A stretch of 64,000 bases of DNA from the NCBI GenBank assembly GCA_027484025.1, contig JAIXTI010000081.1, positions 124,001 to 188,000 on the forward strand. The letters are read 5' to 3'. How positions within the stretch are numbered: position 1 is the first letter of the stretch; each line of letters starts with the position of its first letter. The position numbers and the translations under genes were made by a program. The notes under the pieces were generated by a model. That model saw only the letters and a list, made by a program, of their open reading frames with translations. It had not been told where the DNA came from and did not search any database. Positions 1 to 64,000 of the stretch are shown piece by piece. This stretch comes from a bacterium. Lineage in GTDB: Bacteria > Gemmatimonadota > Gemmatimonadetes > Gemmatimonadales > Gemmatimonadaceae.

Positions 1-2222
1 GCCTGCAACCCCGCAATGCCCAGACGCAGCGTCCGCTCGACTTCCGCACTCGGCACACCCAGCAGCCCCGCCTTCTGCTTGTCCACCACAAGACGCAGGT
101 CAGAACGACGCAGGCGCACCGGGTTGTTCACATACTGCGTGCCGTCGGTGCTCTTGAGTACCTGCTCGAACTTGGACGCAATCTGCTGCAACGTATCGAG
201 GTTGGGCCCTTCCACACGCATCGCGATCGGCGCATCGATGGGGGGACCGTTCTCGAACTCCTTCAGCTCGATGCGCGCACCCGGATATACTGCCAACTTC
301 TCACGCAGCGAGTCGAGAACGATGGGCGTGGCCTCGTTGTCGTACGACTTGAGCAGTACGAGCAACTGCGCGCGATTGGGCGCTTCGGCACGCTGAAAGA
401 CGTTGTAGTACACGTCGGGATTATCCTTGCCCACATTGGCAAAGATGCCACGAGTCTCGGGATGCCCGCCGATAATCGCTTCGGCGTACTGCACGGCACG
501 ATCGGTCTCCTGCAGCGACGTGCCTTCGGGCGTGGTGATGTCCACGTGATACTGCGGCGTCCCGGCCTTGGGGAAGAGTGAGAAGCCCACCACCGGCACC
601 AGCGAAAACGCACCCACCACCAGTGCGAACGATGCCACGAGCGTCGCGCGCGGATACGCCATGGCCCGCTTGAGCAACGGCGCGTACGTGCGATGAATGC
701 CACCGTCGAGCCAGCGCAGCACGGCATTGCCGTCAGCATGTTCCTCGCGCGGCATGAGCCGGCTGGCGAGCCACGGAATGATGGTAAGCGACACGAACAG
801 CGAGGCCAGTACCGCGTAGACCACGGCAATGGGCAGCGAGCGGATGTACTTGCCGGCAAGACCAGGGAGGAACAGCAACGGCAGGAACGCGAAGATGAGC
901 GTGCCGGTAGCCCCCAATACGGCCACACCGATCTGCTTGGTGGCTTCGATCGCTGCCTGTGTACGCGTGTATCCGTCACGCAGGAAGCGTGCAATGTTCT
1001 CCACGACCACGATGGAATCGTCCACGAGCAAACCCAGTGCGATCACGAAGCCCACGATCGACAGCTGGTTGATGGAATACCCCGTGGCGTACAGCAGCAT
1101 CACGGCAATGGCCAGCGACGTGGGGATCGAGATCATCACGATGATCGACGCGCGCGTCCCCAGCGGCAGCAGCGTGATGAGCACGAGCGCAATGGCGATC
1201 AGGAAATCCCAGCCCAGACGCGACAGACGCTCGTCGACATTGCTCGACTGATCGAAGCCGCGCGCCAACGTCACGCCCTTGGGGAGCGTACCCTCGAGAT
1301 CGTCGAGCGCTTCCCACACGCGCGCCTTCACCGCCGAGATGTTGTTCCCCTTCTGCACGGCGACGGTAATCCACATCGCGCGCTGTCCGTTCCAGCGACC
1401 CATGTGCACGGGGTCGCCATCGGCCCACTGCACCGTGGCTACATCGGCGACGCGTACCGTGGCGCCATTGGCACCGGCGAGGACGGTGCGCTCGACATCG
1501 GCCGCGGTCTTGTAGCGACCGGTCGTCGCGATGTTGTAGCGGCGCGTGCCGACATCCACCGAGCCGCCGGGAATTTGCAGGTTGTCGCTGCCGAGTGCAT
1601 TCAGCACCTGGCCGGGCGTGATCCCCAACCGCGACAGGCGTCCCAGGTCGAGCGTCACCTGCATTTCACGTGGCGGTGCGGCCCACCGTTCGGCCTTCTT
1701 CACACCGGCCACGCGCTCCAGCGCGTCTTCGATGCGTTTGGCGATGTCATCGACCTGCTGGTACGGCGCGCTCGGTGCCACGAGCGCCACCTGAAACACA
1801 CTCAGGTCGGAGTTCTCGTTCCGCTTCACCTCGAGACGCTGCAGCGACGCGGGCAGCTCCGGACGCAGGGCGTTCACCTCACGAATGACCTGATCGTACT
1901 TCCGCTCGGCGTCCGCATTGGCCTCGAACTCCACCTTGATGACCGAGAGGCCATCACTGCTGGTGCTTTCGAGTTTCTTGACCTCCTCGAGAGACTTGAG
2001 CTGCTTTTCGATGGGCTCTGTGACCAACTGCTCCATGTCTTCCGGACTCGCGCCAGGATACACGGCAACCGTCGTGAAGATCGGGACCGGAAAATCGGGA
2101 TCCTCGGCGCGCGCGATGTTCATCCAGCTCACGCCGCCCAACGCGGCGAACATGAGGAAGACGAGCACGGTGAACTGCCACCGGCGAACGGAGAACTCGG
2201 TGAGCTTGCTGAGGAAGTTCAC
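1..2222 (-). CDS. RND efflux transporter permease (AcrB/HAE1-like), C-terminal part runs off the window
   Basis: Reverse-strand translation from GTG at 2222 reads VNFLSKLTEFSVRRWQFTVLVFLMFAALGGVSWMNIARAEDPDFPVPIFTTVAVYPGASPEDMEQLVTEPIE..., with VDDSIVVVENIARFL and other RND motifs; open to position 1. GTGA overlap with the adaptor gene stop. Confidence 0.92.
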   Translation of the reverse strand, partial: MNFLSKLTEFSVRRWQFTVLVFLMFAALGGVSWMNIARAEDPDFPVPIFTTVAVYPGASPEDMEQLVTEPIEKQLKSLEEVKKLESTSSDGLSVIKVEFEANADAERKYDQVIREVNALRPELPASLQRLEVKRNENSDLSVFQVALVAPSAPYQQVDDIAKRIEDALERVAGVKKAERWAAPPREMQVTLDLGRLSRLGITPGQVLNALGSDNLQIPGGSVDVGTRRYNIATTGRYKTAADVERTVLAGANGATVRVADVATVQWADGDPVHMGRWNGQRAMWITVAVQKGNNISAVKARVWEALDDLEGTLPKGVTLARGFDQSSNVDERLSRLGWDFLIAIALVLITLLPLGTRASIIVMISIPTSLAIAVMLLYATGYSINQLSIVGFVIALGLLVDDSIVVVENIARFLRDGYTRTQAAIEATKQIGVAVLGATGTLIFAFLPLLFLPGLAGKYIRSLPIAVVYAVLASLFVSLTIIPWLASRLMPREEHADGNAVLRWLDGGIHRTYAPLLKRAMAYPRATLVASFALVVGAFSLVPVVGFSLFPKAGTPQYHVDITTPEGTSLQETDRAVQYAEAIIGGHPETRGIFANVGKDNPDVYYNVFQRAEAPNRAQLLVLLKSYDNEATPIVLDSLREKLAVYPGARIELKEFENGPPIDAPIAMRVEGPNLDTLQQIASKFEQVLKSTDGTQYVNNPVRLRRSDLRLVVDKQKAGLLGVPSAEVERTLRLGIAGLQ

Positions 2223-3388
2223 GGCGTGTGTCCTCCGGTGCGCGCTGCGAGCGTCGGCGTCGCCGTAATGGTGCGCGAGGGCACCATGCTGTCGAGCGTA
2301 GCGGTAGTGATGATGCGAATGGGCGCGCCCGGCGTGACATACGCGGCACCGCGCGTAATGACACGCGCGTTCACCGGCAGCCCGCTGATGGCCGCGCGAT
2401 CGCCTTCAATGCCCGTCACGCGAATCCTTTGCGGCGCTGCCGTCAACGAGGCGGTGGGCGTGCTCCCACTTTGCACCGTGTAGACCGTCGCGGAATCACG
2501 ATCGGCTTCGAGCAGCGCATCCACCGGCAGGAGCGCCGTACGCTGCTTTCCGCGGGTAGTTACCGACATCTGCCCAACCAGACCACTGGGGAGCGCGTCG
2601 GCGTTCTGCACGGCCACTTCGACCGCGTAGGTACCCGTGCGCGGATCGGCGGAGCGGCCCACGAGCACCACCTTCCCCGCGAAGCTCTTGCCCGGAAGCG
2701 CGTCGAAGCGCACCATCGCGGGGTCGCCCACGTTCACCCGCAGGGCGTCGCGATCTGGAAGTCCGGCGCGCAGCACACGCCCGCGGCGCGAACCGCCGAG
2801 CATCAGCACCGGCGTACCGGGCGCGACGTTGCTGCCGGGCGTCACGAGCCGCTGCAGCACGATGCCCGCTTCCGGTGCGGTGATGATGGCGTACTCGCGG
2901 TTCACGCGCGCACTCGCGAGATCGGCGCGCGCCGCGTCCAGCGCCGACATCGCGTCCTGTGCCTGCGCGAGCGTGGCGACGCTGTCGGCCGCAAGGCGCT
3001 GTACGCGCTGCTGATCGCGCTGCGCTTTATCGACGGCAACCTGTGCCTTGTTCACCGCCGCGTCGATCTCACGCAGGTCGAGCATGGCAAGGACTTGGCC
3101 GCGCTGCACCGTCGCACCTTCATCGACGAGGACGCGGGTGGCGATCCCGCCAATCTTGAAGCCGAGCGGAATCTCGTCGCGCGAACCGAAGCTGCCGGTG
3201 GCGGTCACGAGCGCGGTGGAGTCACTGGTGGTGGCGTCCGCAACGGTAACGGGAACCGGAGTTACGCGGATCTCGGGCACGGGGGCATCGCTGCACGCCG
3301 CGATCAGGGGAAGCGCAACGGCCGAGAGATAGACAGTGGGGCGCATGAGCGGATGACGGTGAGCGGCGGAATGTGTGGGGGAAGTCAT
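2219..3388 (-). CDS. RND efflux periplasmic adaptor subunit (HlyD/MFP family)
   Basis: 389 aa with lipoprotein-like leader (LIAACSD), GFKIGGIATRVLVDEGATVQRGQVLAMLD biotinyl-lipoyl-like segment and coiled-coil; between TolC and permease genes. Confidence 0.92.
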   Translation of the reverse strand: MTSPTHSAAHRHPLMRPTVYLSAVALPLIAACSDAPVPEIRVTPVPVTVADATTSDSTALVTATGSFGSRDEIPLGFKIGGIATRVLVDEGATVQRGQVLAMLDLREIDAAVNKAQVAVDKAQRDQQRVQRLAADSVATLAQAQDAMSALDAARADLASARVNREYAIITAPEAGIVLQRLVTPGSNVAPGTPVLMLGGSRRGRVLRAGLPDRDALRVNVGDPAMVRFDALPGKSFAGKVVLVGRSADPRTGTYAVEVAVQNADALPSGLVGQMSVTTRGKQRTALLPVDALLEADRDSATVYTVQSGSTPTASLTAAPQRIRVTGIEGDRAAISGLPVNARVITRGAAYVTPGAPIRIITTATLDSMVPSRTITATPTLAARTGGHTP

Positions 3389-3416
3389 GGGGCGCGTCCT
3401 CGGGAGGGAGAGCGAG

Positions 3417-4832
3417 TTAGTTGGGCAGCGAGCGGAGGGCGGCGGCGCGCTCGAGGTCGACGACGCGCGTGGCGAAACTGAAGCGGGTGATCACCTGATT
3501 GAGTGCGGCGCCTGTGAAGGCGGAGCGTGCGCTCAGGAATTCGATTTGCGTGGCGAGTCCTTCGGCATAGCGGCGTTGGACGAGGGAAAAGGCGCGCTGC
3601 GCCGAGGCAAAGCGGTCGTCGGCCGTGACGAGATTGCTGCGCGCAGCCTGCACGGCATCCCAGGCGTTGAGCACATCGCGGCGCACGGCGCGTTCGGCTT
3701 CGCGGCGACGGAACTCGGCTTCGGTGCGCGACGCCCGCGCCTGTTCGCGGCGGGCGGCGTCCTGCGTGCCGTTGAAGAGATTCCAGCCGAGCACCAGCGA
3801 CGCGAGCCCCACGTCGTTGTCGCGATTGAAGCGGTACGCGTCGCCCTGGACGCCGTAGCTGGCGCCCAACGACAGGTTGGGGAGAAAGGCCGACGTGGCG
3901 ACGCGCTCCTGCGCGCGGGCGATATCAATGAGGCTGCCGGTTTGCGCGAGCTCTTCGCGACGCTGCAGCGCCCGCGCGAGGAGAGTTTCGCGATCGAGCG
4001 TGGCGAGATCGGTGAGCGTGCTGTCGCTCACGAGCGTGACGGCGGCATCGTCTGGCGCATTGCGCAACAGATTGAAGCCGCGGCGCGCACTCTCGCGCTG
4101 GCGGCGTGTTTCTTCGAGCTGCTGCAACAACTCGCTGCGTTCCGCACGCGCGCGCAGCAGCACGTCGGGCGTGGCCTGCCCATTCTGAATGAGGCGCTCA
4201 CTCACGCGGACGTTTTCGTCGAGCACGGGGAGCGTGGCTTCGAGTGTTTCGACGGCGCGTACGGTGGTCGCGTAGCCGAGCCACGCTTGCTGCACGTCCG
4301 CCGCGAGTTGGCGCATGGCGGCGTGTCGACCGCTGCCCACCAGGTCACGTTGCGCGCGCGCTGCCGCACGGGCGCCAAAGAGCGCGTCGTTGAAGAGCGG
4401 CATGCTCAGCTCCAGCTTCGTTTCCTGCCGGAAGGGAAGCGTGGCGGCGATGTTGGTGGGAAACCGCTCCTGCCCGATGAGCTGGTTGAGCGCGGCGTAG
4501 GCCGGATTGATGAAGTCGCCGATGTTCACGACGCCGCTGAACTCCGAGTAGCGGGCGTTGACGCCAACCGACGGCAGAAAGCGGCCATTGGCTTCGCGGA
4601 CGCTCTGTGTGGCTCGGCGAAGTGCGGCGTTCTGCTGCGCGATCGCGAGGTTGGCGTTGAGCGCCTCGTTCACGTAGCCGTCGAGCAGCGCGCGCGCCGT
4701 GACGCTGTCTCGAGCGGCGCTCTGCGCGTGCACCGAGGTGGCCATCATGAGGACGAGCGTCAGGGCCACGATGACGGCCAGCGTGAGGGCGCTCTTCAGT
4801 GGCCGGCAGAACAACGATTTAGTGTTGAACAT
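3417..4832 (-). CDS. TolC family outer membrane efflux protein
   Basis: 471 aa with signal peptide (MATSVHAQS), repeated outer membrane efflux protein halves (ALRRATQSVREANGRFLPSVGVNARYSEF; LPNLSLGASYG), same strand as the RND genes. Confidence 0.9.
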   Translation of the reverse strand: MFNTKSLFCRPLKSALTLAVIVALTLVLMMATSVHAQSAARDSVTARALLDGYVNEALNANLAIAQQNAALRRATQSVREANGRFLPSVGVNARYSEFSGVVNIGDFINPAYAALNQLIGQERFPTNIAATLPFRQETKLELSMPLFNDALFGARAAARAQRDLVGSGRHAAMRQLAADVQQAWLGYATTVRAVETLEATLPVLDENVRVSERLIQNGQATPDVLLRARAERSELLQQLEETRRQRESARRGFNLLRNAPDDAAVTLVSDSTLTDLATLDRETLLARALQRREELAQTGSLIDIARAQERVATSAFLPNLSLGASYGVQGDAYRFNRDNDVGLASLVLGWNLFNGTQDAARREQARASRTEAEFRRREAERAVRRDVLNAWDAVQAARSNLVTADDRFASAQRAFSLVQRRYAEGLATQIEFLSARSAFTGAALNQVITRFSFATRVVDLERAAALRSLPN

Positions 4833-4839
4833 CGCTTAT

Positions 4840-4860
4840 TGGAATAACGCCGTTAAGTGA
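4840..4860. promoter_or_regulatory. Candidate TetR operator upstream of the tolC-adaptor-permease operon
   Basis: TGGAATAACGCCGTTAAGTGA, core palindrome TAACGcCGTTA, 8 bp upstream of the TolC start; shares the reverse-complement string TCACTTAACG with the site at 5590. Confidence 0.45.
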
Positions 4861-4866
4861 GTGGGC

Positions 4867-4901
4867 CTGAAGAAGGGCGCCGAGGCGCCCTGGGTCTTCA
4901 G
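4867..4901. repeat. Inverted repeat / strong hairpin between tetR and tolC
   Basis: CTGAAGA-AGGGCGCC-GA-GGCGCCCT-GGG-TCTTCAG: perfect 8 bp inner and 7 bp outer arms with a 3 nt bulge; no T-tract on either strand. Confidence 0.6.
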
Positions 4902-4917
4902 ACCTGACGGATGCGGG

Positions 4918-5571
4918 TCAGGCCGGGTTTCGTACCGACCCGCGGATCATGCTGTCGCACAGGGTGCGAACGGCCTGTCGCGGATCGCGGAAGGTGATGT
5001 GCGGATCGTCGCAGTGGGTAAACCAGAGGGAGACGATTCCGTGAATGCCCCCCCAGAACATCTGCGCCATTTCGACCGCATCGGTGAGTTCGGGGCGATA
5101 CAGCTGCTTGTCGATCCCTTCCTGCACCGTCTGGAAGAGGAACTGGTAGGCGTCTTCGTCCGGCATCGGAACCATGTTTCCGGAGGCATCAATCAGCTGC
5201 TGCTGGTATGATGTCATGAACATGAATCGATACTGGCTCGGATTATCGAGCGCGAAGTCGGCGTATGCCATACCCATTCGCCGCAGACGTTCGACCGGAT
5301 CTTCGATCCGCCCGATCTTGAACATCGCCTGTCCGAGCGCCGTGAAGTCGGCGAGACAGAGCTCCACGATCAGGGCGTCCTTGTCCCGAAAGTGGTGATA
5401 AATGGCCGTAGGCGTGTAGCCGATCTTGGCGGCAATGGCCCGCATCGTCGTTGCCTCGACCCCCTCGGCCACGAACAGCTCCCGCGCCGCGTCCAGGATA
5501 GCCTGGCGCGTTTCGGCCTTTTGCCGTTCCCGGCGGGCCAACGAAGCGGAGCGAATGGCAGAGGTAGTCAC
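4918..5571 (-). CDS. TetR/AcrR family transcriptional regulator
   Basis: 217 aa; N-terminal HTH RQAILDAARELFVAEGVEATTMRAIAAKIGYTPTAIYHHFRDKDALI. Confidence 0.94.
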   Translation of the reverse strand: MTTSAIRSASLARRERQKAETRQAILDAARELFVAEGVEATTMRAIAAKIGYTPTAIYHHFRDKDALIVELCLADFTALGQAMFKIGRIEDPVERLRRMGMAYADFALDNPSQYRFMFMTSYQQQLIDASGNMVPMPDEDAYQFLFQTVQEGIDKQLYRPELTDAVEMAQMFWGGIHGIVSLWFTHCDDPHITFRDPRQAVRTLCDSMIRGSVRNPA

Positions 5572-5589
5572 ACAGGGACAATACGAAGT

Positions 5590-5610
5590 TCACTTAACGC
5601 TGTCAAGTGA
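5590..5610. promoter_or_regulatory. Candidate TetR auto-operator
   Basis: TCACTTAACGcTGTCAAGTGA, half-sites match 8/10, between the tetR start (5571) and the 3' end of the upstream gene. Confidence 0.5.
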
Positions 5611-6916
5611 TTGACGAATCGGCGCCCTTCTCCATCCGCGCATTCCGCGTCCCCAGCCAGAACGCCACCCCCAGCCACACCAGGCTCATGGGCGCCGCGA
5701 ACAGCGCAATGCTGCTCACCGCCATGCCGGCCGCCGAGAGCCCCGCGTACGACCACGCACCAATCTGATCGCCGCCGCGGTACACGAACGTGTCGATGAA
5801 ATTCTTGGCTTTGTACTTGTCTTCCGGGGGCACCACCGTGAACAGCACCTCGCGCGCCGGCTTGCCGAACGCGTACTCGCCGGCACGGCGCATCACCTGA
5901 AAGACCACGAACACCGCCAGCGTCTCCCACGTGCCGAGTGCCGTGAAGCCCACCACGCTCAGAATGGGCATGATGGCCAGCGTCGCCCCGACGCCCACCC
6001 ACTTGAGCACGCGCCCCGTGACGAACAGCTGCGCCAGAATCGTGAGCCCCTGCACCACCGTGTCCACGCTCGCCAAAAACGCGGTCCGCGCTTCACGATC
6101 GGTATAGCGCGCCCCGACGATCTCCGCCTGCTGGAAGTAGAGAATGGTGGAGCCGATGGTGAAGAGCAGCATGTACGCGCAAATGCCCAGCAGATACGGA
6201 CTCGTGAGCACGTGCGTAATGCCCGACAGCGACGACCCGCCCACACTTTCTTCGGCCGCATCACGCTTGCGCGTTTCCGCGCGGAAGCTGGGCGGGAACC
6301 GCTTTACCGCCTGCACCGCGCACTCGAGCAACGCCACGCTCATGACCATGAGCACCGGCGTGCCCACCGTCTGCGCCAAGCGCGATGTGAGAAACGCACC
6401 GACCAGCGCGCCGAGTGTGCCACCAACACTGATGAAGCCGAACAACCGCTTCCCCTGATCGGGGCGGAACGTATCGGCCATGAACCCCCAGAACACCGAG
6501 GGGATGAACAACGAATAGATGCTCGTGAGAATCCAGAACGCGGGCCCCAGAAACGGCTCCCACGCGGCGGGCCCATACTTGATGATCCCCGCGAAGATGA
6601 GCAGCAGCGCGATGAACACCCGGTAGACGATCGGGATGAACCGTCGCACCGGGAGCTTTGCGACAATCGCCGAATACACCGGGTTCATGAGCAGCGTCGT
6701 GATCAGCGTGCCCGTGAACAACCACGGCAACTTGTCGGTGCCGGCGGCGACCCCTGCCGCGTCACGCACCGCGCGCAGAATGAAATAGCTCGCCAGCGCG
6801 AAGAAGAAGTATGTGGCGGCCAGCAGTGTCGCGCGTTCTTCTCCCGCTTCGACCGTCCCCAACCGCGACATCAGACGTCGTAAAAAGACTGGCGTCGTGC
6901 CAGTCGATTCACTCAC
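5603..6916 (-). CDS. Multi-TM transporter, MFS / distant ATP-ADP-translocase-like
   Basis: 437 aa, about 12 TM segments; N-term ATYFFFALASYFILRAVRDAAG resembles the YFF-LLASYYLLRPVRD signature of MFS/NTT-like proteins of free-living bacteria. Confidence 0.75.
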   Translation of the reverse strand: MSESTGTTPVFLRRLMSRLGTVEAGEERATLLAATYFFFALASYFILRAVRDAAGVAAGTDKLPWLFTGTLITTLLMNPVYSAIVAKLPVRRFIPIVYRVFIALLLIFAGIIKYGPAAWEPFLGPAFWILTSIYSLFIPSVFWGFMADTFRPDQGKRLFGFISVGGTLGALVGAFLTSRLAQTVGTPVLMVMSVALLECAVQAVKRFPPSFRAETRKRDAAEESVGGSSLSGITHVLTSPYLLGICAYMLLFTIGSTILYFQQAEIVGARYTDREARTAFLASVDTVVQGLTILAQLFVTGRVLKWVGVGATLAIMPILSVVGFTALGTWETLAVFVVFQVMRRAGEYAFGKPAREVLFTVVPPEDKYKAKNFIDTFVYRGGDQIGAWSYAGLSAAGMAVSSIALFAAPMSLVWLGVAFWLGTRNARMEKGADSSIT

Positions 6917-7968
6917 TTGGTCCCGCCCTGCTGTGCATGCCAGGCGGCGAGCACTTCACGCTCACGCTCCGGCGACACGCCCGCGCGCAGCTTGGCCTGT
7001 TCTTCGGCCGGCCGTGCGTGATACCACGTGAGCGCATCGCGCACGGTGGTGGCCAGCGGACGGAACGTCAGCCCCGCCGCCAACGCCTTCTCGATGACGC
7101 TCGTGCAGAACGCCACCGTACTCGCCCCCGTGTAACTCCACACCGGCATATCGCCCCACGAGCGCAACTTGTTCGCCGTAAGAAACGGTTGCGGCACCCA
7201 CGTGAAGTGCGCATCGTTGGCGAAGCACGCCTTGATGCCATACAGCAACTCGCCTATGCCGCACGTGGTGCGCGGTCCGACGGCGTTGAACGCACCGCCC
7301 GTACCGTTTTCGCCAAGCCGCACCATCCACTCGGTGAGGTCGCGCACATCGATCCACTGCGCGGGATCATCGAGCGTACCGGGCGCGAGAATCTCGCCAC
7401 CACGCTCGATGCGCACCGGCCAGTACGTGAACCGGTCGGTGAGATCACCGGGTCCCACGATGAGTCCCGGGCGCACGATGGTCGCCTTCTCACCGAATGC
7501 CGCCTCGAGCAGCTGCTCACAGCGCGACTTCTTGGCACCGTAGCTCGCCGCCGCCGCGTCAGGCCCGTTGATCGGCGCCTGATCCATGCGCGGATGCGTC
7601 TCGTCGGGGAACGACCGCGTATAGTCCTTGTACACGCCGGTGCTCGACACGTACACGTACTGCGACACGTTTCCCTTGAGCACCGCCACGGCGTTCACGA
7701 TCCACTCGGGATTCGTGGTCGGCAAATCATACACGACATCCCACGTCCGTCCCTTGAGCGCGGCGTGCCCGTCGGGCACGTTGCGATCACCGATGAGCTG
7801 CTCGGCCTTCGGGAACAGCCCGGGCTTGGTCTTGCCGCGATTGAAAAGCGTGACGCTGTGCCCACGCTCGATCGCGTGCGTTACCAGATGTGGCCCGATG
7901 TAGCCGGTGCCACCAAGCACCAGAATCTTCTTGGGCGCGCCGTCGAGAATGTCGAGCATGGGCTCCAT
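6913..7968 (-). CDS. NAD-dependent epimerase/dehydratase (SDR), cytosolic
   Basis: 351 aa; ILVLGGTGYIGPHLVTHAIERGHSVTLFNRGKT Rossmann motif. Confidence 0.88.
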   Translation of the reverse strand: MEPMLDILDGAPKKILVLGGTGYIGPHLVTHAIERGHSVTLFNRGKTKPGLFPKAEQLIGDRNVPDGHAALKGRTWDVVYDLPTTNPEWIVNAVAVLKGNVSQYVYVSSTGVYKDYTRSFPDETHPRMDQAPINGPDAAAASYGAKKSRCEQLLEAAFGEKATIVRPGLIVGPGDLTDRFTYWPVRIERGGEILAPGTLDDPAQWIDVRDLTEWMVRLGENGTGGAFNAVGPRTTCGIGELLYGIKACFANDAHFTWVPQPFLTANKLRSWGDMPVWSYTGASTVAFCTSVIEKALAAGLTFRPLATTVRDALTWYHARPAEEQAKLRAGVSPEREREVLAAWHAQQGGTK

Positions 7969-7970
7969 GG

Positions 7971-9143
7971 TTAGCGTCCGGCCTTGGCGTGCCAGGCGGC
8001 CAGCACCGCCTTTTCCTTATCGGGCGCAAGTCCAGCGCGCGCCTTTTCCTGCTCGGCCGCAGGACGCGTCTTGTACCAGTCGAGCGTACTCTTCGCCGTG
8101 TCGGCCAACGGACGGAACGTCAGCCCTGCGGCGTAGGCCTTCTGACAGTTCACCGCAGCAAATCCCGCCGTACGCCCCGTCGAGGGAACCCACACCGGCA
8201 TGTCGCTCCACGGACGCACCTGATTCGCGGCCAGAAAATCTGCCGGCACCCACGTGAAGCGTGCATCGCTCGTGGTCACAGCTTTGATGCCGTACAGCAT
8301 CTCCGCGATGTTCGTCGGTGTCTTGGGACCGGTCGCGTTGAAGGTCCCGATCGTGTGGTTCTCGCCGCACCGCACGATCCACTCGGCAAGGTCGTGCACA
8401 TCGATGTACTGCACCGGATCGGTCGGCGTACCCGGCGCGAGAATTTCGCCACCCTTGTCGATGCGGACGGGCCAGTAGCTGAAGCGATCACTCAAGTCGC
8501 CCGGACCCACAATGAGACCAGGACGAACGATCGTCACCTTGTCTTCGCCGAACTGCGCCTTCGCCTCGATTTCACTACGCACCTTGTTCGGCCCGTAGAA
8601 CTGCGCGTTGCGATCGAACGGCGCATCGATGTTCGTCGGTGTGTGCAACGGGCCGTTCTCGTCCATGCCGACGATGGAATTGTCGCTGAACACCGAGATC
8701 GTCGACACGAAGAGGTACTGCCCCACACGCCCCTTGAGCGCTTCACCGGCACCGCGCACCCACATGGGATTCGTGGTGGGGTTGTCGATCACGACATCCC
8801 ACGTGCCCTTCTTGAGCGCGTCGTGACCGGTGGGTTCATTCCGGTCGCCAAGGAGCCGCGGCACGTTGGGAAACAGCCCCGAATTCGTCTTGCCGCGATT
8901 GAAGAGCGTGAGCTTGTGCTTGCGCGCCAGCGCGTACTCCACCTGTTGCGGCCCGATGAATCCGGTGCCACCCAAAATGAGAATGCGCAGCGGCTTGGGC
9001 TGCGCATCTCCGGTTTCCGGGCGATACACGAGCGGGCGCACACCGTCGGCGGTGAACGCCCCGGCAGCACCGGGAAGTCCGACGGTCATGGCGCCGCCGA
9101 TGACCGCCGAGGTCTTGAGGAAGGTGCGACGATCCAGCGTCAT
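7971..9143 (-). CDS. NAD-dependent epimerase/dehydratase (SDR) with Tat leader
   Basis: 390 aa; MTLDRRTFLKTSAVIGGAMTVGLPGAAGA Tat signal then ILILGGTGFIGPQQVEYALARKHKLTLFNRGKT; paralogous to the adjacent ORF. Confidence 0.88.
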   Translation of the reverse strand: MTLDRRTFLKTSAVIGGAMTVGLPGAAGAFTADGVRPLVYRPETGDAQPKPLRILILGGTGFIGPQQVEYALARKHKLTLFNRGKTNSGLFPNVPRLLGDRNEPTGHDALKKGTWDVVIDNPTTNPMWVRGAGEALKGRVGQYLFVSTISVFSDNSIVGMDENGPLHTPTNIDAPFDRNAQFYGPNKVRSEIEAKAQFGEDKVTIVRPGLIVGPGDLSDRFSYWPVRIDKGGEILAPGTPTDPVQYIDVHDLAEWIVRCGENHTIGTFNATGPKTPTNIAEMLYGIKAVTTSDARFTWVPADFLAANQVRPWSDMPVWVPSTGRTAGFAAVNCQKAYAAGLTFRPLADTAKSTLDWYKTRPAAEQEKARAGLAPDKEKAVLAAWHAKAGR

Positions 9144-10477
9144 GGGATGCGCTTGCGGTCGAGTTGTTCGATGGTCTTCGTCGACGCACTGCGCGTCTTC
9201 CGAAGTCGAGCAGACACCTGTTCGGCGCGCGTCAGCACGCGCAGCACGTTTTCACCAGCGAGCCCGCGGAGCTCCACATCCGTCCAGCCGCGCTTCACCA
9301 GCTCGGCGAGCAGATACGGATACTTTGAGACATCCTCGAGCCCTTCCACGGTTTCCGTGATGCCGTCATAATCGCCGCCCATGCCCACGTGTTCCGCGCC
9401 GGCGACCTGCTTGATGTGGTCCAGATGGTCGGCGACATCCGCAATCGTGGCGACGGGCGTCGGATGGGTCTCCCGCCAAGCCGCGACGGCCTTGAACTGC
9501 GCGTCGTTGTCTTTCGGAAAACGCTTGGTCACCGAGTCGACCACCGCGTTCTGTGCCGCACTGTGATCGGCCACCTTCTGCGACACGAAGCCCGGCACGA
9601 ACGTCACCATCACCACACCACCGTTCTTCGGCAATCTGGCGAGAATGGAGTCGGGCACGTTGCGCGGCACATTCGTGAGCGCGCGCGCACTCGAGTGCGA
9701 AAAGATCACCGGCGCTTCGGTCGTATTGAGCGCATCGCTCATGACCGCCGGCGACACATGCGACAGATCGACGAGCATGCCCAGCCGGTTCATCTCGCGC
9801 ACGACTTCCTTGCCGAACGGCGTGAGTCCGCCGTGCGTCGGCTTGTCGTTGGCGGCATCGGCCCAGTCGAGCGTGACGTTGTGCGTGAGCGTCATGTAGC
9901 GCGCGCCAAGATCGTAGTACGCGCGCAGTGCGCCGAGCGAGTTTTCGATGGCGTGGCCGCCTTCCATGCCCAGCAGCGAGCCGATCTTGCCGACCGCGTA
10001 CGCCTTGCGCACATCGGCCGCGGTGAAGGCCGGCTGAAAGACATCGGGATACTTGGCGATGACACGCTTGGCGATGTCGATCTGTTCGAGCTGCACGCGC
10101 GCGTAGCCGCTATCGCGAATTTCGCCCGGGATGTACACCGACCAGAACTGCCCGCCCACCTGACCGCGCCGGAGCCGCGCAATGTCGGTCATGCCGCGCG
10201 TCGTGCGCCGGAGGTTATACGCCTCGACGTCGCGCGGCGTTTCCTTTTCTTCGCGCAGCGCCCACGGCAGATCGTTGTGGCCGTCGACCAGCGGCGACAA
10301 GCGTAGCAGCCGTCGCACGTACGCGAGGCGCACCTCGAGCGAGGCATCGCGGAGTGACTGCGTGCGTGCCGCGGCGGCGGGCTTGCGGGGCGGGGTTTGC
10401 TGCGCGAGCGCAGGGGACGCGAACGCGAGGGCGGCGATCACGCCAACCCGACGCAGCCGCGAAGGAGTCGTCAGCAT
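9140..10477 (-). CDS. Membrane dipeptidase (peptidase family M19)
   Basis: Signal peptide, VDGHNDLPWALRE, GMEGGHAIENSLGALRAYYDLGARYMTLTHN, MLVDLSHVSPAVMSDAL, GMGGDYDG motifs. Confidence 0.93.
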   Translation of the reverse strand: MLTTPSRLRRVGVIAALAFASPALAQQTPPRKPAAAARTQSLRDASLEVRLAYVRRLLRLSPLVDGHNDLPWALREEKETPRDVEAYNLRRTTRGMTDIARLRRGQVGGQFWSVYIPGEIRDSGYARVQLEQIDIAKRVIAKYPDVFQPAFTAADVRKAYAVGKIGSLLGMEGGHAIENSLGALRAYYDLGARYMTLTHNVTLDWADAANDKPTHGGLTPFGKEVVREMNRLGMLVDLSHVSPAVMSDALNTTEAPVIFSHSSARALTNVPRNVPDSILARLPKNGGVVMVTFVPGFVSQKVADHSAAQNAVVDSVTKRFPKDNDAQFKAVAAWRETHPTPVATIADVADHLDHIKQVAGAEHVGMGGDYDGITETVEGLEDVSKYPYLLAELVKRGWTDVELRGLAGENVLRVLTRAEQVSARLRKTRSASTKTIEQLDRKRIP

Positions 10478-11235
10478 CCCAGCCGCTCCAGGTAATGCGG
10501 CAGCATCTTCCGCCACCACGGCCAGTCATGATTCACGTCGTGCCCCCACAGATCGAAAATGTGGCCGATACCCTTTCGATCGAGCAGGTTGTGGAAGTCG
10601 CGCGCATAATCGGGGCGCTCGTACGCGCCCTGCCCGCTCACGATGGCAATCCGCGAGTGATGCCGCAGCTGATCGAGCGCCCACCCCTCGGTGTTCGCCA
10701 CGTACCACATGGGATTGTTGAAGTAGCAGTTGTCGTCGCTGTAGCCCTTGAAGTAGCTGTTCGACAGGTCGAAGAAGCCACTCATACCGACAACGCCACC
10801 GAAGAGATCGGGACGGCGGAAAAACGCGTTGGCGGCGTGAAAGCAGCCGAAGCTGGCGCCGGTGGTGATGGCGCGTGCGCCACCATCGCCGCAAATGTGC
10901 CGGATGAACGGCACCACTTCGTCTTCGACGTAGCGCGAGTACAGTGCCTGTCGTCGGGCGCTCTCCTTGACGGGCAAACCGCGATCCATCCACGCCAGCC
11001 GGTTGATGCTGTCGATGGAGAAGACGCGGATGCGCCCCTGCTGCAGCAACGGCTCGATGGCTTTCACCAGCCAGAACCGTTCGTTTTCGAGGAAGTCGGC
11101 GGCGGCCGTAGGAAAGAGCAGGACGGGCTGGCCGCGCCAGCCGTAGCTCACGATGGGCATCTCGAGACCGAGTGCCGGGCTGCGCCAGCGATCAATGCGC
11201 TTGGGCAGAGACGGATCGACAAACTGAGGGGACAT
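10471..11235 (-). CDS. Esterase / alpha-beta hydrolase family protein
   Basis: 254 aa; ITTGASFGCFHAANAFFRRPDLFGGVVGMSGFFDLSN nucleophile-elbow context. Confidence 0.8.
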   Translation of the reverse strand: MSPQFVDPSLPKRIDRWRSPALGLEMPIVSYGWRGQPVLLFPTAAADFLENERFWLVKAIEPLLQQGRIRVFSIDSINRLAWMDRGLPVKESARRQALYSRYVEDEVVPFIRHICGDGGARAITTGASFGCFHAANAFFRRPDLFGGVVGMSGFFDLSNSYFKGYSDDNCYFNNPMWYVANTEGWALDQLRHHSRIAIVSGQGAYERPDYARDFHNLLDRKGIGHIFDLWGHDVNHDWPWWRKMLPHYLERLGC

Positions 11236-11447
11236 GCCCTAAGCTGGCCGTCCGACGCGTCCGCGGCCAGTGCATTCCCACGATCCGTCGACTGGCCAGC
11301 CGTCGGCCCATGCGGGCTGTGCTCACGGAACCGTTGCGGGGCGGTGACCAAACGGTCGCGTGGTCGCCGTCAAGCCGTCACCGACCACGGCTTCTGTCAT
11401 ACGAGGGTCACCGATCCCGGACCCGACACTTCCCACGTGGAGGACGT

Positions 11448-12335
11448 ATGCTTGCCAGATCGTTCGATGATTATCGCCCGCCGCAGCAACGTACCGCTCC
11501 CGACAGCGCAAAAGAGCACGCCGGCACCTCGGCGGTGCACGGTGACGTATTCCCGCATCATGCCGACGGCATTCCGCCCGGTACGCTGCTCAGCGGCGCG
11601 TACGAGCTCCGGTTTGCCTGGACGCGCGCCGAACTGCACGCGGTACAGGCCCTTCGCTATCGGGTCTTCGCGGAAGAACGTGGGGGGCAGCCTGCATCTT
11701 CGTCAGCTCCTCTCCGTGACGAAGATGCGCGCGACCCGTGGTTCCACCACCTCATGATCGTGGAAAGAGCGAGTGGCGCGGTGGTCGGCACGTACCGGGT
11801 GCAGTCGGCGGTCATGGCGGCGACCCGATTCGGCTTCTACAGCGCCACCATGTTCGAGATCGGCGCCATCCCGGCCGCCGTGCTCGGCGACGCCGTCGAG
11901 GCCGGCCGGGCGTGCGTCGACGCGGCGCACCGCTGCGGCGCCGTGCTTCGCCTGCTGTGGCGCGGTATCGCCCGCTATCTCCAGTGGAACAGCAAGCGCT
12001 ATCTCTTCGGCTGCTGCTCCCTCTCCGGCGTCGACCCGCAGCAGGCCGTCGACAGTTGGCGCGCGCTGCACGCCCGTAACCTGCTGCATGATCGCATCCT
12101 GGTCCGTCCGCGTGTACATGGGCGGGTACTGGCCGATGACGGTCGCAATCGTCCGCTCAGCTCGTCCCAGGCCCTCACGTACCGCCTCCCGCCGCTCTTC
12201 GAGGGATACCTCTCGCTTGGCGCCCGGGTCTGTGGCGCCCCGGCGTTCGATCACGAGTTCGGCAGCACCGACTACCTCGTGTTGCTCGACACGCTGGCGA
12301 TGGACCCACGGGTGCATCGCTCGTTGTTCAAGTGA
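11448..12335 (+). CDS. GNAT-type N-acyltransferase, OlsB/hemolysin-like
   Basis: MLARSFDDY...; FAWTRAELHAVQALRYRVFAEE...DPWFHHLMIVERASGAVVGTYRVQS...FEIGAIPAAVLGDAVEAGRACVDAAHR; resembles ornithine-lipid OlsB / Acetyltransf_5 proteins; followed by PlsC family gene. Confidence 0.75.
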   Translation: MLARSFDDYRPPQQRTAPDSAKEHAGTSAVHGDVFPHHADGIPPGTLLSGAYELRFAWTRAELHAVQALRYRVFAEERGGQPASSSAPLRDEDARDPWFHHLMIVERASGAVVGTYRVQSAVMAATRFGFYSATMFEIGAIPAAVLGDAVEAGRACVDAAHRCGAVLRLLWRGIARYLQWNSKRYLFGCCSLSGVDPQQAVDSWRALHARNLLHDRILVRPRVHGRVLADDGRNRPLSSSQALTYRLPPLFEGYLSLGARVCGAPAFDHEFGSTDYLVLLDTLAMDPRVHRSLFK

Positions 12336-13054
12336 ATGCACCGACGGTGGTACGCCGTCCGCGTCGCCTCCTGCCGCAACTGCTGCGCGTCGGAAGCCGC
12401 AGCATCTTCGGCACGCTCGGCATCCGGCTCCGCGTCCGGGGGGCGATTCCGCGCGAACCGGCGCTCCTGGTGGCCAACCATCTTTCGTGGACCGATATCG
12501 TCGCGGTCCTCGCAACCCACGAGTGCACCTTCGTGGCCAAACGTGAGGTCCGTCGCTGGCCCGTGGTTGGGTGGCTTGCCACGCGTCTCGGCGTGATCTG
12601 GACCGACCGCACGAAAAGCCGGAGCATGCTGCGGACCATTGCCGATATCGAGTCGACCCTGCGCGCCGGCACCTCGGTGTTGATGTTCGCCGAAGGCACG
12701 ACGGGCGACGGAGCGCAGCTCCTCCCCTTCAAGTCATCGCTGATCGAGGCGGCGTGTCGCGCCGGCGCCCCTGTCGTCCCGCTGGCCATTACGGCAACGG
12801 CGCTACCGCCGGTCGATGCGTTGTGCTGGGTTGGCGATGAAACGCTGCTTCAGAGCATTCCGCGTGTGCAACGCCTCTCGATGCCGGAGGTGCAGTTGCA
12901 CGCGGCCCCGCCAATTGCTCCGATACCCTGCCGCAAAGTACTCACGCAGATGGCGCGTGAAGCGGTGGCGCGACGCACGCGCGGCGGTGCCATCCGGGCT
13001 CGTGACCGAGCACGTTCCGACGCGGCGGTGAAGGTCAGCGCAGCGCTTTCGTGA
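12332..13054 (+). CDS. Lysophospholipid acyltransferase (PlsC family), OlsA-like
   Basis: HX4D motif NHLSWTD, FAEGTTGDG (FPEGT-like) motif; GTGA overlap with upstream gene. Confidence 0.85.
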   Translation: MNAPTVVRRPRRLLPQLLRVGSRSIFGTLGIRLRVRGAIPREPALLVANHLSWTDIVAVLATHECTFVAKREVRRWPVVGWLATRLGVIWTDRTKSRSMLRTIADIESTLRAGTSVLMFAEGTTGDGAQLLPFKSSLIEAACRAGAPVVPLAITATALPPVDALCWVGDETLLQSIPRVQRLSMPEVQLHAAPPIAPIPCRKVLTQMAREAVARRTRGGAIRARDRARSDAAVKVSAALS

Positions 13055-13592
13055 AGCAGAACTTCCGGCCGATGGAGAGCTCGGAGCGCGAAATCGTGCG
13101 ATAGCGCGCGATCTTTTCCGGATAGATCTCGATGCTGGTGAGCGTGTAGCCCATGCGCAGGAACAGTGCTTCGGCCAGCGAAATGGCGAACAGCTCGTTG
13201 TGCCCCCGCTCGCGGGCCAGATGCTCCGCGGCCGTAATGAGACACTGCCCCAGCCCTTTGCCGTGCTGATCGGGGGCCACGGCGAGCGACACGATTTCCA
13301 CCAGTGACGGCGTGTACTCGTCGAGGGCGACCTGGCCGAGAATACGTCCGTCCTCGCCGCGGATGACCTGATAGTCCTGCAGGTGCGAGGTGACGAACGC
13401 GTCGCTGCGACGGAGCGTGAGGCCGTCGGGCGCGAACAGATTGTTCAACGCCACGATCGCGGGGATGTCCCGCTCCTCGGCGTGGTGCACCACGACGTCC
13501 CCGACACGGAAGGCCGGGGGCGTGCGCGGTGGTACGGGGACCTCCCGTTCCAGGACGGCGCCCACCGGTTCGGAAAAGGGCGCTGAGCTCAA
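13035..13592 (-). CDS. GNAT family N-acetyltransferase (ArgA-type domain)
   Basis: 185 aa; IVSLAVAPDQHGKGLGQCLITAAEHLARERGHNELFAISLAEALFLRMGY acetyl-CoA binding motif. Confidence 0.85.
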   Translation of the reverse strand: MSSAPFSEPVGAVLEREVPVPPRTPPAFRVGDVVVHHAEERDIPAIVALNNLFAPDGLTLRRSDAFVTSHLQDYQVIRGEDGRILGQVALDEYTPSLVEIVSLAVAPDQHGKGLGQCLITAAEHLARERGHNELFAISLAEALFLRMGYTLTSIEIYPEKIARYRTISRSELSIGRKFCFTKALR

Positions 13593-14086
13593 CGCGAGGC
13601 GAACACCCGGGTTTTCCCGGCCTTGTCGAACAGGAGGATGTCGTATGCATCCTTTTGGCCGCCCTGCTCCATCCCAGGGGAGCCGATGGGCATACCCGGG
13701 ACCGCCAGACCGCGCCCCACCGGCTGCTCCTTGAGCAGCTTCACAATGAGGTCGGCCGGCACATGCCCTTCAATGGTATAGCTCCCAACGCGGGCCGTGT
13801 GGCAGGAGCTGAGTCCTGAAGGGACGCCGAAAGACGCCTTCACGCTGTCCATGTCGGCGGTGTCGCGCACGGTGACGACAAAACCGGCCTTCTTCACGTG
13901 GGCCACCCACTGCTCGCAGCACCCGCAGTTGGGGTCCTTATAGACGGTCATGGCGCGGACGGGGGCCTGCGCTGGCAACCGCGGGGCGACGACGAGACCG
14001 CCCACGACGAGGGCCGCTGCCTGCAGGAAGCCGCGACGGGATGTCGACGCCGCGCTAGCCAGGGAATCGGACGATGAGATGGACAT
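13589..14086 (-). CDS. DUF411 family metal-binding protein, Tat-exported
   Basis: STSRRGFLQAAALVVGGLVVAPRLPA Tat leader, MTVYKDPNCGCCEQWVAHVKKAGF and HVPADLIVKLLKEQPVGRGLAVPGMPIGSPGME, characteristic of DUF411. Start set at 14086 (MSISSSDS) instead of the 839 aa ORF start. Confidence 0.88.
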   Translation of the reverse strand: MSISSSDSLASAASTSRRGFLQAAALVVGGLVVAPRLPAQAPVRAMTVYKDPNCGCCEQWVAHVKKAGFVVTVRDTADMDSVKASFGVPSGLSSCHTARVGSYTIEGHVPADLIVKLLKEQPVGRGLAVPGMPIGSPGMEQGGQKDAYDILLFDKAGKTRVFASR

Positions 14087-14126
14087 GTCGGAAGTATAGC
14101 AAAAACCAGCGGACTTGGTTCCGTCG

Positions 14127-14146
14127 CTAGGACCAAAGGGTCCTAG
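14127..14146. promoter_or_regulatory. Perfect palindrome in divergent intergenic region
   Basis: CTAGGACCAAAGGGTCCTAG; 8 bp arms CTAGGACC/GGTCCTAG, 4 nt spacer, between DUF411 gene and MCP. Confidence 0.4.
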
Positions 14147-14308
14147 TTTCGATTCAAGTCGGCGACGGAGATCCCGATACTTCGAAGCAGGACATTTCGA
14201 GCTCCGCCCTCCAGCGAACCGTCGCGGAGCGGCGCGGAGCGCGTCGACGACGTCGTTAACGGAAATGTTGTGTACAGGAGCAATGCTCCTTCTGTCCGTC
14301 ATCCTTCC

Positions 14309-16060
14309 ATGGCTTTCCCGCAGACGATGCTCGGTCGCAGCCGTTATGACGCCGACCGCGTTCTTGGCATTACGCTCCTGTTCCACTTTCCGGTGGCCGC
14401 CATCCTTGGGTGGGTCTACAACGCCTGGACGCCGGCGCTGGTCGTGGGCGCACCGTTGGCGGTAGTGAGCTTCTGGCTCTCCCGGGCGCGCGCCGGCGAA
14501 GCATCGACGCGCTTTTTGCTCGCCATCGCGTTCATGGCTTTTTCCGCGCTGTTCATTCATCAGGCCAAGGGTCTGATCGAAATGCACTTCCACATCTTCG
14601 CGTCGCTCGCGTTTCTGCTGGCGTATCGCGATTGGCGTGTGCCGGTGGCAGCCGCCGGGTTCATTGCCGTGCACCATGTGGGCTTCCATATCCTGCAGGG
14701 GATGGGCGCTGGCGTGTACGTGCTCAATCACAACAATGGTGGGCACCTTATTGTGCTGGTGCACGCACTCTACGTCGTGTTCGAGACCAGTGTGCTGGTC
14801 TACATGTCGATTGCGCTCGCGAAAGAGGCCAACACCACACAAACGGTCTTCGAGTCGCTCGAAGCCGTCGGTGATGGCCGGCTCGATGTCGTTCCGGCTG
14901 GAGACGGAGTCGCGGCCGCGGTCCGTCGGGTCATTTCCGGCCTTGAAGCGCTCGATCGTCACGCCGCAGAACTTGGGGACGCCGTCGCCGAAAAGCGCGC
15001 CATGCGCATTACGGACGCGGGGCTCAAGGGCTCCTTTGCCGCCGTCTCCGATCGTATGGTGGAAGGCGGACGTCTTGTTGAAGAGCTGCGCATGAAGAAC
15101 GACGCCTCGCAGCGAAACACCACCGAGTTTTTGTCGTCGCTGACGCCGGTGATCACGGCCATGCGTGACGGTGACCTCACCAAGTCGGTCGCCACGGGCT
15201 TTGGTGATGTGTACGACGAGACCGCGGAGAACCTCAACAGCGCTCTGGCTCAGCTGCGCGACGCGATCGGTGAGCTCAACGCCTCGTCGCAACAGATCGA
15301 CGGCGCGTCTACCGAAATCGCCAACGGCTCGGATGCACTCGCCCAGTCCACATCGGCGCAGGCCGCAACACTCGAAGAGATCACGGCCAGCGTGACCGAA
15401 CTGGCCAGCCTCGGACACGCGACGACGGCCAATGTCCTCGAAGCACGCCGGACGACGGCCGTGGCCTCGGAGTCGGCGACGGTCGGCGTCAACAACGTCG
15501 AGCGGCTCATGGTGGCGATGGACGGGACGCGCGATGCGGCCCGTGAAACGGCCAAGATCGTCCGCACCATCGACGAAATCGCCTTCCAGACCAATCTGCT
15601 GGCGCTCAACGCCTCCGTCGAAGCGGCGCGCGCCGGCGATGCCGGCCGTGGCTTCGCGGTCGTCGCCGACGAAGTGCGGGCACTGGCCATGCGCTGCGCC
15701 GAGGCGGCACGCACCACCGCACAGCTCATCGAGCAGGCGGTCCAGCGTGTCGAAGGCGGCGTCACCATTTCCCAGGAAGTGGGGGTGCAGCTCAAGGACG
15801 TGTCGCAGCGGATCAGCTCGGTCCATGCGGTCATGGAGCAGATTGGCCAGGCGGCGGACAGCCAGCAGCAGGGGGTGGCGCAAATCCGCGAAGCGATCTC
15901 GGATCTGAACGGCACCGTGCAGCAGGCCGCTGCCAACGCCGAAGAATCGGCCAGCGCGGCGCAGGAGCTCACGGCGCAGGCGCGGGCCCAGCGCGCCCAG
16001 GCGGAGCGCTTCAAGACCGAGGAAACCACGCAGCGCCAGCGGATCAAGCGCGCGGCGTAA
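14309..16060 (+). CDS. Methyl-accepting chemotaxis protein with His-rich integral membrane sensor
   Basis: N-terminal multi-TM region with HQAKGLIEMHFHIFASLAFLLAYRDWR...IAVHHVGFH; C-terminal signalling domain EIAFQTNLLALNASVEAARAGDAGRGFAVVADEVRALA. Confidence 0.92.
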   Translation: MAFPQTMLGRSRYDADRVLGITLLFHFPVAAILGWVYNAWTPALVVGAPLAVVSFWLSRARAGEASTRFLLAIAFMAFSALFIHQAKGLIEMHFHIFASLAFLLAYRDWRVPVAAAGFIAVHHVGFHILQGMGAGVYVLNHNNGGHLIVLVHALYVVFETSVLVYMSIALAKEANTTQTVFESLEAVGDGRLDVVPAGDGVAAAVRRVISGLEALDRHAAELGDAVAEKRAMRITDAGLKGSFAAVSDRMVEGGRLVEELRMKNDASQRNTTEFLSSLTPVITAMRDGDLTKSVATGFGDVYDETAENLNSALAQLRDAIGELNASSQQIDGASTEIANGSDALAQSTSAQAATLEEITASVTELASLGHATTANVLEARRTTAVASESATVGVNNVERLMVAMDGTRDAARETAKIVRTIDEIAFQTNLLALNASVEAARAGDAGRGFAVVADEVRALAMRCAEAARTTAQLIEQAVQRVEGGVTISQEVGVQLKDVSQRISSVHAVMEQIGQAADSQQQGVAQIREAISDLNGTVQQAAANAEESASAAQELTAQARAQRAQAERFKTEETTQRQRIKRAA

Positions 16061-16091
16061 CGCTCGGCAGTTCCAATAGAAGGGACCCAGA

Positions 16092-16124
16092 CGGGCCTCG
16101 GCATCCACTGCCGAGGCCCGTTTT
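16092..16124 (+). terminator. Rho-independent terminator after MCP
   Basis: CGGGCCTCGG catccactg CCGAGGCCCG TTTT. Confidence 0.8.
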
Positions 16125-16272
16125 GGCGCTCGCGAGGTCCGTTTTCTTCAATCGCACCGCTTTATCGGGTTTTCCCCGACGAATTCCCATCGCCCTCCTG
16201 ACGGAGTGGAGTGCAATCGGAGCCTAGACTCTCCTTCGCACTCCCAAATCCCACACTCCCAGAGGGAATTCG

Positions 16273-18519
16273 ATGACCCCCGCTTCCAGCGTGGCTACTG
16301 CCGGAGCACCTCCACGCGCAGCCGGCGCCGCGCTCGATCGCTTCTCGTACGATGACGCGATCGTCCGCAAGTTTCTGTTCGCCACCCTCATTTGGGGCGT
16401 GGTGGGCATGTTGGCCGGTCTGCTCATCGCGCTGCAGCTCGCCAATCCGTTCTTCAATTTCGGTGTTGAGTGGACGTCGTTCGGGCGCCTGCGTCCGTTG
16501 CACACCAACGCCGTGATCTTTGCCTTCGCCGGCAACGCCTTCTTCTGTGGCGCCTACTACTCCACGCAGCGGCTGCTCAAGGCCCGGATGTTCTCCGACG
16601 GCCTGAGCAATTTCCACTTCTGGGGCTGGCAGGCGATCATCGTGTCGGCGGCCCTCACGCTCCCGCTGGGCTTCACGCAAGCCAAGGAGTACGCCGAGCT
16701 CGAGTGGCCCATCGACATCGCCATTGCGGTGGTGTGGGTGGCGTTTGCGGTGAACTTCTTCGGCACGTTGATCAAGCGCCGTGAGCGCCACCTGTACGTG
16801 GCACTGTGGTTCTATATCGCGTCCATCGTCACCGTCGCCATTCTGCACATCTTCAACAACCTCTCCGTGCCGGCGGGGCTGTTCAAGAGCTACAGCATTT
16901 ACGCAGGCGTGCAGGACGCGTTCATGCAGTGGTGGTACGGGCACAACGCCGTCGCGTTCTTCCTCACGACGCCGTTCCTCGGGCTCATGTACTACTTCAT
17001 GCCCAAGGCCGCCGAAGGACCGGTGTTCAGCTACAAGCTGTCCATCCTGCACTTCTGGTCGCTGGTGTTCATGTACATCTGGGCCGGTCCGCACCATCTG
17101 CACTACACGGCACTCCCCGAGTGGGCGAGCACCGTCGGCATGCTCTTCTCGGTCATGCTCTGGGCCCCCAGCTGGGGCGGCATGATCAACGGCCTGCTCA
17201 CGTTGCGCGGCGCGTGGCACAAGGTGGCGCAGGATCCCATCCTCAAGTTCTTCGTCGTCGCCGTCACGGCGTACGGCATGTCGACGTTCGAAGGGCCCAT
17301 GCTCTCCATCAAGAGCGTCAACGCCCTCGCGCACTACACCGACTGGATCATCGCACACGTCCACACCGGCGCACTCGGGTGGAACGGCTTCATGACCTTC
17401 GGCATGATCTATTGGCTGCTGCCGCGTCTCTTCCAGACACCGGTGTACAGCAAGAAGGCGATGGAGCTGCACTTCTGGATCGCGTCGGTGGGCATCGTGC
17501 TGTACGTCGTGGCCATCTACAGCGCCGGCGTCACGCAGGGGCTCATGTGGCGGGCCTTCGACGAAACGGGACGCCTGGCGTATCCGGATTTCGTCGAGAC
17601 GGTGCTCAAGCTCATGCCCATGTACTGGATGCGTGTGGTTGGTGGCTCGTTGTACATCGTCGGGATGTTCATCTTCGGCTGGAACATCTTCAAGACGTGG
17701 GCGAACCGTCCCGCGACGTACGAGGTACCGGTCATCGAGGCCGCACCGTTGGCGAAGCGTTACGTCGAAGACCATCCGGTGGTGCCGGCCCACGGCCTCT
17801 GGGCGCGTTTCAACCAGGTGCAGTGGCACCGCGCCTGGGAGCGCATGCCGATGCTCTTCACGGCGCTCACCGTGCTCGCCGTCGTCGTGGCGTCGCTCTT
17901 CGAAATTCTCCCCACGTTCCTCATCAAGTCGAACGTGCCGACCATTGCGAGCGTCAAGCCGTACACGCCGCTCGAACTCGCCGGTCGCGATCTGTACATC
18001 GCCGAGGGCTGCTTCAACTGTCACTCGCAGATGGTGCGTCCGTTCCGCTACGAGACCGAGCGCTTCGGTGAGTACAGCAAGCCGGGTGAGTCGGTGTACG
18101 AGCACCCGTTCCTCTGGGGCTCACGCCGCATCGGTCCCGATCTGGCGCGCGAGGGCGGCAAGTATCCCGATCTCTGGCATGTGCGGCACTTCGAAAACCC
18201 GCGGGCGGTGACGGCCAAGTCGATCATGCCGTCGTACGCGCACTTCCTGAAGAAGGCGCTCGACTTCGACGGCATTCAATCGCGCGTCGACGCGATGGCG
18301 ATGGTCGGCGTGCCGTATGGTGATGCGATCAACAAGGCACCCGCGATGGCGCGTGCGCAGGCGAAACAGATTGCCGCCGCCGTGAAGGAACAGGGCGGCC
18401 CCGACGGACTCGAAGACAAGCAGATCATCGCCATCGTCGCGTACATGCAGCGGCTGGGTCGCGACATCAAGGTGACCACGGCAGCGTCCGCCGCGACCAC
18501 GAACGGAGGGACACGCTGA
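16273..18519 (+). CDS. ccoNO: cbb3-type cytochrome c oxidase, fused subunits I and II (CcoN-CcoO)
   Basis: CcoN region with LRPLHTNAVIFAF, WAGPHHLHYTALP, WIIAHVHTGALGWNG; C-terminal CcoO GRDLYIAEGCFNCHSQMVRPFRYETERFGEYSKPGES mono-heme domain in the same 748 aa ORF. Confidence 0.97.
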   Translation: MTPASSVATAGAPPRAAGAALDRFSYDDAIVRKFLFATLIWGVVGMLAGLLIALQLANPFFNFGVEWTSFGRLRPLHTNAVIFAFAGNAFFCGAYYSTQRLLKARMFSDGLSNFHFWGWQAIIVSAALTLPLGFTQAKEYAELEWPIDIAIAVVWVAFAVNFFGTLIKRRERHLYVALWFYIASIVTVAILHIFNNLSVPAGLFKSYSIYAGVQDAFMQWWYGHNAVAFFLTTPFLGLMYYFMPKAAEGPVFSYKLSILHFWSLVFMYIWAGPHHLHYTALPEWASTVGMLFSVMLWAPSWGGMINGLLTLRGAWHKVAQDPILKFFVVAVTAYGMSTFEGPMLSIKSVNALAHYTDWIIAHVHTGALGWNGFMTFGMIYWLLPRLFQTPVYSKKAMELHFWIASVGIVLYVVAIYSAGVTQGLMWRAFDETGRLAYPDFVETVLKLMPMYWMRVVGGSLYIVGMFIFGWNIFKTWANRPATYEVPVIEAAPLAKRYVEDHPVVPAHGLWARFNQVQWHRAWERMPMLFTALTVLAVVVASLFEILPTFLIKSNVPTIASVKPYTPLELAGRDLYIAEGCFNCHSQMVRPFRYETERFGEYSKPGESVYEHPFLWGSRRIGPDLAREGGKYPDLWHVRHFENPRAVTAKSIMPSYAHFLKKALDFDGIQSRVDAMAMVGVPYGDAINKAPAMARAQAKQIAAAVKEQGGPDGLEDKQIIAIVAYMQRLGRDIKVTTAASAATTNGGTR

Positions 18520-18713
18520 TGAAACTCTCCGACATCATGTCCTACGCGCAGCTCTCGTTCTATACCGAAGTCGCGCTGGTTCTTTTCCTTGGCGTGTTCA
18601 TCGCCATCACCATTCGCACCTTTCTGCCGTCTCGACGGGGAGAGCTCGAGGCGGCGTCCCGTCTCCCGCTCGAAGATGACGTGGTGCTTACCCCTCGGAC
18701 GGCGGAGCGCTGA
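18519..18713 (+). CDS. ccoQ: cbb3 oxidase small subunit CcoQ-like
   Basis: 64 aa single-TM protein between ccoNO and ccoP. Confidence 0.8.
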   Translation: MKLSDIMSYAQLSFYTEVALVLFLGVFIAITIRTFLPSRRGELEAASRLPLEDDVVLTPRTAER

Positions 18714-18716
18714 ACC

Positions 18717-19304
18717 ATGGCCACCCCACACGACACCAACACCCCGAACCCGCTGCAGGACAAGCTGCTCGAGCACAGCTACGACGGTATTCAGGAGTAT
18801 GACAATCCCATGCCGCGCTGGTGGCTCCTGACGTTCGCCGGCACGATCATCTTCTCGGTCATCTATGTGTTCAACGTGGGTCCGGTAGGCAACGGCAAAG
18901 GGCGCGTTGCCGACTACGAGGCGGATATGGCCGCGTACGCCAAGGCGCATCCTGCGCCGACTGGCGGCGACATGAGTGCCCCGCAACTGATGGCCCTGGC
19001 GCGCGATCACGAAGCGCTCGAAGAGGGAGCGGAGACGTTCAAGGCGTACTGCGCCTCCTGCCACGCGCCCGACGGTGGTGGTCTCATCGGCCCCAATCTC
19101 ACCGATGCGTACTGGCTGCACGGCGGCACGATCACCGACATCTACAAGACCGTCACCAACGGCGTGCTCGAGAAGGGCATGCCCCCCTGGGGCAAGACGC
19201 TCAAGCCGGAACAACTCGCGGAGGTGGTTGCCTACGTGAGCACGCTGCAAGGCACCACGCCTGCCTCACCCAAAGCACCACAAGGCACACCGGTTACCCC
19301 GTGA
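18717..19304 (+). CDS. ccoP: cbb3 oxidase subunit III (CcoP), single heme c site
   Basis: LLEHSYDGIQEYDNPMPRWW N-term, one CASCH heme motif, 195 aa. Confidence 0.93.
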   Translation: MATPHDTNTPNPLQDKLLEHSYDGIQEYDNPMPRWWLLTFAGTIIFSVIYVFNVGPVGNGKGRVADYEADMAAYAKAHPAPTGGDMSAPQLMALARDHEALEEGAETFKAYCASCHAPDGGGLIGPNLTDAYWLHGGTITDIYKTVTNGVLEKGMPPWGKTLKPEQLAEVVAYVSTLQGTTPASPKAPQGTPVTP

Positions 19305-20737
19305 GCACCACTGCCGCACCCCCGGGACTGGGGAGACGCGTTCTCCCCACCCTGAACGAAGACGGAACCCGTCGCTGGATCCGCCCCAAGCCGTCGCACG
19401 GCGTGTGGTGGAAACGGCGGCAGACGGTGGCCTATCTGCTCATGGCCATCTTCTTTGCGGCGCCACATGTGCGGGTGTTCGGCAAGCCGGTGTTTCTCAT
19501 GGATCTGCCGCGCCGGCAGTTCACGCTGATGGGCTACACGTTCCTCCCCACCGACACGCTGCTGTTCATGTTCACCTTGGCCAGCGGCGTGATCGGCATC
19601 TTTCTGATTACCGCGTTGTGGGGACGCGCCTGGTGCGGCTGGGCGTGTCCACAGACGGTGTATCTCGAGTTTCTCTTCCGCCCCATTGGACGCTGGTTCG
19701 ACGGCGGCTACACGCAGTCGCGGGCACTCGACAAACAGGGAGCGTGGTTCACGCCGCGCCGGCTCGGGAAGTACATCACCTTCTTCCTGCTGGCGCTGTT
19801 CGTCTCGCATACGCTGTTGGCCTTCTTCGTCGGCACCGATCAGCTGTACACGTGGATGCTGCACTCGCCGGCCGCACACCCCAGCGCGTTCTTCTTCGTG
19901 GTCGTGTTCACCGGCATCGTGTGGTTCAACTTCACATACTTCCGTGAGCAGACGTGCCTCATCGTGTGCCCGTACGGCCGGTGGCAGTCGGCACTCATCG
20001 ACCGGCAGTCGCTCATCGTGGCGTACGATTACAATCGTGGTGAGCCGCGGGAACATGCCACCAAGACCCGCGATCCGAAGGCTGGCGATTGCATCGATTG
20101 CAACGCCTGCGTGCAGACCTGCCCCACCGGCATCGACATTCGCAACGGGCTGCAGATGGAGTGCGTGCACTGCACGCAGTGCATCGACGCCTGCGACGAC
20201 ATCATGACCAAGGTGGGCAAGCCCACCGGGCTCATTCGCTATTCCTCGCAGGATGCCCTCGCCGGCAAGCCGCGCACGCTGCTGCGACTGCGCACTGTGC
20301 TCTATCCGTTGGTTCTCAGCATTCTGCTCGGCGGACTTGGCGCGGCGATGTTCTTCAAGGAGCCCGCCGATCTGACTGTGCTGCGCGGCTTGGACGGCCC
20401 GTTTGCCACCGAGGCCGACGGACGTGTCTCCAACCAGATCCGCGTCAAGATCACGAACCGCCGCAGCGCCGACATGGCGTACAGCATCGTGCTCGACGGG
20501 CTGACCGGGGGCGGTGTATCGTCGGCCGACGCTTCGGTCGTCGCGCCTGAGAACCCGTTGCGGGTACGCGCCGGCGAGACGCGCGCGACGAGTGTGTTCG
20601 TGCTGCTTCCTGCGCGTGCCTTCAGTAACGGCGAGCGCTTCATCACCATCACGGTGTCGGACGAGCGTGGCTACAACGAGTCGGTGAAGTACCGGCTGCT
20701 GGGCCCCACCAACGGCACCTCGGGAAATACACCGTGA
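19301..20737 (+). CDS. ccoG: Cytochrome c oxidase accessory protein CcoG (polyferredoxin, FixG family)
   Basis: GTG start at 19301 overlapping ccoP stop; WGRAWCGWACPQTVYLEFLFRPIGRW; CIDCNACVQTCPTGIDIRNGLQMECVHCTQCIDAC. Confidence 0.96.
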   Translation: MSTTAAPPGLGRRVLPTLNEDGTRRWIRPKPSHGVWWKRRQTVAYLLMAIFFAAPHVRVFGKPVFLMDLPRRQFTLMGYTFLPTDTLLFMFTLASGVIGIFLITALWGRAWCGWACPQTVYLEFLFRPIGRWFDGGYTQSRALDKQGAWFTPRRLGKYITFFLLALFVSHTLLAFFVGTDQLYTWMLHSPAAHPSAFFFVVVFTGIVWFNFTYFREQTCLIVCPYGRWQSALIDRQSLIVAYDYNRGEPREHATKTRDPKAGDCIDCNACVQTCPTGIDIRNGLQMECVHCTQCIDACDDIMTKVGKPTGLIRYSSQDALAGKPRTLLRLRTVLYPLVLSILLGGLGAAMFFKEPADLTVLRGLDGPFATEADGRVSNQIRVKITNRRSADMAYSIVLDGLTGGGVSSADASVVAPENPLRVRAGETRATSVFVLLPARAFSNGERFITITVSDERGYNESVKYRLLGPTNGTSGNTP

Positions 20738-21237
20738 AAAAAGGCATGGGTTGGCCCATTGGCGTGGCGACGATTCTCGCTACGACCGTCGTAGCGAACG
20801 TCATCGTCATGCAGATCGCCAATAACGATCCGTCGTTCGCCGTCGAGCCGGACTACTACCGAAAGGCGGTGCACTTCGACTCCACGATGGCCCAGGAGCG
20901 CGAGAACATCAGCCTCGGCTGGGGGATCGAGACGCGTATCGACTCCATTGGCGATGGGCGTCACACGCGCGTGGCCGTTCGCCTCCGCGATGCCTCGTCG
21001 TATCCGCTGCCGGGCGCGCGCGTGGCGGTCATGGCGCGCTTCAATGCGCGCGCCAACGATACACTCACCGCGTTGCTCACCGAAGAAGCGCCTGGGAAGT
21101 ACGTCACGACGTTGCCCATTGCCCATCCCGGTCAATGGGAGGTGCGTGTGGATGCCACACACGGCAGTCAACGCTTCTCGGCAAGCTCGCGGGTGAACGC
21201 GGTACGCGCCGCCGTCGCATTGGGCTCTGCGCGATGA
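20734..21237 (+). CDS. FixH family protein
   Basis: N-term MGWPIGVATILATTVVANVIVMQIANNDPSFAVEPDYYRKAVHFD, typical FixH; position between ccoG and ccoI. Confidence 0.85.
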   Translation: MKKGMGWPIGVATILATTVVANVIVMQIANNDPSFAVEPDYYRKAVHFDSTMAQERENISLGWGIETRIDSIGDGRHTRVAVRLRDASSYPLPGARVAVMARFNARANDTLTALLTEEAPGKYVTTLPIAHPGQWEVRVDATHGSQRFSASSRVNAVRAAVALGSAR

Positions 21238-21974
21238 TCACCACCACGGCCGGCGTCCTCCTGGCCAGCCTGGTGGGCAGTGTGCACTGCGCGGGCATGT
21301 GCGGCGGGTTCGTCTGCTTCTATGCCGGTTCCTCCAGCGGCACCGATGCGGCGGCCGTGCGTGCGCACGCGTTGTACAACGTGGGCCGGCTCATGTCGTA
21401 TCTGCTGCTGGGCGCCATCGCCGGTACGCTGGGCGCGGGTGTTTCGCGTGTGGGGCTCCTCGTTGGCGTGGGTCACGCCGCCGCCGTGGTGGCGGGCGCG
21501 CTTATGGTAGGCTGGGCGCTCAGCACCATCGCGGCGCAGCGCGGCGTCTCCATTGGCACGTTGCACGCGCCACTGGCGTGGCAGCGCGCCCTCGGCCGCC
21601 TGCTGCAGTCGGTGCGTGAACAGCCCATTGCCATTCGCGCCGCCCTCACGGGGCTGTTCACCACCATGCTCCCGTGCGGCTGGTTGTACGTGTTCGTCGC
21701 GACGGCCGGCGGAACGGGCAGTGTACGCAGCGCCGTATTCACGATGGCCGTGTTCTGGGCGGGCACGGTGCCGGCCATGCTCGCCGTCGGCGTCGGCGCT
21801 CAAACCGTCCTCGCCCCATTCCGCCGGCGATTGCCGGCCTTCAGTGCCGCGGTCGTCCTCATCATGGGATTGCTCTCGCTCTCTGGCCGTTTGTCGCCGG
21901 TGTCTGCCACCGCCGCGGCACACGCGGCGCACCGTGTATCCGCCGACCAGGTGGAGGCCGCCCATGTCCACTGA
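21234..21974 (+). CDS. Sulfite exporter TauE/SafE-like (UreH-type) membrane protein of cco loci
   Basis: LLASLVGSVHCAGMCGGFVCFYAG...LLGAIAGTLGAGV...LTGLFTTMLPCGWLYVFVATAGGTGS. Confidence 0.88.
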   Translation: MITTTAGVLLASLVGSVHCAGMCGGFVCFYAGSSSGTDAAAVRAHALYNVGRLMSYLLLGAIAGTLGAGVSRVGLLVGVGHAAAVVAGALMVGWALSTIAAQRGVSIGTLHAPLAWQRALGRLLQSVREQPIAIRAALTGLFTTMLPCGWLYVFVATAGGTGSVRSAVFTMAVFWAGTVPAMLAVGVGAQTVLAPFRRRLPAFSAAVVLIMGLLSLSGRLSPVSATAAAHAAHRVSADQVEAAHVH

Positions 21975-24453
21975 GTCGCTGACGCTGTCCGTCACCGCCG
22001 CAGCAGGAACCGTTGCCGCCGACGTCGCGTGCGCGCACTGCAGCTTGCCGGTGCCCTCCGGACTGTTCGATGCGCAGGCATCACACCAGTTCTGCTGCAC
22101 CGGATGTCACACGGCCTTCACCATTCTGCACGAGCACGGCCTCGATTCGTACTACGGCTTCGCCGATCGGCGTGAGACCGCCGTGCGCGCGTCGGGGCGC
22201 AGTTTCGACGAGTTCGATCATCCCGCCTTTGCGGCGTTGTACGTGACGCGGACACACGAGGGACTCAGCCGCACCGAGCTCTATCTCGAAGGCGTGCATT
22301 GCGCGTCGTGCGTGTGGTTGGTGGAGCGCATGCCGCTGTTGCAATCGGGGGTGGTGCGCGCCGAGCTCGATGTGCGTCGTTCGTTGGCGGTGGTGGAATG
22401 GGACGACGCCGCGGTGCCTCTGTCGACGGTGGCACGCGCACTCGACCTGCTGGGGTATGTGCCGCATCCGTTTCGCGGCGTCGCGCGCGATGACATGCGG
22501 CGGCGTGAAGACCGCGCCATGCTCGTGCGCATCGGGATTGCCGGCGCCATCGCGATCAATGTGATGCTGGCCGCACTCGCGCTGTACGCCGGTGAAGTGA
22601 ATGGCATGGAGGCCAACTTCACGACGTTCTTCCGCTGGGTGAGCTTTGCGATCACCATTCCCGCTTTCGTGTGGCCGGGACGGGTGTTCTTCGCTGGTGC
22701 ATGGGCGTCGCTGCGCACGAAGGCGTTGCACATGGACCTTCCCATCGCCATCGCGTTGGCGGCGGGATTCGTACGCGGTGCCATGAACACCGTCACCGGC
22801 GTTGGTCCCGTGTATTTCGACGGACTCGCGATCCTCATTTTCGCGCTGCTGGTGGGACGGTTTCTGCAACAGCGTGGACAGCGCATGGCCGCCGATGCGG
22901 CTGAACTGCTGCACGCGATCGCGCCCAGTACGGCACGCATCGTCGAGAACGATGTCGTTCGTGATATTCCGTCACAGGCGCTGCTGCCGGGCATGGTGCT
23001 CGACATCCGCGCGGGGGACACATTTGCGGCGGACGGTGTGGTCGTGCGCGGTACGTCCAGTGTGAATGCGGCGCTGCTCACCGGCGAGTCGCGACCATCA
23101 TCGGTGTCGGTCGGGATGCCGGTGTTTGCGGGCACGCTCAACGTGGAAGCGCCGCTGCGGGTACAGGTCGAACAGTCCGGCGAATCGAGCCGGATTGCCA
23201 AGCTGTTGCGGCAGGTGGAGGAGAGCGCGCAGCGTCGTGCACCCATCGTGCAGATGGCCAACAGGCTGGCGGGCGGGTTCACGGCGATCGTGCTGGCCGT
23301 CGCGGCGGCCACGTTCCTCATCAAGACGCAACTCAATGCGCCGGCGGCGCTTGACGATGCGATTGCGCTGCTGATCGTCACCTGTCCGTGTGCGTTGGCG
23401 CTGGCGACCCCGTTGGCCATTACCGTGGCCGTGGGACGCGCCGCGGGCAACGGGATGCTCATCAAGGGGGGCGATGCGCTCGAGCTGCTCGCGACCCCGG
23501 GCACACTCGTGCTCGACAAAACGGGGACGATTACCGAGGGACGTACCGCACTGACCACGTGGCTCGGACCCGAGTGGGTCCAACCGCTGGTGCTCGCCCT
23601 CGAACAGGGATCGTCGCATCCGCTCGCCGACGGCTTTCGTCGTGCGTGGCCCGATATGGCCACACCTGAGGTGGCGCATTCGCAGCATGTCGTGGGCGGC
23701 GGACTCGAAGGCACTGTGAGTGGCCACGTGGTGCGCATCGGATCGCCGCGCTTTGTGGCGCAGACCACTATCCACACGGCGCACCATGTGCGCGAAGGCA
23801 TGCACACGCTAGATGCCACCCAGACGCCGGTGCACGTGTCGGTCGATGGCGTACTCGTTGCAGTGGCGGGGTTAGGCGATCGCATCCGCGAGGATGCCCT
23901 CGTCTCACTCCGGCAGTTGCGGGCACGCGGGTGGCGGACCGTGATGCTGAGTGGAGATGTTCCGGAAGTCGTAGCGTCGGTAGGTCGGGCGCTTCAGTTC
24001 GATGCGCAAGATGCTATCGGCGCCGCGTCGCCGGAGGACAAGCTCGCCTTCATCGAGCGGTGCAAGCAGTCGGGCACCGTCGTGATGGTGGGCGACGGCG
24101 TTAACGACGCGGCGGCCATTGCGGCGGCAAGCGTGGGCATCGGAGTGCATGGCGGCGCGGAAGCGTGCCTGGCCACCGCCGATATCTATCTCACGCGCCC
24201 GGGACTCTCGGCGCTCGTCGAGCTCACCGAGGGCGCCCGGCGCACGATGCGCGTCATCCGTCGCAACATCGCGTTTTCCATCGGCTACAACATCATTGGC
24301 GCCGGGCTCGCGGTGGCCGGATGGCTGACGCCGCTCATCGCCGCCGTGCTCATGCCCACCAGCTCCATTACGGTCGTGCTCGGCAGCTGGTACGGCTACA
24401 CCTTCGCGCGGCGCGCCCTCGGCGCCGCCGACACGCCGGATTCTCTCGCATGA
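21964..24453 (+). CDS. ccoI: Copper-translocating P-type ATPase for cbb3 assembly (CcoI/FixI)
   Basis: N-term Cys cluster CAHC...[37 protein letters not shown] motifs; in cco operon. Confidence 0.95.
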
Positions 24454-24460
24454 GGCTCAC

Positions 24461-24604
24461 ATGAGCGTTGTCTACCTCGTTCTTCCCCTCGCCCTGCTCG
24501 TGGTCGGTGCGGCGGTGGTGGCCTTCGTCTGGAGCGCCAAAAGCGGCCAGTACGACGACCTGGAAACGCCCGCCGTGCGGATGCTCAAAGACGAAGGACG
24601 GTAA
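24461..24604 (+). CDS. ccoS: cbb3 oxidase assembly protein CcoS
   Basis: Small ORF absent from the supplied track: [47 protein letters not shown], typical CcoS ([11 protein letters not shown]). Confidence 0.93.
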
Positions 24605-24658
24605 CGGCTGCGCCCCGTCCCCTTCCGCAGGCCCCCGGGAGGCCCGACATTTCGTCAC

Positions 24659-24880
24659 ATGAATGGATCAGATCGTATCCCAGCTGGCGTGGAGCGTCGC
24701 GCCAATCCGCGCCTGCGCGAGCTCGTCGACGAGATGCTCGCCTCCATCCGCTACGCGGCCAACGCCGAACTGTGGTCGCCGGAAGAACGGGCGCGCTACG
24801 AAGCCGACATGGCGCGCATCATGGACAACGTGCGACAGCAAGCCATTGGCGGGCCAGCGGCGCGCGCGCGGCTGGAGTAG
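24659..24880 (+). CDS. Hypothetical small protein (73 aa)
   Basis: Acidic, helical composition (LRELVDEMLASIRYAANAELWSPEERARYEADMARIMDNVRQQAI); position between ccoS and the kinase. Confidence 0.5.
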   Translation: MNGSDRIPAGVERRANPRLRELVDEMLASIRYAANAELWSPEERARYEADMARIMDNVRQQAIGGPAARARLE

Positions 24881-24966
24881 CGCCCGCGCCGGCTTTCCGG
24901 CTTTCGTTACGCGGACGGCCTTGGGGAGTGACAGCCCCGTTACAGAATTCTTTATTGCTGTCACAC

Positions 24967-24995
24967 TTTACACATTGTGATCCATGCCACATACT
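24967..24995 (+). promoter_or_regulatory. Candidate sigma70-type promoter for the kinase gene
   Basis: TTTACA-17 nt-CATACT in a locally AT-rich stretch 53 bp upstream of the kinase ATG. Confidence 0.35.
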
Positions 24996-25047
24996 GGATT
25001 CGACGGCTCGAGCTCGGTTCACCCGAAGCGCCTCGGAGGCTGGACGA

Positions 25048-26028
25048 ATGGAACGTGAGTGGAAGAAGAGCACCATCTCCATAACGCCCGACACGGGCGC
25101 CCACCTGCGGGAGCTGGCTGAAGCCGGATTCGACCTCCGCGGGACCGTCTCCGCCGGCACCTTCGGGGTCGTCTACCACGCAGTCCAACGCGATGTGAAC
25201 CGGGAAGTCGCAGTCAAGCTCGTCGATCCCGAGGCCATCGCCATGGCCCGCTCGGCGCACTCGCAGACCGAAATCGACACGCTGGCCGCGCTGCACCATC
25301 CACACATCGTCCCGCTGTACTCCTCCGGCGTCTTCGCCAACGGCATTCGGTACTTCGTCATGCCGTGGATCAGTGGACAGTCGTTGCGTGAGCGCCTGCG
25401 GCGTGAAGAACGGCTCCCGGTCATCGATGCGCTGCGCTACGGGGCCAATATCGCCGACGCGCTCACCGCGCTGCACGCCAACGGCCTGGTGCATCGTGAT
25501 GTGAAGCCCGGCAACGTGTTGCTCGACGGACGTCATGCGGTGCTCATCGATTTCGGTCTGGTGTGCACGACACACAATGCCGCCATCGATGACGACGAAA
25601 TCGATCCCGTCGTGGGGACGCCGTCGTACATGAGTCCGGAGCAGTGGCACCCCGGCGCGGCGATGGACGGACGCGCCGATCTCTTTGGCCTGGGGTGCCT
25701 CGTGTACGAAATGCTCACGGGCGTGTCACCGGTTGACGAGCTGCGCCCCGACCCGAATGCGCGGTCGCTCAAGCGGTGGGATGACAGCAACAGCGCCATT
25801 GTCGACAGTGACCCGTACGACACGCCGACGCGCCCCATCATGAGTATGCGCATGCGACGCCCGGATGCGCCCGAAGCGCTCGACCGGTTACTTCGCCGAG
25901 CCTTGCGTCTCGACCGCGATCATCGGATTTCGTCGGCCAGCGTGTTTCGCGACGAACTCGAACAGATCCTGGCCACGGTTGTCTCGGACCAGAAAAAACC
26001 CAGCTGGTTGCGTCGCCACTTTTCCTGA
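25048..26028 (+). CDS. Serine/threonine protein kinase (soluble, kinase domain only)
   Basis: GTFGVVYHAVQRDVNREVAVKLV; LVHRDVKPGNVLLDGRHAVLIDFGLV; GTPSYMSPEQ. Start MEREWKK chosen within the longer ORF. Confidence 0.92.
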   Translation: MEREWKKSTISITPDTGAHLRELAEAGFDLRGTVSAGTFGVVYHAVQRDVNREVAVKLVDPEAIAMARSAHSQTEIDTLAALHHPHIVPLYSSGVFANGIRYFVMPWISGQSLRERLRREERLPVIDALRYGANIADALTALHANGLVHRDVKPGNVLLDGRHAVLIDFGLVCTTHNAAIDDDEIDPVVGTPSYMSPEQWHPGAAMDGRADLFGLGCLVYEMLTGVSPVDELRPDPNARSLKRWDDSNSAIVDSDPYDTPTRPIMSMRMRRPDAPEALDRLLRRALRLDRDHRISSASVFRDELEQILATVVSDQKKPSWLRRHFS

Positions 26029-26044
26029 CGGCGACGCCGCCGCG

Positions 26045-27358
26045 TCAGTTCCCGCCCTTCTTGGTCGGGCTCATACTCAGGAAGTCCACGGCAACGCTGG
26101 CCATGGTGCGCACACCCGTAATGAGCGCGGCTTCGTCGGCGAAAAACAACGGCGAGTGATTCGTGGGCACGGTGGCCGGATCCTTCCCCTTGGGCGTCAC
26201 GCCGAGGAAGAAGAACACCCCCGGAATGTTCTTGGCGAATACCGGGAAATCTTCCGATCCCATGACCGGATTGATGAACGCCACGTTGCCGGCCGCAGCG
26301 CGGCGGAACGTGGGGAGCATGCGATCGGTGAGTGACGTGTCGTTCGACGTCACCAATCCGCCCTTGTCGATCTCCACCAATGCCGTGGCGCCACCCGACC
26401 GCGCAATATCCTGCGCCGTACGCGTGATGCGCGCGGCGATGTCTGCACGCATGTTGTCGTCGAACGTACGCAGTGTGCCCACCATGACCACACTGTCAGG
26501 AATGATGTTGCTGCGATTGCCGCCCGTGATCTGCCCTACGGTAATCACACTCGGCAGGTACGCCACGTTCACCTGACGGCTGGCGATGGTTTGCAAGCCG
26601 AGCACGATCTGCGACGACACGACGATGGGATCGACGCCCATCCACGGTGAAGAACCGTGCGTCTGTCGACCCTTCACGATGATCTTGAAGTTGCCCGCCG
26701 CCGCCATGATCGGGCCCTGACGGATGGCAATCTGTCCCACTTCGTTCGGCCACACATGCAGTCCGAACACGGCACTCGGTGCCGGGTTGGTCAATGCGCC
26801 ATCGTCGACCATCGCCTGCGCGCCACCGAGCCCTTCTTCGGCGGGCTGAAACAGGAACTTGATGGTGCCGGGGATCTGCTCCTTCATCCCTGCCAGCACT
26901 TCGGCGGCGCCCATGAGAATCGCCACATGATTGTCGTGTCCGCAGGCATGCATCACACCGACTTCCTGCCCCTGCCACTGCGTGCGCACCTTGCTCTTGA
27001 AGGGCAGATCGACGAGTTCGGTGACCGGCAGCCCGTCCATATCGGCGCGCAGCGCCACCACCGGGCCGGGCTTCCCCCCGCGCAGGATCCCCACGACCCC
27101 CGTCTTGCCAATGGGCGTCTGCACTTCGATGCCCAGTTTGCGCAGATGATCGGCCACCAGCGCTGCGGTGCGCTTCTCCTCGAAGCCCAGTTCGGGATGC
27201 TCATGAATATCACGGCGCCACGCGACCACCTTGGGCATCACGGCGGGGAGCTTCGCCTCGATGAGCTTGGACAGCTCCGTGGCCGGAGCTGTCTGTGCAG
27301 CAGCGGTGGCGCCACACACCAGAGAGGCAGCAGCGGCGGCGAGCAAAGGCAAGCGCAT
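26045..27358 (-). CDS. M20 family amidohydrolase/metallopeptidase, secreted
   Basis: Signal peptide MRLPLLAAAAASLVCGATAAAQT; WRRDIHEHPELGFEEKRTA; ALRADMDGLPV; MHACGHDNHVAILMGAAEVL. Confidence 0.92.
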   Translation of the reverse strand: MRLPLLAAAAASLVCGATAAAQTAPATELSKLIEAKLPAVMPKVVAWRRDIHEHPELGFEEKRTAALVADHLRKLGIEVQTPIGKTGVVGILRGGKPGPVVALRADMDGLPVTELVDLPFKSKVRTQWQGQEVGVMHACGHDNHVAILMGAAEVLAGMKEQIPGTIKFLFQPAEEGLGGAQAMVDDGALTNPAPSAVFGLHVWPNEVGQIAIRQGPIMAAAGNFKIIVKGRQTHGSSPWMGVDPIVVSSQIVLGLQTIASRQVNVAYLPSVITVGQITGGNRSNIIPDSVVMVGTLRTFDDNMRADIAARITRTAQDIARSGGATALVEIDKGGLVTSNDTSLTDRMLPTFRRAAAGNVAFINPVMGSEDFPVFAKNIPGVFFFLGVTPKGKDPATVPTNHSPLFFADEAALITGVRTMASVAVDFLSMSPTKKGGN

Positions 27359-27460
27359 GACGGGAGGGCTGGGGGACATCCGGGCACGGCGAATGACCGT
27401 GACCACGATGTAAATAATACGACCGCCTTCCCCTCCGGAGCGAGCGCCCGCCGCCGTGAA

Positions 27461-29338
27461 CTACCGGCGCGAGACGGCCGTCGTGTCGGTCAGGGCGCGC
27501 ATGAACAGCACCAACGCGCGCTGTTCGGCAGCCGTGAGGTTGAGCGGATCGGCCGGGAGCGTTTGGTTCTCGAGCTGAATGCCGATACCCGCGCCACCAC
27601 CGCGGTTGTAAAAGTCGACCACCTGTTCGAGCGTGCGATAAACCCCGTTGTGCATGTACGGCGCGGTCAGTGCGACATTGCGAATGGACGGGGTGCGGAA
27701 CGCGTGCCTGTGTGGTGCGGCACGCGTGAGCCGGAACCGACCGATGTCGGGATCGATCGTGGCCTTCGACGTCACAGCACGCGCTGGCACGCCGAGCACC
27801 TCGACTTCCGACTTCTGATACATCGGCGGCACGGTGCCGTTGGTAAGTGGCAGGAAGTGACAGCTTGCGCACTTCGCTTTGCCCACGAACAGATTGAAGC
27901 CGCGACGTTCATCCTCGGTGAGCGCAGTACGGTCCCCACGAAGCGCGCGATCAACGGGCGAGTTGAGCCGCGTCAGGCTGCGCTGATAGGCGGCGAGCGC
28001 CGACCGAACCCGAGTAGCTGTTATCGCAGAATCGTTGGCCGCGCGCGCTGACCCGAAGGCGGCACGGAACTGTGTGGCGAGCGACGTGTCCACGGCCAGT
28101 CGACCGACGATCGTGGACAGATTGCCATGCATTTCATCGACGTTCTCGATCACGTCGGTGACCTGATCTTCCAGATAGGTCGTGCGAAGATCGGCGAACG
28201 AACCAAGCTGCAAGCCACTGTTGATCACCGTAGGCGTGTTGCGGGCCAGCGGCGCGCCCCCGCGCGCACGGTTGGTCACCAGACCATCCGTGAACGTCTT
28301 CTCCGGCAAATGGCACGAACTGCAGGCGCGCTTGCCGTCGCCGGAGAGTTGCGTGTCATGAAACAGACGGGCGCCCAGTGCCACCTGTTGCGGAGTGGGC
28401 GATGTGGCATCGATCGGAGCAAAGCCCAGCACGTCGAACGCGTTACTGTCGAACACCGTCGCCGCGTCGAGTCGGTAGGCACGTCGCTCCACGGGAACAC
28501 CAATAGCCAGTGTCAAGCGGGCGCGCTGCATGGTGCGGCCGAGCGGAATGAAATGCTCGGCCAGAAACGTCAGATGATCGAACTGCTCCCGGTTGGTCGA
28601 AGCCGCAAGTAACGCGCGCGTACCGGAGAACATGGCATCGAGCTGCGTCCACGTACTGTCCGCCGTGCGGTATGGGGCGAGGGTCCGCGTAACCCCTTCG
28701 AGCGCCTCGTCTGCCTCACGCAACGAATGCCCGGCCACAGGTGAATCGAAGCCGGCCAGTCCCAGCGTGGCAATGCGGGCGAGCTCCAGCTTCACCGCAT
28801 CCCAGACATGCGCATCGCTCGCGCGCTGCACATCCATCATGGTCTTGGCGCGCGTCACGAGCGGACGCAGCGTTCCCGTTTCGCTGATCAGCGATTCCTT
28901 GGCCGCGACCGGGTCGTCGCCATACAACAGCTCTTCGATGACTTGAAAGCCGGTCGGTGGAAACACGGCTTCGGGCCCTTCGGCGTCTTCGACTTCGGGA
29001 AGCGCGGGGCCGTTCATTTCTTTCGCCGCCGTCGGCGTGTAGTACTCGAGGGCGACTTCCGCGAGTTTGAAGGCGCGGCGCGCGGCCACGAAGGCTTCGC
29101 GGGCGCGCGGAACGTCAGTCGCCGAAGAGAGAGCGTGTGCGGCGGAGTCCAACGCCGCAACGCGTACCGCCAGCGTATCGACATGTGCACGCCAGACCAG
29201 CATGGCCTGCATGGCACGTGGGCTCTCGTCTGTGACCGTGGGCGTCGTGCGCGACGGAGCATCGGTGACGCAGGCGGGCACAACGACCAGCGTGACCGCA
29301 GCAAGTGCGGCGCAGGTCTTCTTGAGTGTGTTCTTCAT
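27461..29338 (-). CDS. Imelysin-like domain fused to di-heme cytochrome c peroxidase (CCP/MauG) domain, lipoprotein
   Basis: Lipobox VVPAC; N-term GFQVIEELLYGDD (GxHxxE-like); two heme c motifs CSSCH and CASCH; C-term TPSIRNVALTAPYMHNGVYRTLEQVVDFYNRGG. Confidence 0.88.
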   Translation of the reverse strand: MKNTLKKTCAALAAVTLVVVPACVTDAPSRTTPTVTDESPRAMQAMLVWRAHVDTLAVRVAALDSAAHALSSATDVPRAREAFVAARRAFKLAEVALEYYTPTAAKEMNGPALPEVEDAEGPEAVFPPTGFQVIEELLYGDDPVAAKESLISETGTLRPLVTRAKTMMDVQRASDAHVWDAVKLELARIATLGLAGFDSPVAGHSLREADEALEGVTRTLAPYRTADSTWTQLDAMFSGTRALLAASTNREQFDHLTFLAEHFIPLGRTMQRARLTLAIGVPVERRAYRLDAATVFDSNAFDVLGFAPIDATSPTPQQVALGARLFHDTQLSGDGKRACSSCHLPEKTFTDGLVTNRARGGAPLARNTPTVINSGLQLGSFADLRTTYLEDQVTDVIENVDEMHGNLSTIVGRLAVDTSLATQFRAAFGSARAANDSAITATRVRSALAAYQRSLTRLNSPVDRALRGDRTALTEDERRGFNLFVGKAKCASCHFLPLTNGTVPPMYQKSEVEVLGVPARAVTSKATIDPDIGRFRLTRAAPHRHAFRTPSIRNVALTAPYMHNGVYRTLEQVVDFYNRGGGAGIGIQLENQTLPADPLNLTAAEQRALVLFMRALTDTTAVSRR

Positions 29339-29410
29339 AGGGGTCGAATCGATACCGGCCCGGGGCGCATTGCCCCGGGCCGGCACATGATCAGCAGGTG
29401 GATCGCCGCG

Positions 29411-30874
29411 TTATCGCGGAAGGCCCTTCACGAGTACGAGCATGCTCGCCTGATTCTCCGTCGGACGGAGCGTGCCGCCGTCGACACCGCGGTACTTGTC
29501 GGCGCGCCACGAGTGCGGCTGCAACGAGATGGAGAAGGTGTTGTCCTGGCCGAGCATCGTGGAAAGGTCCAGCATGGCGCCGTACTCCCAACCGGCCTTC
29601 CCTGCGGGACGAGCGCCAACAGCGTTGTACAGCGCCGCGTCACTCTGGGTGCGACGATGATCGAGCTCGAGCACGGGGCGCAGCGCACGCGTCGCGATGT
29701 TGTACTGGTAGATGTAGGCGTCGTGCGTCTCGTCGCCGTAACCGTTGTCGTCTTCCTGGATGTATACGAAGTTCTGACCGACGTAGATGTTATCGGGATT
29801 CTGGAAGATGCGCGCGGCGTTGGTCTCCGTCTTGTCGTCACCGTCGGCAATGACTTCGAGTGTGCCGGTCAGCGGATTGGCTTCGTCGAGGCGCAGGCGA
29901 TAGACGCGACCGTACTTGGTGCGGCTGTAGTCGGCATTGAGGCCGGTGTTGTTCTGGCCAGTGACGGTGAAGTACACCTCGCGACCGTTGGCGCCGGAAC
30001 CCTTGCGGTAATCGACGTCTTCCACGCGCGCAAAGCGCATCGCGTTCACGGTCGTGGTAGCCACATTCAGCTGCCGACCGGTAATGGTGCGCTGATTCTG
30101 AATCTGTCGGAACTGAATGGGATAGCTCTGACCGACAACCATATCGCGCTCACGCGTGTTGTTGTCAGTACGCGCCAGCACATACAGGTTGCCGTTGTCG
30201 AGATCGCCCACGGTGTTGGAGAGGTACATGCCCACCTGACCACCTTCGGCACCCGAGTCGTCGTCACCGATGATGACCACCGTGCGATTCGGGAACGCCG
30301 TCTTGGGGAGCGGCACCGTGTTTTCGGCGTTCCAGCGGCCGAATCCGGCGAGGTACTTGGGCGTATTGGCTACACCACTGGGATCGACGGCCAGAATCTC
30401 CGACTCTTCGCTGCTTTCGCCAGAGGTGAGGAACAGCGGACCGAAGCCATGCTCTTCCGGCGTGGCGAGGGTGGCCGAGCACAACCGATAACGGCCGGCC
30501 GTCGAGTTCACGACGTAGTCACCCGAGATCGGCTTGAGCGTCTTGTCGAAGCGGATGCGCGAGACGGCGAAGTTGTCTTCGTGGTTCACGAGCGCCGTGA
30601 ACGTGCCGTCGAGGTTGCGCATGAAGGCGGCGCCATCGGCAGAGCCACCAAAGACGAACGACGGCGAGCCCGGCAGCTGGTCGTCGCTGCTGATGAGTGA
30701 ATAGACCTCGACGCCCGGAATGAGCGAGCGGATGAGCGGCGGCGTCACGGACTGATTCTTCAGCGCCACCGGTTCGATGACGGCAGCTTCCGTAGAGGCG
30801 TCATCGCCACAGGCGGCAACCAAGAGGGCACTGGCGGCCAGCAGCAAGCGGGTATTCAAGCGAAACGTGTACAT
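29411..30874 (-). CDS. PhoX/DUF839-like lipoprotein
   Basis: Lipobox LLVAAC; LVNHEDNFAVSRIRFD, NPDNIYVGQNFVYIQEDDNGYGDETHD resemble PhoX/DUF839 calcium-binding propeller motifs. Confidence 0.72.
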   Translation of the reverse strand: MYTFRLNTRLLLAASALLVAACGDDASTEAAVIEPVALKNQSVTPPLIRSLIPGVEVYSLISSDDQLPGSPSFVFGGSADGAAFMRNLDGTFTALVNHEDNFAVSRIRFDKTLKPISGDYVVNSTAGRYRLCSATLATPEEHGFGPLFLTSGESSEESEILAVDPSGVANTPKYLAGFGRWNAENTVPLPKTAFPNRTVVIIGDDDSGAEGGQVGMYLSNTVGDLDNGNLYVLARTDNNTRERDMVVGQSYPIQFRQIQNQRTITGRQLNVATTTVNAMRFARVEDVDYRKGSGANGREVYFTVTGQNNTGLNADYSRTKYGRVYRLRLDEANPLTGTLEVIADGDDKTETNAARIFQNPDNIYVGQNFVYIQEDDNGYGDETHDAYIYQYNIATRALRPVLELDHRRTQSDAALYNAVGARPAGKAGWEYGAMLDLSTMLGQDNTFSISLQPHSWRADKYRGVDGGTLRPTENQASMLVLVKGLPR

Positions 30875-31056
30875 AGGTGACCTGACGGCGTGGTGAATGC
30901 GCGCACGGCTTCGTGCCGTGTGACGCAGGACATACGCCGGGCTCGGTGACGGAATGCGCAGTGCTCGGTCACCGCTTCGTCACGCGCTGGCAACGGATCT
31001 GTTGAGCGCTTCAGTCCAGACCAGCACGCTTCTATTTCTGCGGAAAATGCCGGATC

Positions 31057-31101
31057 GGGGAAAACCGCCTGCCGTTGTCAGGGGTTTTCCGTTGCAGGCG
31101 G
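31057..31101 (+). other. Interlocked inverted repeats (pseudoknot-compatible) in the leader of the FecR-fusion gene
   Basis: Arms in order A GGAAAACC (31059-31066), B CCGCCTGC (31065-31072), A' GGTTTTCC (31083-31090), B' GCAGGCGG (31094-31101); both pairs perfect 8 bp. Confidence 0.45.
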
Positions 31102-31199
31102 CAACCAAGCGCCGCACCGTGCAGCAGTGGGATGAATTCCCCGACTGTTCCAGCTGCCCATACTGCACTGCCTGTCGGCTTGCCGACGAGGAGGATCCC

Positions 31200-32474
31200 G
31201 TGCTGGTCGTGTTGCCGACGCCAGATGCCAGTGTCGTTGCCCGGTTTGCCGGTGGCGACGAGAACGCGCTCGTGACCCTGTATCGCCAGGAGTACGACAG
31301 CCTGATCGCTGCGGCCGACGAACTCCTCGGCCGCGAGCTCTCGCACTTCCGTGCACGCGTGGCGCACAAGGCCATGCTCGATGCCTGGCATGCGCGAGAG
31401 CGGTTCCACAATCCCGTAGCGTTCAGTGCGTTCCTCGAAGAAGCGGTGCGACAGGAAGCCGGCATTCAGCGCCGCAAACACGCGGCACTGCACCGACGCG
31501 AAGGACACGGCACGGCGCACGTGACGGTTGGAACGGTCGAGGATGCGGTACGGGAGCTGTTGCAGGAACTGCACGCCCCCGTCGTCGATCCGTGGCTCGC
31601 CGCCGAAGAGGCACGGACGCTCAAGCGCGCGCACGCCGCCGAGCACGTGGAGCGTGTGGCCGGCAAGCCCAAGTGGCTGCTGTACGGAGTCATTGGCGTG
31701 GTGGTCGTGGCCAGCATCATCGGGGCACAGCGCATGCTCGATGTGGCCGGCGCTGAAGTCGCCGTCGATCGCGCGCTCAAGAGCGACGACGTGCAGACCC
31801 TCACTTCAAATAGAGGGCAGCGTGGATCCGTTACGTTGCGCGATGGCACCAAGGCGACGATGGGCAGCGAGACGCGGGTGCGCATCCCGGCGGAGTTCGG
31901 CGTTACCCAACGCACCATCGAGCTCGATGGTACGGCCACCTTCGCTGTGAGTCCGTCCAGCAATCCCACGCTGCCGGCCTTTGCGGTACGCGCAGGCACG
32001 GTCACCGTGACGACTACCGGAACAATCTTTACCGTACGGCACTATGCCGACGAAGCGTCGGTCGTCGTGGAGGTCACGCAAGGATCCGTCGAACTCAAGG
32101 ATCGCGTCAGCGGCGTGATGCAGGCGATCTCCGCCGGCCAAGCGCTCCGCTTTGCCAACGGTGCCGCAGCGCCACTTACCGGTATCGCCCGTGATGTGGC
32201 GCTCGCCTGGACACGCGACAGCATCGTCTTCGACAAGGCGCCGCTCGGCCAGGTCATTCCCGAGCTGGTGCGCTGGTTCGGCATGAACGCCGTGCTGGTC
32301 GACACGTCAGCGGCTGCACGGCCGGTCTCCATGCGCCTCGCACTCAATTCGTCCGGTGAGGCCGCCCGCGTGCTCACGCAAACAGCCAACCTCACGTTGG
32401 CATTTGGAAAGGACGACCGGCTCGAGTTCAGCGGTGCGCCGGCGCCAAGCACCAGGGCCGCCAAGAAGCAATAA
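31200..32474 (+). CDS. Sigma-70 region 2-like domain fused to TM and FecR/STN-like domain
   Basis: GAGGAGG SD 5 nt upstream of GTG at 31200; N-term VVARFAGGDENALVTLYRQEYDSLIAAADELLGRE...AMLDAWHARERFHNPVAFSAFLEEAVRQEAGIQRRKHA; TM WLLYGVIGVVVVASIIGA; FecR-like GSVTLRDGTKATMGSETRVRIP...GTATFAVSPS...FAVRAGTVTVTTTGTIFTV. An in-frame extension to ATG 31048 or 30954 is possible. Confidence 0.82.
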   Translation: MLVVLPTPDASVVARFAGGDENALVTLYRQEYDSLIAAADELLGRELSHFRARVAHKAMLDAWHARERFHNPVAFSAFLEEAVRQEAGIQRRKHAALHRREGHGTAHVTVGTVEDAVRELLQELHAPVVDPWLAAEEARTLKRAHAAEHVERVAGKPKWLLYGVIGVVVVASIIGAQRMLDVAGAEVAVDRALKSDDVQTLTSNRGQRGSVTLRDGTKATMGSETRVRIPAEFGVTQRTIELDGTATFAVSPSSNPTLPAFAVRAGTVTVTTTGTIFTVRHYADEASVVVEVTQGSVELKDRVSGVMQAISAGQALRFANGAAAPLTGIARDVALAWTRDSIVFDKAPLGQVIPELVRWFGMNAVLVDTSAAARPVSMRLALNSSGEAARVLTQTANLTLAFGKDDRLEFSGAPAPSTRAAKKQ

Positions 32475-32487
32475 CTCGCCCGCGCGT

Positions 32488-33258
32488 TTACTTCACGACC
32501 ACGGTCACGCCGACAGGGACATACGCGTACAGCCACGCCAAGTCTCTGTCGGCGAGTCGTATGCAGCCGTGCGTCGTGTTCGATCCAATCGCACGCTGGT
32601 CGTTGGTGCCGTGCAGCATGTAGCCATCGCCAAGATCGAGCGCGTACTCACCGAGCTCGCCATGGAGCCGCCTGTTCAGCGACGCGATCGGCGGGATGAA
32701 CAACGTAGCATCGAACACGATGTGTTCGGTGGTCGGGAGGGCGAGAAATGTCGTATCGCCCGGTCTGACGAGCCCGACGACGGAATCGCGCACGACCAGC
32801 CGACTGCCATCGCGCAAACGCGTTGCCGGAAGGAGCCGGGCAAGCTTGAGCGTGTTCCGCTGTGCGACTTCGGCGTAGTGCCAGTCGGGCGGCAACCACA
32901 CTGGATCGGTGCGCTTGCCGCGAATGATGAGCCGCCCACGTGGCGTGGCAAATCGCCACCGACGGCCGCCGTAGGTGAGATCGCTCCCCGATGCCACCGA
33001 GACCGGCGCGGAGCGTAACGTGTCCGCACCAGCCACCACCCAGAGTCGGCGATCCTTCACGGACACGATGAGCCGCACATTCCGTGGGGTCAACACGAAT
33101 CGCGGTCCCTCGTCGATGGGCGGCATCGGCGGGAGCGGCTTTGCCGCATCGACTATGGGGACCGAGGCGACTGAAGTCGTTTCCGGGCGGACTTGTGCGA
33201 CACTGGCGGTGGCGCACCCATTGGTGGCCACCGCCAGCAGCAGCAGAAAACAGATCAT
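32488..33258 (-). CDS. L,D-transpeptidase (YkuD family), probable lipoprotein
   Basis: MICFLLLLAVATNGCATAS lipobox; HGTNDQRAIGSNTTHGCIRL YkuD active-site motif. Confidence 0.93.
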   Translation of the reverse strand: MICFLLLLAVATNGCATASVAQVRPETTSVASVPIVDAAKPLPPMPPIDEGPRFVLTPRNVRLIVSVKDRRLWVVAGADTLRSAPVSVASGSDLTYGGRRWRFATPRGRLIIRGKRTDPVWLPPDWHYAEVAQRNTLKLARLLPATRLRDGSRLVVRDSVVGLVRPGDTTFLALPTTEHIVFDATLFIPPIASLNRRLHGELGEYALDLGDGYMLHGTNDQRAIGSNTTHGCIRLADRDLAWLYAYVPVGVTVVVK

Positions 33259-33272
33259 GCGCGGCACGAGAC

Positions 33273-34307
33273 TCAGCGGATCTTCACGCCAAGCACGATC
33301 GGTACCCACCGCAGCGAATTGCCGCGATCGCCGAAGAAGTCACGGAACGCCACGCCATCGTCGCGGTTGGCAAACACATTGACGAACCGTGACTCGACGT
33401 AGACCGACGAGGTGCCGACCGTCCAATCGAGTCCCGCGCCGGCCTGTGCGCCGAACTTGTTGCGGGTGGACTTGTTCTTGTTCTCGTTCGTCTGCAACAC
33501 GTCGTTGCCGAGGAAGCCACCCAGCGCCGAGCCGCCGCCGAACGAACGGAAGTGGTATACACCAGCGCCACCGACTCCGTAGAGGCGCACATTGCGCAGC
33601 AGCGAAAGCGGTGTGGCGAGCGTGACGTTGGCGGTCGCGCTGAATACCTGAGGATTGGGATTGTCGATCGTGTTGGCTGCTCTTACCGGACGCGTTCCCG
33701 TGAACGTCTGCCCACTGAAACGGCTGTATCCGAGGTCGAATCGCACGCCGAGTGCGGAGTTGTCGCGGTGCCAGCCAATGGGCACATGCACGTTGAGCCC
33801 GCTGTTGTAGCCGAGGTTCTTGAAGTCGTTCGTGGGCGCTGACGCCCCGGCGCCTATGCCCATGTACCATCCGTTGCCGCCAAAGCGATAGCGGGCCATC
33901 TCGAGTCGACGCGCCTCTTCGGCCGCGGCGATTGAATCGGAACGTGCCACGCTGTCACGGCGAAACGCCTCGACACGCGCCACCGAATCGGCACGGGCCC
34001 GCTCGATGGCGGCCAGCGAGTCACTGCGGGCACGCTCAGCGGCGGCAGCCAGGTCGCGCTGGCGCTGCATGGCCAGGTTCATGGAGTCCAGGCGTGCGCG
34101 CTCTGCGGCCGCCAGGGAATCGGCACGCAGGTCGAGCGTACCGCCCGCTTCGCCCTTCTGCACGCGCAATCGTTGCTGTGAGGTCACACGCGGTCGTCGC
34201 GTGGTGGTATCGCGGCGGGACGTGGTGTCGACCTGAGCGGTCATCGTGCCTGGAAGCATGAGAGCCGCTGCACAGGCAGCGGCAATGAGTATTCGTCGAT
34301 TGGTCAT
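33273..34307 (-). CDS. Outer-membrane beta-barrel protein with N-terminal ERARxDS coiled-coil repeats
   Basis: Signal peptide; repeated ADSLAAAERARLDSM / ERARSDSLAAIERARADSVAR; C-terminal barrel-like strands ending RWVPIVLGVKIR. Confidence 0.75.
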   Translation of the reverse strand: MTNRRILIAAACAAALMLPGTMTAQVDTTSRRDTTTRRPRVTSQQRLRVQKGEAGGTLDLRADSLAAAERARLDSMNLAMQRQRDLAAAAERARSDSLAAIERARADSVARVEAFRRDSVARSDSIAAAEEARRLEMARYRFGGNGWYMGIGAGASAPTNDFKNLGYNSGLNVHVPIGWHRDNSALGVRFDLGYSRFSGQTFTGTRPVRAANTIDNPNPQVFSATANVTLATPLSLLRNVRLYGVGGAGVYHFRSFGGGSALGGFLGNDVLQTNENKNKSTRNKFGAQAGAGLDWTVGTSSVYVESRFVNVFANRDDGVAFRDFFGDRGNSLRWVPIVLGVKIR

Positions 34308-34442
34308 GGGAACCTTGCACGTTCGGGTGAACAGAACTTCGCGCCCCACGGGCGCAACACTGTACCTGTGCAAGAGGCGTGCGCCCCACGGGGATATACG
34401 CACATCCGACCGTAGGATTTGTGACCCGACGTACGTTGCGGC

Positions 34443-36077
34443 TTAGGCCGCCGATGCCGTTGCACCCGCTGTGGATGCGGCGACGCTCGCCCGATGACGG
34501 GCAAAGGCGGCCACCAGCTGATCGCGCAGATCACTCAGCAGCTGTCGTGAGGTCGGCGAGGCATCAATGCTTTCCATCGTGCTGTCGAAGTACAGGCAAC
34601 CGATGAGTTTCCCTTCGAGCACCAACGGCAGGAGCGCAAAGTGACTGGGGGAAAGTTCCTTGATCAGCCGGTCGCGGCCGTACGTCTTGGCGTCGTTGCC
34701 GGTGAGCTCGACGAACACGTCGGTGCGTGATTGCAGCGCGGCGCCTAGGGGACCGAACGATGCGGCCGGACGCAGCAGGAAATTGCGCGCGAGGTCGTGG
34801 CCTCCGCTGCCGATCCCCATACGCCCGCGAATGAGCTTGAAGTCTTCGGAGCTGATCCCGAGCACGCCGCGCTCGTATCCGGCTTCGCACGCCGCCCGCA
34901 GGGTCGCGTCGGTGACGTTGCCCACGGTGAGTTTCGCCGTCTGCTGCTGACGATTCTGCACCAGCTCGCGAACGGCTTCACGGAGCTTCGACTGCCGCGG
35001 TGTATCGTCAGCGCTCGGCGCCAATCGCTCCTGCACGCGTGCAATGGCCTCTCGCTCCAGCGCCTCCGGGGTGAGCAACTCGCTCGAGTCGCGGTGCAAT
35101 ACGCCATGGTGCGCGTCGTCGATCCGCGCTTGGGCAGCCGCCACCGAGCGCTCGCGCTTTTCGAGCCAGCTCCGGAGATCGACTTGCATGCTGGAGAGCG
35201 TGGGGCGCGCCTCTTCGAGTGCGGGATCGAGACATTCGGCCATGGTCTTCACATCGATGCCGATCGCCTTCGTGAAGCGTTCGCGAATATCGTCGACCGT
35301 GACGCCGCGCGACGCCGGCGCGGCGCCGAACATCGCGCGCGCCACATCGACACTGCACTGGGTAATGGCGTGGAGCTGCGCACCTTCCAGCGAGGCGCCG
35401 CGATACGGGCGCATGGTGCGAATGACGCTGGCCGGCATCCCCCATTTTTTGGCGAGGGCCACGCCGACGTCTTCGAAGGTGAACTGAAAGACGGTCGCTT
35501 CGGCGCCGTCGTGCGCCGGAGCACCCGCCAGCAATTGCTGCATCCACGCGCGATACTGACGTGCGCGGTAGCACGCGACCAACACTTCACCCAACCGTCG
35601 GAAGAGCGCGCACAAATAGGCCTGCTCGGGCTGCGGATAGCCCGCGGCCATGGCCAGCTGCACACTGTGATTCGCCGCCAACACACTTTCCACCATCAAC
35701 TCGCGTACTGCCGGGGCATCCTGCTCCAGCTTCTCGCAGACGCTCGACGCCATCGACAGGTGCTGCACGCGATCATAGCCCAGCAGCATGATCGCCTGTT
35801 TGATGGAGTCGATCGTCGCCCCGGGCCCCGCGGTCGACATCGCCACCGAATTCGCAATGCGCAGCATGCGCGCGGAAAGCGCGACGTCCTGAACGATGGC
35901 GTCTTCGAGCAGTGCCACACGGGCGTCGGTGTTCTGCGCGACGGTGCCGATGGCACGTACGTTTCGCACGAACGCCGGCAGATCGGTTGCAGCGCCCACC
36001 GAGTTGACGAACGCTTCCGCTTCGGGCGAGAGACCGCCCGGCAGTTCGGCACCCGCCGAAGATGCGGTGACGCTCAT
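34443..36077 (-). CDS. HDOD domain protein with C-terminal GAF-like region
   Basis: LPAFVRNVRAIGTVAQNTDARVALLEDAIVQDVALSARMLRIANSVAMS...IKQAIMLLGYDRVQHLSMA; HDOD-type. Start MSVTASS at 36077. Confidence 0.85.
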   Translation of the reverse strand: MSVTASSAGAELPGGLSPEAEAFVNSVGAATDLPAFVRNVRAIGTVAQNTDARVALLEDAIVQDVALSARMLRIANSVAMSTAGPGATIDSIKQAIMLLGYDRVQHLSMASSVCEKLEQDAPAVRELMVESVLAANHSVQLAMAAGYPQPEQAYLCALFRRLGEVLVACYRARQYRAWMQQLLAGAPAHDGAEATVFQFTFEDVGVALAKKWGMPASVIRTMRPYRGASLEGAQLHAITQCSVDVARAMFGAAPASRGVTVDDIRERFTKAIGIDVKTMAECLDPALEEARPTLSSMQVDLRSWLEKRERSVAAAQARIDDAHHGVLHRDSSELLTPEALEREAIARVQERLAPSADDTPRQSKLREAVRELVQNRQQQTAKLTVGNVTDATLRAACEAGYERGVLGISSEDFKLIRGRMGIGSGGHDLARNFLLRPAASFGPLGAALQSRTDVFVELTGNDAKTYGRDRLIKELSPSHFALLPLVLEGKLIGCLYFDSTMESIDASPTSRQLLSDLRDQLVAAFARHRASVAASTAGATASAA

Positions 36078-36448
36078 TACTCGGTCGGCACGGCGTCGAC
36101 GACGCCGTCCACCGCTCCGTCGAACAACAGCTGTCGCAACGGATGCGCGCCGTGCTGCCGGAGAAAGGTCGCAATGGGCGACCCGGCCTCGAACCAGGCA
36201 AGGACCGACGGTAGTGTCACGTCGTTCCAGGTGCGCGGCTCGCGGCTCAAGAATCGCGCAAAGACCATCCCGGCATCGACTCGGAGCTCGAACGGGCCCG
36301 ACGGCGCTCCCACGACGCGGAGCGCTTCTCCGCGCGCCTCGAACGTCGCGTTCTGAGGCGGGACCGCAATGTCGATTGGCATTCCGAGCATGACCGTTCC
36401 GGGACTTGGTGACCGCGCGCCGGCCACAGCGCCGACGGGCATACCCAA
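36077..36448 (-). CDS. Hypothetical protein, translationally coupled to the HDOD gene
   Basis: 123 aa; its stop overlaps the HDOD start (ATGA). Confidence 0.6.
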   Translation of the reverse strand: MGMPVGAVAGARSPSPGTVMLGMPIDIAVPPQNATFEARGEALRVVGAPSGPFELRVDAGMVFARFLSREPRTWNDVTLPSVLAWFEAGSPIATFLRQHGAHPLRQLLFDGAVDGVVDAVPTE

Positions 36449-36520
36449 AGCATCGGTCCCTCCGGCGCGCCACTCAAGTCTTCCCAGCGCCTGGAATGCC
36501 CCGGCGCTGCGGGACGGCGT

Positions 36521-37330
36521 CTAGCGGAGCCCGAACTCCTCGCGCGCCTGCTGCCTGGCCATGCTCTGGGCCGACGCATCCGCGAGCGACCCCTGCCCGT
36601 CTGGCGGCAGCCGCAGTGCGGCTTCACGCCGCTCCAGCAATGCCCAGAATTCACCCGCATCCGGGTCTTTTTCACTGCTCGCCGGCAACAGCGCGTACAT
36701 GGCCTTGTACATGAGACTGAAGGCGAAGAACAGCGCGACCATGTCTGGAAGGACGAGCACGATGCGCGTAATGGCATTCACGTTCGCCACCTGATCGTTG
36801 AACTGCGGCGTGCTGAAGGGGGCCGTGACCATGCGCAGGTTGATCAGGTAGTTCGCCGCGCCGGCGCCGAGATTGGTGAAGCCGATGATGAGCGCCGCCT
36901 GCTTCATGGCGCGCAGCACACTGGCCTCGTTGAGCAGGCGCTGCATCTGGTCGGCACGCTCGGGAGTATCGGGATCGAGCCCTTGCAGCGCGATACTGCG
37001 CGTAACCGGTGTCCCGATGATCGCCGACAGACCGAACACGATGAACGCCAACAGGTAGCTGGCGCTGTCCTTGAAGGCGAAGAGCGCGCCGTCGACATAC
37101 CAGAACGCGAGCGCGCCGCGCATGACCGCCGACGCGCCGCCGTAGCTCGTGATGAAGTTGAAGCGCCGGCTGATGACGAGCAGATCGAGCAGCACCCACG
37201 CCACCGGCACCAACGCCGCGGCCAGGTACGCCGGAAGCGTTCCCAGAGGGGCGGTGCCGTATTTCAGGATCAGGACGGGTGCGACCGCCCCGATCAGGAT
37301 GTCCAGCGTGAGCTTCAGCGACTTCGACAT
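36521..37330 (-). CDS. Membrane protein, VC0807-like
   Basis: 269 aa, about 6 TM segments, DILIGAVAPVLILKYG...; family name tentative. Confidence 0.65.
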   Translation of the reverse strand: MSKSLKLTLDILIGAVAPVLILKYGTAPLGTLPAYLAAALVPVAWVLLDLLVISRRFNFITSYGGASAVMRGALAFWYVDGALFAFKDSASYLLAFIVFGLSAIIGTPVTRSIALQGLDPDTPERADQMQRLLNEASVLRAMKQAALIIGFTNLGAGAANYLINLRMVTAPFSTPQFNDQVANVNAITRIVLVLPDMVALFFAFSLMYKAMYALLPASSEKDPDAGEFWALLERREAALRLPPDGQGSLADASAQSMARQQAREEFGLR

Positions 37331-37338
37331 GCAGGAAT

Positions 37339-38061
37339 CTACAACCGGCTCGAATGGGGCCTGAGCCCCAGCGCCAAGTTGAGCCAGCGCACGAACGGGG
37401 TCATGGCCGCGAAGTGTCTGGCGAGGAGTTTCGGCAGCTTGGGGTCCGTTACTTCAGCGTCGGTCAGCGGGGTCCCCGCCGTGAATGACTGGTACCGCAG
37501 CCATTCGCCGGCCGGATGATCGGCTGCGTAGCCGCGCGGAAGCCGCGTGAGCATCCCCTCCTGATCCAGCGTCCCGAAGCGCCGCCGGAACGCCTTGTCG
37601 TGCACGATCTCCTCCCATCCCTCGAGATCGTCCACGAGCGCTTCGCGAATTTTGTTCAGCCCGGGGCGCGGCGGCATCCAGATACCGCCGCCGCAAAAGC
37701 ATTCGCCCGGCGAGATATGCAGGTAGAAGCCTGCACCGCCATGCACCGCCTCGCTCTGCATGCGCGTGCCGATGTCCCGATGAAAGAACCAGCAGGCCAC
37801 GTGGGTCTTGTACGGCGACTTGTCCTTGCTGAACCGCACATCGCGATGAATGCGGAACGCCGACTTCTTGGGCGACCCGATGATTTCGGGCGCGACCGTC
37901 GCCAACTGGACATCCACCTCTTCGATGAGGGCCGCCAGCGGAAGCTTGAGCTCCTGTTCGTACTGGGCACGATGCGCTTCGAACCATTCCTTGCGGTTGT
38001 TCTTCTTGAGTCCGCGCAGGAACGTGAGCGCCTTCGGCGAAAATTGCGTGAAGCTATCCAT
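37339..38061 (-). CDS. DUF2461 / TIGR02453 family protein
   Basis: FTQFSPKALTFLRGLKKNNRKEWFEAHRAQYEQELKLPLAALIEEV; FRIHRDVRFSKDKSPYKTHVACWF. Confidence 0.93.
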   Translation of the reverse strand: MDSFTQFSPKALTFLRGLKKNNRKEWFEAHRAQYEQELKLPLAALIEEVDVQLATVAPEIIGSPKKSAFRIHRDVRFSKDKSPYKTHVACWFFHRDIGTRMQSEAVHGGAGFYLHISPGECFCGGGIWMPPRPGLNKIREALVDDLEGWEEIVHDKAFRRRFGTLDQEGMLTRLPRGYAADHPAGEWLRYQSFTAGTPLTDAEVTDPKLPKLLARHFAAMTPFVRWLNLALGLRPHSSRL

Positions 38062-38069
38062 GATGATCC

Positions 38070-38900
38070 TTACACCGAGGCCGGAAACAGAAAGCGCAGA
38101 AACAACCCCGACCGCTCGCCCCAGGCACGCTCATCGTGCAGCGCGCCCTCGGCTTCCATGTAGTGCAGATTGCGCCCGACCTGCCATCCCTGGCGCAGCA
38201 GCATGCGATACAACAAGCGGGTTCCCTTGAGCATGCGCTTTTCGCCCGTGCCCGCATCGAGCCAAATGCGCTGGTCCTGACGATGCGCGTCGTCGGCCAC
38301 CAGCTGACGCACGATCCAGCGATCATCCCACCACACGCTGGGACTGAGCAGGCCAAGCTTGCCGAAGACGGCCGGGTGCGTAAGCCCGAGGTGCAGACTC
38401 AGGAGTCCGCCGAGCGAACTGCCCGCCACCGCCGTATCGCGCGCCGTTCGACGCGTACGCCACGTGTGGTCGACCCACGGCTTGATCTCGTACACGAGCA
38501 TTTGCCCGTACCGATCGGCCAGACCACCCGCGTCGTGCATGTTGTCACGCGTGGGCGTGTACTCGTCGATGCGATCGCGCCCGGCGTTGCCGATGGCCAC
38601 GATAATGAGCGGCTCGATGACTCGCGCATGCATGAGCGCGCGGGCGGTGGTATCGACGCCCCATTGCACACCGAACGGGGACATCGGCAGATCGTCGAAG
38701 ACGTTCTGTCCATCGTGCAGATACAACACCGGGTAGCGACGCTGCGGCTGCGTCTCGTAGTCCGGCGGCAGACACACGATGACATCGTGTGAATGCGGCA
38801 GAAAACGCGACTGGATCTCGGGGAAATGCAGCAGCGACCCGGCCGGCGTGGGAACCGGCGGGACGGGGTGCAGCGAGGGGTCGAGACCGGCGATAGGCAC
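38070..38900 (-). CDS. Esterase D / enterochelin esterase-like alpha-beta hydrolase
   Basis: YPVLYLHDGQNVFDD; VAGSSLGGLLSLHLGLTHPAVFGKLGLLSPS. Confidence 0.9.
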   Translation of the reverse strand: MPIAGLDPSLHPVPPVPTPAGSLLHFPEIQSRFLPHSHDVIVCLPPDYETQPQRRYPVLYLHDGQNVFDDLPMSPFGVQWGVDTTARALMHARVIEPLIIVAIGNAGRDRIDEYTPTRDNMHDAGGLADRYGQMLVYEIKPWVDHTWRTRRTARDTAVAGSSLGGLLSLHLGLTHPAVFGKLGLLSPSVWWDDRWIVRQLVADDAHRQDQRIWLDAGTGEKRMLKGTRLLYRMLLRQGWQVGRNLHYMEAEGALHDERAWGERSGLFLRFLFPASV

Positions 38901-38953
38901 GGGTGCAGTCTAATGCCACGCGCTACATCCCCGACACCCCGCATCCCGCCGGG

Positions 38954-39940
38954 CTAGATCACCTTGTCGTGAACCGGGAGGCCGGAGACGAACGCGTCGA
39001 CATTGCTCAGCGCGCGCATCCCCATGTTGGTCCGTGTTTCGATGGTGGCGCTTCCCAGATGCGGCACCAGCACCACGTTTTCCAGCTCCTTCAACTCGGC
39101 CGCCACACTGGGCTCGAATTCGTACACGTCGAGCCCGGCGCCCGCGATCAGCCGCTGCTTGAGCGCATCGGCCAGCGCCGCTTCGTGCACCACGTCGCCG
39201 CGCGCCGTGTTGATGAGGTACGCATGCTCGGGCATGAGCGCGAGCGTCTCCGCATTCATGAGGTGCCGCGTTTCCGGCGTGGAAGGGCAATGCAGCGACA
39301 CGACGTCCGCACGGCGCAGCAGTGCCTCGAGCGACTCGGCACGTTCGGCATTGGCCGGGCCCGCCGTCGCGGGATCGTCGATGCGCGGATCGCGCGGCGC
39401 GTGCCACAGGATCTTCATGCCGAATGCGTCGTGCGCAATGCGCGCCACCGCACGCCCGATACGGCCGTATCCCACGATGCCCAGCGTCTTGCCGCGCAGC
39501 GTGCGTCCGAGCATGAACGTGGGGCGCAGTCCACCCCACGCACCACTGCGCAGATGCCGCTCGCCTTCACTCAAACGGCGCATGCTCATGAGCATGAGCC
39601 CGATGGCGACATCGGCCGTGTCATCGGTGACGACGTCGGGCGTGTTGCTCACCGTAATGCCCGCACGGCGCGCCGACTCGAGCGCAATGTGATTGACGCC
39701 GACTCCCACGTTGGCGAGCAGCTTGGTGCGAATGCCCGTCGTATCGAAGATCCCCGCGTGCCACTTGTCGGTGACGGTCGTGATCACGATATCGGCCTGC
39801 TGCAGCACCTGCACCAACTGATCCGGTGACAGCGCGACATCGGTCCGGTTGAACAGGGCATCGTATTTCTCGGCAATGACCGCCTCGACGGGCGCCGGCA
39901 TCTTTCGCGTGACGACGACGCGCAACTCTTTTGTATTCAC
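38954..39940 (-). CDS. D-glycerate dehydrogenase / glyoxylate-hydroxypyruvate reductase
   Basis: GKTLGIVGYGRIGRAVARIAHDAFGMKILWH; LINTARGDVVHEAALADAL; GLDVYEFEP, D-2-hydroxyacid dehydrogenase motifs. Confidence 0.92.
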   Translation of the reverse strand: MNTKELRVVVTRKMPAPVEAVIAEKYDALFNRTDVALSPDQLVQVLQQADIVITTVTDKWHAGIFDTTGIRTKLLANVGVGVNHIALESARRAGITVSNTPDVVTDDTADVAIGLMLMSMRRLSEGERHLRSGAWGGLRPTFMLGRTLRGKTLGIVGYGRIGRAVARIAHDAFGMKILWHAPRDPRIDDPATAGPANAERAESLEALLRRADVVSLHCPSTPETRHLMNAETLALMPEHAYLINTARGDVVHEAALADALKQRLIAGAGLDVYEFEPSVAAELKELENVVLVPHLGSATIETRTNMGMRALSNVDAFVSGLPVHDKVI

Positions 39941-41103
39941 GCCTGCACCCGCCAGTGCGCGAGCGCCGCCCCGACACCGCTCCCGAGCGTGATGGGAATC
40001 CCGGCGTCGGCCAGTGCCATTTCGACACCGGATAGAGCGCCCGCCAACGTGAGCGCGTTCATGTCACCCAGGTGACCAACGCGGAACACCTTGCCGGCGA
40101 CTTCGCTCAGCCCCGAGCCCAGCGCGATGTCGTAGCGCGTGAACGCGATATCGATGACCTTGCGAGCATCCGTGCCCTCGGGCACGACGATGGCGGTGAG
40201 GGAATCGCTCGCGATCTCGGGGCGCATGGCGCATTCGCGCAGTCCCCACGCTTTCACGGCGGCACGTACCCCGTTGGCCAGCCGCTTGTGACGCGCGGCC
40301 ACGTTGTCCATCCCTTCGTCGAGCAGCATCGTGAGCGCTTCGTCGAGTCCGTACAGCAACGACAGCGCCGGCGTGCTCGGGAAGTAGCCCTGCGCGTTGT
40401 TGGCGCGCATCGCCCGCAGATCGAAATAGGCGCGCGGTGTCGTGCTCTGCTCCACGCGCGCCAGCGCCTTCTCACTCGCGAAGAGCATCCCCAATCCTGC
40501 GGGCAACATGAAGCCCTTCTGCGATCCGGTAATTGCGCAATCCACGCCCCACTCGTCGAAGCGGAAGTCGAGACTCGCAATGGAGCTCACACCGTCGACG
40601 AAGAGCAGCGCCGGATGGTGTGCACGATCCATGGCCGCACGCACCGCCCCCACATCACACGTGACACCGGTGGCCGTTTCGTTGTGCACCAACAGCACAC
40701 CCTGAATTTCGTGCGCCGTGTCGGCCTTCAGCGCCGCTTCGATACGCTCGGCGTTGGCGGCTTCCCCCCACGGCTCTTCGAGGACGTCAACCGTGTAACC
40801 GAGATTGCGCGCGGTCTGAATGAACAGATGCGAGAACTGTCCAAAGCGCGGCGCCAGCAGACGCGCGCCCGGGTTCACCGTATTCACCAGCGCGGCTTCC
40901 CACATCGCCGAGCCCGTGGCCGGGAAGACGAACGCTTCGCCCTTCGTCTGCTTCACGACCTGCGGCAGCCGTGACAGGATCGAACGCGTGAACGCCGGAA
41001 ACGCCGACGAGCGATGATCCTCCATCTGGCGGTGCATGGCCCGCTGAAGACGATCAGGAACGGGCGTGGGCCCGGGAATCTGCAGGAAGTGACGACCAGC
41101 CAT
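39937..41103 (-). CDS. Alanine-glyoxylate / serine-pyruvate aminotransferase family
   Basis: IPGPTPVPDRLQRAMHRQMEDHRS; PLP-Lys region CAITGSQKGFMLPAGLGML. Confidence 0.92.
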   Translation of the reverse strand: MAGRHFLQIPGPTPVPDRLQRAMHRQMEDHRSSAFPAFTRSILSRLPQVVKQTKGEAFVFPATGSAMWEAALVNTVNPGARLLAPRFGQFSHLFIQTARNLGYTVDVLEEPWGEAANAERIEAALKADTAHEIQGVLLVHNETATGVTCDVGAVRAAMDRAHHPALLFVDGVSSIASLDFRFDEWGVDCAITGSQKGFMLPAGLGMLFASEKALARVEQSTTPRAYFDLRAMRANNAQGYFPSTPALSLLYGLDEALTMLLDEGMDNVAARHKRLANGVRAAVKAWGLRECAMRPEIASDSLTAIVVPEGTDARKVIDIAFTRYDIALGSGLSEVAGKVFRVGHLGDMNALTLAGALSGVEMALADAGIPITLGSGVGAALAHWRVQA

Positions 41104-41144
41104 GGGGACAGTGCGGTGAACGGGGAGTGGGAACGGCGACGCGC

Positions 41145-41711
41145 TCAGCTCGGCGACGTCTCGATCGGTGTTTCGGTATCTACGTGGTCGTCATCGTCGT
41201 CGCTGGCGTCATCATCGACAGCGACGGTCGACGTCTCGCCTTCGTCGGGCGTGTCGTCCACTTCCGCCAGCGGATCGAGCACACGCAGCAAACGTCCGCA
41301 CAAGCGGGTGAGCTTCGTCTTCTGCTCACCGTTCAACTCGCGCATGAGTTCGAGGATCGAGTCGGTGCGCGCGGGTCCCGCCTCAGCGAGCAGCACCCGT
41401 CCCGCTTCGGTGAGATAGACGGTGATGTAGCGACGGTCCACTTCGTGACGCTCGCGCCGTACCAGCGCGCGCGCTTCGAGCGCGTCGATAATGGCGGTCA
41501 TCTGCGCCTTGCTGCGTCCCAAGGCTTCCGCAAGTTCCTGTTGATGCACCGGGCCGCGCTGCTGGAGTGTGTCGAGCACTCCGTATTGCGACGCCGACAA
41601 ACCGAAGGGCTGCACCGCATCGTCGACGCGCGCGGCGGCCATGGCCGCGGCTCGTTGCAGCGACCAATAGGCATCGAGGGCGCGCCGTCGCTTCTTCTCG
41701 CCTTTGCTCAT
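41145..41711 (-). CDS. MarR family transcriptional regulator with acidic C-terminal tail
   Basis: LSASQYGVLDTLQQRGPVHQQELAEALGRSKAQMTAIIDALEARALVRRERHEVDRRYITVYLTEAG; DDDASDDDDDHVDTETPIE tail. Confidence 0.92.
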   Translation of the reverse strand: MSKGEKKRRRALDAYWSLQRAAAMAAARVDDAVQPFGLSASQYGVLDTLQQRGPVHQQELAEALGRSKAQMTAIIDALEARALVRRERHEVDRRYITVYLTEAGRVLLAEAGPARTDSILELMRELNGEQKTKLTRLCGRLLRVLDPLAEVDDTPDEGETSTVAVDDDASDDDDDHVDTETPIETSPS

Positions 41712-41745
41712 CGTCTGGTTGTCATGAAGAGAGGTACCTGTGCTT

Positions 41746-43824
41746 TTATCGCAACAGGCCGGCGTGTCGCGCCGCGATACGTCCGGCCAGCACGGTGGAG
41801 ACCGCCATAATCGTTTCCTGCGGATTGACCCCGAGTGCCGTGGGCAACGCCGCCCCATCGGTAATGTACAGACCGCGCACCCCGTAGCGCTCGCCGTCTG
41901 GCGTCGCCCCCGAGGTGTCTGGGTCCGTGCCCATGCGGCAGGTCCCGTTCACGTGCGCCGAAAAAAGCGCCATGCGATTGGGCGCAATACTGGCCGTGGC
42001 GAGCGAGTCCACGTCGCGTGGCGAACGGATGGTGAGCGGCGTGGCGTGCATCGTCGACACGGAGCTTGCCCCCATGGCAAAGTGCAACCGGGCCATGGCG
42101 GGCAACGACGCGCGCACCCGACGCTCGTCTTCGAACGCGAGGCGGTAGCGGATGGACGTTTCGCCGCGTCGGTTCACGATCACGCGTCCGCTCGAGCGGT
42201 TCCGTTCGGCGCCATCACGGGTGAGGCCGATGGTAACACCGAAGCGGTTGAAGTCGCGCATCTCCGCCGCGTGCGCGGTACCGGTGCCGGGCAACGCGGC
42301 CGCGGTGAATGACGGGTGCATGGGTGGCGTTTCGATCCAGAAGCCGTAGTCGGAGCCCTGCCAACGCAGAAACTCGTCGCACATGGTCGTGAGCGGAATC
42401 CCGGTGCTCGTCACGATTTCGCGATCATAGCGGGCATACAGGGCGGTGGTCGGATGCAGGCGCAACCACTGCCCCACACCACCACCGCCCATCCCCGACC
42501 GCTGCAGCAACACCGGGGTCCCCACGGCACCACCAGCCACCACGACGAGTGGGGCGTCGATGGTGAGTGTTCGTGAGGTCCCGCGCTGTCGGTCGCGAAC
42601 CACTGCGTGCACGCGCTTGAGTGGCGGTGTGCCTGTACCGCGGTCGCGCTCGCGCACTTCGATGCGTTGGACCTGCGCATCGGTGTAGAGCGAGGCCTGC
42701 GCCGCCAGCGCGCGCGGCAGATAGGTGAGCAGCGTGGACTGCTTGGCGTTGTGCCGACACCCGGTTCCGCAGAATCCGCAGCGCACACAGCCGCGCGCGT
42801 TGATGCGGCCGTGCTCCACCCGCCATCCCAGGGCGCGGGCGCCGTCGAGCACCAGGCGGTTGTTGGCCGAATGGGCGTCATCAGGGACCGTACCCGCATG
42901 CACCTCGCGCTCGATCTGCTCGAACACCGGGGCCATCTCCGCCGGCGACATGCCCGTGATCCCACTCTCGCGCGCCCACTGTTCGAGCACGTGGCTCGGC
43001 GTGCGCAGCATGATCATCCAGTTCACCGTCGTGCTGCCGCCAGCGGTATCGCCCTGCACCAGCGCGATCGAACCATCGTCGGTCGCGCGCAGACACCCAT
43101 CGGCGTACAACCGCTCGGTGAGCGCGGCTTCGTCGTCGGTGAAATCACTGCGCGTATGCCACCCGCCCGATTCGAGCACGACGACTTCATAGCCGGCTTC
43201 GGCGAGGCGCGCCGCCGCGACGGCACCACCGGCGCCACTGCCAATGACCACGACATCGGCCCGTCGCTGCACATCCTGCAACACGGTCTGCCCGGGCATG
43301 ACGCCGGCGGGAAGCGGGTCGGGCTCGATGATGTTGGGGAGCAGCACATGGCCGCGGGCGACCGGCTCGCCGGGAATTGGCGCGGTGCCGTCGGGGAGCG
43401 GCCCTTCCCACGGGCGCCACGTCGTGCGCGTGCGAAAGGGGCCGCCGTAGCCAATGGCCGCGGCCACCTCCGGACGCGCGTAGTGCACCGACAGCACGAG
43501 TCGCCGCACGGACTGCCACGCCGACCGGAGGGGCGGGAGCGACGAATCGGTCCACGCCGCGAAGCAGCGGCGCTGGTCGATGGGGGCGAGATCTGCGAAG
43601 CGCCGGAAACGCTGGATGGCGAGCAGCACGGTGGCCGGCGCGCCGAGGACGTCGATGGCGGTGCCGACCAACGCCTGCCGGTGCGGCGGGAGCGAGGAGA
43701 GGCGCGCGGCACACCGGCTGACGAGCTGCGGAATCGTTTCGTCGGCGGGCGGCGCGCCGTCGAGAATGGCCGACGCCAACGCGCAGAGCGTGGCGTGCTG
43801 TGGGGCGGAGAGGAGCACGACCAA
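41746..43824 (-). CDS. GMC-type oxidoreductase (long-chain alcohol oxidase-like)
   Basis: ADVVVIGSGAGGAVAAARLAEAGYEVVVLESGG; CVRCGFCGTGCRHNAKQST; C-terminal GVNPQETIMAVSTVLAGRIA. Confidence 0.93.
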   Translation of the reverse strand: MVVLLSAPQHATLCALASAILDGAPPADETIPQLVSRCAARLSSLPPHRQALVGTAIDVLGAPATVLLAIQRFRRFADLAPIDQRRCFAAWTDSSLPPLRSAWQSVRRLVLSVHYARPEVAAAIGYGGPFRTRTTWRPWEGPLPDGTAPIPGEPVARGHVLLPNIIEPDPLPAGVMPGQTVLQDVQRRADVVVIGSGAGGAVAAARLAEAGYEVVVLESGGWHTRSDFTDDEAALTERLYADGCLRATDDGSIALVQGDTAGGSTTVNWMIMLRTPSHVLEQWARESGITGMSPAEMAPVFEQIEREVHAGTVPDDAHSANNRLVLDGARALGWRVEHGRINARGCVRCGFCGTGCRHNAKQSTLLTYLPRALAAQASLYTDAQVQRIEVRERDRGTGTPPLKRVHAVVRDRQRGTSRTLTIDAPLVVVAGGAVGTPVLLQRSGMGGGGVGQWLRLHPTTALYARYDREIVTSTGIPLTTMCDEFLRWQGSDYGFWIETPPMHPSFTAAALPGTGTAHAAEMRDFNRFGVTIGLTRDGAERNRSSGRVIVNRRGETSIRYRLAFEDERRVRASLPAMARLHFAMGASSVSTMHATPLTIRSPRDVDSLATASIAPNRMALFSAHVNGTCRMGTDPDTSGATPDGERYGVRGLYITDGAALPTALGVNPQETIMAVSTVLAGRIAARHAGLLR

Positions 43825-43873
43825 GGCTACGCTATGGGCGGGCGATCGGGGAGGTGCACGGGCAACAACGGCT

Positions 43874-44062
43874 GGTCCGGCGGTCTACTCGCGGCGGATC
43901 GAGCAATCAGGACAAAGAACGCAAGAGCACAGGGGGAAGCACGGGACTGTTCACGACCATCGCAACCGCAGTTGTCGTTGGCGTGGACGGCACCGCGCTT
44001 CGTCCTGTGCTCTTGCGTTCTTTCTCCTGAGGGCTCGATTCGCCGCCGGTGGACCGCCGGAC
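43874..44062. repeat. Long inverted-repeat element, copy 1 (~189 bp)
   Basis: Left GGTCCGGCGGTctactcgcggCGGATCGAGcaaTCAGGacAAAGAACGCAAGAGCACAGGgg; right cgTCCTGTGCTCTTGCGTTCTTTctCCTGAgggCTCGATTCGCCGCCggtgGACCGCCGGAC; about 60 bp arms. Same ends and order as the element at 54803-54990. Confidence 0.85.
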
Positions 44063-44093
44063 GACATCTCAATACTCAGCGAGCCCAACCCCC

Positions 44094-44456
44094 CTACTTC
44101 GCACTCGCAAACAGTTCCTTGGTCTCGCGATGCGTCAGCACCCAGATCGAGTAGCCACCGAACAGGGTGCCCCACGGCCAATTGAAGAGCCGGAACGCCG
44201 AGACCACGAGCACGACGTAGCGCGCCCAGTTCTGGTGGTTGAGGAGCGCGAGGCCGGCAATGAGACCGAAGATGCTGATGGCCCCGATGACGATGCCCAT
44301 GACCACGCCGACGACGCTGCCGACGACCATGGCGACCGGATTGAGCGTCGCGAGCGACCCGAAGACGGTGCCGAACAGCGCACCCAGGGCCGCAAGAATG
44401 CCAAGAGCGCTGTAGAGCAGATTGACGAGCGCGACGACTTTGATGTGGGTACGCAC
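44094..44456 (-). CDS. Small multi-TM membrane protein of unknown function
   Basis: GTG start VRTHIKVVALVNLLYSALGILAALGALFGTVFGSL...; four hydrophobic segments. Confidence 0.65.
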   Translation of the reverse strand: MRTHIKVVALVNLLYSALGILAALGALFGTVFGSLATLNPVAMVVGSVVGVVMGIVIGAISIFGLIAGLALLNHQNWARYVVLVVSAFRLFNWPWGTLFGGYSIWVLTHRETKELFASAK

Positions 44457-44556
44457 CGGCTGACTCCCTGAAAGTGTGAGGACAGTGCCCCGTACGGCGG
44501 AAGCGCGGGCGCGTTTCAGTTGGATATACGCGGGTACAAACGACACAGCCCCCACC

Positions 44557-44625
44557 CCAAAGGGGTCAGAGTCAAAAAAGGGGTCAGAGTCAAAAAGGGG
44601 CTCAGCCCAAAAGGGGTCAGAGTCG
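44557..44625. repeat. Tandem REP-like repeats with AAAAGGGGTCAGAGTC core (4 units, one diverged)
   Basis: ccAAAGGGGTCAGAGTCAAAA AAGGGGTCAGAGTCAAAAA GGGGCTCAGCCCA AAAGGGGTCAGAGTC. Confidence 0.8.
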
Positions 44626-44666
44626 TTTTTGCGGGATGCGATGGCTCCGGCCCCTTGAACGTCGGA

Positions 44667-45638
44667 CTAGGCGGCGGTCGGTCGCCGGCGCGCGTCGACG
44701 AGGCTCACCAGGGCGACACCGCCCACAATGACGGTCATAGCGACCCAGGCGAGCTTAGGGAGGCGCTCCCCGCCGAGCGCGACACCGAGCAGGACCGCGA
44801 CGAGCGGATTGACGTACGCGTAGGTACCCACCGCGGCCGGGCTCGCCACCTTAAGGAGCCACATGTACGTGGAAAAACCAATGAGTGAGCCGAAGGTGAT
44901 CAGATAGAGTAGCGATAATGTCGATGTCAGCGTGATCGTGGACGGATGCACGCGCGAGAACTCCCCCATGCTTCCCGACAGGAGCGTGAGCAGCACGCCC
45001 CCCGTAAGCATCTGCATGGAGATCGCGAGCGCCGCCGGCTTGGCTTGGCGGGAGCTGCGCGAATAGAGCGAGCCCACCGTCCAGCTGAGCGAGCCCACCG
45101 CCAGCACGGCGGCGCCAACGGGGTCGACGGCGGCACTCCGGCCGGCCGGCGTCCCCGACGCGGGAAGCACCAGCAGCCCCACCCCCACCAGTCCGATGAG
45201 CACCCCCACCACCTGCATCGCGCGCGGACGCTTCCCCTGCCACGCTTCGCAGAGCACCAGCCAGAGCGGCACCGTCGCCACGAGGACCGACGTGAGCCCC
45301 GAATTCACCCGCTGACTGGCCCACGACACGGCGCCGTTCCCCACGAAGAGCAGCAGCATGCCCACGATGGCCGCGTCCCGCCATTCGCGACGCGTGGGGG
45401 CCGGCGCGCCGCGCCAGCGCGAAAACCCATAGAGCGCACTGCCCGCCACCAGAAAGCGCACCGCCCCCATGAAGAAGGGCGGAATGGTCTGCACCCCCCA
45501 CTTGATGGCGAGATAGGTGGAGCCCCACACGATGTAGATGACGAGGAACCCGCCGATGAGCTGCCAGCGCGGCACCGGCGGTATCGTGGTTTCGATGAGG
45601 CGGGGGGTGCCTGAAGGGCGCGACGCGGAGGCGCTCAA
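44667..45638 (-). CDS. EamA/DMT family permease (YedA-like)
   Basis: VIYIVWGSTYLAIKWGVQTIPPFFMGAVRFLVAG; duplicated EamA halves, FSTYMWLLKVASPAAVGTYAYVNPLVAVLLG. Confidence 0.92.
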   Translation of the reverse strand: MSASASRPSGTPRLIETTIPPVPRWQLIGGFLVIYIVWGSTYLAIKWGVQTIPPFFMGAVRFLVAGSALYGFSRWRGAPAPTRREWRDAAIVGMLLLFVGNGAVSWASQRVNSGLTSVLVATVPLWLVLCEAWQGKRPRAMQVVGVLIGLVGVGLLVLPASGTPAGRSAAVDPVGAAVLAVGSLSWTVGSLYSRSSRQAKPAALAISMQMLTGGVLLTLLSGSMGEFSRVHPSTITLTSTLSLLYLITFGSLIGFSTYMWLLKVASPAAVGTYAYVNPLVAVLLGVALGGERLPKLAWVAMTVIVGGVALVSLVDARRRPTAA

Positions 45639-46666
45639 GTCGAGACAGGGAGCGGGGCGGACGAGGGCGTCGCTGCGGGGCGGAGTGCCCGCAACGCGGC
45701 GTCACCGGCGGCCAGACCACCAATGAGGATGTAGAGGTAGAACGTGTAGAAGCGCCACCACAACAGCGCCGCGGCGAATATCCCGGCGGGAATGGCGCTC
45801 GACAGCGTGGCCGCGAAGGCCCCTTCGATGAAGCCGCCGCCACCTGGCGCCGGGACCACGACTCCGCCGTAGAACAACGCCAACGGCCAGAGCACGAGTG
45901 GCGCCAGCGTGTCCATGGTGAACGGAAACGACGGGTCGCCCAAAAAGACCAGGATGGGCAACGTGGCCACCTTGAAGCACACATGCAGTACCGATCCGCC
46001 AAACGCGAGCGACATGCGCCACGGGTTGGCCGCCCGCAACGACTGCACCGCATCGCGGAGCGACCGCAGCGTGCGCTGCACGACGCGCCATCGCCCGGCA
46101 TGAAGCCCAACCGCGGACGCCCAGCGCGGCGCCGGTCCGTGCGCGTTCCGCTGCGACAGAAACCACCCCGCCGCACCGGCCCCAAGGACGAACGTGCTGT
46201 ACCCACCCACCAACGCCAGCAACCCACCAACACTTGCGCCACGGCCGCGGAAGAGCACCGCCAACACCGTGCACACGACCACCAGCGAACACATCTCGAG
46301 AAACAATTCGAGAAAGAGGACCAACACCCGCGACGCCGCGTTGGTGCCACTCTCGGCGAGCACCAGAAAGCGCGACGGCTCCGCGCCCGACCGTGCCGGC
46401 GTGATGGCCGCCGCAAAATCGCCGGCCAGACAGACGCGGAGCGCCGTCCCGAACGCCAACGGAATGGCACAGGCTCGCGCGGACGCCTGAATCTTGAAGG
46501 CGCGCGTCAGGATTTCCGCTGTCACCGTCACCAGCGCCGCCGCGTGCACCGGCCACGCCAACCACGGCATCCCCTGCGCCGGCCAATGCCCCGACACCAC
46601 CCACGCGGAGGTGCCGAACATGAGTGCAAATGAAAGGCCCGTCACGAGCCAGCGACGCCAGGACAT
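45635..46666 (-). CDS. Flippase-like / lysylphosphatidylglycerol synthase TM-domain protein
   Basis: Multi-TM; FAAAITPARSGAEPSRFLVL and PGGGGFIEGAFAATLSSAIPAGIFAAALLWWRFYTFYLYILIGGL typical of this family. Confidence 0.85.
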   Translation of the reverse strand: MSWRRWLVTGLSFALMFGTSAWVVSGHWPAQGMPWLAWPVHAAALVTVTAEILTRAFKIQASARACAIPLAFGTALRVCLAGDFAAAITPARSGAEPSRFLVLAESGTNAASRVLVLFLELFLEMCSLVVVCTVLAVLFRGRGASVGGLLALVGGYSTFVLGAGAAGWFLSQRNAHGPAPRWASAVGLHAGRWRVVQRTLRSLRDAVQSLRAANPWRMSLAFGGSVLHVCFKVATLPILVFLGDPSFPFTMDTLAPLVLWPLALFYGGVVVPAPGGGGFIEGAFAATLSSAIPAGIFAAALLWWRFYTFYLYILIGGLAAGDAALRALRPAATPSSAPLPVST

Positions 46667-46683
46667 GGCGCGCAAGATACTCA

Positions 46684-46742
46684 CCCCCAAAGGGGTCAGA
46701 CTCCTTTAGCCAACCCTAAAGGAGTCTGACCCCTTTTGGGGG
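46684..46742. repeat. Palindromic REP-like element (59 bp hairpin)
   Basis: CCCCCAAAGGGGTCAGACTCCTTTAG-ccaacc-CTAAAGGAGTCTGACCCCTTTTGGGGG; arms complementary over 26 bp with one indel. Confidence 0.88.
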
Positions 46743-46829
46743 ACGCGTGAACGGACTGGCGCCATCGGGTTTCTGATGGTCCATTGATGCGGAAGGCCAT
46801 CCCGAATTTTCTTCAGCCTCGAGGTTTCC

Positions 46830-48002
46830 GTGAGCACCGTGTCCCGTCGTCAGTGGCTTCGCACAACCGGTTTGGGTGTTGGCGCCAGCGTGGCGCTCCC
46901 CGGTCTGCTTCCCGCGTCGGAAATGTCACGCGTGCTGGGTGGCGGCCTCCCGTACTCGGCGCTGCTCGAGCAGATGGAGCGCGACGTCACCACCGCGCGG
47001 CGCGCGGCGGGGCCCATCCGGCTGCAGTACAACGAGAACCCGTTCGGCATGTCGCCCAAGGCCAAGGACGCGCTCATGGGCAACTGGGCGCAGCACACGT
47101 GGTATGTGCCGCCCATTCGCGAGGAGATCACCGAAACGTTCGCCAAGCATGTCGGTGTCCCCGCCGACCATGTACTCGTGACGCAGGGCTCGAGTGAAGT
47201 GCTCTCCATTCTCGCGCTCGCCTACAACATGAACGGCGGCGAGATCGTCGCGCCGTGGCCGACGTTCGAAGATCTGCCGCGCTGGGGCGAAACCGTAGGC
47301 GCGAAGGTGCATAAGGTGCCGCTCGATCACCGTCTGGATCATGATCTCTACCAGATGGACCAGAAGATCAACGGCAGCACCAAGCTCGTCTTCGTCTGCA
47401 ATCCCAACAACCCCACGTCGAACCTCGCCGACGATCAGGCGCTGCGCGACTTCGTCTCCAATGCCGCCAAACGTTCGACCGTGATTGTGGACGAAGCCTA
47501 CTACGACTTCGTGGACATGCCGGGCTACAAGAGCATGACCGATCTGGTGCTCAAGGGCGAGAACGTCATCGTGTCACGGACGGCGAGCAAGATTCACGGC
47601 CTCGCCGGTCTGCGCGTCGGCTTCGCGGTGGCGCGCCCCGACATCATCAAGAAGCTCAGCCAATACGTGAGCGGCGACCCGAACGTCTTCGGCCTCACCG
47701 CCGCAAACGCCTCGCTCATGGACACCGAGTATCAGGCTTTCGTGAAGGCGAAGAACACGCAGGGGCGCACCATGCTGCTCGATGCCGTGGCCAAGCTGGG
47801 CAAGAAAGCCGCGCCGTCACAGACGAACTTCGTGTTCTTCCAGACCGGCAAGCCCGTCGAACAAATGCAGAACTACTTCGCCAGCAAAGGCTTCACGATT
47901 GGCCGCGCGTTCCCGCCGTACACCGACTGGTGCCGCGTCTCCATCGGTACTCCCGACGAGATGAAGCAGTTCTGCGCGGTACTCCCGGCAGCGTTGGCGT
48001 AA
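46830..48002 (+). CDS. HisC-like class I/II aminotransferase with Tat leader
   Basis: MSTVSRRQWLRTTGLGVGASVALPGLLPA leader; CNPNNPTSN, VIVDEAYYDFVD, SRTASKIHGLAGLRVGF PLP motifs. Confidence 0.92.
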   Translation: MSTVSRRQWLRTTGLGVGASVALPGLLPASEMSRVLGGGLPYSALLEQMERDVTTARRAAGPIRLQYNENPFGMSPKAKDALMGNWAQHTWYVPPIREEITETFAKHVGVPADHVLVTQGSSEVLSILALAYNMNGGEIVAPWPTFEDLPRWGETVGAKVHKVPLDHRLDHDLYQMDQKINGSTKLVFVCNPNNPTSNLADDQALRDFVSNAAKRSTVIVDEAYYDFVDMPGYKSMTDLVLKGENVIVSRTASKIHGLAGLRVGFAVARPDIIKKLSQYVSGDPNVFGLTAANASLMDTEYQAFVKAKNTQGRTMLLDAVAKLGKKAAPSQTNFVFFQTGKPVEQMQNYFASKGFTIGRAFPPYTDWCRVSIGTPDEMKQFCAVLPAALA

Positions 48003-48004
48003 AC

Positions 48005-50539
48005 TCAGGTGCCACGTGGCTTGGCCCGCCTCGTCGCCGTCGCGGCGAGCGGGTCGTCCGGCCACGGATGCCGAGGGTATCGGCCGCGCAGTTCCTTGCG
48101 CACCTCGAAGTAGCTCGACTTCCAGAAGCCGGCGAGATCGCGTGTGACTTGCACGGGGCGCTGCGCCGGCGACAGCAGATGCAACGTGAGGGCGACGCGC
48201 CCATCCATCACGGTGGGCGTCGTCGTCCACCCGAAGACTTCCTGCAGCTTCACCGCCAACACCGGTGCAGTGGGCTCGCTGTAGTCGAGCGTAATGCGCG
48301 ACCCGCTCGGCACCTCGATGTGCGTTGGAGCCAACCGGTCGAGCAGCGCGCGCTGATTCCACGGCACGACACTGCACAGCGCTTCGTGCCAGTCGATCTG
48401 CTCGAGCTGCGCCCACGTGCGGACGTTGTCGAGGAACGGCGCGAGCCACTCCGACGCCGATGCGACGAGCGCGTCGTCGGAAACATCGGGCCACGACGCA
48501 TCGTGCGCGTGCACGAACGCGAGTCGGTCGCGCAAACGCTGCGCCCCCTCGCGCCAAGGCCATGCGCCAACGCCCGCACGTACCAGCTGCGACAGCAGTG
48601 CCGCACACACCTGTTCCGCATCGGGATCGCGCTGCGGCTTCTCTTCGAGCGTCATGGCGCCAAGCATGGTGCGCTGCACCGCTTTCACGCTGCGTGTACG
48701 CTCGTCCCATTCGACGACGGACACGCGCACCAGCTGCTCGCCAAAGTCCTCATGAATGTCGTCGAGCGAGAGCGGCGCCGCGCGAGCAATGCGATACTCG
48801 GGAGGCTGTCCTTCGAGATCGGCCACCGCGAGATACGGCGCCTCGTACAGGCTGTCGCCCTTGGGGAGTGACGCCCCGCTGCCGTTGCGCAACAGATAGC
48901 GCCCCTCGCTGCCGGGGCGCCGCTGCGCCACACGATCGGGAAAGGCGAGTGCCAGCAATACTCCTACATCACTCTCGCTCTCAGGCACACGGGTACTGCT
49001 GGTCACGCGCCGCGCGATCTCGATGGCATTCTGCCTGACGCGTCGCGCGGCGTCGCGATCGGCACGCGCGCCGTACATGGCGAGCGCACCGCCATCACCC
49101 CCGCGCTCCAGCAGTTCGGTGCGCAGTCGCACATCGGCGGGCGCCTTGGCAAAGCCTTCGGCGCGCAACACATCGCGCTCCTCGAGCAGCGCGGCAATGG
49201 CGGCACCGTGTGTCAGCACACCGCGCGCATCGGCGACGAGCACCAGGTGAGCAAGACGGGGCGACAGCGGCAGCGCCGCCATACGCCGACCATGCGACGT
49301 AACGCGACCGGAAACATCGAGCGCGCCCAGCTGCTGCAAGAGCGCGCGCGCCTGCGCGAACGGCCCCGCGCGCGGCACATCGAGCCAGCGCAGCTGCGAC
49401 GGGTCGGCAATACCGGCATCAGCGAGCTCCAGCGCCAGCGACGACAGATCGGCGTCGATGATCTCGGGACGCGAACTCGCGAGAAATCCGTGCTCTTCGT
49501 GCACGTCCCACAGGCGATAGCACACGCCGGGCGCCACACGCCCAGCGCGGCCGCGGCGCTGATCCGCCGACGCTTTGCTCACGCGCACCGTGTGCAATCG
49601 CGTCAGCCCCGCCGTGGCATCGTAGCGCGGCACACGCGAATATCCCGCGTCGACGACAATGCGCACACCTTCAACGGTGAGACTCGTTTCGGCGACACTC
49701 GTACTCAGAACGACCTTACGCAGCCCGGCCGGCGCCGGCGCCAACGCCGCATCTTGATCCGCCAACGGCATGCTGCCGTGCAGCACATGCACACGCACGT
49801 TGGCGTCCACGGCACCCACCAGCCGCTCTTCCACGCGCCGCTGCTCTCCCATGCCCGGCAGAAAGACCAGCACATCGCCATCGTTGGCGCGCAATGCGTC
49901 ACGGACGATGCGACTGGTGGCGGCCTCGAGTTTTTCGTCACTCCGCAGTGGCGTGTGATGCGTGACGATGGGAAACATGCGGCCACTGCTGCGCACTATC
50001 GGTGCAGGCCCGGTACCGTCGCGCAGCAGCTCGGCAACGGCTTCGCCATCGAGCGTCGCCGACATCACCAGCACCCGCAGCTCCTCTCGGACCTGCTGCG
50101 TTTCCAGCACCAACGCGAGCCCGAGGTCGGCGTGCAGCGAGCGCTCGTGATATTCATCGAAGAGCACAGCTCCGTAGCCGTCGAGCGTTGGGTCGGCCGA
50201 CAGCAGTCGCGCCAACACGCCTTCGGTCACCACCTCGATGCGCGTGCGATTCGAAATCCGTGTTTCACCGCGCACGCGATAGCCCACGGTACCGCCCACC
50301 TGCTCGCCCAACAGTTGCGCCATGTAGTGCGCCGCCGCGCGCGCGGCGAGCCGGCGCGGTTCGAGCATGACCACGCGTTGTCCCGCCATCCACGGCTCAT
50401 CGAGCAGCGCGAGGGGAACGCGTGTGGTTTTCCCCGCGCCCGGTGGTGCTTCCAGAACTGCTACACGCCGCGCACGCAGCGCGTCGCGGAGCGCTGGCAG
50501 CGCCTCGAGAATAGGGACATTCACCTGCTGATCGCTCAC
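48005..50539 (-). CDS. hrpB: ATP-dependent helicase HrpB
   Basis: EAPPGAGKTTRVPLALLDEP, VMLEPRRLAARAAA, FDEYHERSLHADLGLAL, VLSTSVAETSLTVEGVRIVVDAGYSR, QRRGRAGRVAPGVCYRLW. Confidence 0.95.
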   Translation of the reverse strand: MSDQQVNVPILEALPALRDALRARRVAVLEAPPGAGKTTRVPLALLDEPWMAGQRVVMLEPRRLAARAAAHYMAQLLGEQVGGTVGYRVRGETRISNRTRIEVVTEGVLARLLSADPTLDGYGAVLFDEYHERSLHADLGLALVLETQQVREELRVLVMSATLDGEAVAELLRDGTGPAPIVRSSGRMFPIVTHHTPLRSDEKLEAATSRIVRDALRANDGDVLVFLPGMGEQRRVEERLVGAVDANVRVHVLHGSMPLADQDAALAPAPAGLRKVVLSTSVAETSLTVEGVRIVVDAGYSRVPRYDATAGLTRLHTVRVSKASADQRRGRAGRVAPGVCYRLWDVHEEHGFLASSRPEIIDADLSSLALELADAGIADPSQLRWLDVPRAGPFAQARALLQQLGALDVSGRVTSHGRRMAALPLSPRLAHLVLVADARGVLTHGAAIAALLEERDVLRAEGFAKAPADVRLRTELLERGGDGGALAMYGARADRDAARRVRQNAIEIARRVTSSTRVPESESDVGVLLALAFPDRVAQRRPGSEGRYLLRNGSGASLPKGDSLYEAPYLAVADLEGQPPEYRIARAAPLSLDDIHEDFGEQLVRVSVVEWDERTRSVKAVQRTMLGAMTLEEKPQRDPDAEQVCAALLSQLVRAGVGAWPWREGAQRLRDRLAFVHAHDASWPDVSDDALVASASEWLAPFLDNVRTWAQLEQIDWHEALCSVVPWNQRALLDRLAPTHIEVPSGSRITLDYSEPTAPVLAVKLQEVFGWTTTPTVMDGRVALTLHLLSPAQRPVQVTRDLAGFWKSSYFEVRKELRGRYPRHPWPDDPLAATATRRAKPRGT

Positions 50540-52956
50540 CGCCGACGCGACGAGCGGCCGTCGAGCTGCTGCACGAGCCACTCCTGCGCACGCGTCACGA
50601 CGTCATCGGTGCCACTCCGGTAGCTGCGTGGCGTGAGCCGCGCCTCCACCAGCGGCGTGAGCCCCACGCGCTGCCATTGCCCGCCGTCGGTACGACGAAG
50701 CTCGGCGGCCGGCACCGTCAGCACGAGCCCACCGGGCAGGCCAATGTGTACCGCTTCGGCCGGTGAACCGGCGGTCGCGGTCCCCACGAACGTCACCCCC
50801 GTCGTCGCCTCGAGTGTGAGGGCCAACCGCTCCATCGCCCCGCTCGTGCGCTCATCGACCAGCGCCACCAGTCGCCCCGCGTAATGCCCCGAGGTATCGC
50901 CGCGCGATACACGCGAGCGCACCTCCCGCTCGTCGGGACATTGCTGCGCCGACTCACGCAACGTTTCCACTAGACACGGTGCCGACTGATAGCGGTGCAG
51001 TTCACGGGCCACCACCGCCACCTCGCGCTCCCGCAGGGCGCGCAGCACGACATCCGCTACGCGACTGCTATCGGCCAACGCGCCACGCAAGTCGACAATC
51101 AGCGCGCGCGCACCGCGATGCTTGCCAAGTTCGGCGTCGACGGTCTGCTCGGTCAGCCTGTTCACATCGACGTACGCCACACCGTTGCTCAATGCCATCG
51201 ATGCCGATTGCCACGGCCGCTCGACCTGCGGCTGCAGCGCCATGTAGTCCACACGGCGAGGCACGTTGAGCTGACGCTCCCTGTTCGTCACGTCTCGCAC
51301 GCGCACCAGTGATGCGCCTGGATTCCCGCGCGGCATGAGCGCGGCCAGCTGCTGCTGCCTCGACCAGTCGTTGGGCGCCGACACCGTACGGCGGTGCTCC
51401 TGCATCCACGCCGGTATGGGATATCCGTCAACGGCCGTGAGCTCCTGCCCCGCGACGAGTCCCAACGCGCGCGTCACGGAATCGGCAATCACATCGGTGA
51501 TGATCGCGCGCCCATCCGCCCAGCGCACGCGAAACGGGAGTGTGGCGACACCAAGCACCGTATCGATCGACGCACCGCGCACGGCGACCTGCGCGTCATC
51601 GAAAGCGCTGACCATCTGCTGCACGGTATTCGCATACTCACTGGCCGAACGCGCGGCCTCGTACCGCCCAATCGCGCGCTCGAACAACGCATCGATGTCG
51701 TCATCGTACAGATCGCGATGCGCATGACGTGCACGCATAAGGCTCCACACGCGCGCGCCACCCAATACGCGTGCACCCATGTACGGATACGGATCGGCAT
51801 CGTAGTAGCCCGGGAGCGCGGCGCGCGCGCGTACCGGTGCCAGGCGCGACGCACGCACAAAGCGGCCGCTCCGCAACATGGCCACCGCCGCACGCATCGC
51901 GGGCGCACTGTCGGCGGCGAGCACTGCGCGTCCCACCAGCGTATCGATCACGATGCCGCTGCTGCCGTCGGCGTGCAGCAGCTCACCGGTGCGCAGCCGC
52001 ACCGACAGTCCGTAGCCCAATGCGACACGGACACTTGGCACAAGCGCGTCATCGTGCACGGCCTCTTCAGCCACCAACGTGGCGCGGCCACTTGCCAACA
52101 GTCCAAGCACCCCGCGCGGCAACACCGTGTTGCCGTTGGCGAGCACCACCACCCGACGCGGCGCCGCATTGATGGGTGACACGAGTGCGCCGTCACGACC
52201 GAGCCACGCATCGTCGAAGGTCCACGCACCAGCCTGCGCGCGCGCGCCACCCACACGGCGCACGCGTACACCGCTCAGCGTGAACGGCACCGACGCCAGC
52301 CGCTCCACGATCTGTGTGCGCGCAACGAACGCATCGATACTATCGGCATTGGCCCCTGCCGACGCGGTGCGCAGGTCGAGCACCACGCGCGCCGGCACGG
52401 CGACGAGCGCCTGTCGTACACCGACCGCCGCGCTCTCTTCGTAGCGCGTGGCCGAAGGAATCTGCAATACGAGAATACTGTCGCGCGTTCGCTCGACGTT
52501 GATCGTCGTCACCGTGAGCGGCGTCCGCGTCTCGTTCTCCTGATCGCGCTCCACGCGCGACAGCGGATCGTTGAGCGCCGCCAGAAAGCGCGTGTAGGCG
52601 AGCTCCAACTGCTCTGCGTTGTCGGCACGGCGCACCAATGTCACGGCACGAATGAACGCCGAGTCGAGTGGCGCGCCGCGCACCGCGACGGCGGGGTGAT
52701 GCAACGACGCCAGATGCCACACATACGAGAGGCGCACCAGGCGTGCGATGCCCGCCGAATCGGAGGCCGCCGGCTGCGGCTCGGGATCGTCGGGCGCCGG
52801 CGGCAGGGCGATCTTACGGACCGTGGCATCCACTTCGCGCACGCTGGGCCCCACCGGGGTCGGTACGGGCGCTACGGGAATGCAGGCACCAAAGAGCGCC
52901 ACCGCGCACGTGGCGGCCAGCATCGAAGGCCGGAGTCGCGTCATATTAGACGTCAT
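50536..52956 (-). CDS. S41 (C-terminal processing) peptidase-like lipoprotein with apparent duplicated S41-like modules
   Basis: Lipobox ALFGAC; PDZ-like VITDVIADSVTRALGLVAGQELTAVDGYPI; C-term RALIVDLRGAL...GRLVALVDERTSGAMERLALTLEATTGVTFVGTATAGSP; similar fold signals in the N-terminal half. Confidence 0.82.
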   Translation of the reverse strand: MTSNMTRLRPSMLAATCAVALFGACIPVAPVPTPVGPSVREVDATVRKIALPPAPDDPEPQPAASDSAGIARLVRLSYVWHLASLHHPAVAVRGAPLDSAFIRAVTLVRRADNAEQLELAYTRFLAALNDPLSRVERDQENETRTPLTVTTINVERTRDSILVLQIPSATRYEESAAVGVRQALVAVPARVVLDLRTASAGANADSIDAFVARTQIVERLASVPFTLSGVRVRRVGGARAQAGAWTFDDAWLGRDGALVSPINAAPRRVVVLANGNTVLPRGVLGLLASGRATLVAEEAVHDDALVPSVRVALGYGLSVRLRTGELLHADGSSGIVIDTLVGRAVLAADSAPAMRAAVAMLRSGRFVRASRLAPVRARAALPGYYDADPYPYMGARVLGGARVWSLMRARHAHRDLYDDDIDALFERAIGRYEAARSASEYANTVQQMVSAFDDAQVAVRGASIDTVLGVATLPFRVRWADGRAIITDVIADSVTRALGLVAGQELTAVDGYPIPAWMQEHRRTVSAPNDWSRQQQLAALMPRGNPGASLVRVRDVTNRERQLNVPRRVDYMALQPQVERPWQSASMALSNGVAYVDVNRLTEQTVDAELGKHRGARALIVDLRGALADSSRVADVVLRALREREVAVVARELHRYQSAPCLVETLRESAQQCPDEREVRSRVSRGDTSGHYAGRLVALVDERTSGAMERLALTLEATTGVTFVGTATAGSPAEAVHIGLPGGLVLTVPAAELRRTDGGQWQRVGLTPLVEARLTPRSYRSGTDDVVTRAQEWLVQQLDGRSSRRR

Positions 52957-53022
52957 GGCGCTCAAGATAGCGCACGGGCCCCTCATCGAGCTCCTCCCCG
53001 ACCTCTCCACGCACTGTTTCGT

Positions 53023-54246
53023 ATGTCGTCCGGCATGAACAGCGGCTCCACCAGTCCGCACGCACTCCCAGACACCATCCGCCTGTACTACGACGACGCC
53101 CAGTTGGCGCGCTTCAGTGCATCGGTCACCGACGTCGCGGGGGACGGACGGATCGTCTATCTCGATCGCACCGCCTTCTACCCCACCTCGGGCGGGCAAC
53201 CGCACGATCTGGGGACACTGGCGGAGGTGGCGGTGGTCGATGTCGTCGATGAAGACTCGCGCATTGCTCACCATCTGGCCGAACCGCTTGGGCTCCCAGC
53301 GGGGGCGATGGTCGTGGGCCAGATCGACGTGGCGCGCCGAATCGATCATATGCAGCAGCACACCGGGCAGCATCTGCTGTCGGCATTGCTCACCGACGAG
53401 TACGGCTGGCCCACCGTGAGCGTGCATTTTGGCGACGAAAGCTCCACGGTAGACGTGGCGGGCGAAGGGCTCACGCCAGAGCTGCTCGCGACCATCGAGC
53501 AGCGCGTCAACACGCTCGCGCTGGAAAACCACGCGGTATCGGTCTCGTACGAAGACGCGAGCACCGCCGAGGGGCTGCGCAAGGCGAGCGACCGTGAGGG
53601 GACATTGCGCATCGTCACCATCGAGGGGCTCGACCGCAGCGCCTGCGGGGGCACGCATGTGGCACGGACCGGCGAGATCGGCGCAATCTTTCTCCGCCGC
53701 TTCGAGAAGACGCGCGGCAACACGCGCATCGAGTTCATCTGCGGGCATCGTGCCGTCCAGCGCGCGCGGCTCGATGCCGACCTGCTCTCACGGGCGGCGC
53801 GTCCCCTCTCGGCGTCGCCACACGATCTCCCGGCCTTGGTGGAACAGCATCAGGCGCGCGTCGTGGAGCTCGAACGCGAGCGCAAGCGACTTCTTTCCGA
53901 GCTCGCCGGTTACGAAGCGCAGGCGCTCTGGCAGTCGGCGCCGCTCGACGCGAACGGGGTGCGGCGGGTGCGGCGCGTCATCACGGGCGCCCCCAAAGAG
54001 GCCGAGCCGCTGGCGCAGCAGCTCATCGCGCTGGGTGGCTGCGCCGTGCTGGTGAGCAACGACAGCACCGGTGGCGTGCTCTTCGCGACCGCGGCCGATA
54101 CCGCCCTCGATGCCGGCCAGCTGCTCAAGGCCGCGCTGCAGAGCGTCGGCGGACGCGGCGGCGGTGCCCCCCGCCTCGCCCAAGGCGCCGTGGCTGACCC
54201 TGCCTCTTTACCCTCGCTCGCCCTCACCCTTGGCTTTCCCGGCTGA
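53023..54246 (+). CDS. Alanyl-tRNA editing protein (AlaX-like) with DHHA1 domain
   Basis: LDRTAFYPTSGGQPHD; HMQQHTGQHLLSALL; RSACGGTHVARTGEIG; C-terminal GGRGGGAPRLAQG DHHA1 motif. Confidence 0.93.
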   Translation: MSSGMNSGSTSPHALPDTIRLYYDDAQLARFSASVTDVAGDGRIVYLDRTAFYPTSGGQPHDLGTLAEVAVVDVVDEDSRIAHHLAEPLGLPAGAMVVGQIDVARRIDHMQQHTGQHLLSALLTDEYGWPTVSVHFGDESSTVDVAGEGLTPELLATIEQRVNTLALENHAVSVSYEDASTAEGLRKASDREGTLRIVTIEGLDRSACGGTHVARTGEIGAIFLRRFEKTRGNTRIEFICGHRAVQRARLDADLLSRAARPLSASPHDLPALVEQHQARVVELERERKRLLSELAGYEAQALWQSAPLDANGVRRVRRVITGAPKEAEPLAQQLIALGGCAVLVSNDSTGGVLFATAADTALDAGQLLKAALQSVGGRGGGAPRLAQGAVADPASLPSLALTLGFPG

Positions 54247-54249
54247 CCC

Positions 54250-54789
54250 ATGACGATTGCCCGTCCCGCCCTCGACGAACACGCGCCGTACGCGCTCACG
54301 TACATCAACGCCACCGCCGACGCGCTGGCTGCACTCGGCACCGACGATGTGCTGCAGCTGCTCGAGGTCCAGCGCGAGCAGTGGCGCGCCCTCTTGGCCG
54401 GCATCCCCGACTCGCAGGGTGCCTTTTCGTACGCCCCCGGAAAGTGGACGCTGGCCGAGTCGCTGGTCCACGTGAGCGACACCGAGCGGGTATTCGCCTA
54501 TCGCCTGCTGCGCATCGCCCGCGGCGACCGGACGCCGCTCCCCGGGTTCGAGCAGGACGATTGGGTGCCGCAGAGCCGGTCCACTCGGCGTACACTTCCA
54601 GACATTTTGACCGAAATGCTCGCCTGCCGCGAAGCGACGTTAGCCCTGGTGCGGTCGCTCGACGACGAAGCCATCGGCCAGCGCGGGATCGCCAGCGGCG
54701 TCGAGGTCTCAGCGCGGGCGCTGGTGTGGATGCTGGCGGGGCACATGGCGCATCACATAACGCTGACGCGCACCAAGTACTGCGGTTGA
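54250..54789 (+). CDS. DinB family protein
   Basis: GKWTLAESLVHVSDTERVFAYRLLRIARGD...; LAGHMAHHITLTRTKY. Confidence 0.9.
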   Translation: MTIARPALDEHAPYALTYINATADALAALGTDDVLQLLEVQREQWRALLAGIPDSQGAFSYAPGKWTLAESLVHVSDTERVFAYRLLRIARGDRTPLPGFEQDDWVPQSRSTRRTLPDILTEMLACREATLALVRSLDDEAIGQRGIASGVEVSARALVWMLAGHMAHHITLTRTKYCG

Positions 54790-54802
54790 CCTACGGGTGG
54801 CT

Positions 54803-54990
54803 GGTCCGGCGGTATACTGGCCGACGGATCGAGCCCTCAGGGTAAAGAACGCAAGGACAGAGGGGAAAGCGCGGTGCGGTTCAATGGGGAACCGCGGTTG
54901 GGGTCTGGGTCGAGCGAACCGCGCTTTCCCCTTTCCCCTTGCGTGCTTTACCCTGAGGGCTCGATTCGTCGGCTTGTGAACCGCCGGACC
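54803..54990. repeat. Long inverted-repeat element, copy 2 (~188 bp)
   Basis: Left GGTCCGGCGGTatactggCCGACGGATCGAGCCCTCAGGGTAAAGaACGCAAGgacaGAGGGGAAAGCGCGG; right CCGCGCTTTCCCCtttccCCTTGCGTgCTTTACCCTGAGGGCTCGATTCGTCGGcttgtgaACCGCCGGACC; about 75 bp arms. Confidence 0.88.
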
Positions 54991-55092
54991 AAACAACCGT
55001 TTTGAACCGCCGTTCAGCCCCGGATCCGGCTAGATTTAGAGGCTGTGGCGCGCCGATCGCGCCCGCCCTAGCCGACCCTCCCGGAGCGTTTC

Positions 55093-57120
55093 GTGTCCGC
55101 TGCGTCACCCCTCGCTGGTTCCGCGTCTCCCGAGACTGTGCGTCTCGCGATCGATACCGTTCGTACTCTCGCCATGGATGCGGTGCAGGCCGCCGAGTCG
55201 GGGCACCCCGGCACTCCCATGGCGCTCGCCCCGCTCGCGTACGCGCTCTATACCAAGCACCTGCGCCACGATCCTGCGGCGCCGGACTGGGCCGACCGTG
55301 ACCGCTTCGTGCTCTCGGTTGGACACGCGTCCATGCTGCTGTACGGCACGCTGCACCTGGCCGGCTACGACCTCCCGCTCGACGAAATCAAGAATTTCCG
55401 TCAGTGGGAGAGCCTCACGCCGGGTCACCCCGAAGTGCACCACACCAAGGGTGTCGAGACGACGACGGGTCCGCTGGGTCAGGGTGTGGCGAACGCCGTG
55501 GGCTTGGCGGTGGCCGAAGCACATCTGGCGGCGACGTTCAATCGCGAAGGGCACGCGATCGTCGATCACTACACGTACTTCGTCGCGGGCGACGACTGCC
55601 TCATGGAAGGCATCTCGCACGAAGCGGCGAGCTACGCCGGCCACATGAAGCTCGGCAAGCTCATCGGCTTCTTCGACGACAACGGCATCACCATCGACGG
55701 CAGCACCGCGCTCACCTGCAGCGACGACGCCGCCAAGCGCTTCGAAGCGTATGGCTGGCAGGTGCTGCACGTCGACGACGTGAACGATCTCGCGTCGATC
55801 GACGCGGCGATCGCGGCGGCCAAGGCCGACACGCAGCGCCCCACGCTGGTCATCACCAAGACGCACATCGGGTTTGGTTCGCCCAACCGCCAGGACACCG
55901 CGAAGGCGCACGGTGAACCGCTCGGCAAGGACGAAATCGCCCTCACCAAGCAGGGCTACGGCTGGCCGTCGAGCGAGCCGTTCTTCGTGCCCGACGCGGC
56001 GCTGACGCACTGGCGCGAGGCCACCGCGCAGCGCGCGCAGTCGCACGCGGAGTGGAACAGCAAGTGGCAGGCGTACTCGAACGCGCATCCCGAGCTGGCC
56101 GCCGAATTCGAGCGCCGCATGAAGGGTCAACTCTCGGCGTCGCTCGACGCGGCGTTCCCCACATTCGACGCCAAGAGCGGCAACGTCGCAAGTCGCGCTG
56201 CGAGTGGTGTCGTGATCAACGCCATCGCGAACACGGTGCCCGAACTGCTGGGCGGCAGCGCGGACCTCACGGGCAGCAACCTCACCAACGTGAAGGGCGC
56301 GAGCGGATTCGGCGCCGACAACCGCACCGGCCGCAACTTCCACTTCGGCATTCGTGAGCACGCCATGGGCGCGATCATGAATGGCATGGGACTGCACGGC
56401 GGCGTAATTCCGTACGGCGGCACGTTCCTCGTGTTCAGCGATTACATGCGCCCCGCGGTGCGTCTGGCGGCGCTCATGGGTGTGCAGGCCATTTACGTGT
56501 TCACGCACGACTCCATCGGCCTTGGCGAAGATGGTCCCACGCACCAGCCCGTCGAGCATCTGGCCGCGTTGCGCTGCATTCCCAACCTGCTGGTGCTGCG
56601 TCCCGCCGATGCCGACGAAGTGAGCGAAGCGTGGCGCGTGGCGCTGCATCATCGTGGTGGACCGTCGGCCATCGTGCTCACGCGTCAGAAGCTGTCGTAC
56701 TACAACGAGGCGGCACGTGCGCGCGAAGGCGTGAAGCACGGTGCGTACATCGTGGCTGATGCGGCCGGACATGTGCCCAACGTGGTGCTGTTGGCGAGTG
56801 GCTCCGAAGTGGAGATCGCGCTGGCCGCCCGTGAGCAGCTGTCGGGTGAAGGCATTCACGCGCGCGTGGTGAGCTGCCCGAGCCTCGAGCTGTTCGCGCA
56901 GCAGCCGGTCGAGTACCGCAATCATGTGCTCCCCGCCGGCGTCCCGCGCGTGGCCGTCGAAGCGGCGCACCCGATGTCGTGGTATCGCTGGGTCGGCGAC
57001 CACGGCGCCATCGTGGGCATCGAAACGTTCGGCGCGAGCGCGCCGGCGCCAGTGTTGTACGAGAAGTTCGGCATCACGGCGCAGAACGTGGCCAAGGCTG
57101 CCAAGTCGGTGCTGCGGTAA
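55093..57120 (+). CDS. tkt: Transketolase
   Basis: GTG start; [96 protein letters not shown]. Confidence 0.97.
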
Positions 57121-57146
57121 GCCTCCGCACGTTGCTACACGAAATG

Positions 57147-57184
57147 CAAAAGCGGGCCCCGGCAACTGCCGGGGCCCGCTTTTG
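57147..57184. terminator. Bidirectional terminator between convergent tkt and susD-like genes
   Basis: CAAAAGCGGGCCCCGGCAacTGCCGGGGCCCGCTTTTG, near-perfect palindrome with A/T flanks. Confidence 0.88.
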
Positions 57185-57200
57185 TTGAGCGATGGAACGG

Positions 57201-58409
57201 TTACTTGAGATTCGTGTTGGCGCCGATCTCTTCGAGGCTGATGGGCACGCACGTGCTGCGTCCCTGCAGCGCCGTGTTGCGACCGCTGGCGAGCCAGCGA
57301 CGCAAATCCCACAAGCGACGGCCTTCGAGCCACAACACCGCGCCACGCTCACGCATGAGGATCGTCCACGCGGCATCGACCGTGGTCGCAGTCAACGCCG
57401 GCAACGACGACACCGCGCGCTCCTGATTGATGAACAGCATGGCGTTCGTCACGTCGTTCGCGCGCAACGCGGCTTCGGCGCGGATGAGCAGCATTTCGGT
57501 GCCGCGCGCCAGCGCCACCGGGTCACCGAGCGCGATGTACTTCCGCTGGCGGAAGAAGCGCGTGGCACCATCTTGACCCGTCTGGAAACCGCCGGTTGCC
57601 GTGCGCACCGTGTCGTACGGCACGCGCGTATCGCGGTCGGCCACCCACACCGTGTTGAACACCGTGACTTCGCGACGATTGATCGTCTGATTGGCGAGGT
57701 CGAGGTTCTCACGCGCGGTGTTCGTGGAGAAGACCGCGTTGTGGCGGAACGTGGCAGGAACCAGTGCGGCATCAGCCACCGCGGCATCCCACTTGTTCTG
57801 CCACGCCAGCACCTGAGCACGTCCCGAGAGCGCCGCGTTGAGGAGCGCCGTGTTGTTCTGCGCGCGCGCGAGGGTGATCGCCCGCGTGAACAGGCTCTCG
57901 GCACGGACGAAGTGCTCCGCGCTGGGCAGCTTCGGCCCACCATCGATGGTGGTCTCACACACGTTTTCGCCAAGGAAACGGTTGGCAAAGCCGGCGTAGA
58001 GATACGCACGAATGGTAAGCGGGTTGGTTTCGAACCCTGTACCAAGCACCGTCCGCATGCGCACCAATCCGTTCTCTGCCACCCAGCGGGCGGTGTGCAT
58101 ACGGGCCCAATCGCCGTTCACATCTTCCGGGCGAATGACGCCAGTAGCGAACTGCCGCTCGGCCGCAAAGTTGCCGGAGTGCACCAACTCGAGCCCGGCG
58201 AGCGATCCGCGGGTAAGATAGTTGCCCATGGCATTGGACAGGTCACCGCCCATGCCGTTCACCAGCGCGGGCATGGCCGAGGCGTTGTTCAGGTCGTCGT
58301 CGAGCAGCGGTCCCGGATTGGTGACCGTGAAGTCGCAGGCGCCGAGGACAACGCTGGCGGCGACCGCTGCACCGATCGCGCGTCGGGTTTTCGTGAGGAG
58401 TGTAGGCAT
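57201..58409 (-). CDS. RagB/SusD family nutrient-uptake outer membrane lipoprotein
   Basis: MPTLLTKTRRAIGAAVAASVVLGACDFTVTNPGPLLDDDLNN; C-term ERGAVLWLEGRRLWDLRRW typical of RagB/SusD. Confidence 0.93.
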   Translation of the reverse strand: MPTLLTKTRRAIGAAVAASVVLGACDFTVTNPGPLLDDDLNNASAMPALVNGMGGDLSNAMGNYLTRGSLAGLELVHSGNFAAERQFATGVIRPEDVNGDWARMHTARWVAENGLVRMRTVLGTGFETNPLTIRAYLYAGFANRFLGENVCETTIDGGPKLPSAEHFVRAESLFTRAITLARAQNNTALLNAALSGRAQVLAWQNKWDAAVADAALVPATFRHNAVFSTNTARENLDLANQTINRREVTVFNTVWVADRDTRVPYDTVRTATGGFQTGQDGATRFFRQRKYIALGDPVALARGTEMLLIRAEAALRANDVTNAMLFINQERAVSSLPALTATTVDAAWTILMRERGAVLWLEGRRLWDLRRWLASGRNTALQGRSTCVPISLEEIGANTNLK

Positions 58410-61381
58410 CAGAAGTTCGTCCTCACGCTGAAGAGGAACGTGCGGTAGGGCGGGAAGTTGTAGTAGTCGCGACGCGAGAACGTGCTGGTGGCCTGGTCGG
58501 CGACTTCCGGATCGGTGCCGGTGTAGTTGGTGCTGCGGAAGAGATTGCGACCGGCGAAGGACACGGTCATGCTGCGAGCGCCCGGCGTGAAGCGCTTCGG
58601 CACGTCGTACGCGACGGAGATGTTGCGCACCTTGAAGAAGTCGGCGCTCTCCACCCAATAGCTGTAGTCGCGTTCGGCGGCGTTGATGGAGCAACGCATG
58701 CGGTCCTTCGCGTTCACCGTGGCCAACGCCGACGCATCGCCCGCGGCCGCGGCACGCAAGGCCCGCTGCGCGGCGAAGCACGGCTGCCAGATGCCCAACC
58801 CGGCGTTCTGGAAACCGTTGGCGTTGAGCAGATGTCCACCACGCTGGAATTCACCAACCACTTCGAACGACAGGTTGTTGAACAGCGACAGCGTCAACGA
58901 CGGATTGATGATCTTGTCGGCGAACGTCTGCCCGAGGAACTCACCGTCCACGATGACCGGCGTTTCGAAGGCGTCCGGGTTCTGCACCTTGCGACCGACG
59001 TACGCGGGCAGCGGCAGTCCTTCCTGCACATAGCTGCGCGACAACGCGTCGATGGTCAGGATGCGACCGCCGAGGTCCACCGCTTCACCCTGCATCTTGG
59101 TGAACTGTACACGCGCCTCGAGCTTGGCCCAGCTCGTCAGGTCGAGGTTGCTCGTGGCCTGCACTTCGAAGCCGGTGTTCTTGATCGACCCGACGTTCTC
59201 GGGCTGATTGGCGCTGAAGCCATTCGACGGCGGATACGCGACGTTGATGATGGCGTCGTTGGTGCGCGCGTTGAAGTAGGTGAAGACGAGACCGAAACGA
59301 CCGTTGAGAAGGCCGGCGTCGAAGCCCACTTCGGTTTCGCGCGTGCGCTCGGGGCCGAGGTTCGGATTGCCCAGCTGTCCGGGCGTGAACGCCGACAGTC
59401 CGCCTTCGGCGGCAATCGGGTTCCAGGTACGGGTCGCGTCGAAGGCGCCCGGTGCCTTGCCCGACTCACCAATCGCGCCGCGCAACTTGAACGTTTCGAT
59501 GAGCTTGGTGGGCCAGAACGATTCTTCGGAGAGCACCCACGAGCCGCTCACCTTGGGGTACGTCTGCAGGCCGAAGCTCTGGCCGAAGGCGCTATTGCCG
59601 TCCACGCGCGCGCCGGCGGTGATGAACAGCTTGTCGCGCCAGCCGATCATCTGCTGAGCAAACAGACCGGCGTTGATCACGCGCTGCTGGTTGACGTCGG
59701 TGATCTGACGCAGCGACGCCGAGATGAGCGTGGGAATACCAGGTCCGGCAAAGTTGTCGCCGCGCAACTCGGTGGAGTTGAGACGGCTGTCGAACAGCTG
59801 AGCGCCGAACGACGTGGTGCCGACGAAGTTCTTCGAGTACGTCTGCTTCCACGTGGTCGCGTAGTCGACCGTGATGAGCTGACGATTCCACAACGTCTGG
59901 AAGTACTGCCCCGTGGGCGTGCGCGGATAGCCGAACGGGTTGATCGTGCGCTGATCGGTGCTGTTGTAATCGATACCAACGGCGAGACGATTGGTCAGCT
60001 GCTCGAACGGCGTCCACGTGGCGGTACCGCCCACGATGAAGTGATCGCCGCCAATCGTGTTCGACTTGGAGAACATCGTGTCGTTCACCACGCAGGTCAC
60101 CGTCGGCGTGCTGCAGCCGCCGCCACGGAAGTTCGATCCGGGGCCGCGCGAGATGTTGAGCAGAATGGCGTCGGCGCTGTTACCGTCGGAGATCATCGCC
60201 GTGTTGCGACGCTGCCAGCTGCTGTTGAGCGCGAGCGTGATCGTCTTGGTCGGCGCGAAACCGAGATTGGTGCGAAGGCCACCCGTGCGGTTGTTGCCCA
60301 CACGCAGCACGCCTTCTTCATTTTCGAGATTACCCGAGATGGCGTAGTTGATGCCGCCACTGGCACCACGCACACCCAGGGAGTAGCGGCCGAGGTAGCC
60401 GTTCTGCAACCACGAGCCGCTGGCGGGGCAGGTGGAATCTTCGAAGGGCACGCCGGCCGCGTCTACCATGTTGGGGCCACGGCACTGCTTGAGGAACATG
60501 CCGGTGGGGTCCGACGCCGGGCCGAACTCGCCCATGCTGTTGATACCGCCCGAGGCATCGAGCGTCCACGACGCGGCGCCATCACGGCCACGCTTCGTGA
60601 AGATCTGGATCACACCACCGGAAGCTTCGGTGCCGTACAGCGTGGTAGCGGCCGGTCCCTTCACGACTTCGATGCGCTCGATGTCCGAGGCCGGAATGTC
60701 GTTGAGCGGCGACACCGACTGACGCGACGACACGCCCGTGGGCGAGTTGCCGTTGAAGATTCGAATACCGTCGACGTAGATGAGCGGACGGTTGCCCTGC
60801 GTGATGGAGTTCACGCCGCGCAAGCGGATCGTACCGCCAGCGCCCGGCGTGCCGCCGTTCTGGAGCACCGTGACGCCCGTCGAGCGTCCCTGCAGAATCT
60901 GCTGCGTGTTGCCGACGCCGGCCTTTTCGAAGTCCTTGCTGCTGACCGTCGTCACGGCGTTGCCGACTTCTTTCTTGCGCTCTTCACCGGTGGCCGTGAC
61001 GACCAGGCCGGCGAGGGAGACGCTGCTCTTGGCGAGGACGAAGTTGATGGTCGCGGGCGCGGTCGCCGAGACGACGACGGTGCGCGTCTGCTGCAGATAC
61101 CCGATGCGGCGAACCGTGATGGTTTGCGAGCCGCTTGGCACACTCGTGATGGTGAAACGACCATCATCGCCAGTGGCGCGGCCGAGCGTGGTACCGTTGA
61201 TCGTGACTTGGGCCGCCGTGATGGGCTGGCCGTTTTCGGCGTCGGTGACGCGGCCGGTGACGCTACCGGTGGACTGCGCGTGTAGCGCCGTCGCACCGCT
61301 GAGAAGCAGGACGAACGCCGGCACCAGGGCATGGGCCAACGATCGCCACGCGCCTGTCCGGCGCTTGAACGATGGGATCAC
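58409..61381 (-). CDS. SusC/RagA family TonB-linked outer membrane protein
   Basis: CarboxypepD_reg-like GSVTGRVTDAENGQPITAAQVTINGTTLGRATGDDGRF; plug VLQNGGTPGAGGTIRLRGVNSITQGNRPLIYVDGIRI; C-terminal YRTFLFSVRTNF; GTG start. Confidence 0.95.
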   Translation of the reverse strand: MIPSFKRRTGAWRSLAHALVPAFVLLLSGATALHAQSTGSVTGRVTDAENGQPITAAQVTINGTTLGRATGDDGRFTITSVPSGSQTITVRRIGYLQQTRTVVVSATAPATINFVLAKSSVSLAGLVVTATGEERKKEVGNAVTTVSSKDFEKAGVGNTQQILQGRSTGVTVLQNGGTPGAGGTIRLRGVNSITQGNRPLIYVDGIRIFNGNSPTGVSSRQSVSPLNDIPASDIERIEVVKGPAATTLYGTEASGGVIQIFTKRGRDGAASWTLDASGGINSMGEFGPASDPTGMFLKQCRGPNMVDAAGVPFEDSTCPASGSWLQNGYLGRYSLGVRGASGGINYAISGNLENEEGVLRVGNNRTGGLRTNLGFAPTKTITLALNSSWQRRNTAMISDGNSADAILLNISRGPGSNFRGGGCSTPTVTCVVNDTMFSKSNTIGGDHFIVGGTATWTPFEQLTNRLAVGIDYNSTDQRTINPFGYPRTPTGQYFQTLWNRQLITVDYATTWKQTYSKNFVGTTSFGAQLFDSRLNSTELRGDNFAGPGIPTLISASLRQITDVNQQRVINAGLFAQQMIGWRDKLFITAGARVDGNSAFGQSFGLQTYPKVSGSWVLSEESFWPTKLIETFKLRGAIGESGKAPGAFDATRTWNPIAAEGGLSAFTPGQLGNPNLGPERTRETEVGFDAGLLNGRFGLVFTYFNARTNDAIINVAYPPSNGFSANQPENVGSIKNTGFEVQATSNLDLTSWAKLEARVQFTKMQGEAVDLGGRILTIDALSRSYVQEGLPLPAYVGRKVQNPDAFETPVIVDGEFLGQTFADKIINPSLTLSLFNNLSFEVVGEFQRGGHLLNANGFQNAGLGIWQPCFAAQRALRAAAAGDASALATVNAKDRMRCSINAAERDYSYWVESADFFKVRNISVAYDVPKRFTPGARSMTVSFAGRNLFRSTNYTGTDPEVADQATSTFSRRDYYNFPPYRTFLFSVRTNF

Positions 61382-61518
61382 TTGAGGAGGGATTGAGAGG
61401 AGGGGGCAGCGGCCGGACCCCAAAGGATCACGGCGCGCCCCCCAACGTTGACGGGTCCTGCCGTCGATGTGAAGCCGGGTGCCCAAAAAGGCGGCGGCGC
61501 CGTCGTTACAAGCGCGCG

Positions 61519-63384
61519 CTATGGAATGAGGGGGCGCGTCCGGACCGCACTGAGCGCGAGCTTCATGGCGGAAATGAGCTGCGCTTCACTAAATGGCTTG
61601 GCCACGAACGGCGCCTCGGGCGCGTCGGGTTCGTCGGTGAATGCATCGGCTTCGTAGCCGGACATGTACACCACCGCCAGCTGCGGATCGCGGGCGCGAA
61701 GCAGTCGGGCGAGGGTCCGCCCGTTGTCCCCTGGCATCACGATATCCGTCAGCAGCAGCTGAACGGGCGTGTCCTGCTGCTGGTGCAAACGCAGCGCCTC
61801 TTCGGCATCCCCCGCCTCGAGGACCCCGAACCCCTTCTTTTGCAGGAGGCGAACGGCGACGCGCCGTACGAGCAGGTCGTCGTCGACCACCAGGGCGCGG
61901 ACATTGCTGAACTCTCCTGTGGTGATCGAGAGTGAAGGGTCCAGTGCGGCGGTCCCGCCGCCCGGCGACACCGGCAACAGCAACTCGAAGCGGGCGCCCT
62001 TGCCCGGTGTGCTCTCCACGCGAATATCCCCATTGGCCTGCATCACGGCGCCGTGCACAATGGACAGGCCGAGCCCCGTACCACGCTCCAGTCCCTTGGT
62101 GGTAAAGAACGGTTCGAACAAGCGCGCCTGAATCGACACGTCCATTCCCGACCCGTTGTCCTCCACCGTCATGCGGACCGCGTCGGCGCCCCGCAGCATT
62201 CCGGGGGCGGCGGCCACATGCACGGCAATTTCGCCGCGACCATCCGGTAACGCGTCCGATGCATTGATGACCAGGTTCACCAACGCCTGTTCCACCCGCT
62301 CTGGATCGGCCAACACCAGTGGGACGTCATCGGCCAAGTGAAACGTGAGTCGCGCCTGCGGGGCCACCTGACGCAGCAGATACCGTTGCATGGCGCGCAC
62401 ACGAGCCACCAGATCGACTGGCACCGGGCGTACTCGCTCCCGGCGTGCAAAGGTGAGCAGCTGCTTGGTCAATGCAGACGCGCGTGTAGCGGTACTTTCG
62501 ATCTCCCCCAGCTCTTCACGGCATGCTTCCCCATCGGCGATCCGCATTCTCGCCAATTGGGCGTTCCCCAGAATGGTGGTGAGCATGTTGTTGAAGTCGT
62601 GCGCCACACCGCCGGCAAGCCGACCAATGCTGTCCAGATGGTCACGCGCGGCCAGCTCGGCCTCGAGGCGCCGCTGCTCACGTTCGGCCAGCACCGACCG
62701 CTGGCGCAACCAGTCGAACAGCAACACAATCGAGCCCATCGCGACCATGATGAGAACGATGTTCTCCGTTGCCGCCGAAGCGGCGGCCTCCGGTGGACCG
62801 GCCTGGACGAAGGCCGCGAGATTCCACCACTGCTTGAGCGCGTAGGCACCGAAGCCGAGCGATGCCAGCTGTCGCGCCGAGGTAAGCTCGTCCTCCTTCT
62901 CCCGCAGCAGCCCCCACGCGACAAACCCGAATGCGATCGCGAAGGATACGGTACTCGAGAACATGAGGAGCGCGAGCCGCAACACGTTCGGGCTTGTTGC
63001 CGACGTGGAGAAGAAGGAGAGAGGCATGAAGACGGCCGCCAGCCAAAGGGCCCAACGGCCGGGCGAGTAGACCGTCTTGCCGCCCTTGGACAGGCTGAGC
63101 ATCCCCGACACCAGATACGGCAGCGTACCGAGTGCGACCCCGACGCCCAGCATGGAAAGGAGGCGACGGTCCAGCGAGCTTGACGGGGTCCCCATCGCGC
63201 GCAAGGCGGCGGAGTAGCTCACGACGATCATGCGGGTGGTCCACAAGCCCCACCCGATGGCCAGGTCGCGCATTGGCGGCAAGCGATACGTACGCCAGAG
63301 ACGATACAGAATGAGCGCCATCAGCGCGGTGAACGGCGCCTGGAGCTGCAACGTGGTCGCAATACTGGCGAAGAAAGACGGCAT
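61519..63384 (-). CDS. Hybrid sensor histidine kinase / response regulator with N-terminal membrane domain
   Basis: Multi-TM N-term; LAGGVAHDFNNMLTTILGNAQL H-box; VEDNGSGMD...TKGLERGTGLGLSIVHGAVMQANGDI; C-terminal REC VVDDDLLVRRVAVRLLQKKGF...LLLTDIVMPGDNG. Confidence 0.95.
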   Translation of the reverse strand: MPSFFASIATTLQLQAPFTALMALILYRLWRTYRLPPMRDLAIGWGLWTTRMIVVSYSAALRAMGTPSSSLDRRLLSMLGVGVALGTLPYLVSGMLSLSKGGKTVYSPGRWALWLAAVFMPLSFFSTSATSPNVLRLALLMFSSTVSFAIAFGFVAWGLLREKEDELTSARQLASLGFGAYALKQWWNLAAFVQAGPPEAAASAATENIVLIMVAMGSIVLLFDWLRQRSVLAEREQRRLEAELAARDHLDSIGRLAGGVAHDFNNMLTTILGNAQLARMRIADGEACREELGEIESTATRASALTKQLLTFARRERVRPVPVDLVARVRAMQRYLLRQVAPQARLTFHLADDVPLVLADPERVEQALVNLVINASDALPDGRGEIAVHVAAAPGMLRGADAVRMTVEDNGSGMDVSIQARLFEPFFTTKGLERGTGLGLSIVHGAVMQANGDIRVESTPGKGARFELLLPVSPGGGTAALDPSLSITTGEFSNVRALVVDDDLLVRRVAVRLLQKKGFGVLEAGDAEEALRLHQQQDTPVQLLLTDIVMPGDNGRTLARLLRARDPQLAVVYMSGYEADAFTDEPDAPEAPFVAKPFSEAQLISAMKLALSAVRTRPLIP

Positions 63385-63433
63385 GTTTGAAATGACAGCC
63401 TGAACTATCCGCCCACCAGTGATCCAACGGAAA

Positions 63434-63461
63434 AAGTCGCCGTCGTTACCGACGGCGACTT
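63434..63461 (-). terminator. Rho-independent terminator downstream of the susD-like gene at the right edge
   Basis: AAGTCGCCGTCGttacCGACGGCGACTT with a T5 tract on the minus strand. Confidence 0.82.
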
Positions 63462-63490
63462 CGTTTTCCGAATCAATCCAAACAGGTAGG

Positions 63491-64000
63491 TCAGCCTGGG
63501 CAACGCGGCAACGTCACCGGGCACCGTTCCGGATCACGCGCCGGTGCGCTGCCTTGCGCACCCGGGCCACCAAAGGTGTACAACGGCAATTGCAGCGTCT
63601 GCAACTCCCGCCCCGGAATGGGGAAGTGAATGGGAGTTCCTTCGGGCAACGTCTGCCAGCCCCGCGCGTCCAGGAACGCAATCACGCCGTTCGTGCCGAG
63701 TCCTTCGATGCCCTTCTCGTAGCGCAGCGCATCCCAGAGGCTCCCGCAGTCGCCGTTTTCCTTGCGCGGGACGCACCCGGGTTCATTGGCCGGGCCCTCG
63801 AGAGTGAGCGGGGGCAACTGCCCATTCGCCACGCGTGCTTTGTTGATAAGTGGTACGGCTTCGGCGGCGCGTCCAAGTCGAATGAGCGCTTCGGCCTTGA
63901 GCAGATCCATCTCGGCGACCGACATGGCCAGCTGCTGCCCCGTTTGCCACGTCAGATCGACCCCGTTGCGCAGGTAGAAATAGTGCGACCAGCGGTAGGT
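63491..64000 (-). CDS. RagB/SusD family lipoprotein, C-terminal part (runs off window)
   Basis: Reading frame extends beyond the ORF-track Met: ...WSHYFYLRNGVDLTWQTGQQLAMSVAEMDLLKAEALIRLGRAAEAVPLINKARVANGQLPPLT; WDALRYEKGIEG. Confidence 0.82.
   Translation of the reverse strand, partial: TYRWSHYFYLRNGVDLTWQTGQQLAMSVAEMDLLKAEALIRLGRAAEAVPLINKARVANGQLPPLTLEGPANEPGCVPRKENGDCGSLWDALRYEKGIEGLGTNGVIAFLDARGWQTLPEGTPIHFPIPGRELQTLQLPLYTFGGPGAQGSAPARDPERCPVTLPRCPG

Follow-up and report, generated by a model that had tools for sequence, protein, structure and literature searches.

In enterobacteria, the 127-bp ERIC element (RU-1) is intergenic, forms one long stem-loop and occurs in tens of copies (PMC2267715, PMC2759123), and ERIC copies can fuse to the 3' ends of genes, altering the stop codon (PMC2759123). 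Yersinia possesses YPAL (RU-2), a genus-restricted element of about 168 bp that is palindromic over its full length (PMC2267715, PMC2759123), and Neisseria carries the NEMIS/Correia elements, RNA-folding palindromic repeats of 106-158 bp (PMC2267715). REPs, with a length of 20-40 bp (PMC3733652), lie at the 3' ends of genes (PMC1590033) and are subject, as BIMEs, to mosaic exchange. Stable stem-loops at gene 3' ends, with a bias towards convergent genes, are ordinary in bacteria (PMC1590033; PMC13155455). We describe here a family of palindromic repeats from the genus Gemmatimonas, analysed from one of its copies.

The palindrome behind the DinB-like gene

The DNA analysed (the window) is a stretch of 64,000 nucleotides from a 4.74-Mb MAG of the genus Gemmatimonas (G000), covering positions 124001-188000 of its contig. 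It contains an almost complete palindrome of 188 bp at 54803-54990, starting with GGTCCGGCGGT at 54803 and ending with ACCGCCGGACC at 54990. Complementarity between its arms is 85% over 86 nt. Its predicted minimum free energy of -162.6 kcal/mol compares with -85.4 +/- 4.9 for shuffled sequences (z -15.9). The hairpin noticed in an earlier sequence-only reading is thus real, and so is its start 13 bp behind a stop codon: the TGA of the DinB-like gene is located at 54787-54789 and is followed by 13 nt and then by the hairpin core. The length of 188 bp given in that reading holds for the core palindrome, but in the family the palindrome extends by another 20 nt or so at either end.

The element is comprised of a left outer arm (54782-54802, gcggttgacctacgggtggct), into which the palindrome extends outwards and which contains the TGA of the DinB-like gene; a left 80-nt arm on the forward strand (54803-54882), with the conserved blocks GGTCCG, AGCCCTCAGG, AAGAACGCAAG and AAGCGCGG; a central region or loop (54883-54910), delimited by sequence and fold, with a small palindrome AACCGCGGTT at 54890-54899; a right 80-nt arm on the reverse strand (54911-54990), which is the inverted copy of the left arm; and a right outer arm (54991-55011, aaacaaccgttttgaaccgcc). 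Upstream lies a forward-strand gene of the DinB_2 superfamily (54250-54789; Pfam PF12867, 5e-23), whose stop codon falls within the outer arm of the element, and downstream a forward-strand transketolase gene (55138-57120; Pfam PF00456, 1e-147), for which an alternative upstream GTG at 55093 is possible.

A second member of the family, copy 1 (43874-44062), shares 76-79% with the copy at 54803-54990, in two blocks. The internal block thought to be the same in both copies is present in copy 1 as well, but with two bases changed (GAGCAATCAGG vs GAGCCCTCAGG). The post-stop position claimed for copy 1 holds with respect to one neighbour: it lies 31 nt past the stop of a small minus-strand gene (44094-44456), but the start of a GMC oxidoreductase gene also follows it at a distance of 55 nt.

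Family distribution, anatomy and placement

Where two copies had been recognized, the genome holds about 49. A BLAST search of G000 against itself found the element at 41 places on both strands, and the arm motif is present (forward/reverse) 49/49 times in G000, 48/45 times in UKL202c (G016) and 45/45 times in RE-15aug16-119 (G025), the other two carriers. It was found in none of 27 other genomes of the genus, and a reversed-pattern control gave zero counts in all genus genomes. A search over 179 genomes of the taxonomic family was positive only in the three carriers; a pattern scan of 84,980 GTDB species genomes returned only Gemmatimonas sp. UKL202c and Gemmatimonadaceae RE-15aug16-119, and no match was found among the viral contigs, PLSDB plasmids or phages searched. 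In a tree of transketolase DNA the three carriers group in a single clade (100/99), whose sister is G003 (97/96).

In each copy a single 80-nt arm unit occurs twice, in inverted orientation, and is bordered by outer arms of approximately 20 nt, the full element measuring some 230 bp. When 222 arms from 111 copies were aligned, left-left, right-right and left-right identities between copies were all close to 80%. Conservation reaches at least 95% in 40 of 79 arm columns (222 arms), which cluster in the four blocks named above (runs z -3.7), and 28 columns are variable, many of them near 50:50. The outer arms follow a consensus TGAACNACGGGTGGCT of about 20 nt, conserved over 201 flanks. The family has the terminal inverted repeats expected of a MITE; like large palindromic intergenic repeat families of the ERIC/YPAL kind, whose copies measure 100-250 bp, it consists of tens of dispersed non-coding copies that each form one stem-loop and favour intergenic space and the 3' ends of genes. 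At sites E059, E108 and E007 the ends of the element are duplicated in tandem (CCGGACCAACCAACCGTAGTT repeated); at one site this duplication is found in two carriers and is absent from the third.

Both neighbours were called (with a home-made gene finder) for 105 copies; the genes around a copy are tandem in 65 cases, convergent in 35 and divergent in 5, compared with 188 tandem, 63 convergent and 63 divergent pairs of neighbouring genes over 400 kb of UKL202c. This corresponds to a convergent excess (Fisher, p 0.008) and a divergent deficit (p 1e-4) over copies that, where orthologous, are not independent; for G000 alone the values are p 0.04 and p 0.08. The non-random placement suspected earlier is therefore borne out by the mapping of copies against stop codons: they sit just behind stops, with an excess between convergent genes and few between divergent ones. 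The post-stop position alone is unsurprising, since the 3'-end and convergent bias of bacterial stem-loops was already known. The flanked genes are ordinary chromosomal genes with no host feature in common.

The distances between stop and core have peaks at 13 and 21-24 nt; two ranges set post hoc, 12-14 and 21-25 nt, hold 67 of the 106 distances of at most 50 nt. In 15 of 17 cases the outer-arm motif supplies the TGA that acts as the stop at 13 nt. At the DinB/transketolase site this outer-arm TGA is used in G000 and UKL202c, and in RE-15aug16-119 24 nt separate the stop from the core, a placement also seen in G003. As the stops lie within the outer arm or right against it, the distance peak is largely the element's own boundary.

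Transcription, mobility and probable exchange between copies

The account that we consider the most probable, with some reserve, is that the family is a lineage-specific, non-coding palindromic repeat of gene ends, of the ERIC/YPAL/BIME kind, which spread in one burst, was fixed and has since exchanged sequence between its copies. It has to be weighed against the possibility, which we judge doubtful, that the element works as an RNA hairpin, either as a bidirectional transcription terminator or as a stabilizer of mRNA 3' ends. Such a role would agree with copies placed straight behind stops, with their convergent bias and very stable fold, with the unrelated gene-end hairpins found genus-wide (21/48 convergent in G003), with the terminator-like hairpins at some orthologous G003 sites, and with the stem-loops that bacterial gene 3' ends generally carry (PMC1590033, PMC13155455). 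The element is, however, found on only about 50 genes per genome, and an intrinsic terminator was rejected, its GC stem having no U-tract. The weakness of the coupling between the arms also argues against such a role. This coupling exists but is small, complementarity being 83.7% within copies vs 80.4% with arms shuffled among copies (z 9.4).

3'-UTR processing, RNA stabilization or attenuation had been proposed for the hairpin, and an RNA tuned by pairing fared poorly: variable columns are paired within a copy in 57.7% of cases vs 51.0% expected from unlinked arms, and among sense-orientation mismatches at tandem sites G-U (196) shows no excess over A-C (220). The covariation whose absence had been named as a refutation did not appear either, as close orthologues differ by 144 single changes that break a pair and by 6 double changes that keep one. 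A structured RNA under pairing selection was accordingly rejected, with no compensatory changes and no G-U bias of the sense strand. The TATACT motif, from which self-transcription had been considered conceivable, is real in the copy at 54803-54990, but it occurs in 1 of 115 copies and no promoter-like site was found, so that a self-promoter in the element was discarded. Pairing at variable positions barely better than random, the missing G-U excess and the rarity of TATACT together make it unlikely that the element is an RNA attenuator with finely tuned pairing or has a promoter of its own. Rfam returned no family at gathering threshold and only sub-threshold models of miRNA hairpins, matches that are expected for any long perfect hairpin.

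Between close orthologues, conserved columns change in 1.9% and the others in 8.4% of cases (p 2e-21), and flanks in approximately 6-7%. Conserved block sequence combined with weak pairing favours sequence recognition over tuning of pairing. Frequent gene conversion could mimic part of this contrast between conserved and dimorphic columns in the absence of a host function, since columns fixed in the family would stay fixed and dimorphic ones would keep switching.

The history of the family can be read from its sites. After two weak matches of 81-82%, displaced by about 1 kb, had been set aside, all 13 of the 13 reliably mapped sites of G000 or RE-15aug16-119 proved to be occupied in UKL202c too, and transposition is thus older than the three species, within the sites sampled. 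As the family is confined to the clade of the three carriers, a single gain is its simplest history. The G003 orthologue of the DinB/transketolase site has no hairpin, and the aligned genes there are just 135 bp apart; this absence could represent a loss instead of an ancestral emptiness. No clean target-site duplication was found in the compared sites, and no autonomous partner with the same ends was identified.

Identity between orthologous copies ranges from 77%, the value of random paralogues, to 99.5%, with flanks at 92-94%. The copy at 54803-54990 is 77% identical to both of its orthologues, which are 93% identical to each other, and is one of the replaced copies. The spread in identity is most simply explained, we infer, by ectopic gene conversion or by recombination recurring among copies. 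Exact donors of replaced copies were not found, the nearest non-orthologue of the window copy being 83.5% identical.

That the family is a purely selfish MITE, now fossil, whose 3' location reflects merely tolerated insertion sites, is conceivable but rather unlikely. Its lineage-restricted burst, its inverted repeats and the lack of a common host feature among flanked genes are what such an element would leave behind; even decay would be expected of it, however, and the conserved columns change more slowly than the flanking coding DNA while the rest change faster, and copy sets have been retained in three species.

Movement as a REPIN or BIME by a RAYT (Y1 tyrosine) transposase is largely refuted and very improbable. 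Each carrier does encode exactly one Y1 transposase gene, and G003, G001 and G005 encode none, but in all three carriers this gene lies between GGGGTCAGAGTC REPs, with no copy of the palindrome family beside it, and five other genomes of the genus possess the transposase without the family; RAYT mobilization was rejected on these two grounds. The window itself contains short REP-type repeats (GGGGTCAGAGTC / GGGGTCAGACTC) at 44562-44624 and 46692-46733, with a 26-nt inverted pair at 46684-46741; since the same GGGGTCAGAGTC motif flanks the Y1 gene of the carriers, these are the REPs of that transposase. Integron attC sites or gene cassette boundaries, which the several copies flanking a single gene and the close pairs in G000 (about 7 vs 1.3 expected at random) might recall, are an extremely improbable reading, as the flanked genes are ordinary and chromosomal, the copies are singly dispersed and the element exceeds the typical attC length. 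The close pairs flank one to three ordinary genes, also at orthologous loci; cassettes between paired copies were considered and rejected, the enclosed genes being ordinary.

Under the favoured account of a gene-end repeat spread in one burst, the element would have undergone a single amplification, in the ancestor shared by the three species, through a putative transposase acting in trans. Its copies would have been kept where they were least harmful, right behind stop codons, some of them supplying the stop, and, once spread, the immobile element would have exchanged sequence among its copies by ectopic gene conversion. Less certainly, the conserved blocks, which by symmetry are present on both strands, may mark gene ends in a strand-symmetric way or serve as a putative protein-binding site, and would then resemble a BIME-like boundary rather than a finely paired RNA switch.

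Gene-end hairpins in Gemmatimonas and known palindromic repeats

Long hairpins of many unrelated vocabularies were found in the genus, 48 in 1.4 Mb of G003 and 23 in 400 kb of UKL202c, and similar ones in G001, G002, G006, G009 and G013. Of the 48 in G003, 21 are located between convergent genes, an arrangement that accounts for 186 of 1124 gene pairs there (p 5e-6); another 3 lie between divergent genes. The hairpin families of UKL202c and G003 contain species-specific, word-like repeats (ACTGAGAACTGAAAACTC, GGCATCCAAGGCATCC, CTGCCGTCTG, CACAGAGGACACGG and GGATAGGCGTGAGAGTCGAG), to which a further family of 213 bp (AACTGCATGACGAGGACTG) can be added; these families, ACTGAGAACTGAAAACTC-AACTGCATGACGAGGACTG, lie mostly at the 3' ends of genes. 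The DinB/transketolase intergenic region of G014 and G005 contains hairpins of unrelated sequence (CGCAGGGGGAAGGC... in G014); the gene end is thus shared and the hairpin is not.

In the 1.4 Mb of G003 on which the site comparison rests, an unrelated long hairpin is present at 3 of 12 convergent ends orthologous to carrier sites vs 38 of 357 overall (p 0.12), which is no more than suggestive of unrelated hairpins reusing the same gene ends. At the E007 site of G003 one more hairpin, below the ungapped threshold, is visible by eye, and in place of the carriers' element some of the orthologous sites in G003 have hairpins that look like ordinary terminators. It is a speculative and, in our judgement, improbable generalization that long hairpins mark a subset of mostly convergent gene ends throughout Gemmatimonas, the vocabulary being replaced wholesale and the position reused. 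If true, the hairpins would form structural boundaries at gene ends whose sequence turns over very fast, and the palindrome family would be the form that these boundaries take in the three-species clade.

In Gemmatimonas genomes, long hairpins of species-specific sequence recur regularly at the ends of genes, and their role is therefore testable in cultured members of the genus. The family itself would offer a dated example, spanning three species, of a palindromic repeat that burst once, was fixed behind stops and then evolved by exchange between copies, with site sharing, sequence replacement and stop-codon capture all directly readable in the carriers.

Among known systems, the family resembles ERIC in its intergenic position, single long stem-loop and tens of copies; unlike ERIC, it is longer, is built of two interchangeable 80-nt arms and belongs to another phylum, and no sequence relation was found in the GTDB, plasmid and phage searches. 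It shares with YPAL its size, full-length palindrome and genus restriction, but is tied to stop codons and probably differs in sequence. As the arm motif is found only in two Gemmatimonadaceae among 84,980 GTDB species and has no plasmid or phage match, homology to ERIC or YPAL is unlikely. NEMIS/Correia elements are likewise palindromic repeats that fold as RNA, as is predicted for this family, but their sequence and terminal repeats differ. With BIMEs and REPs the family has gene 3' ends and mosaic exchange in common, whereas its element of about 230 bp is far longer than a REP and does not lie beside a RAYT gene. The family was thus previously unmatched, while the kind of repeat that it represents is already known.
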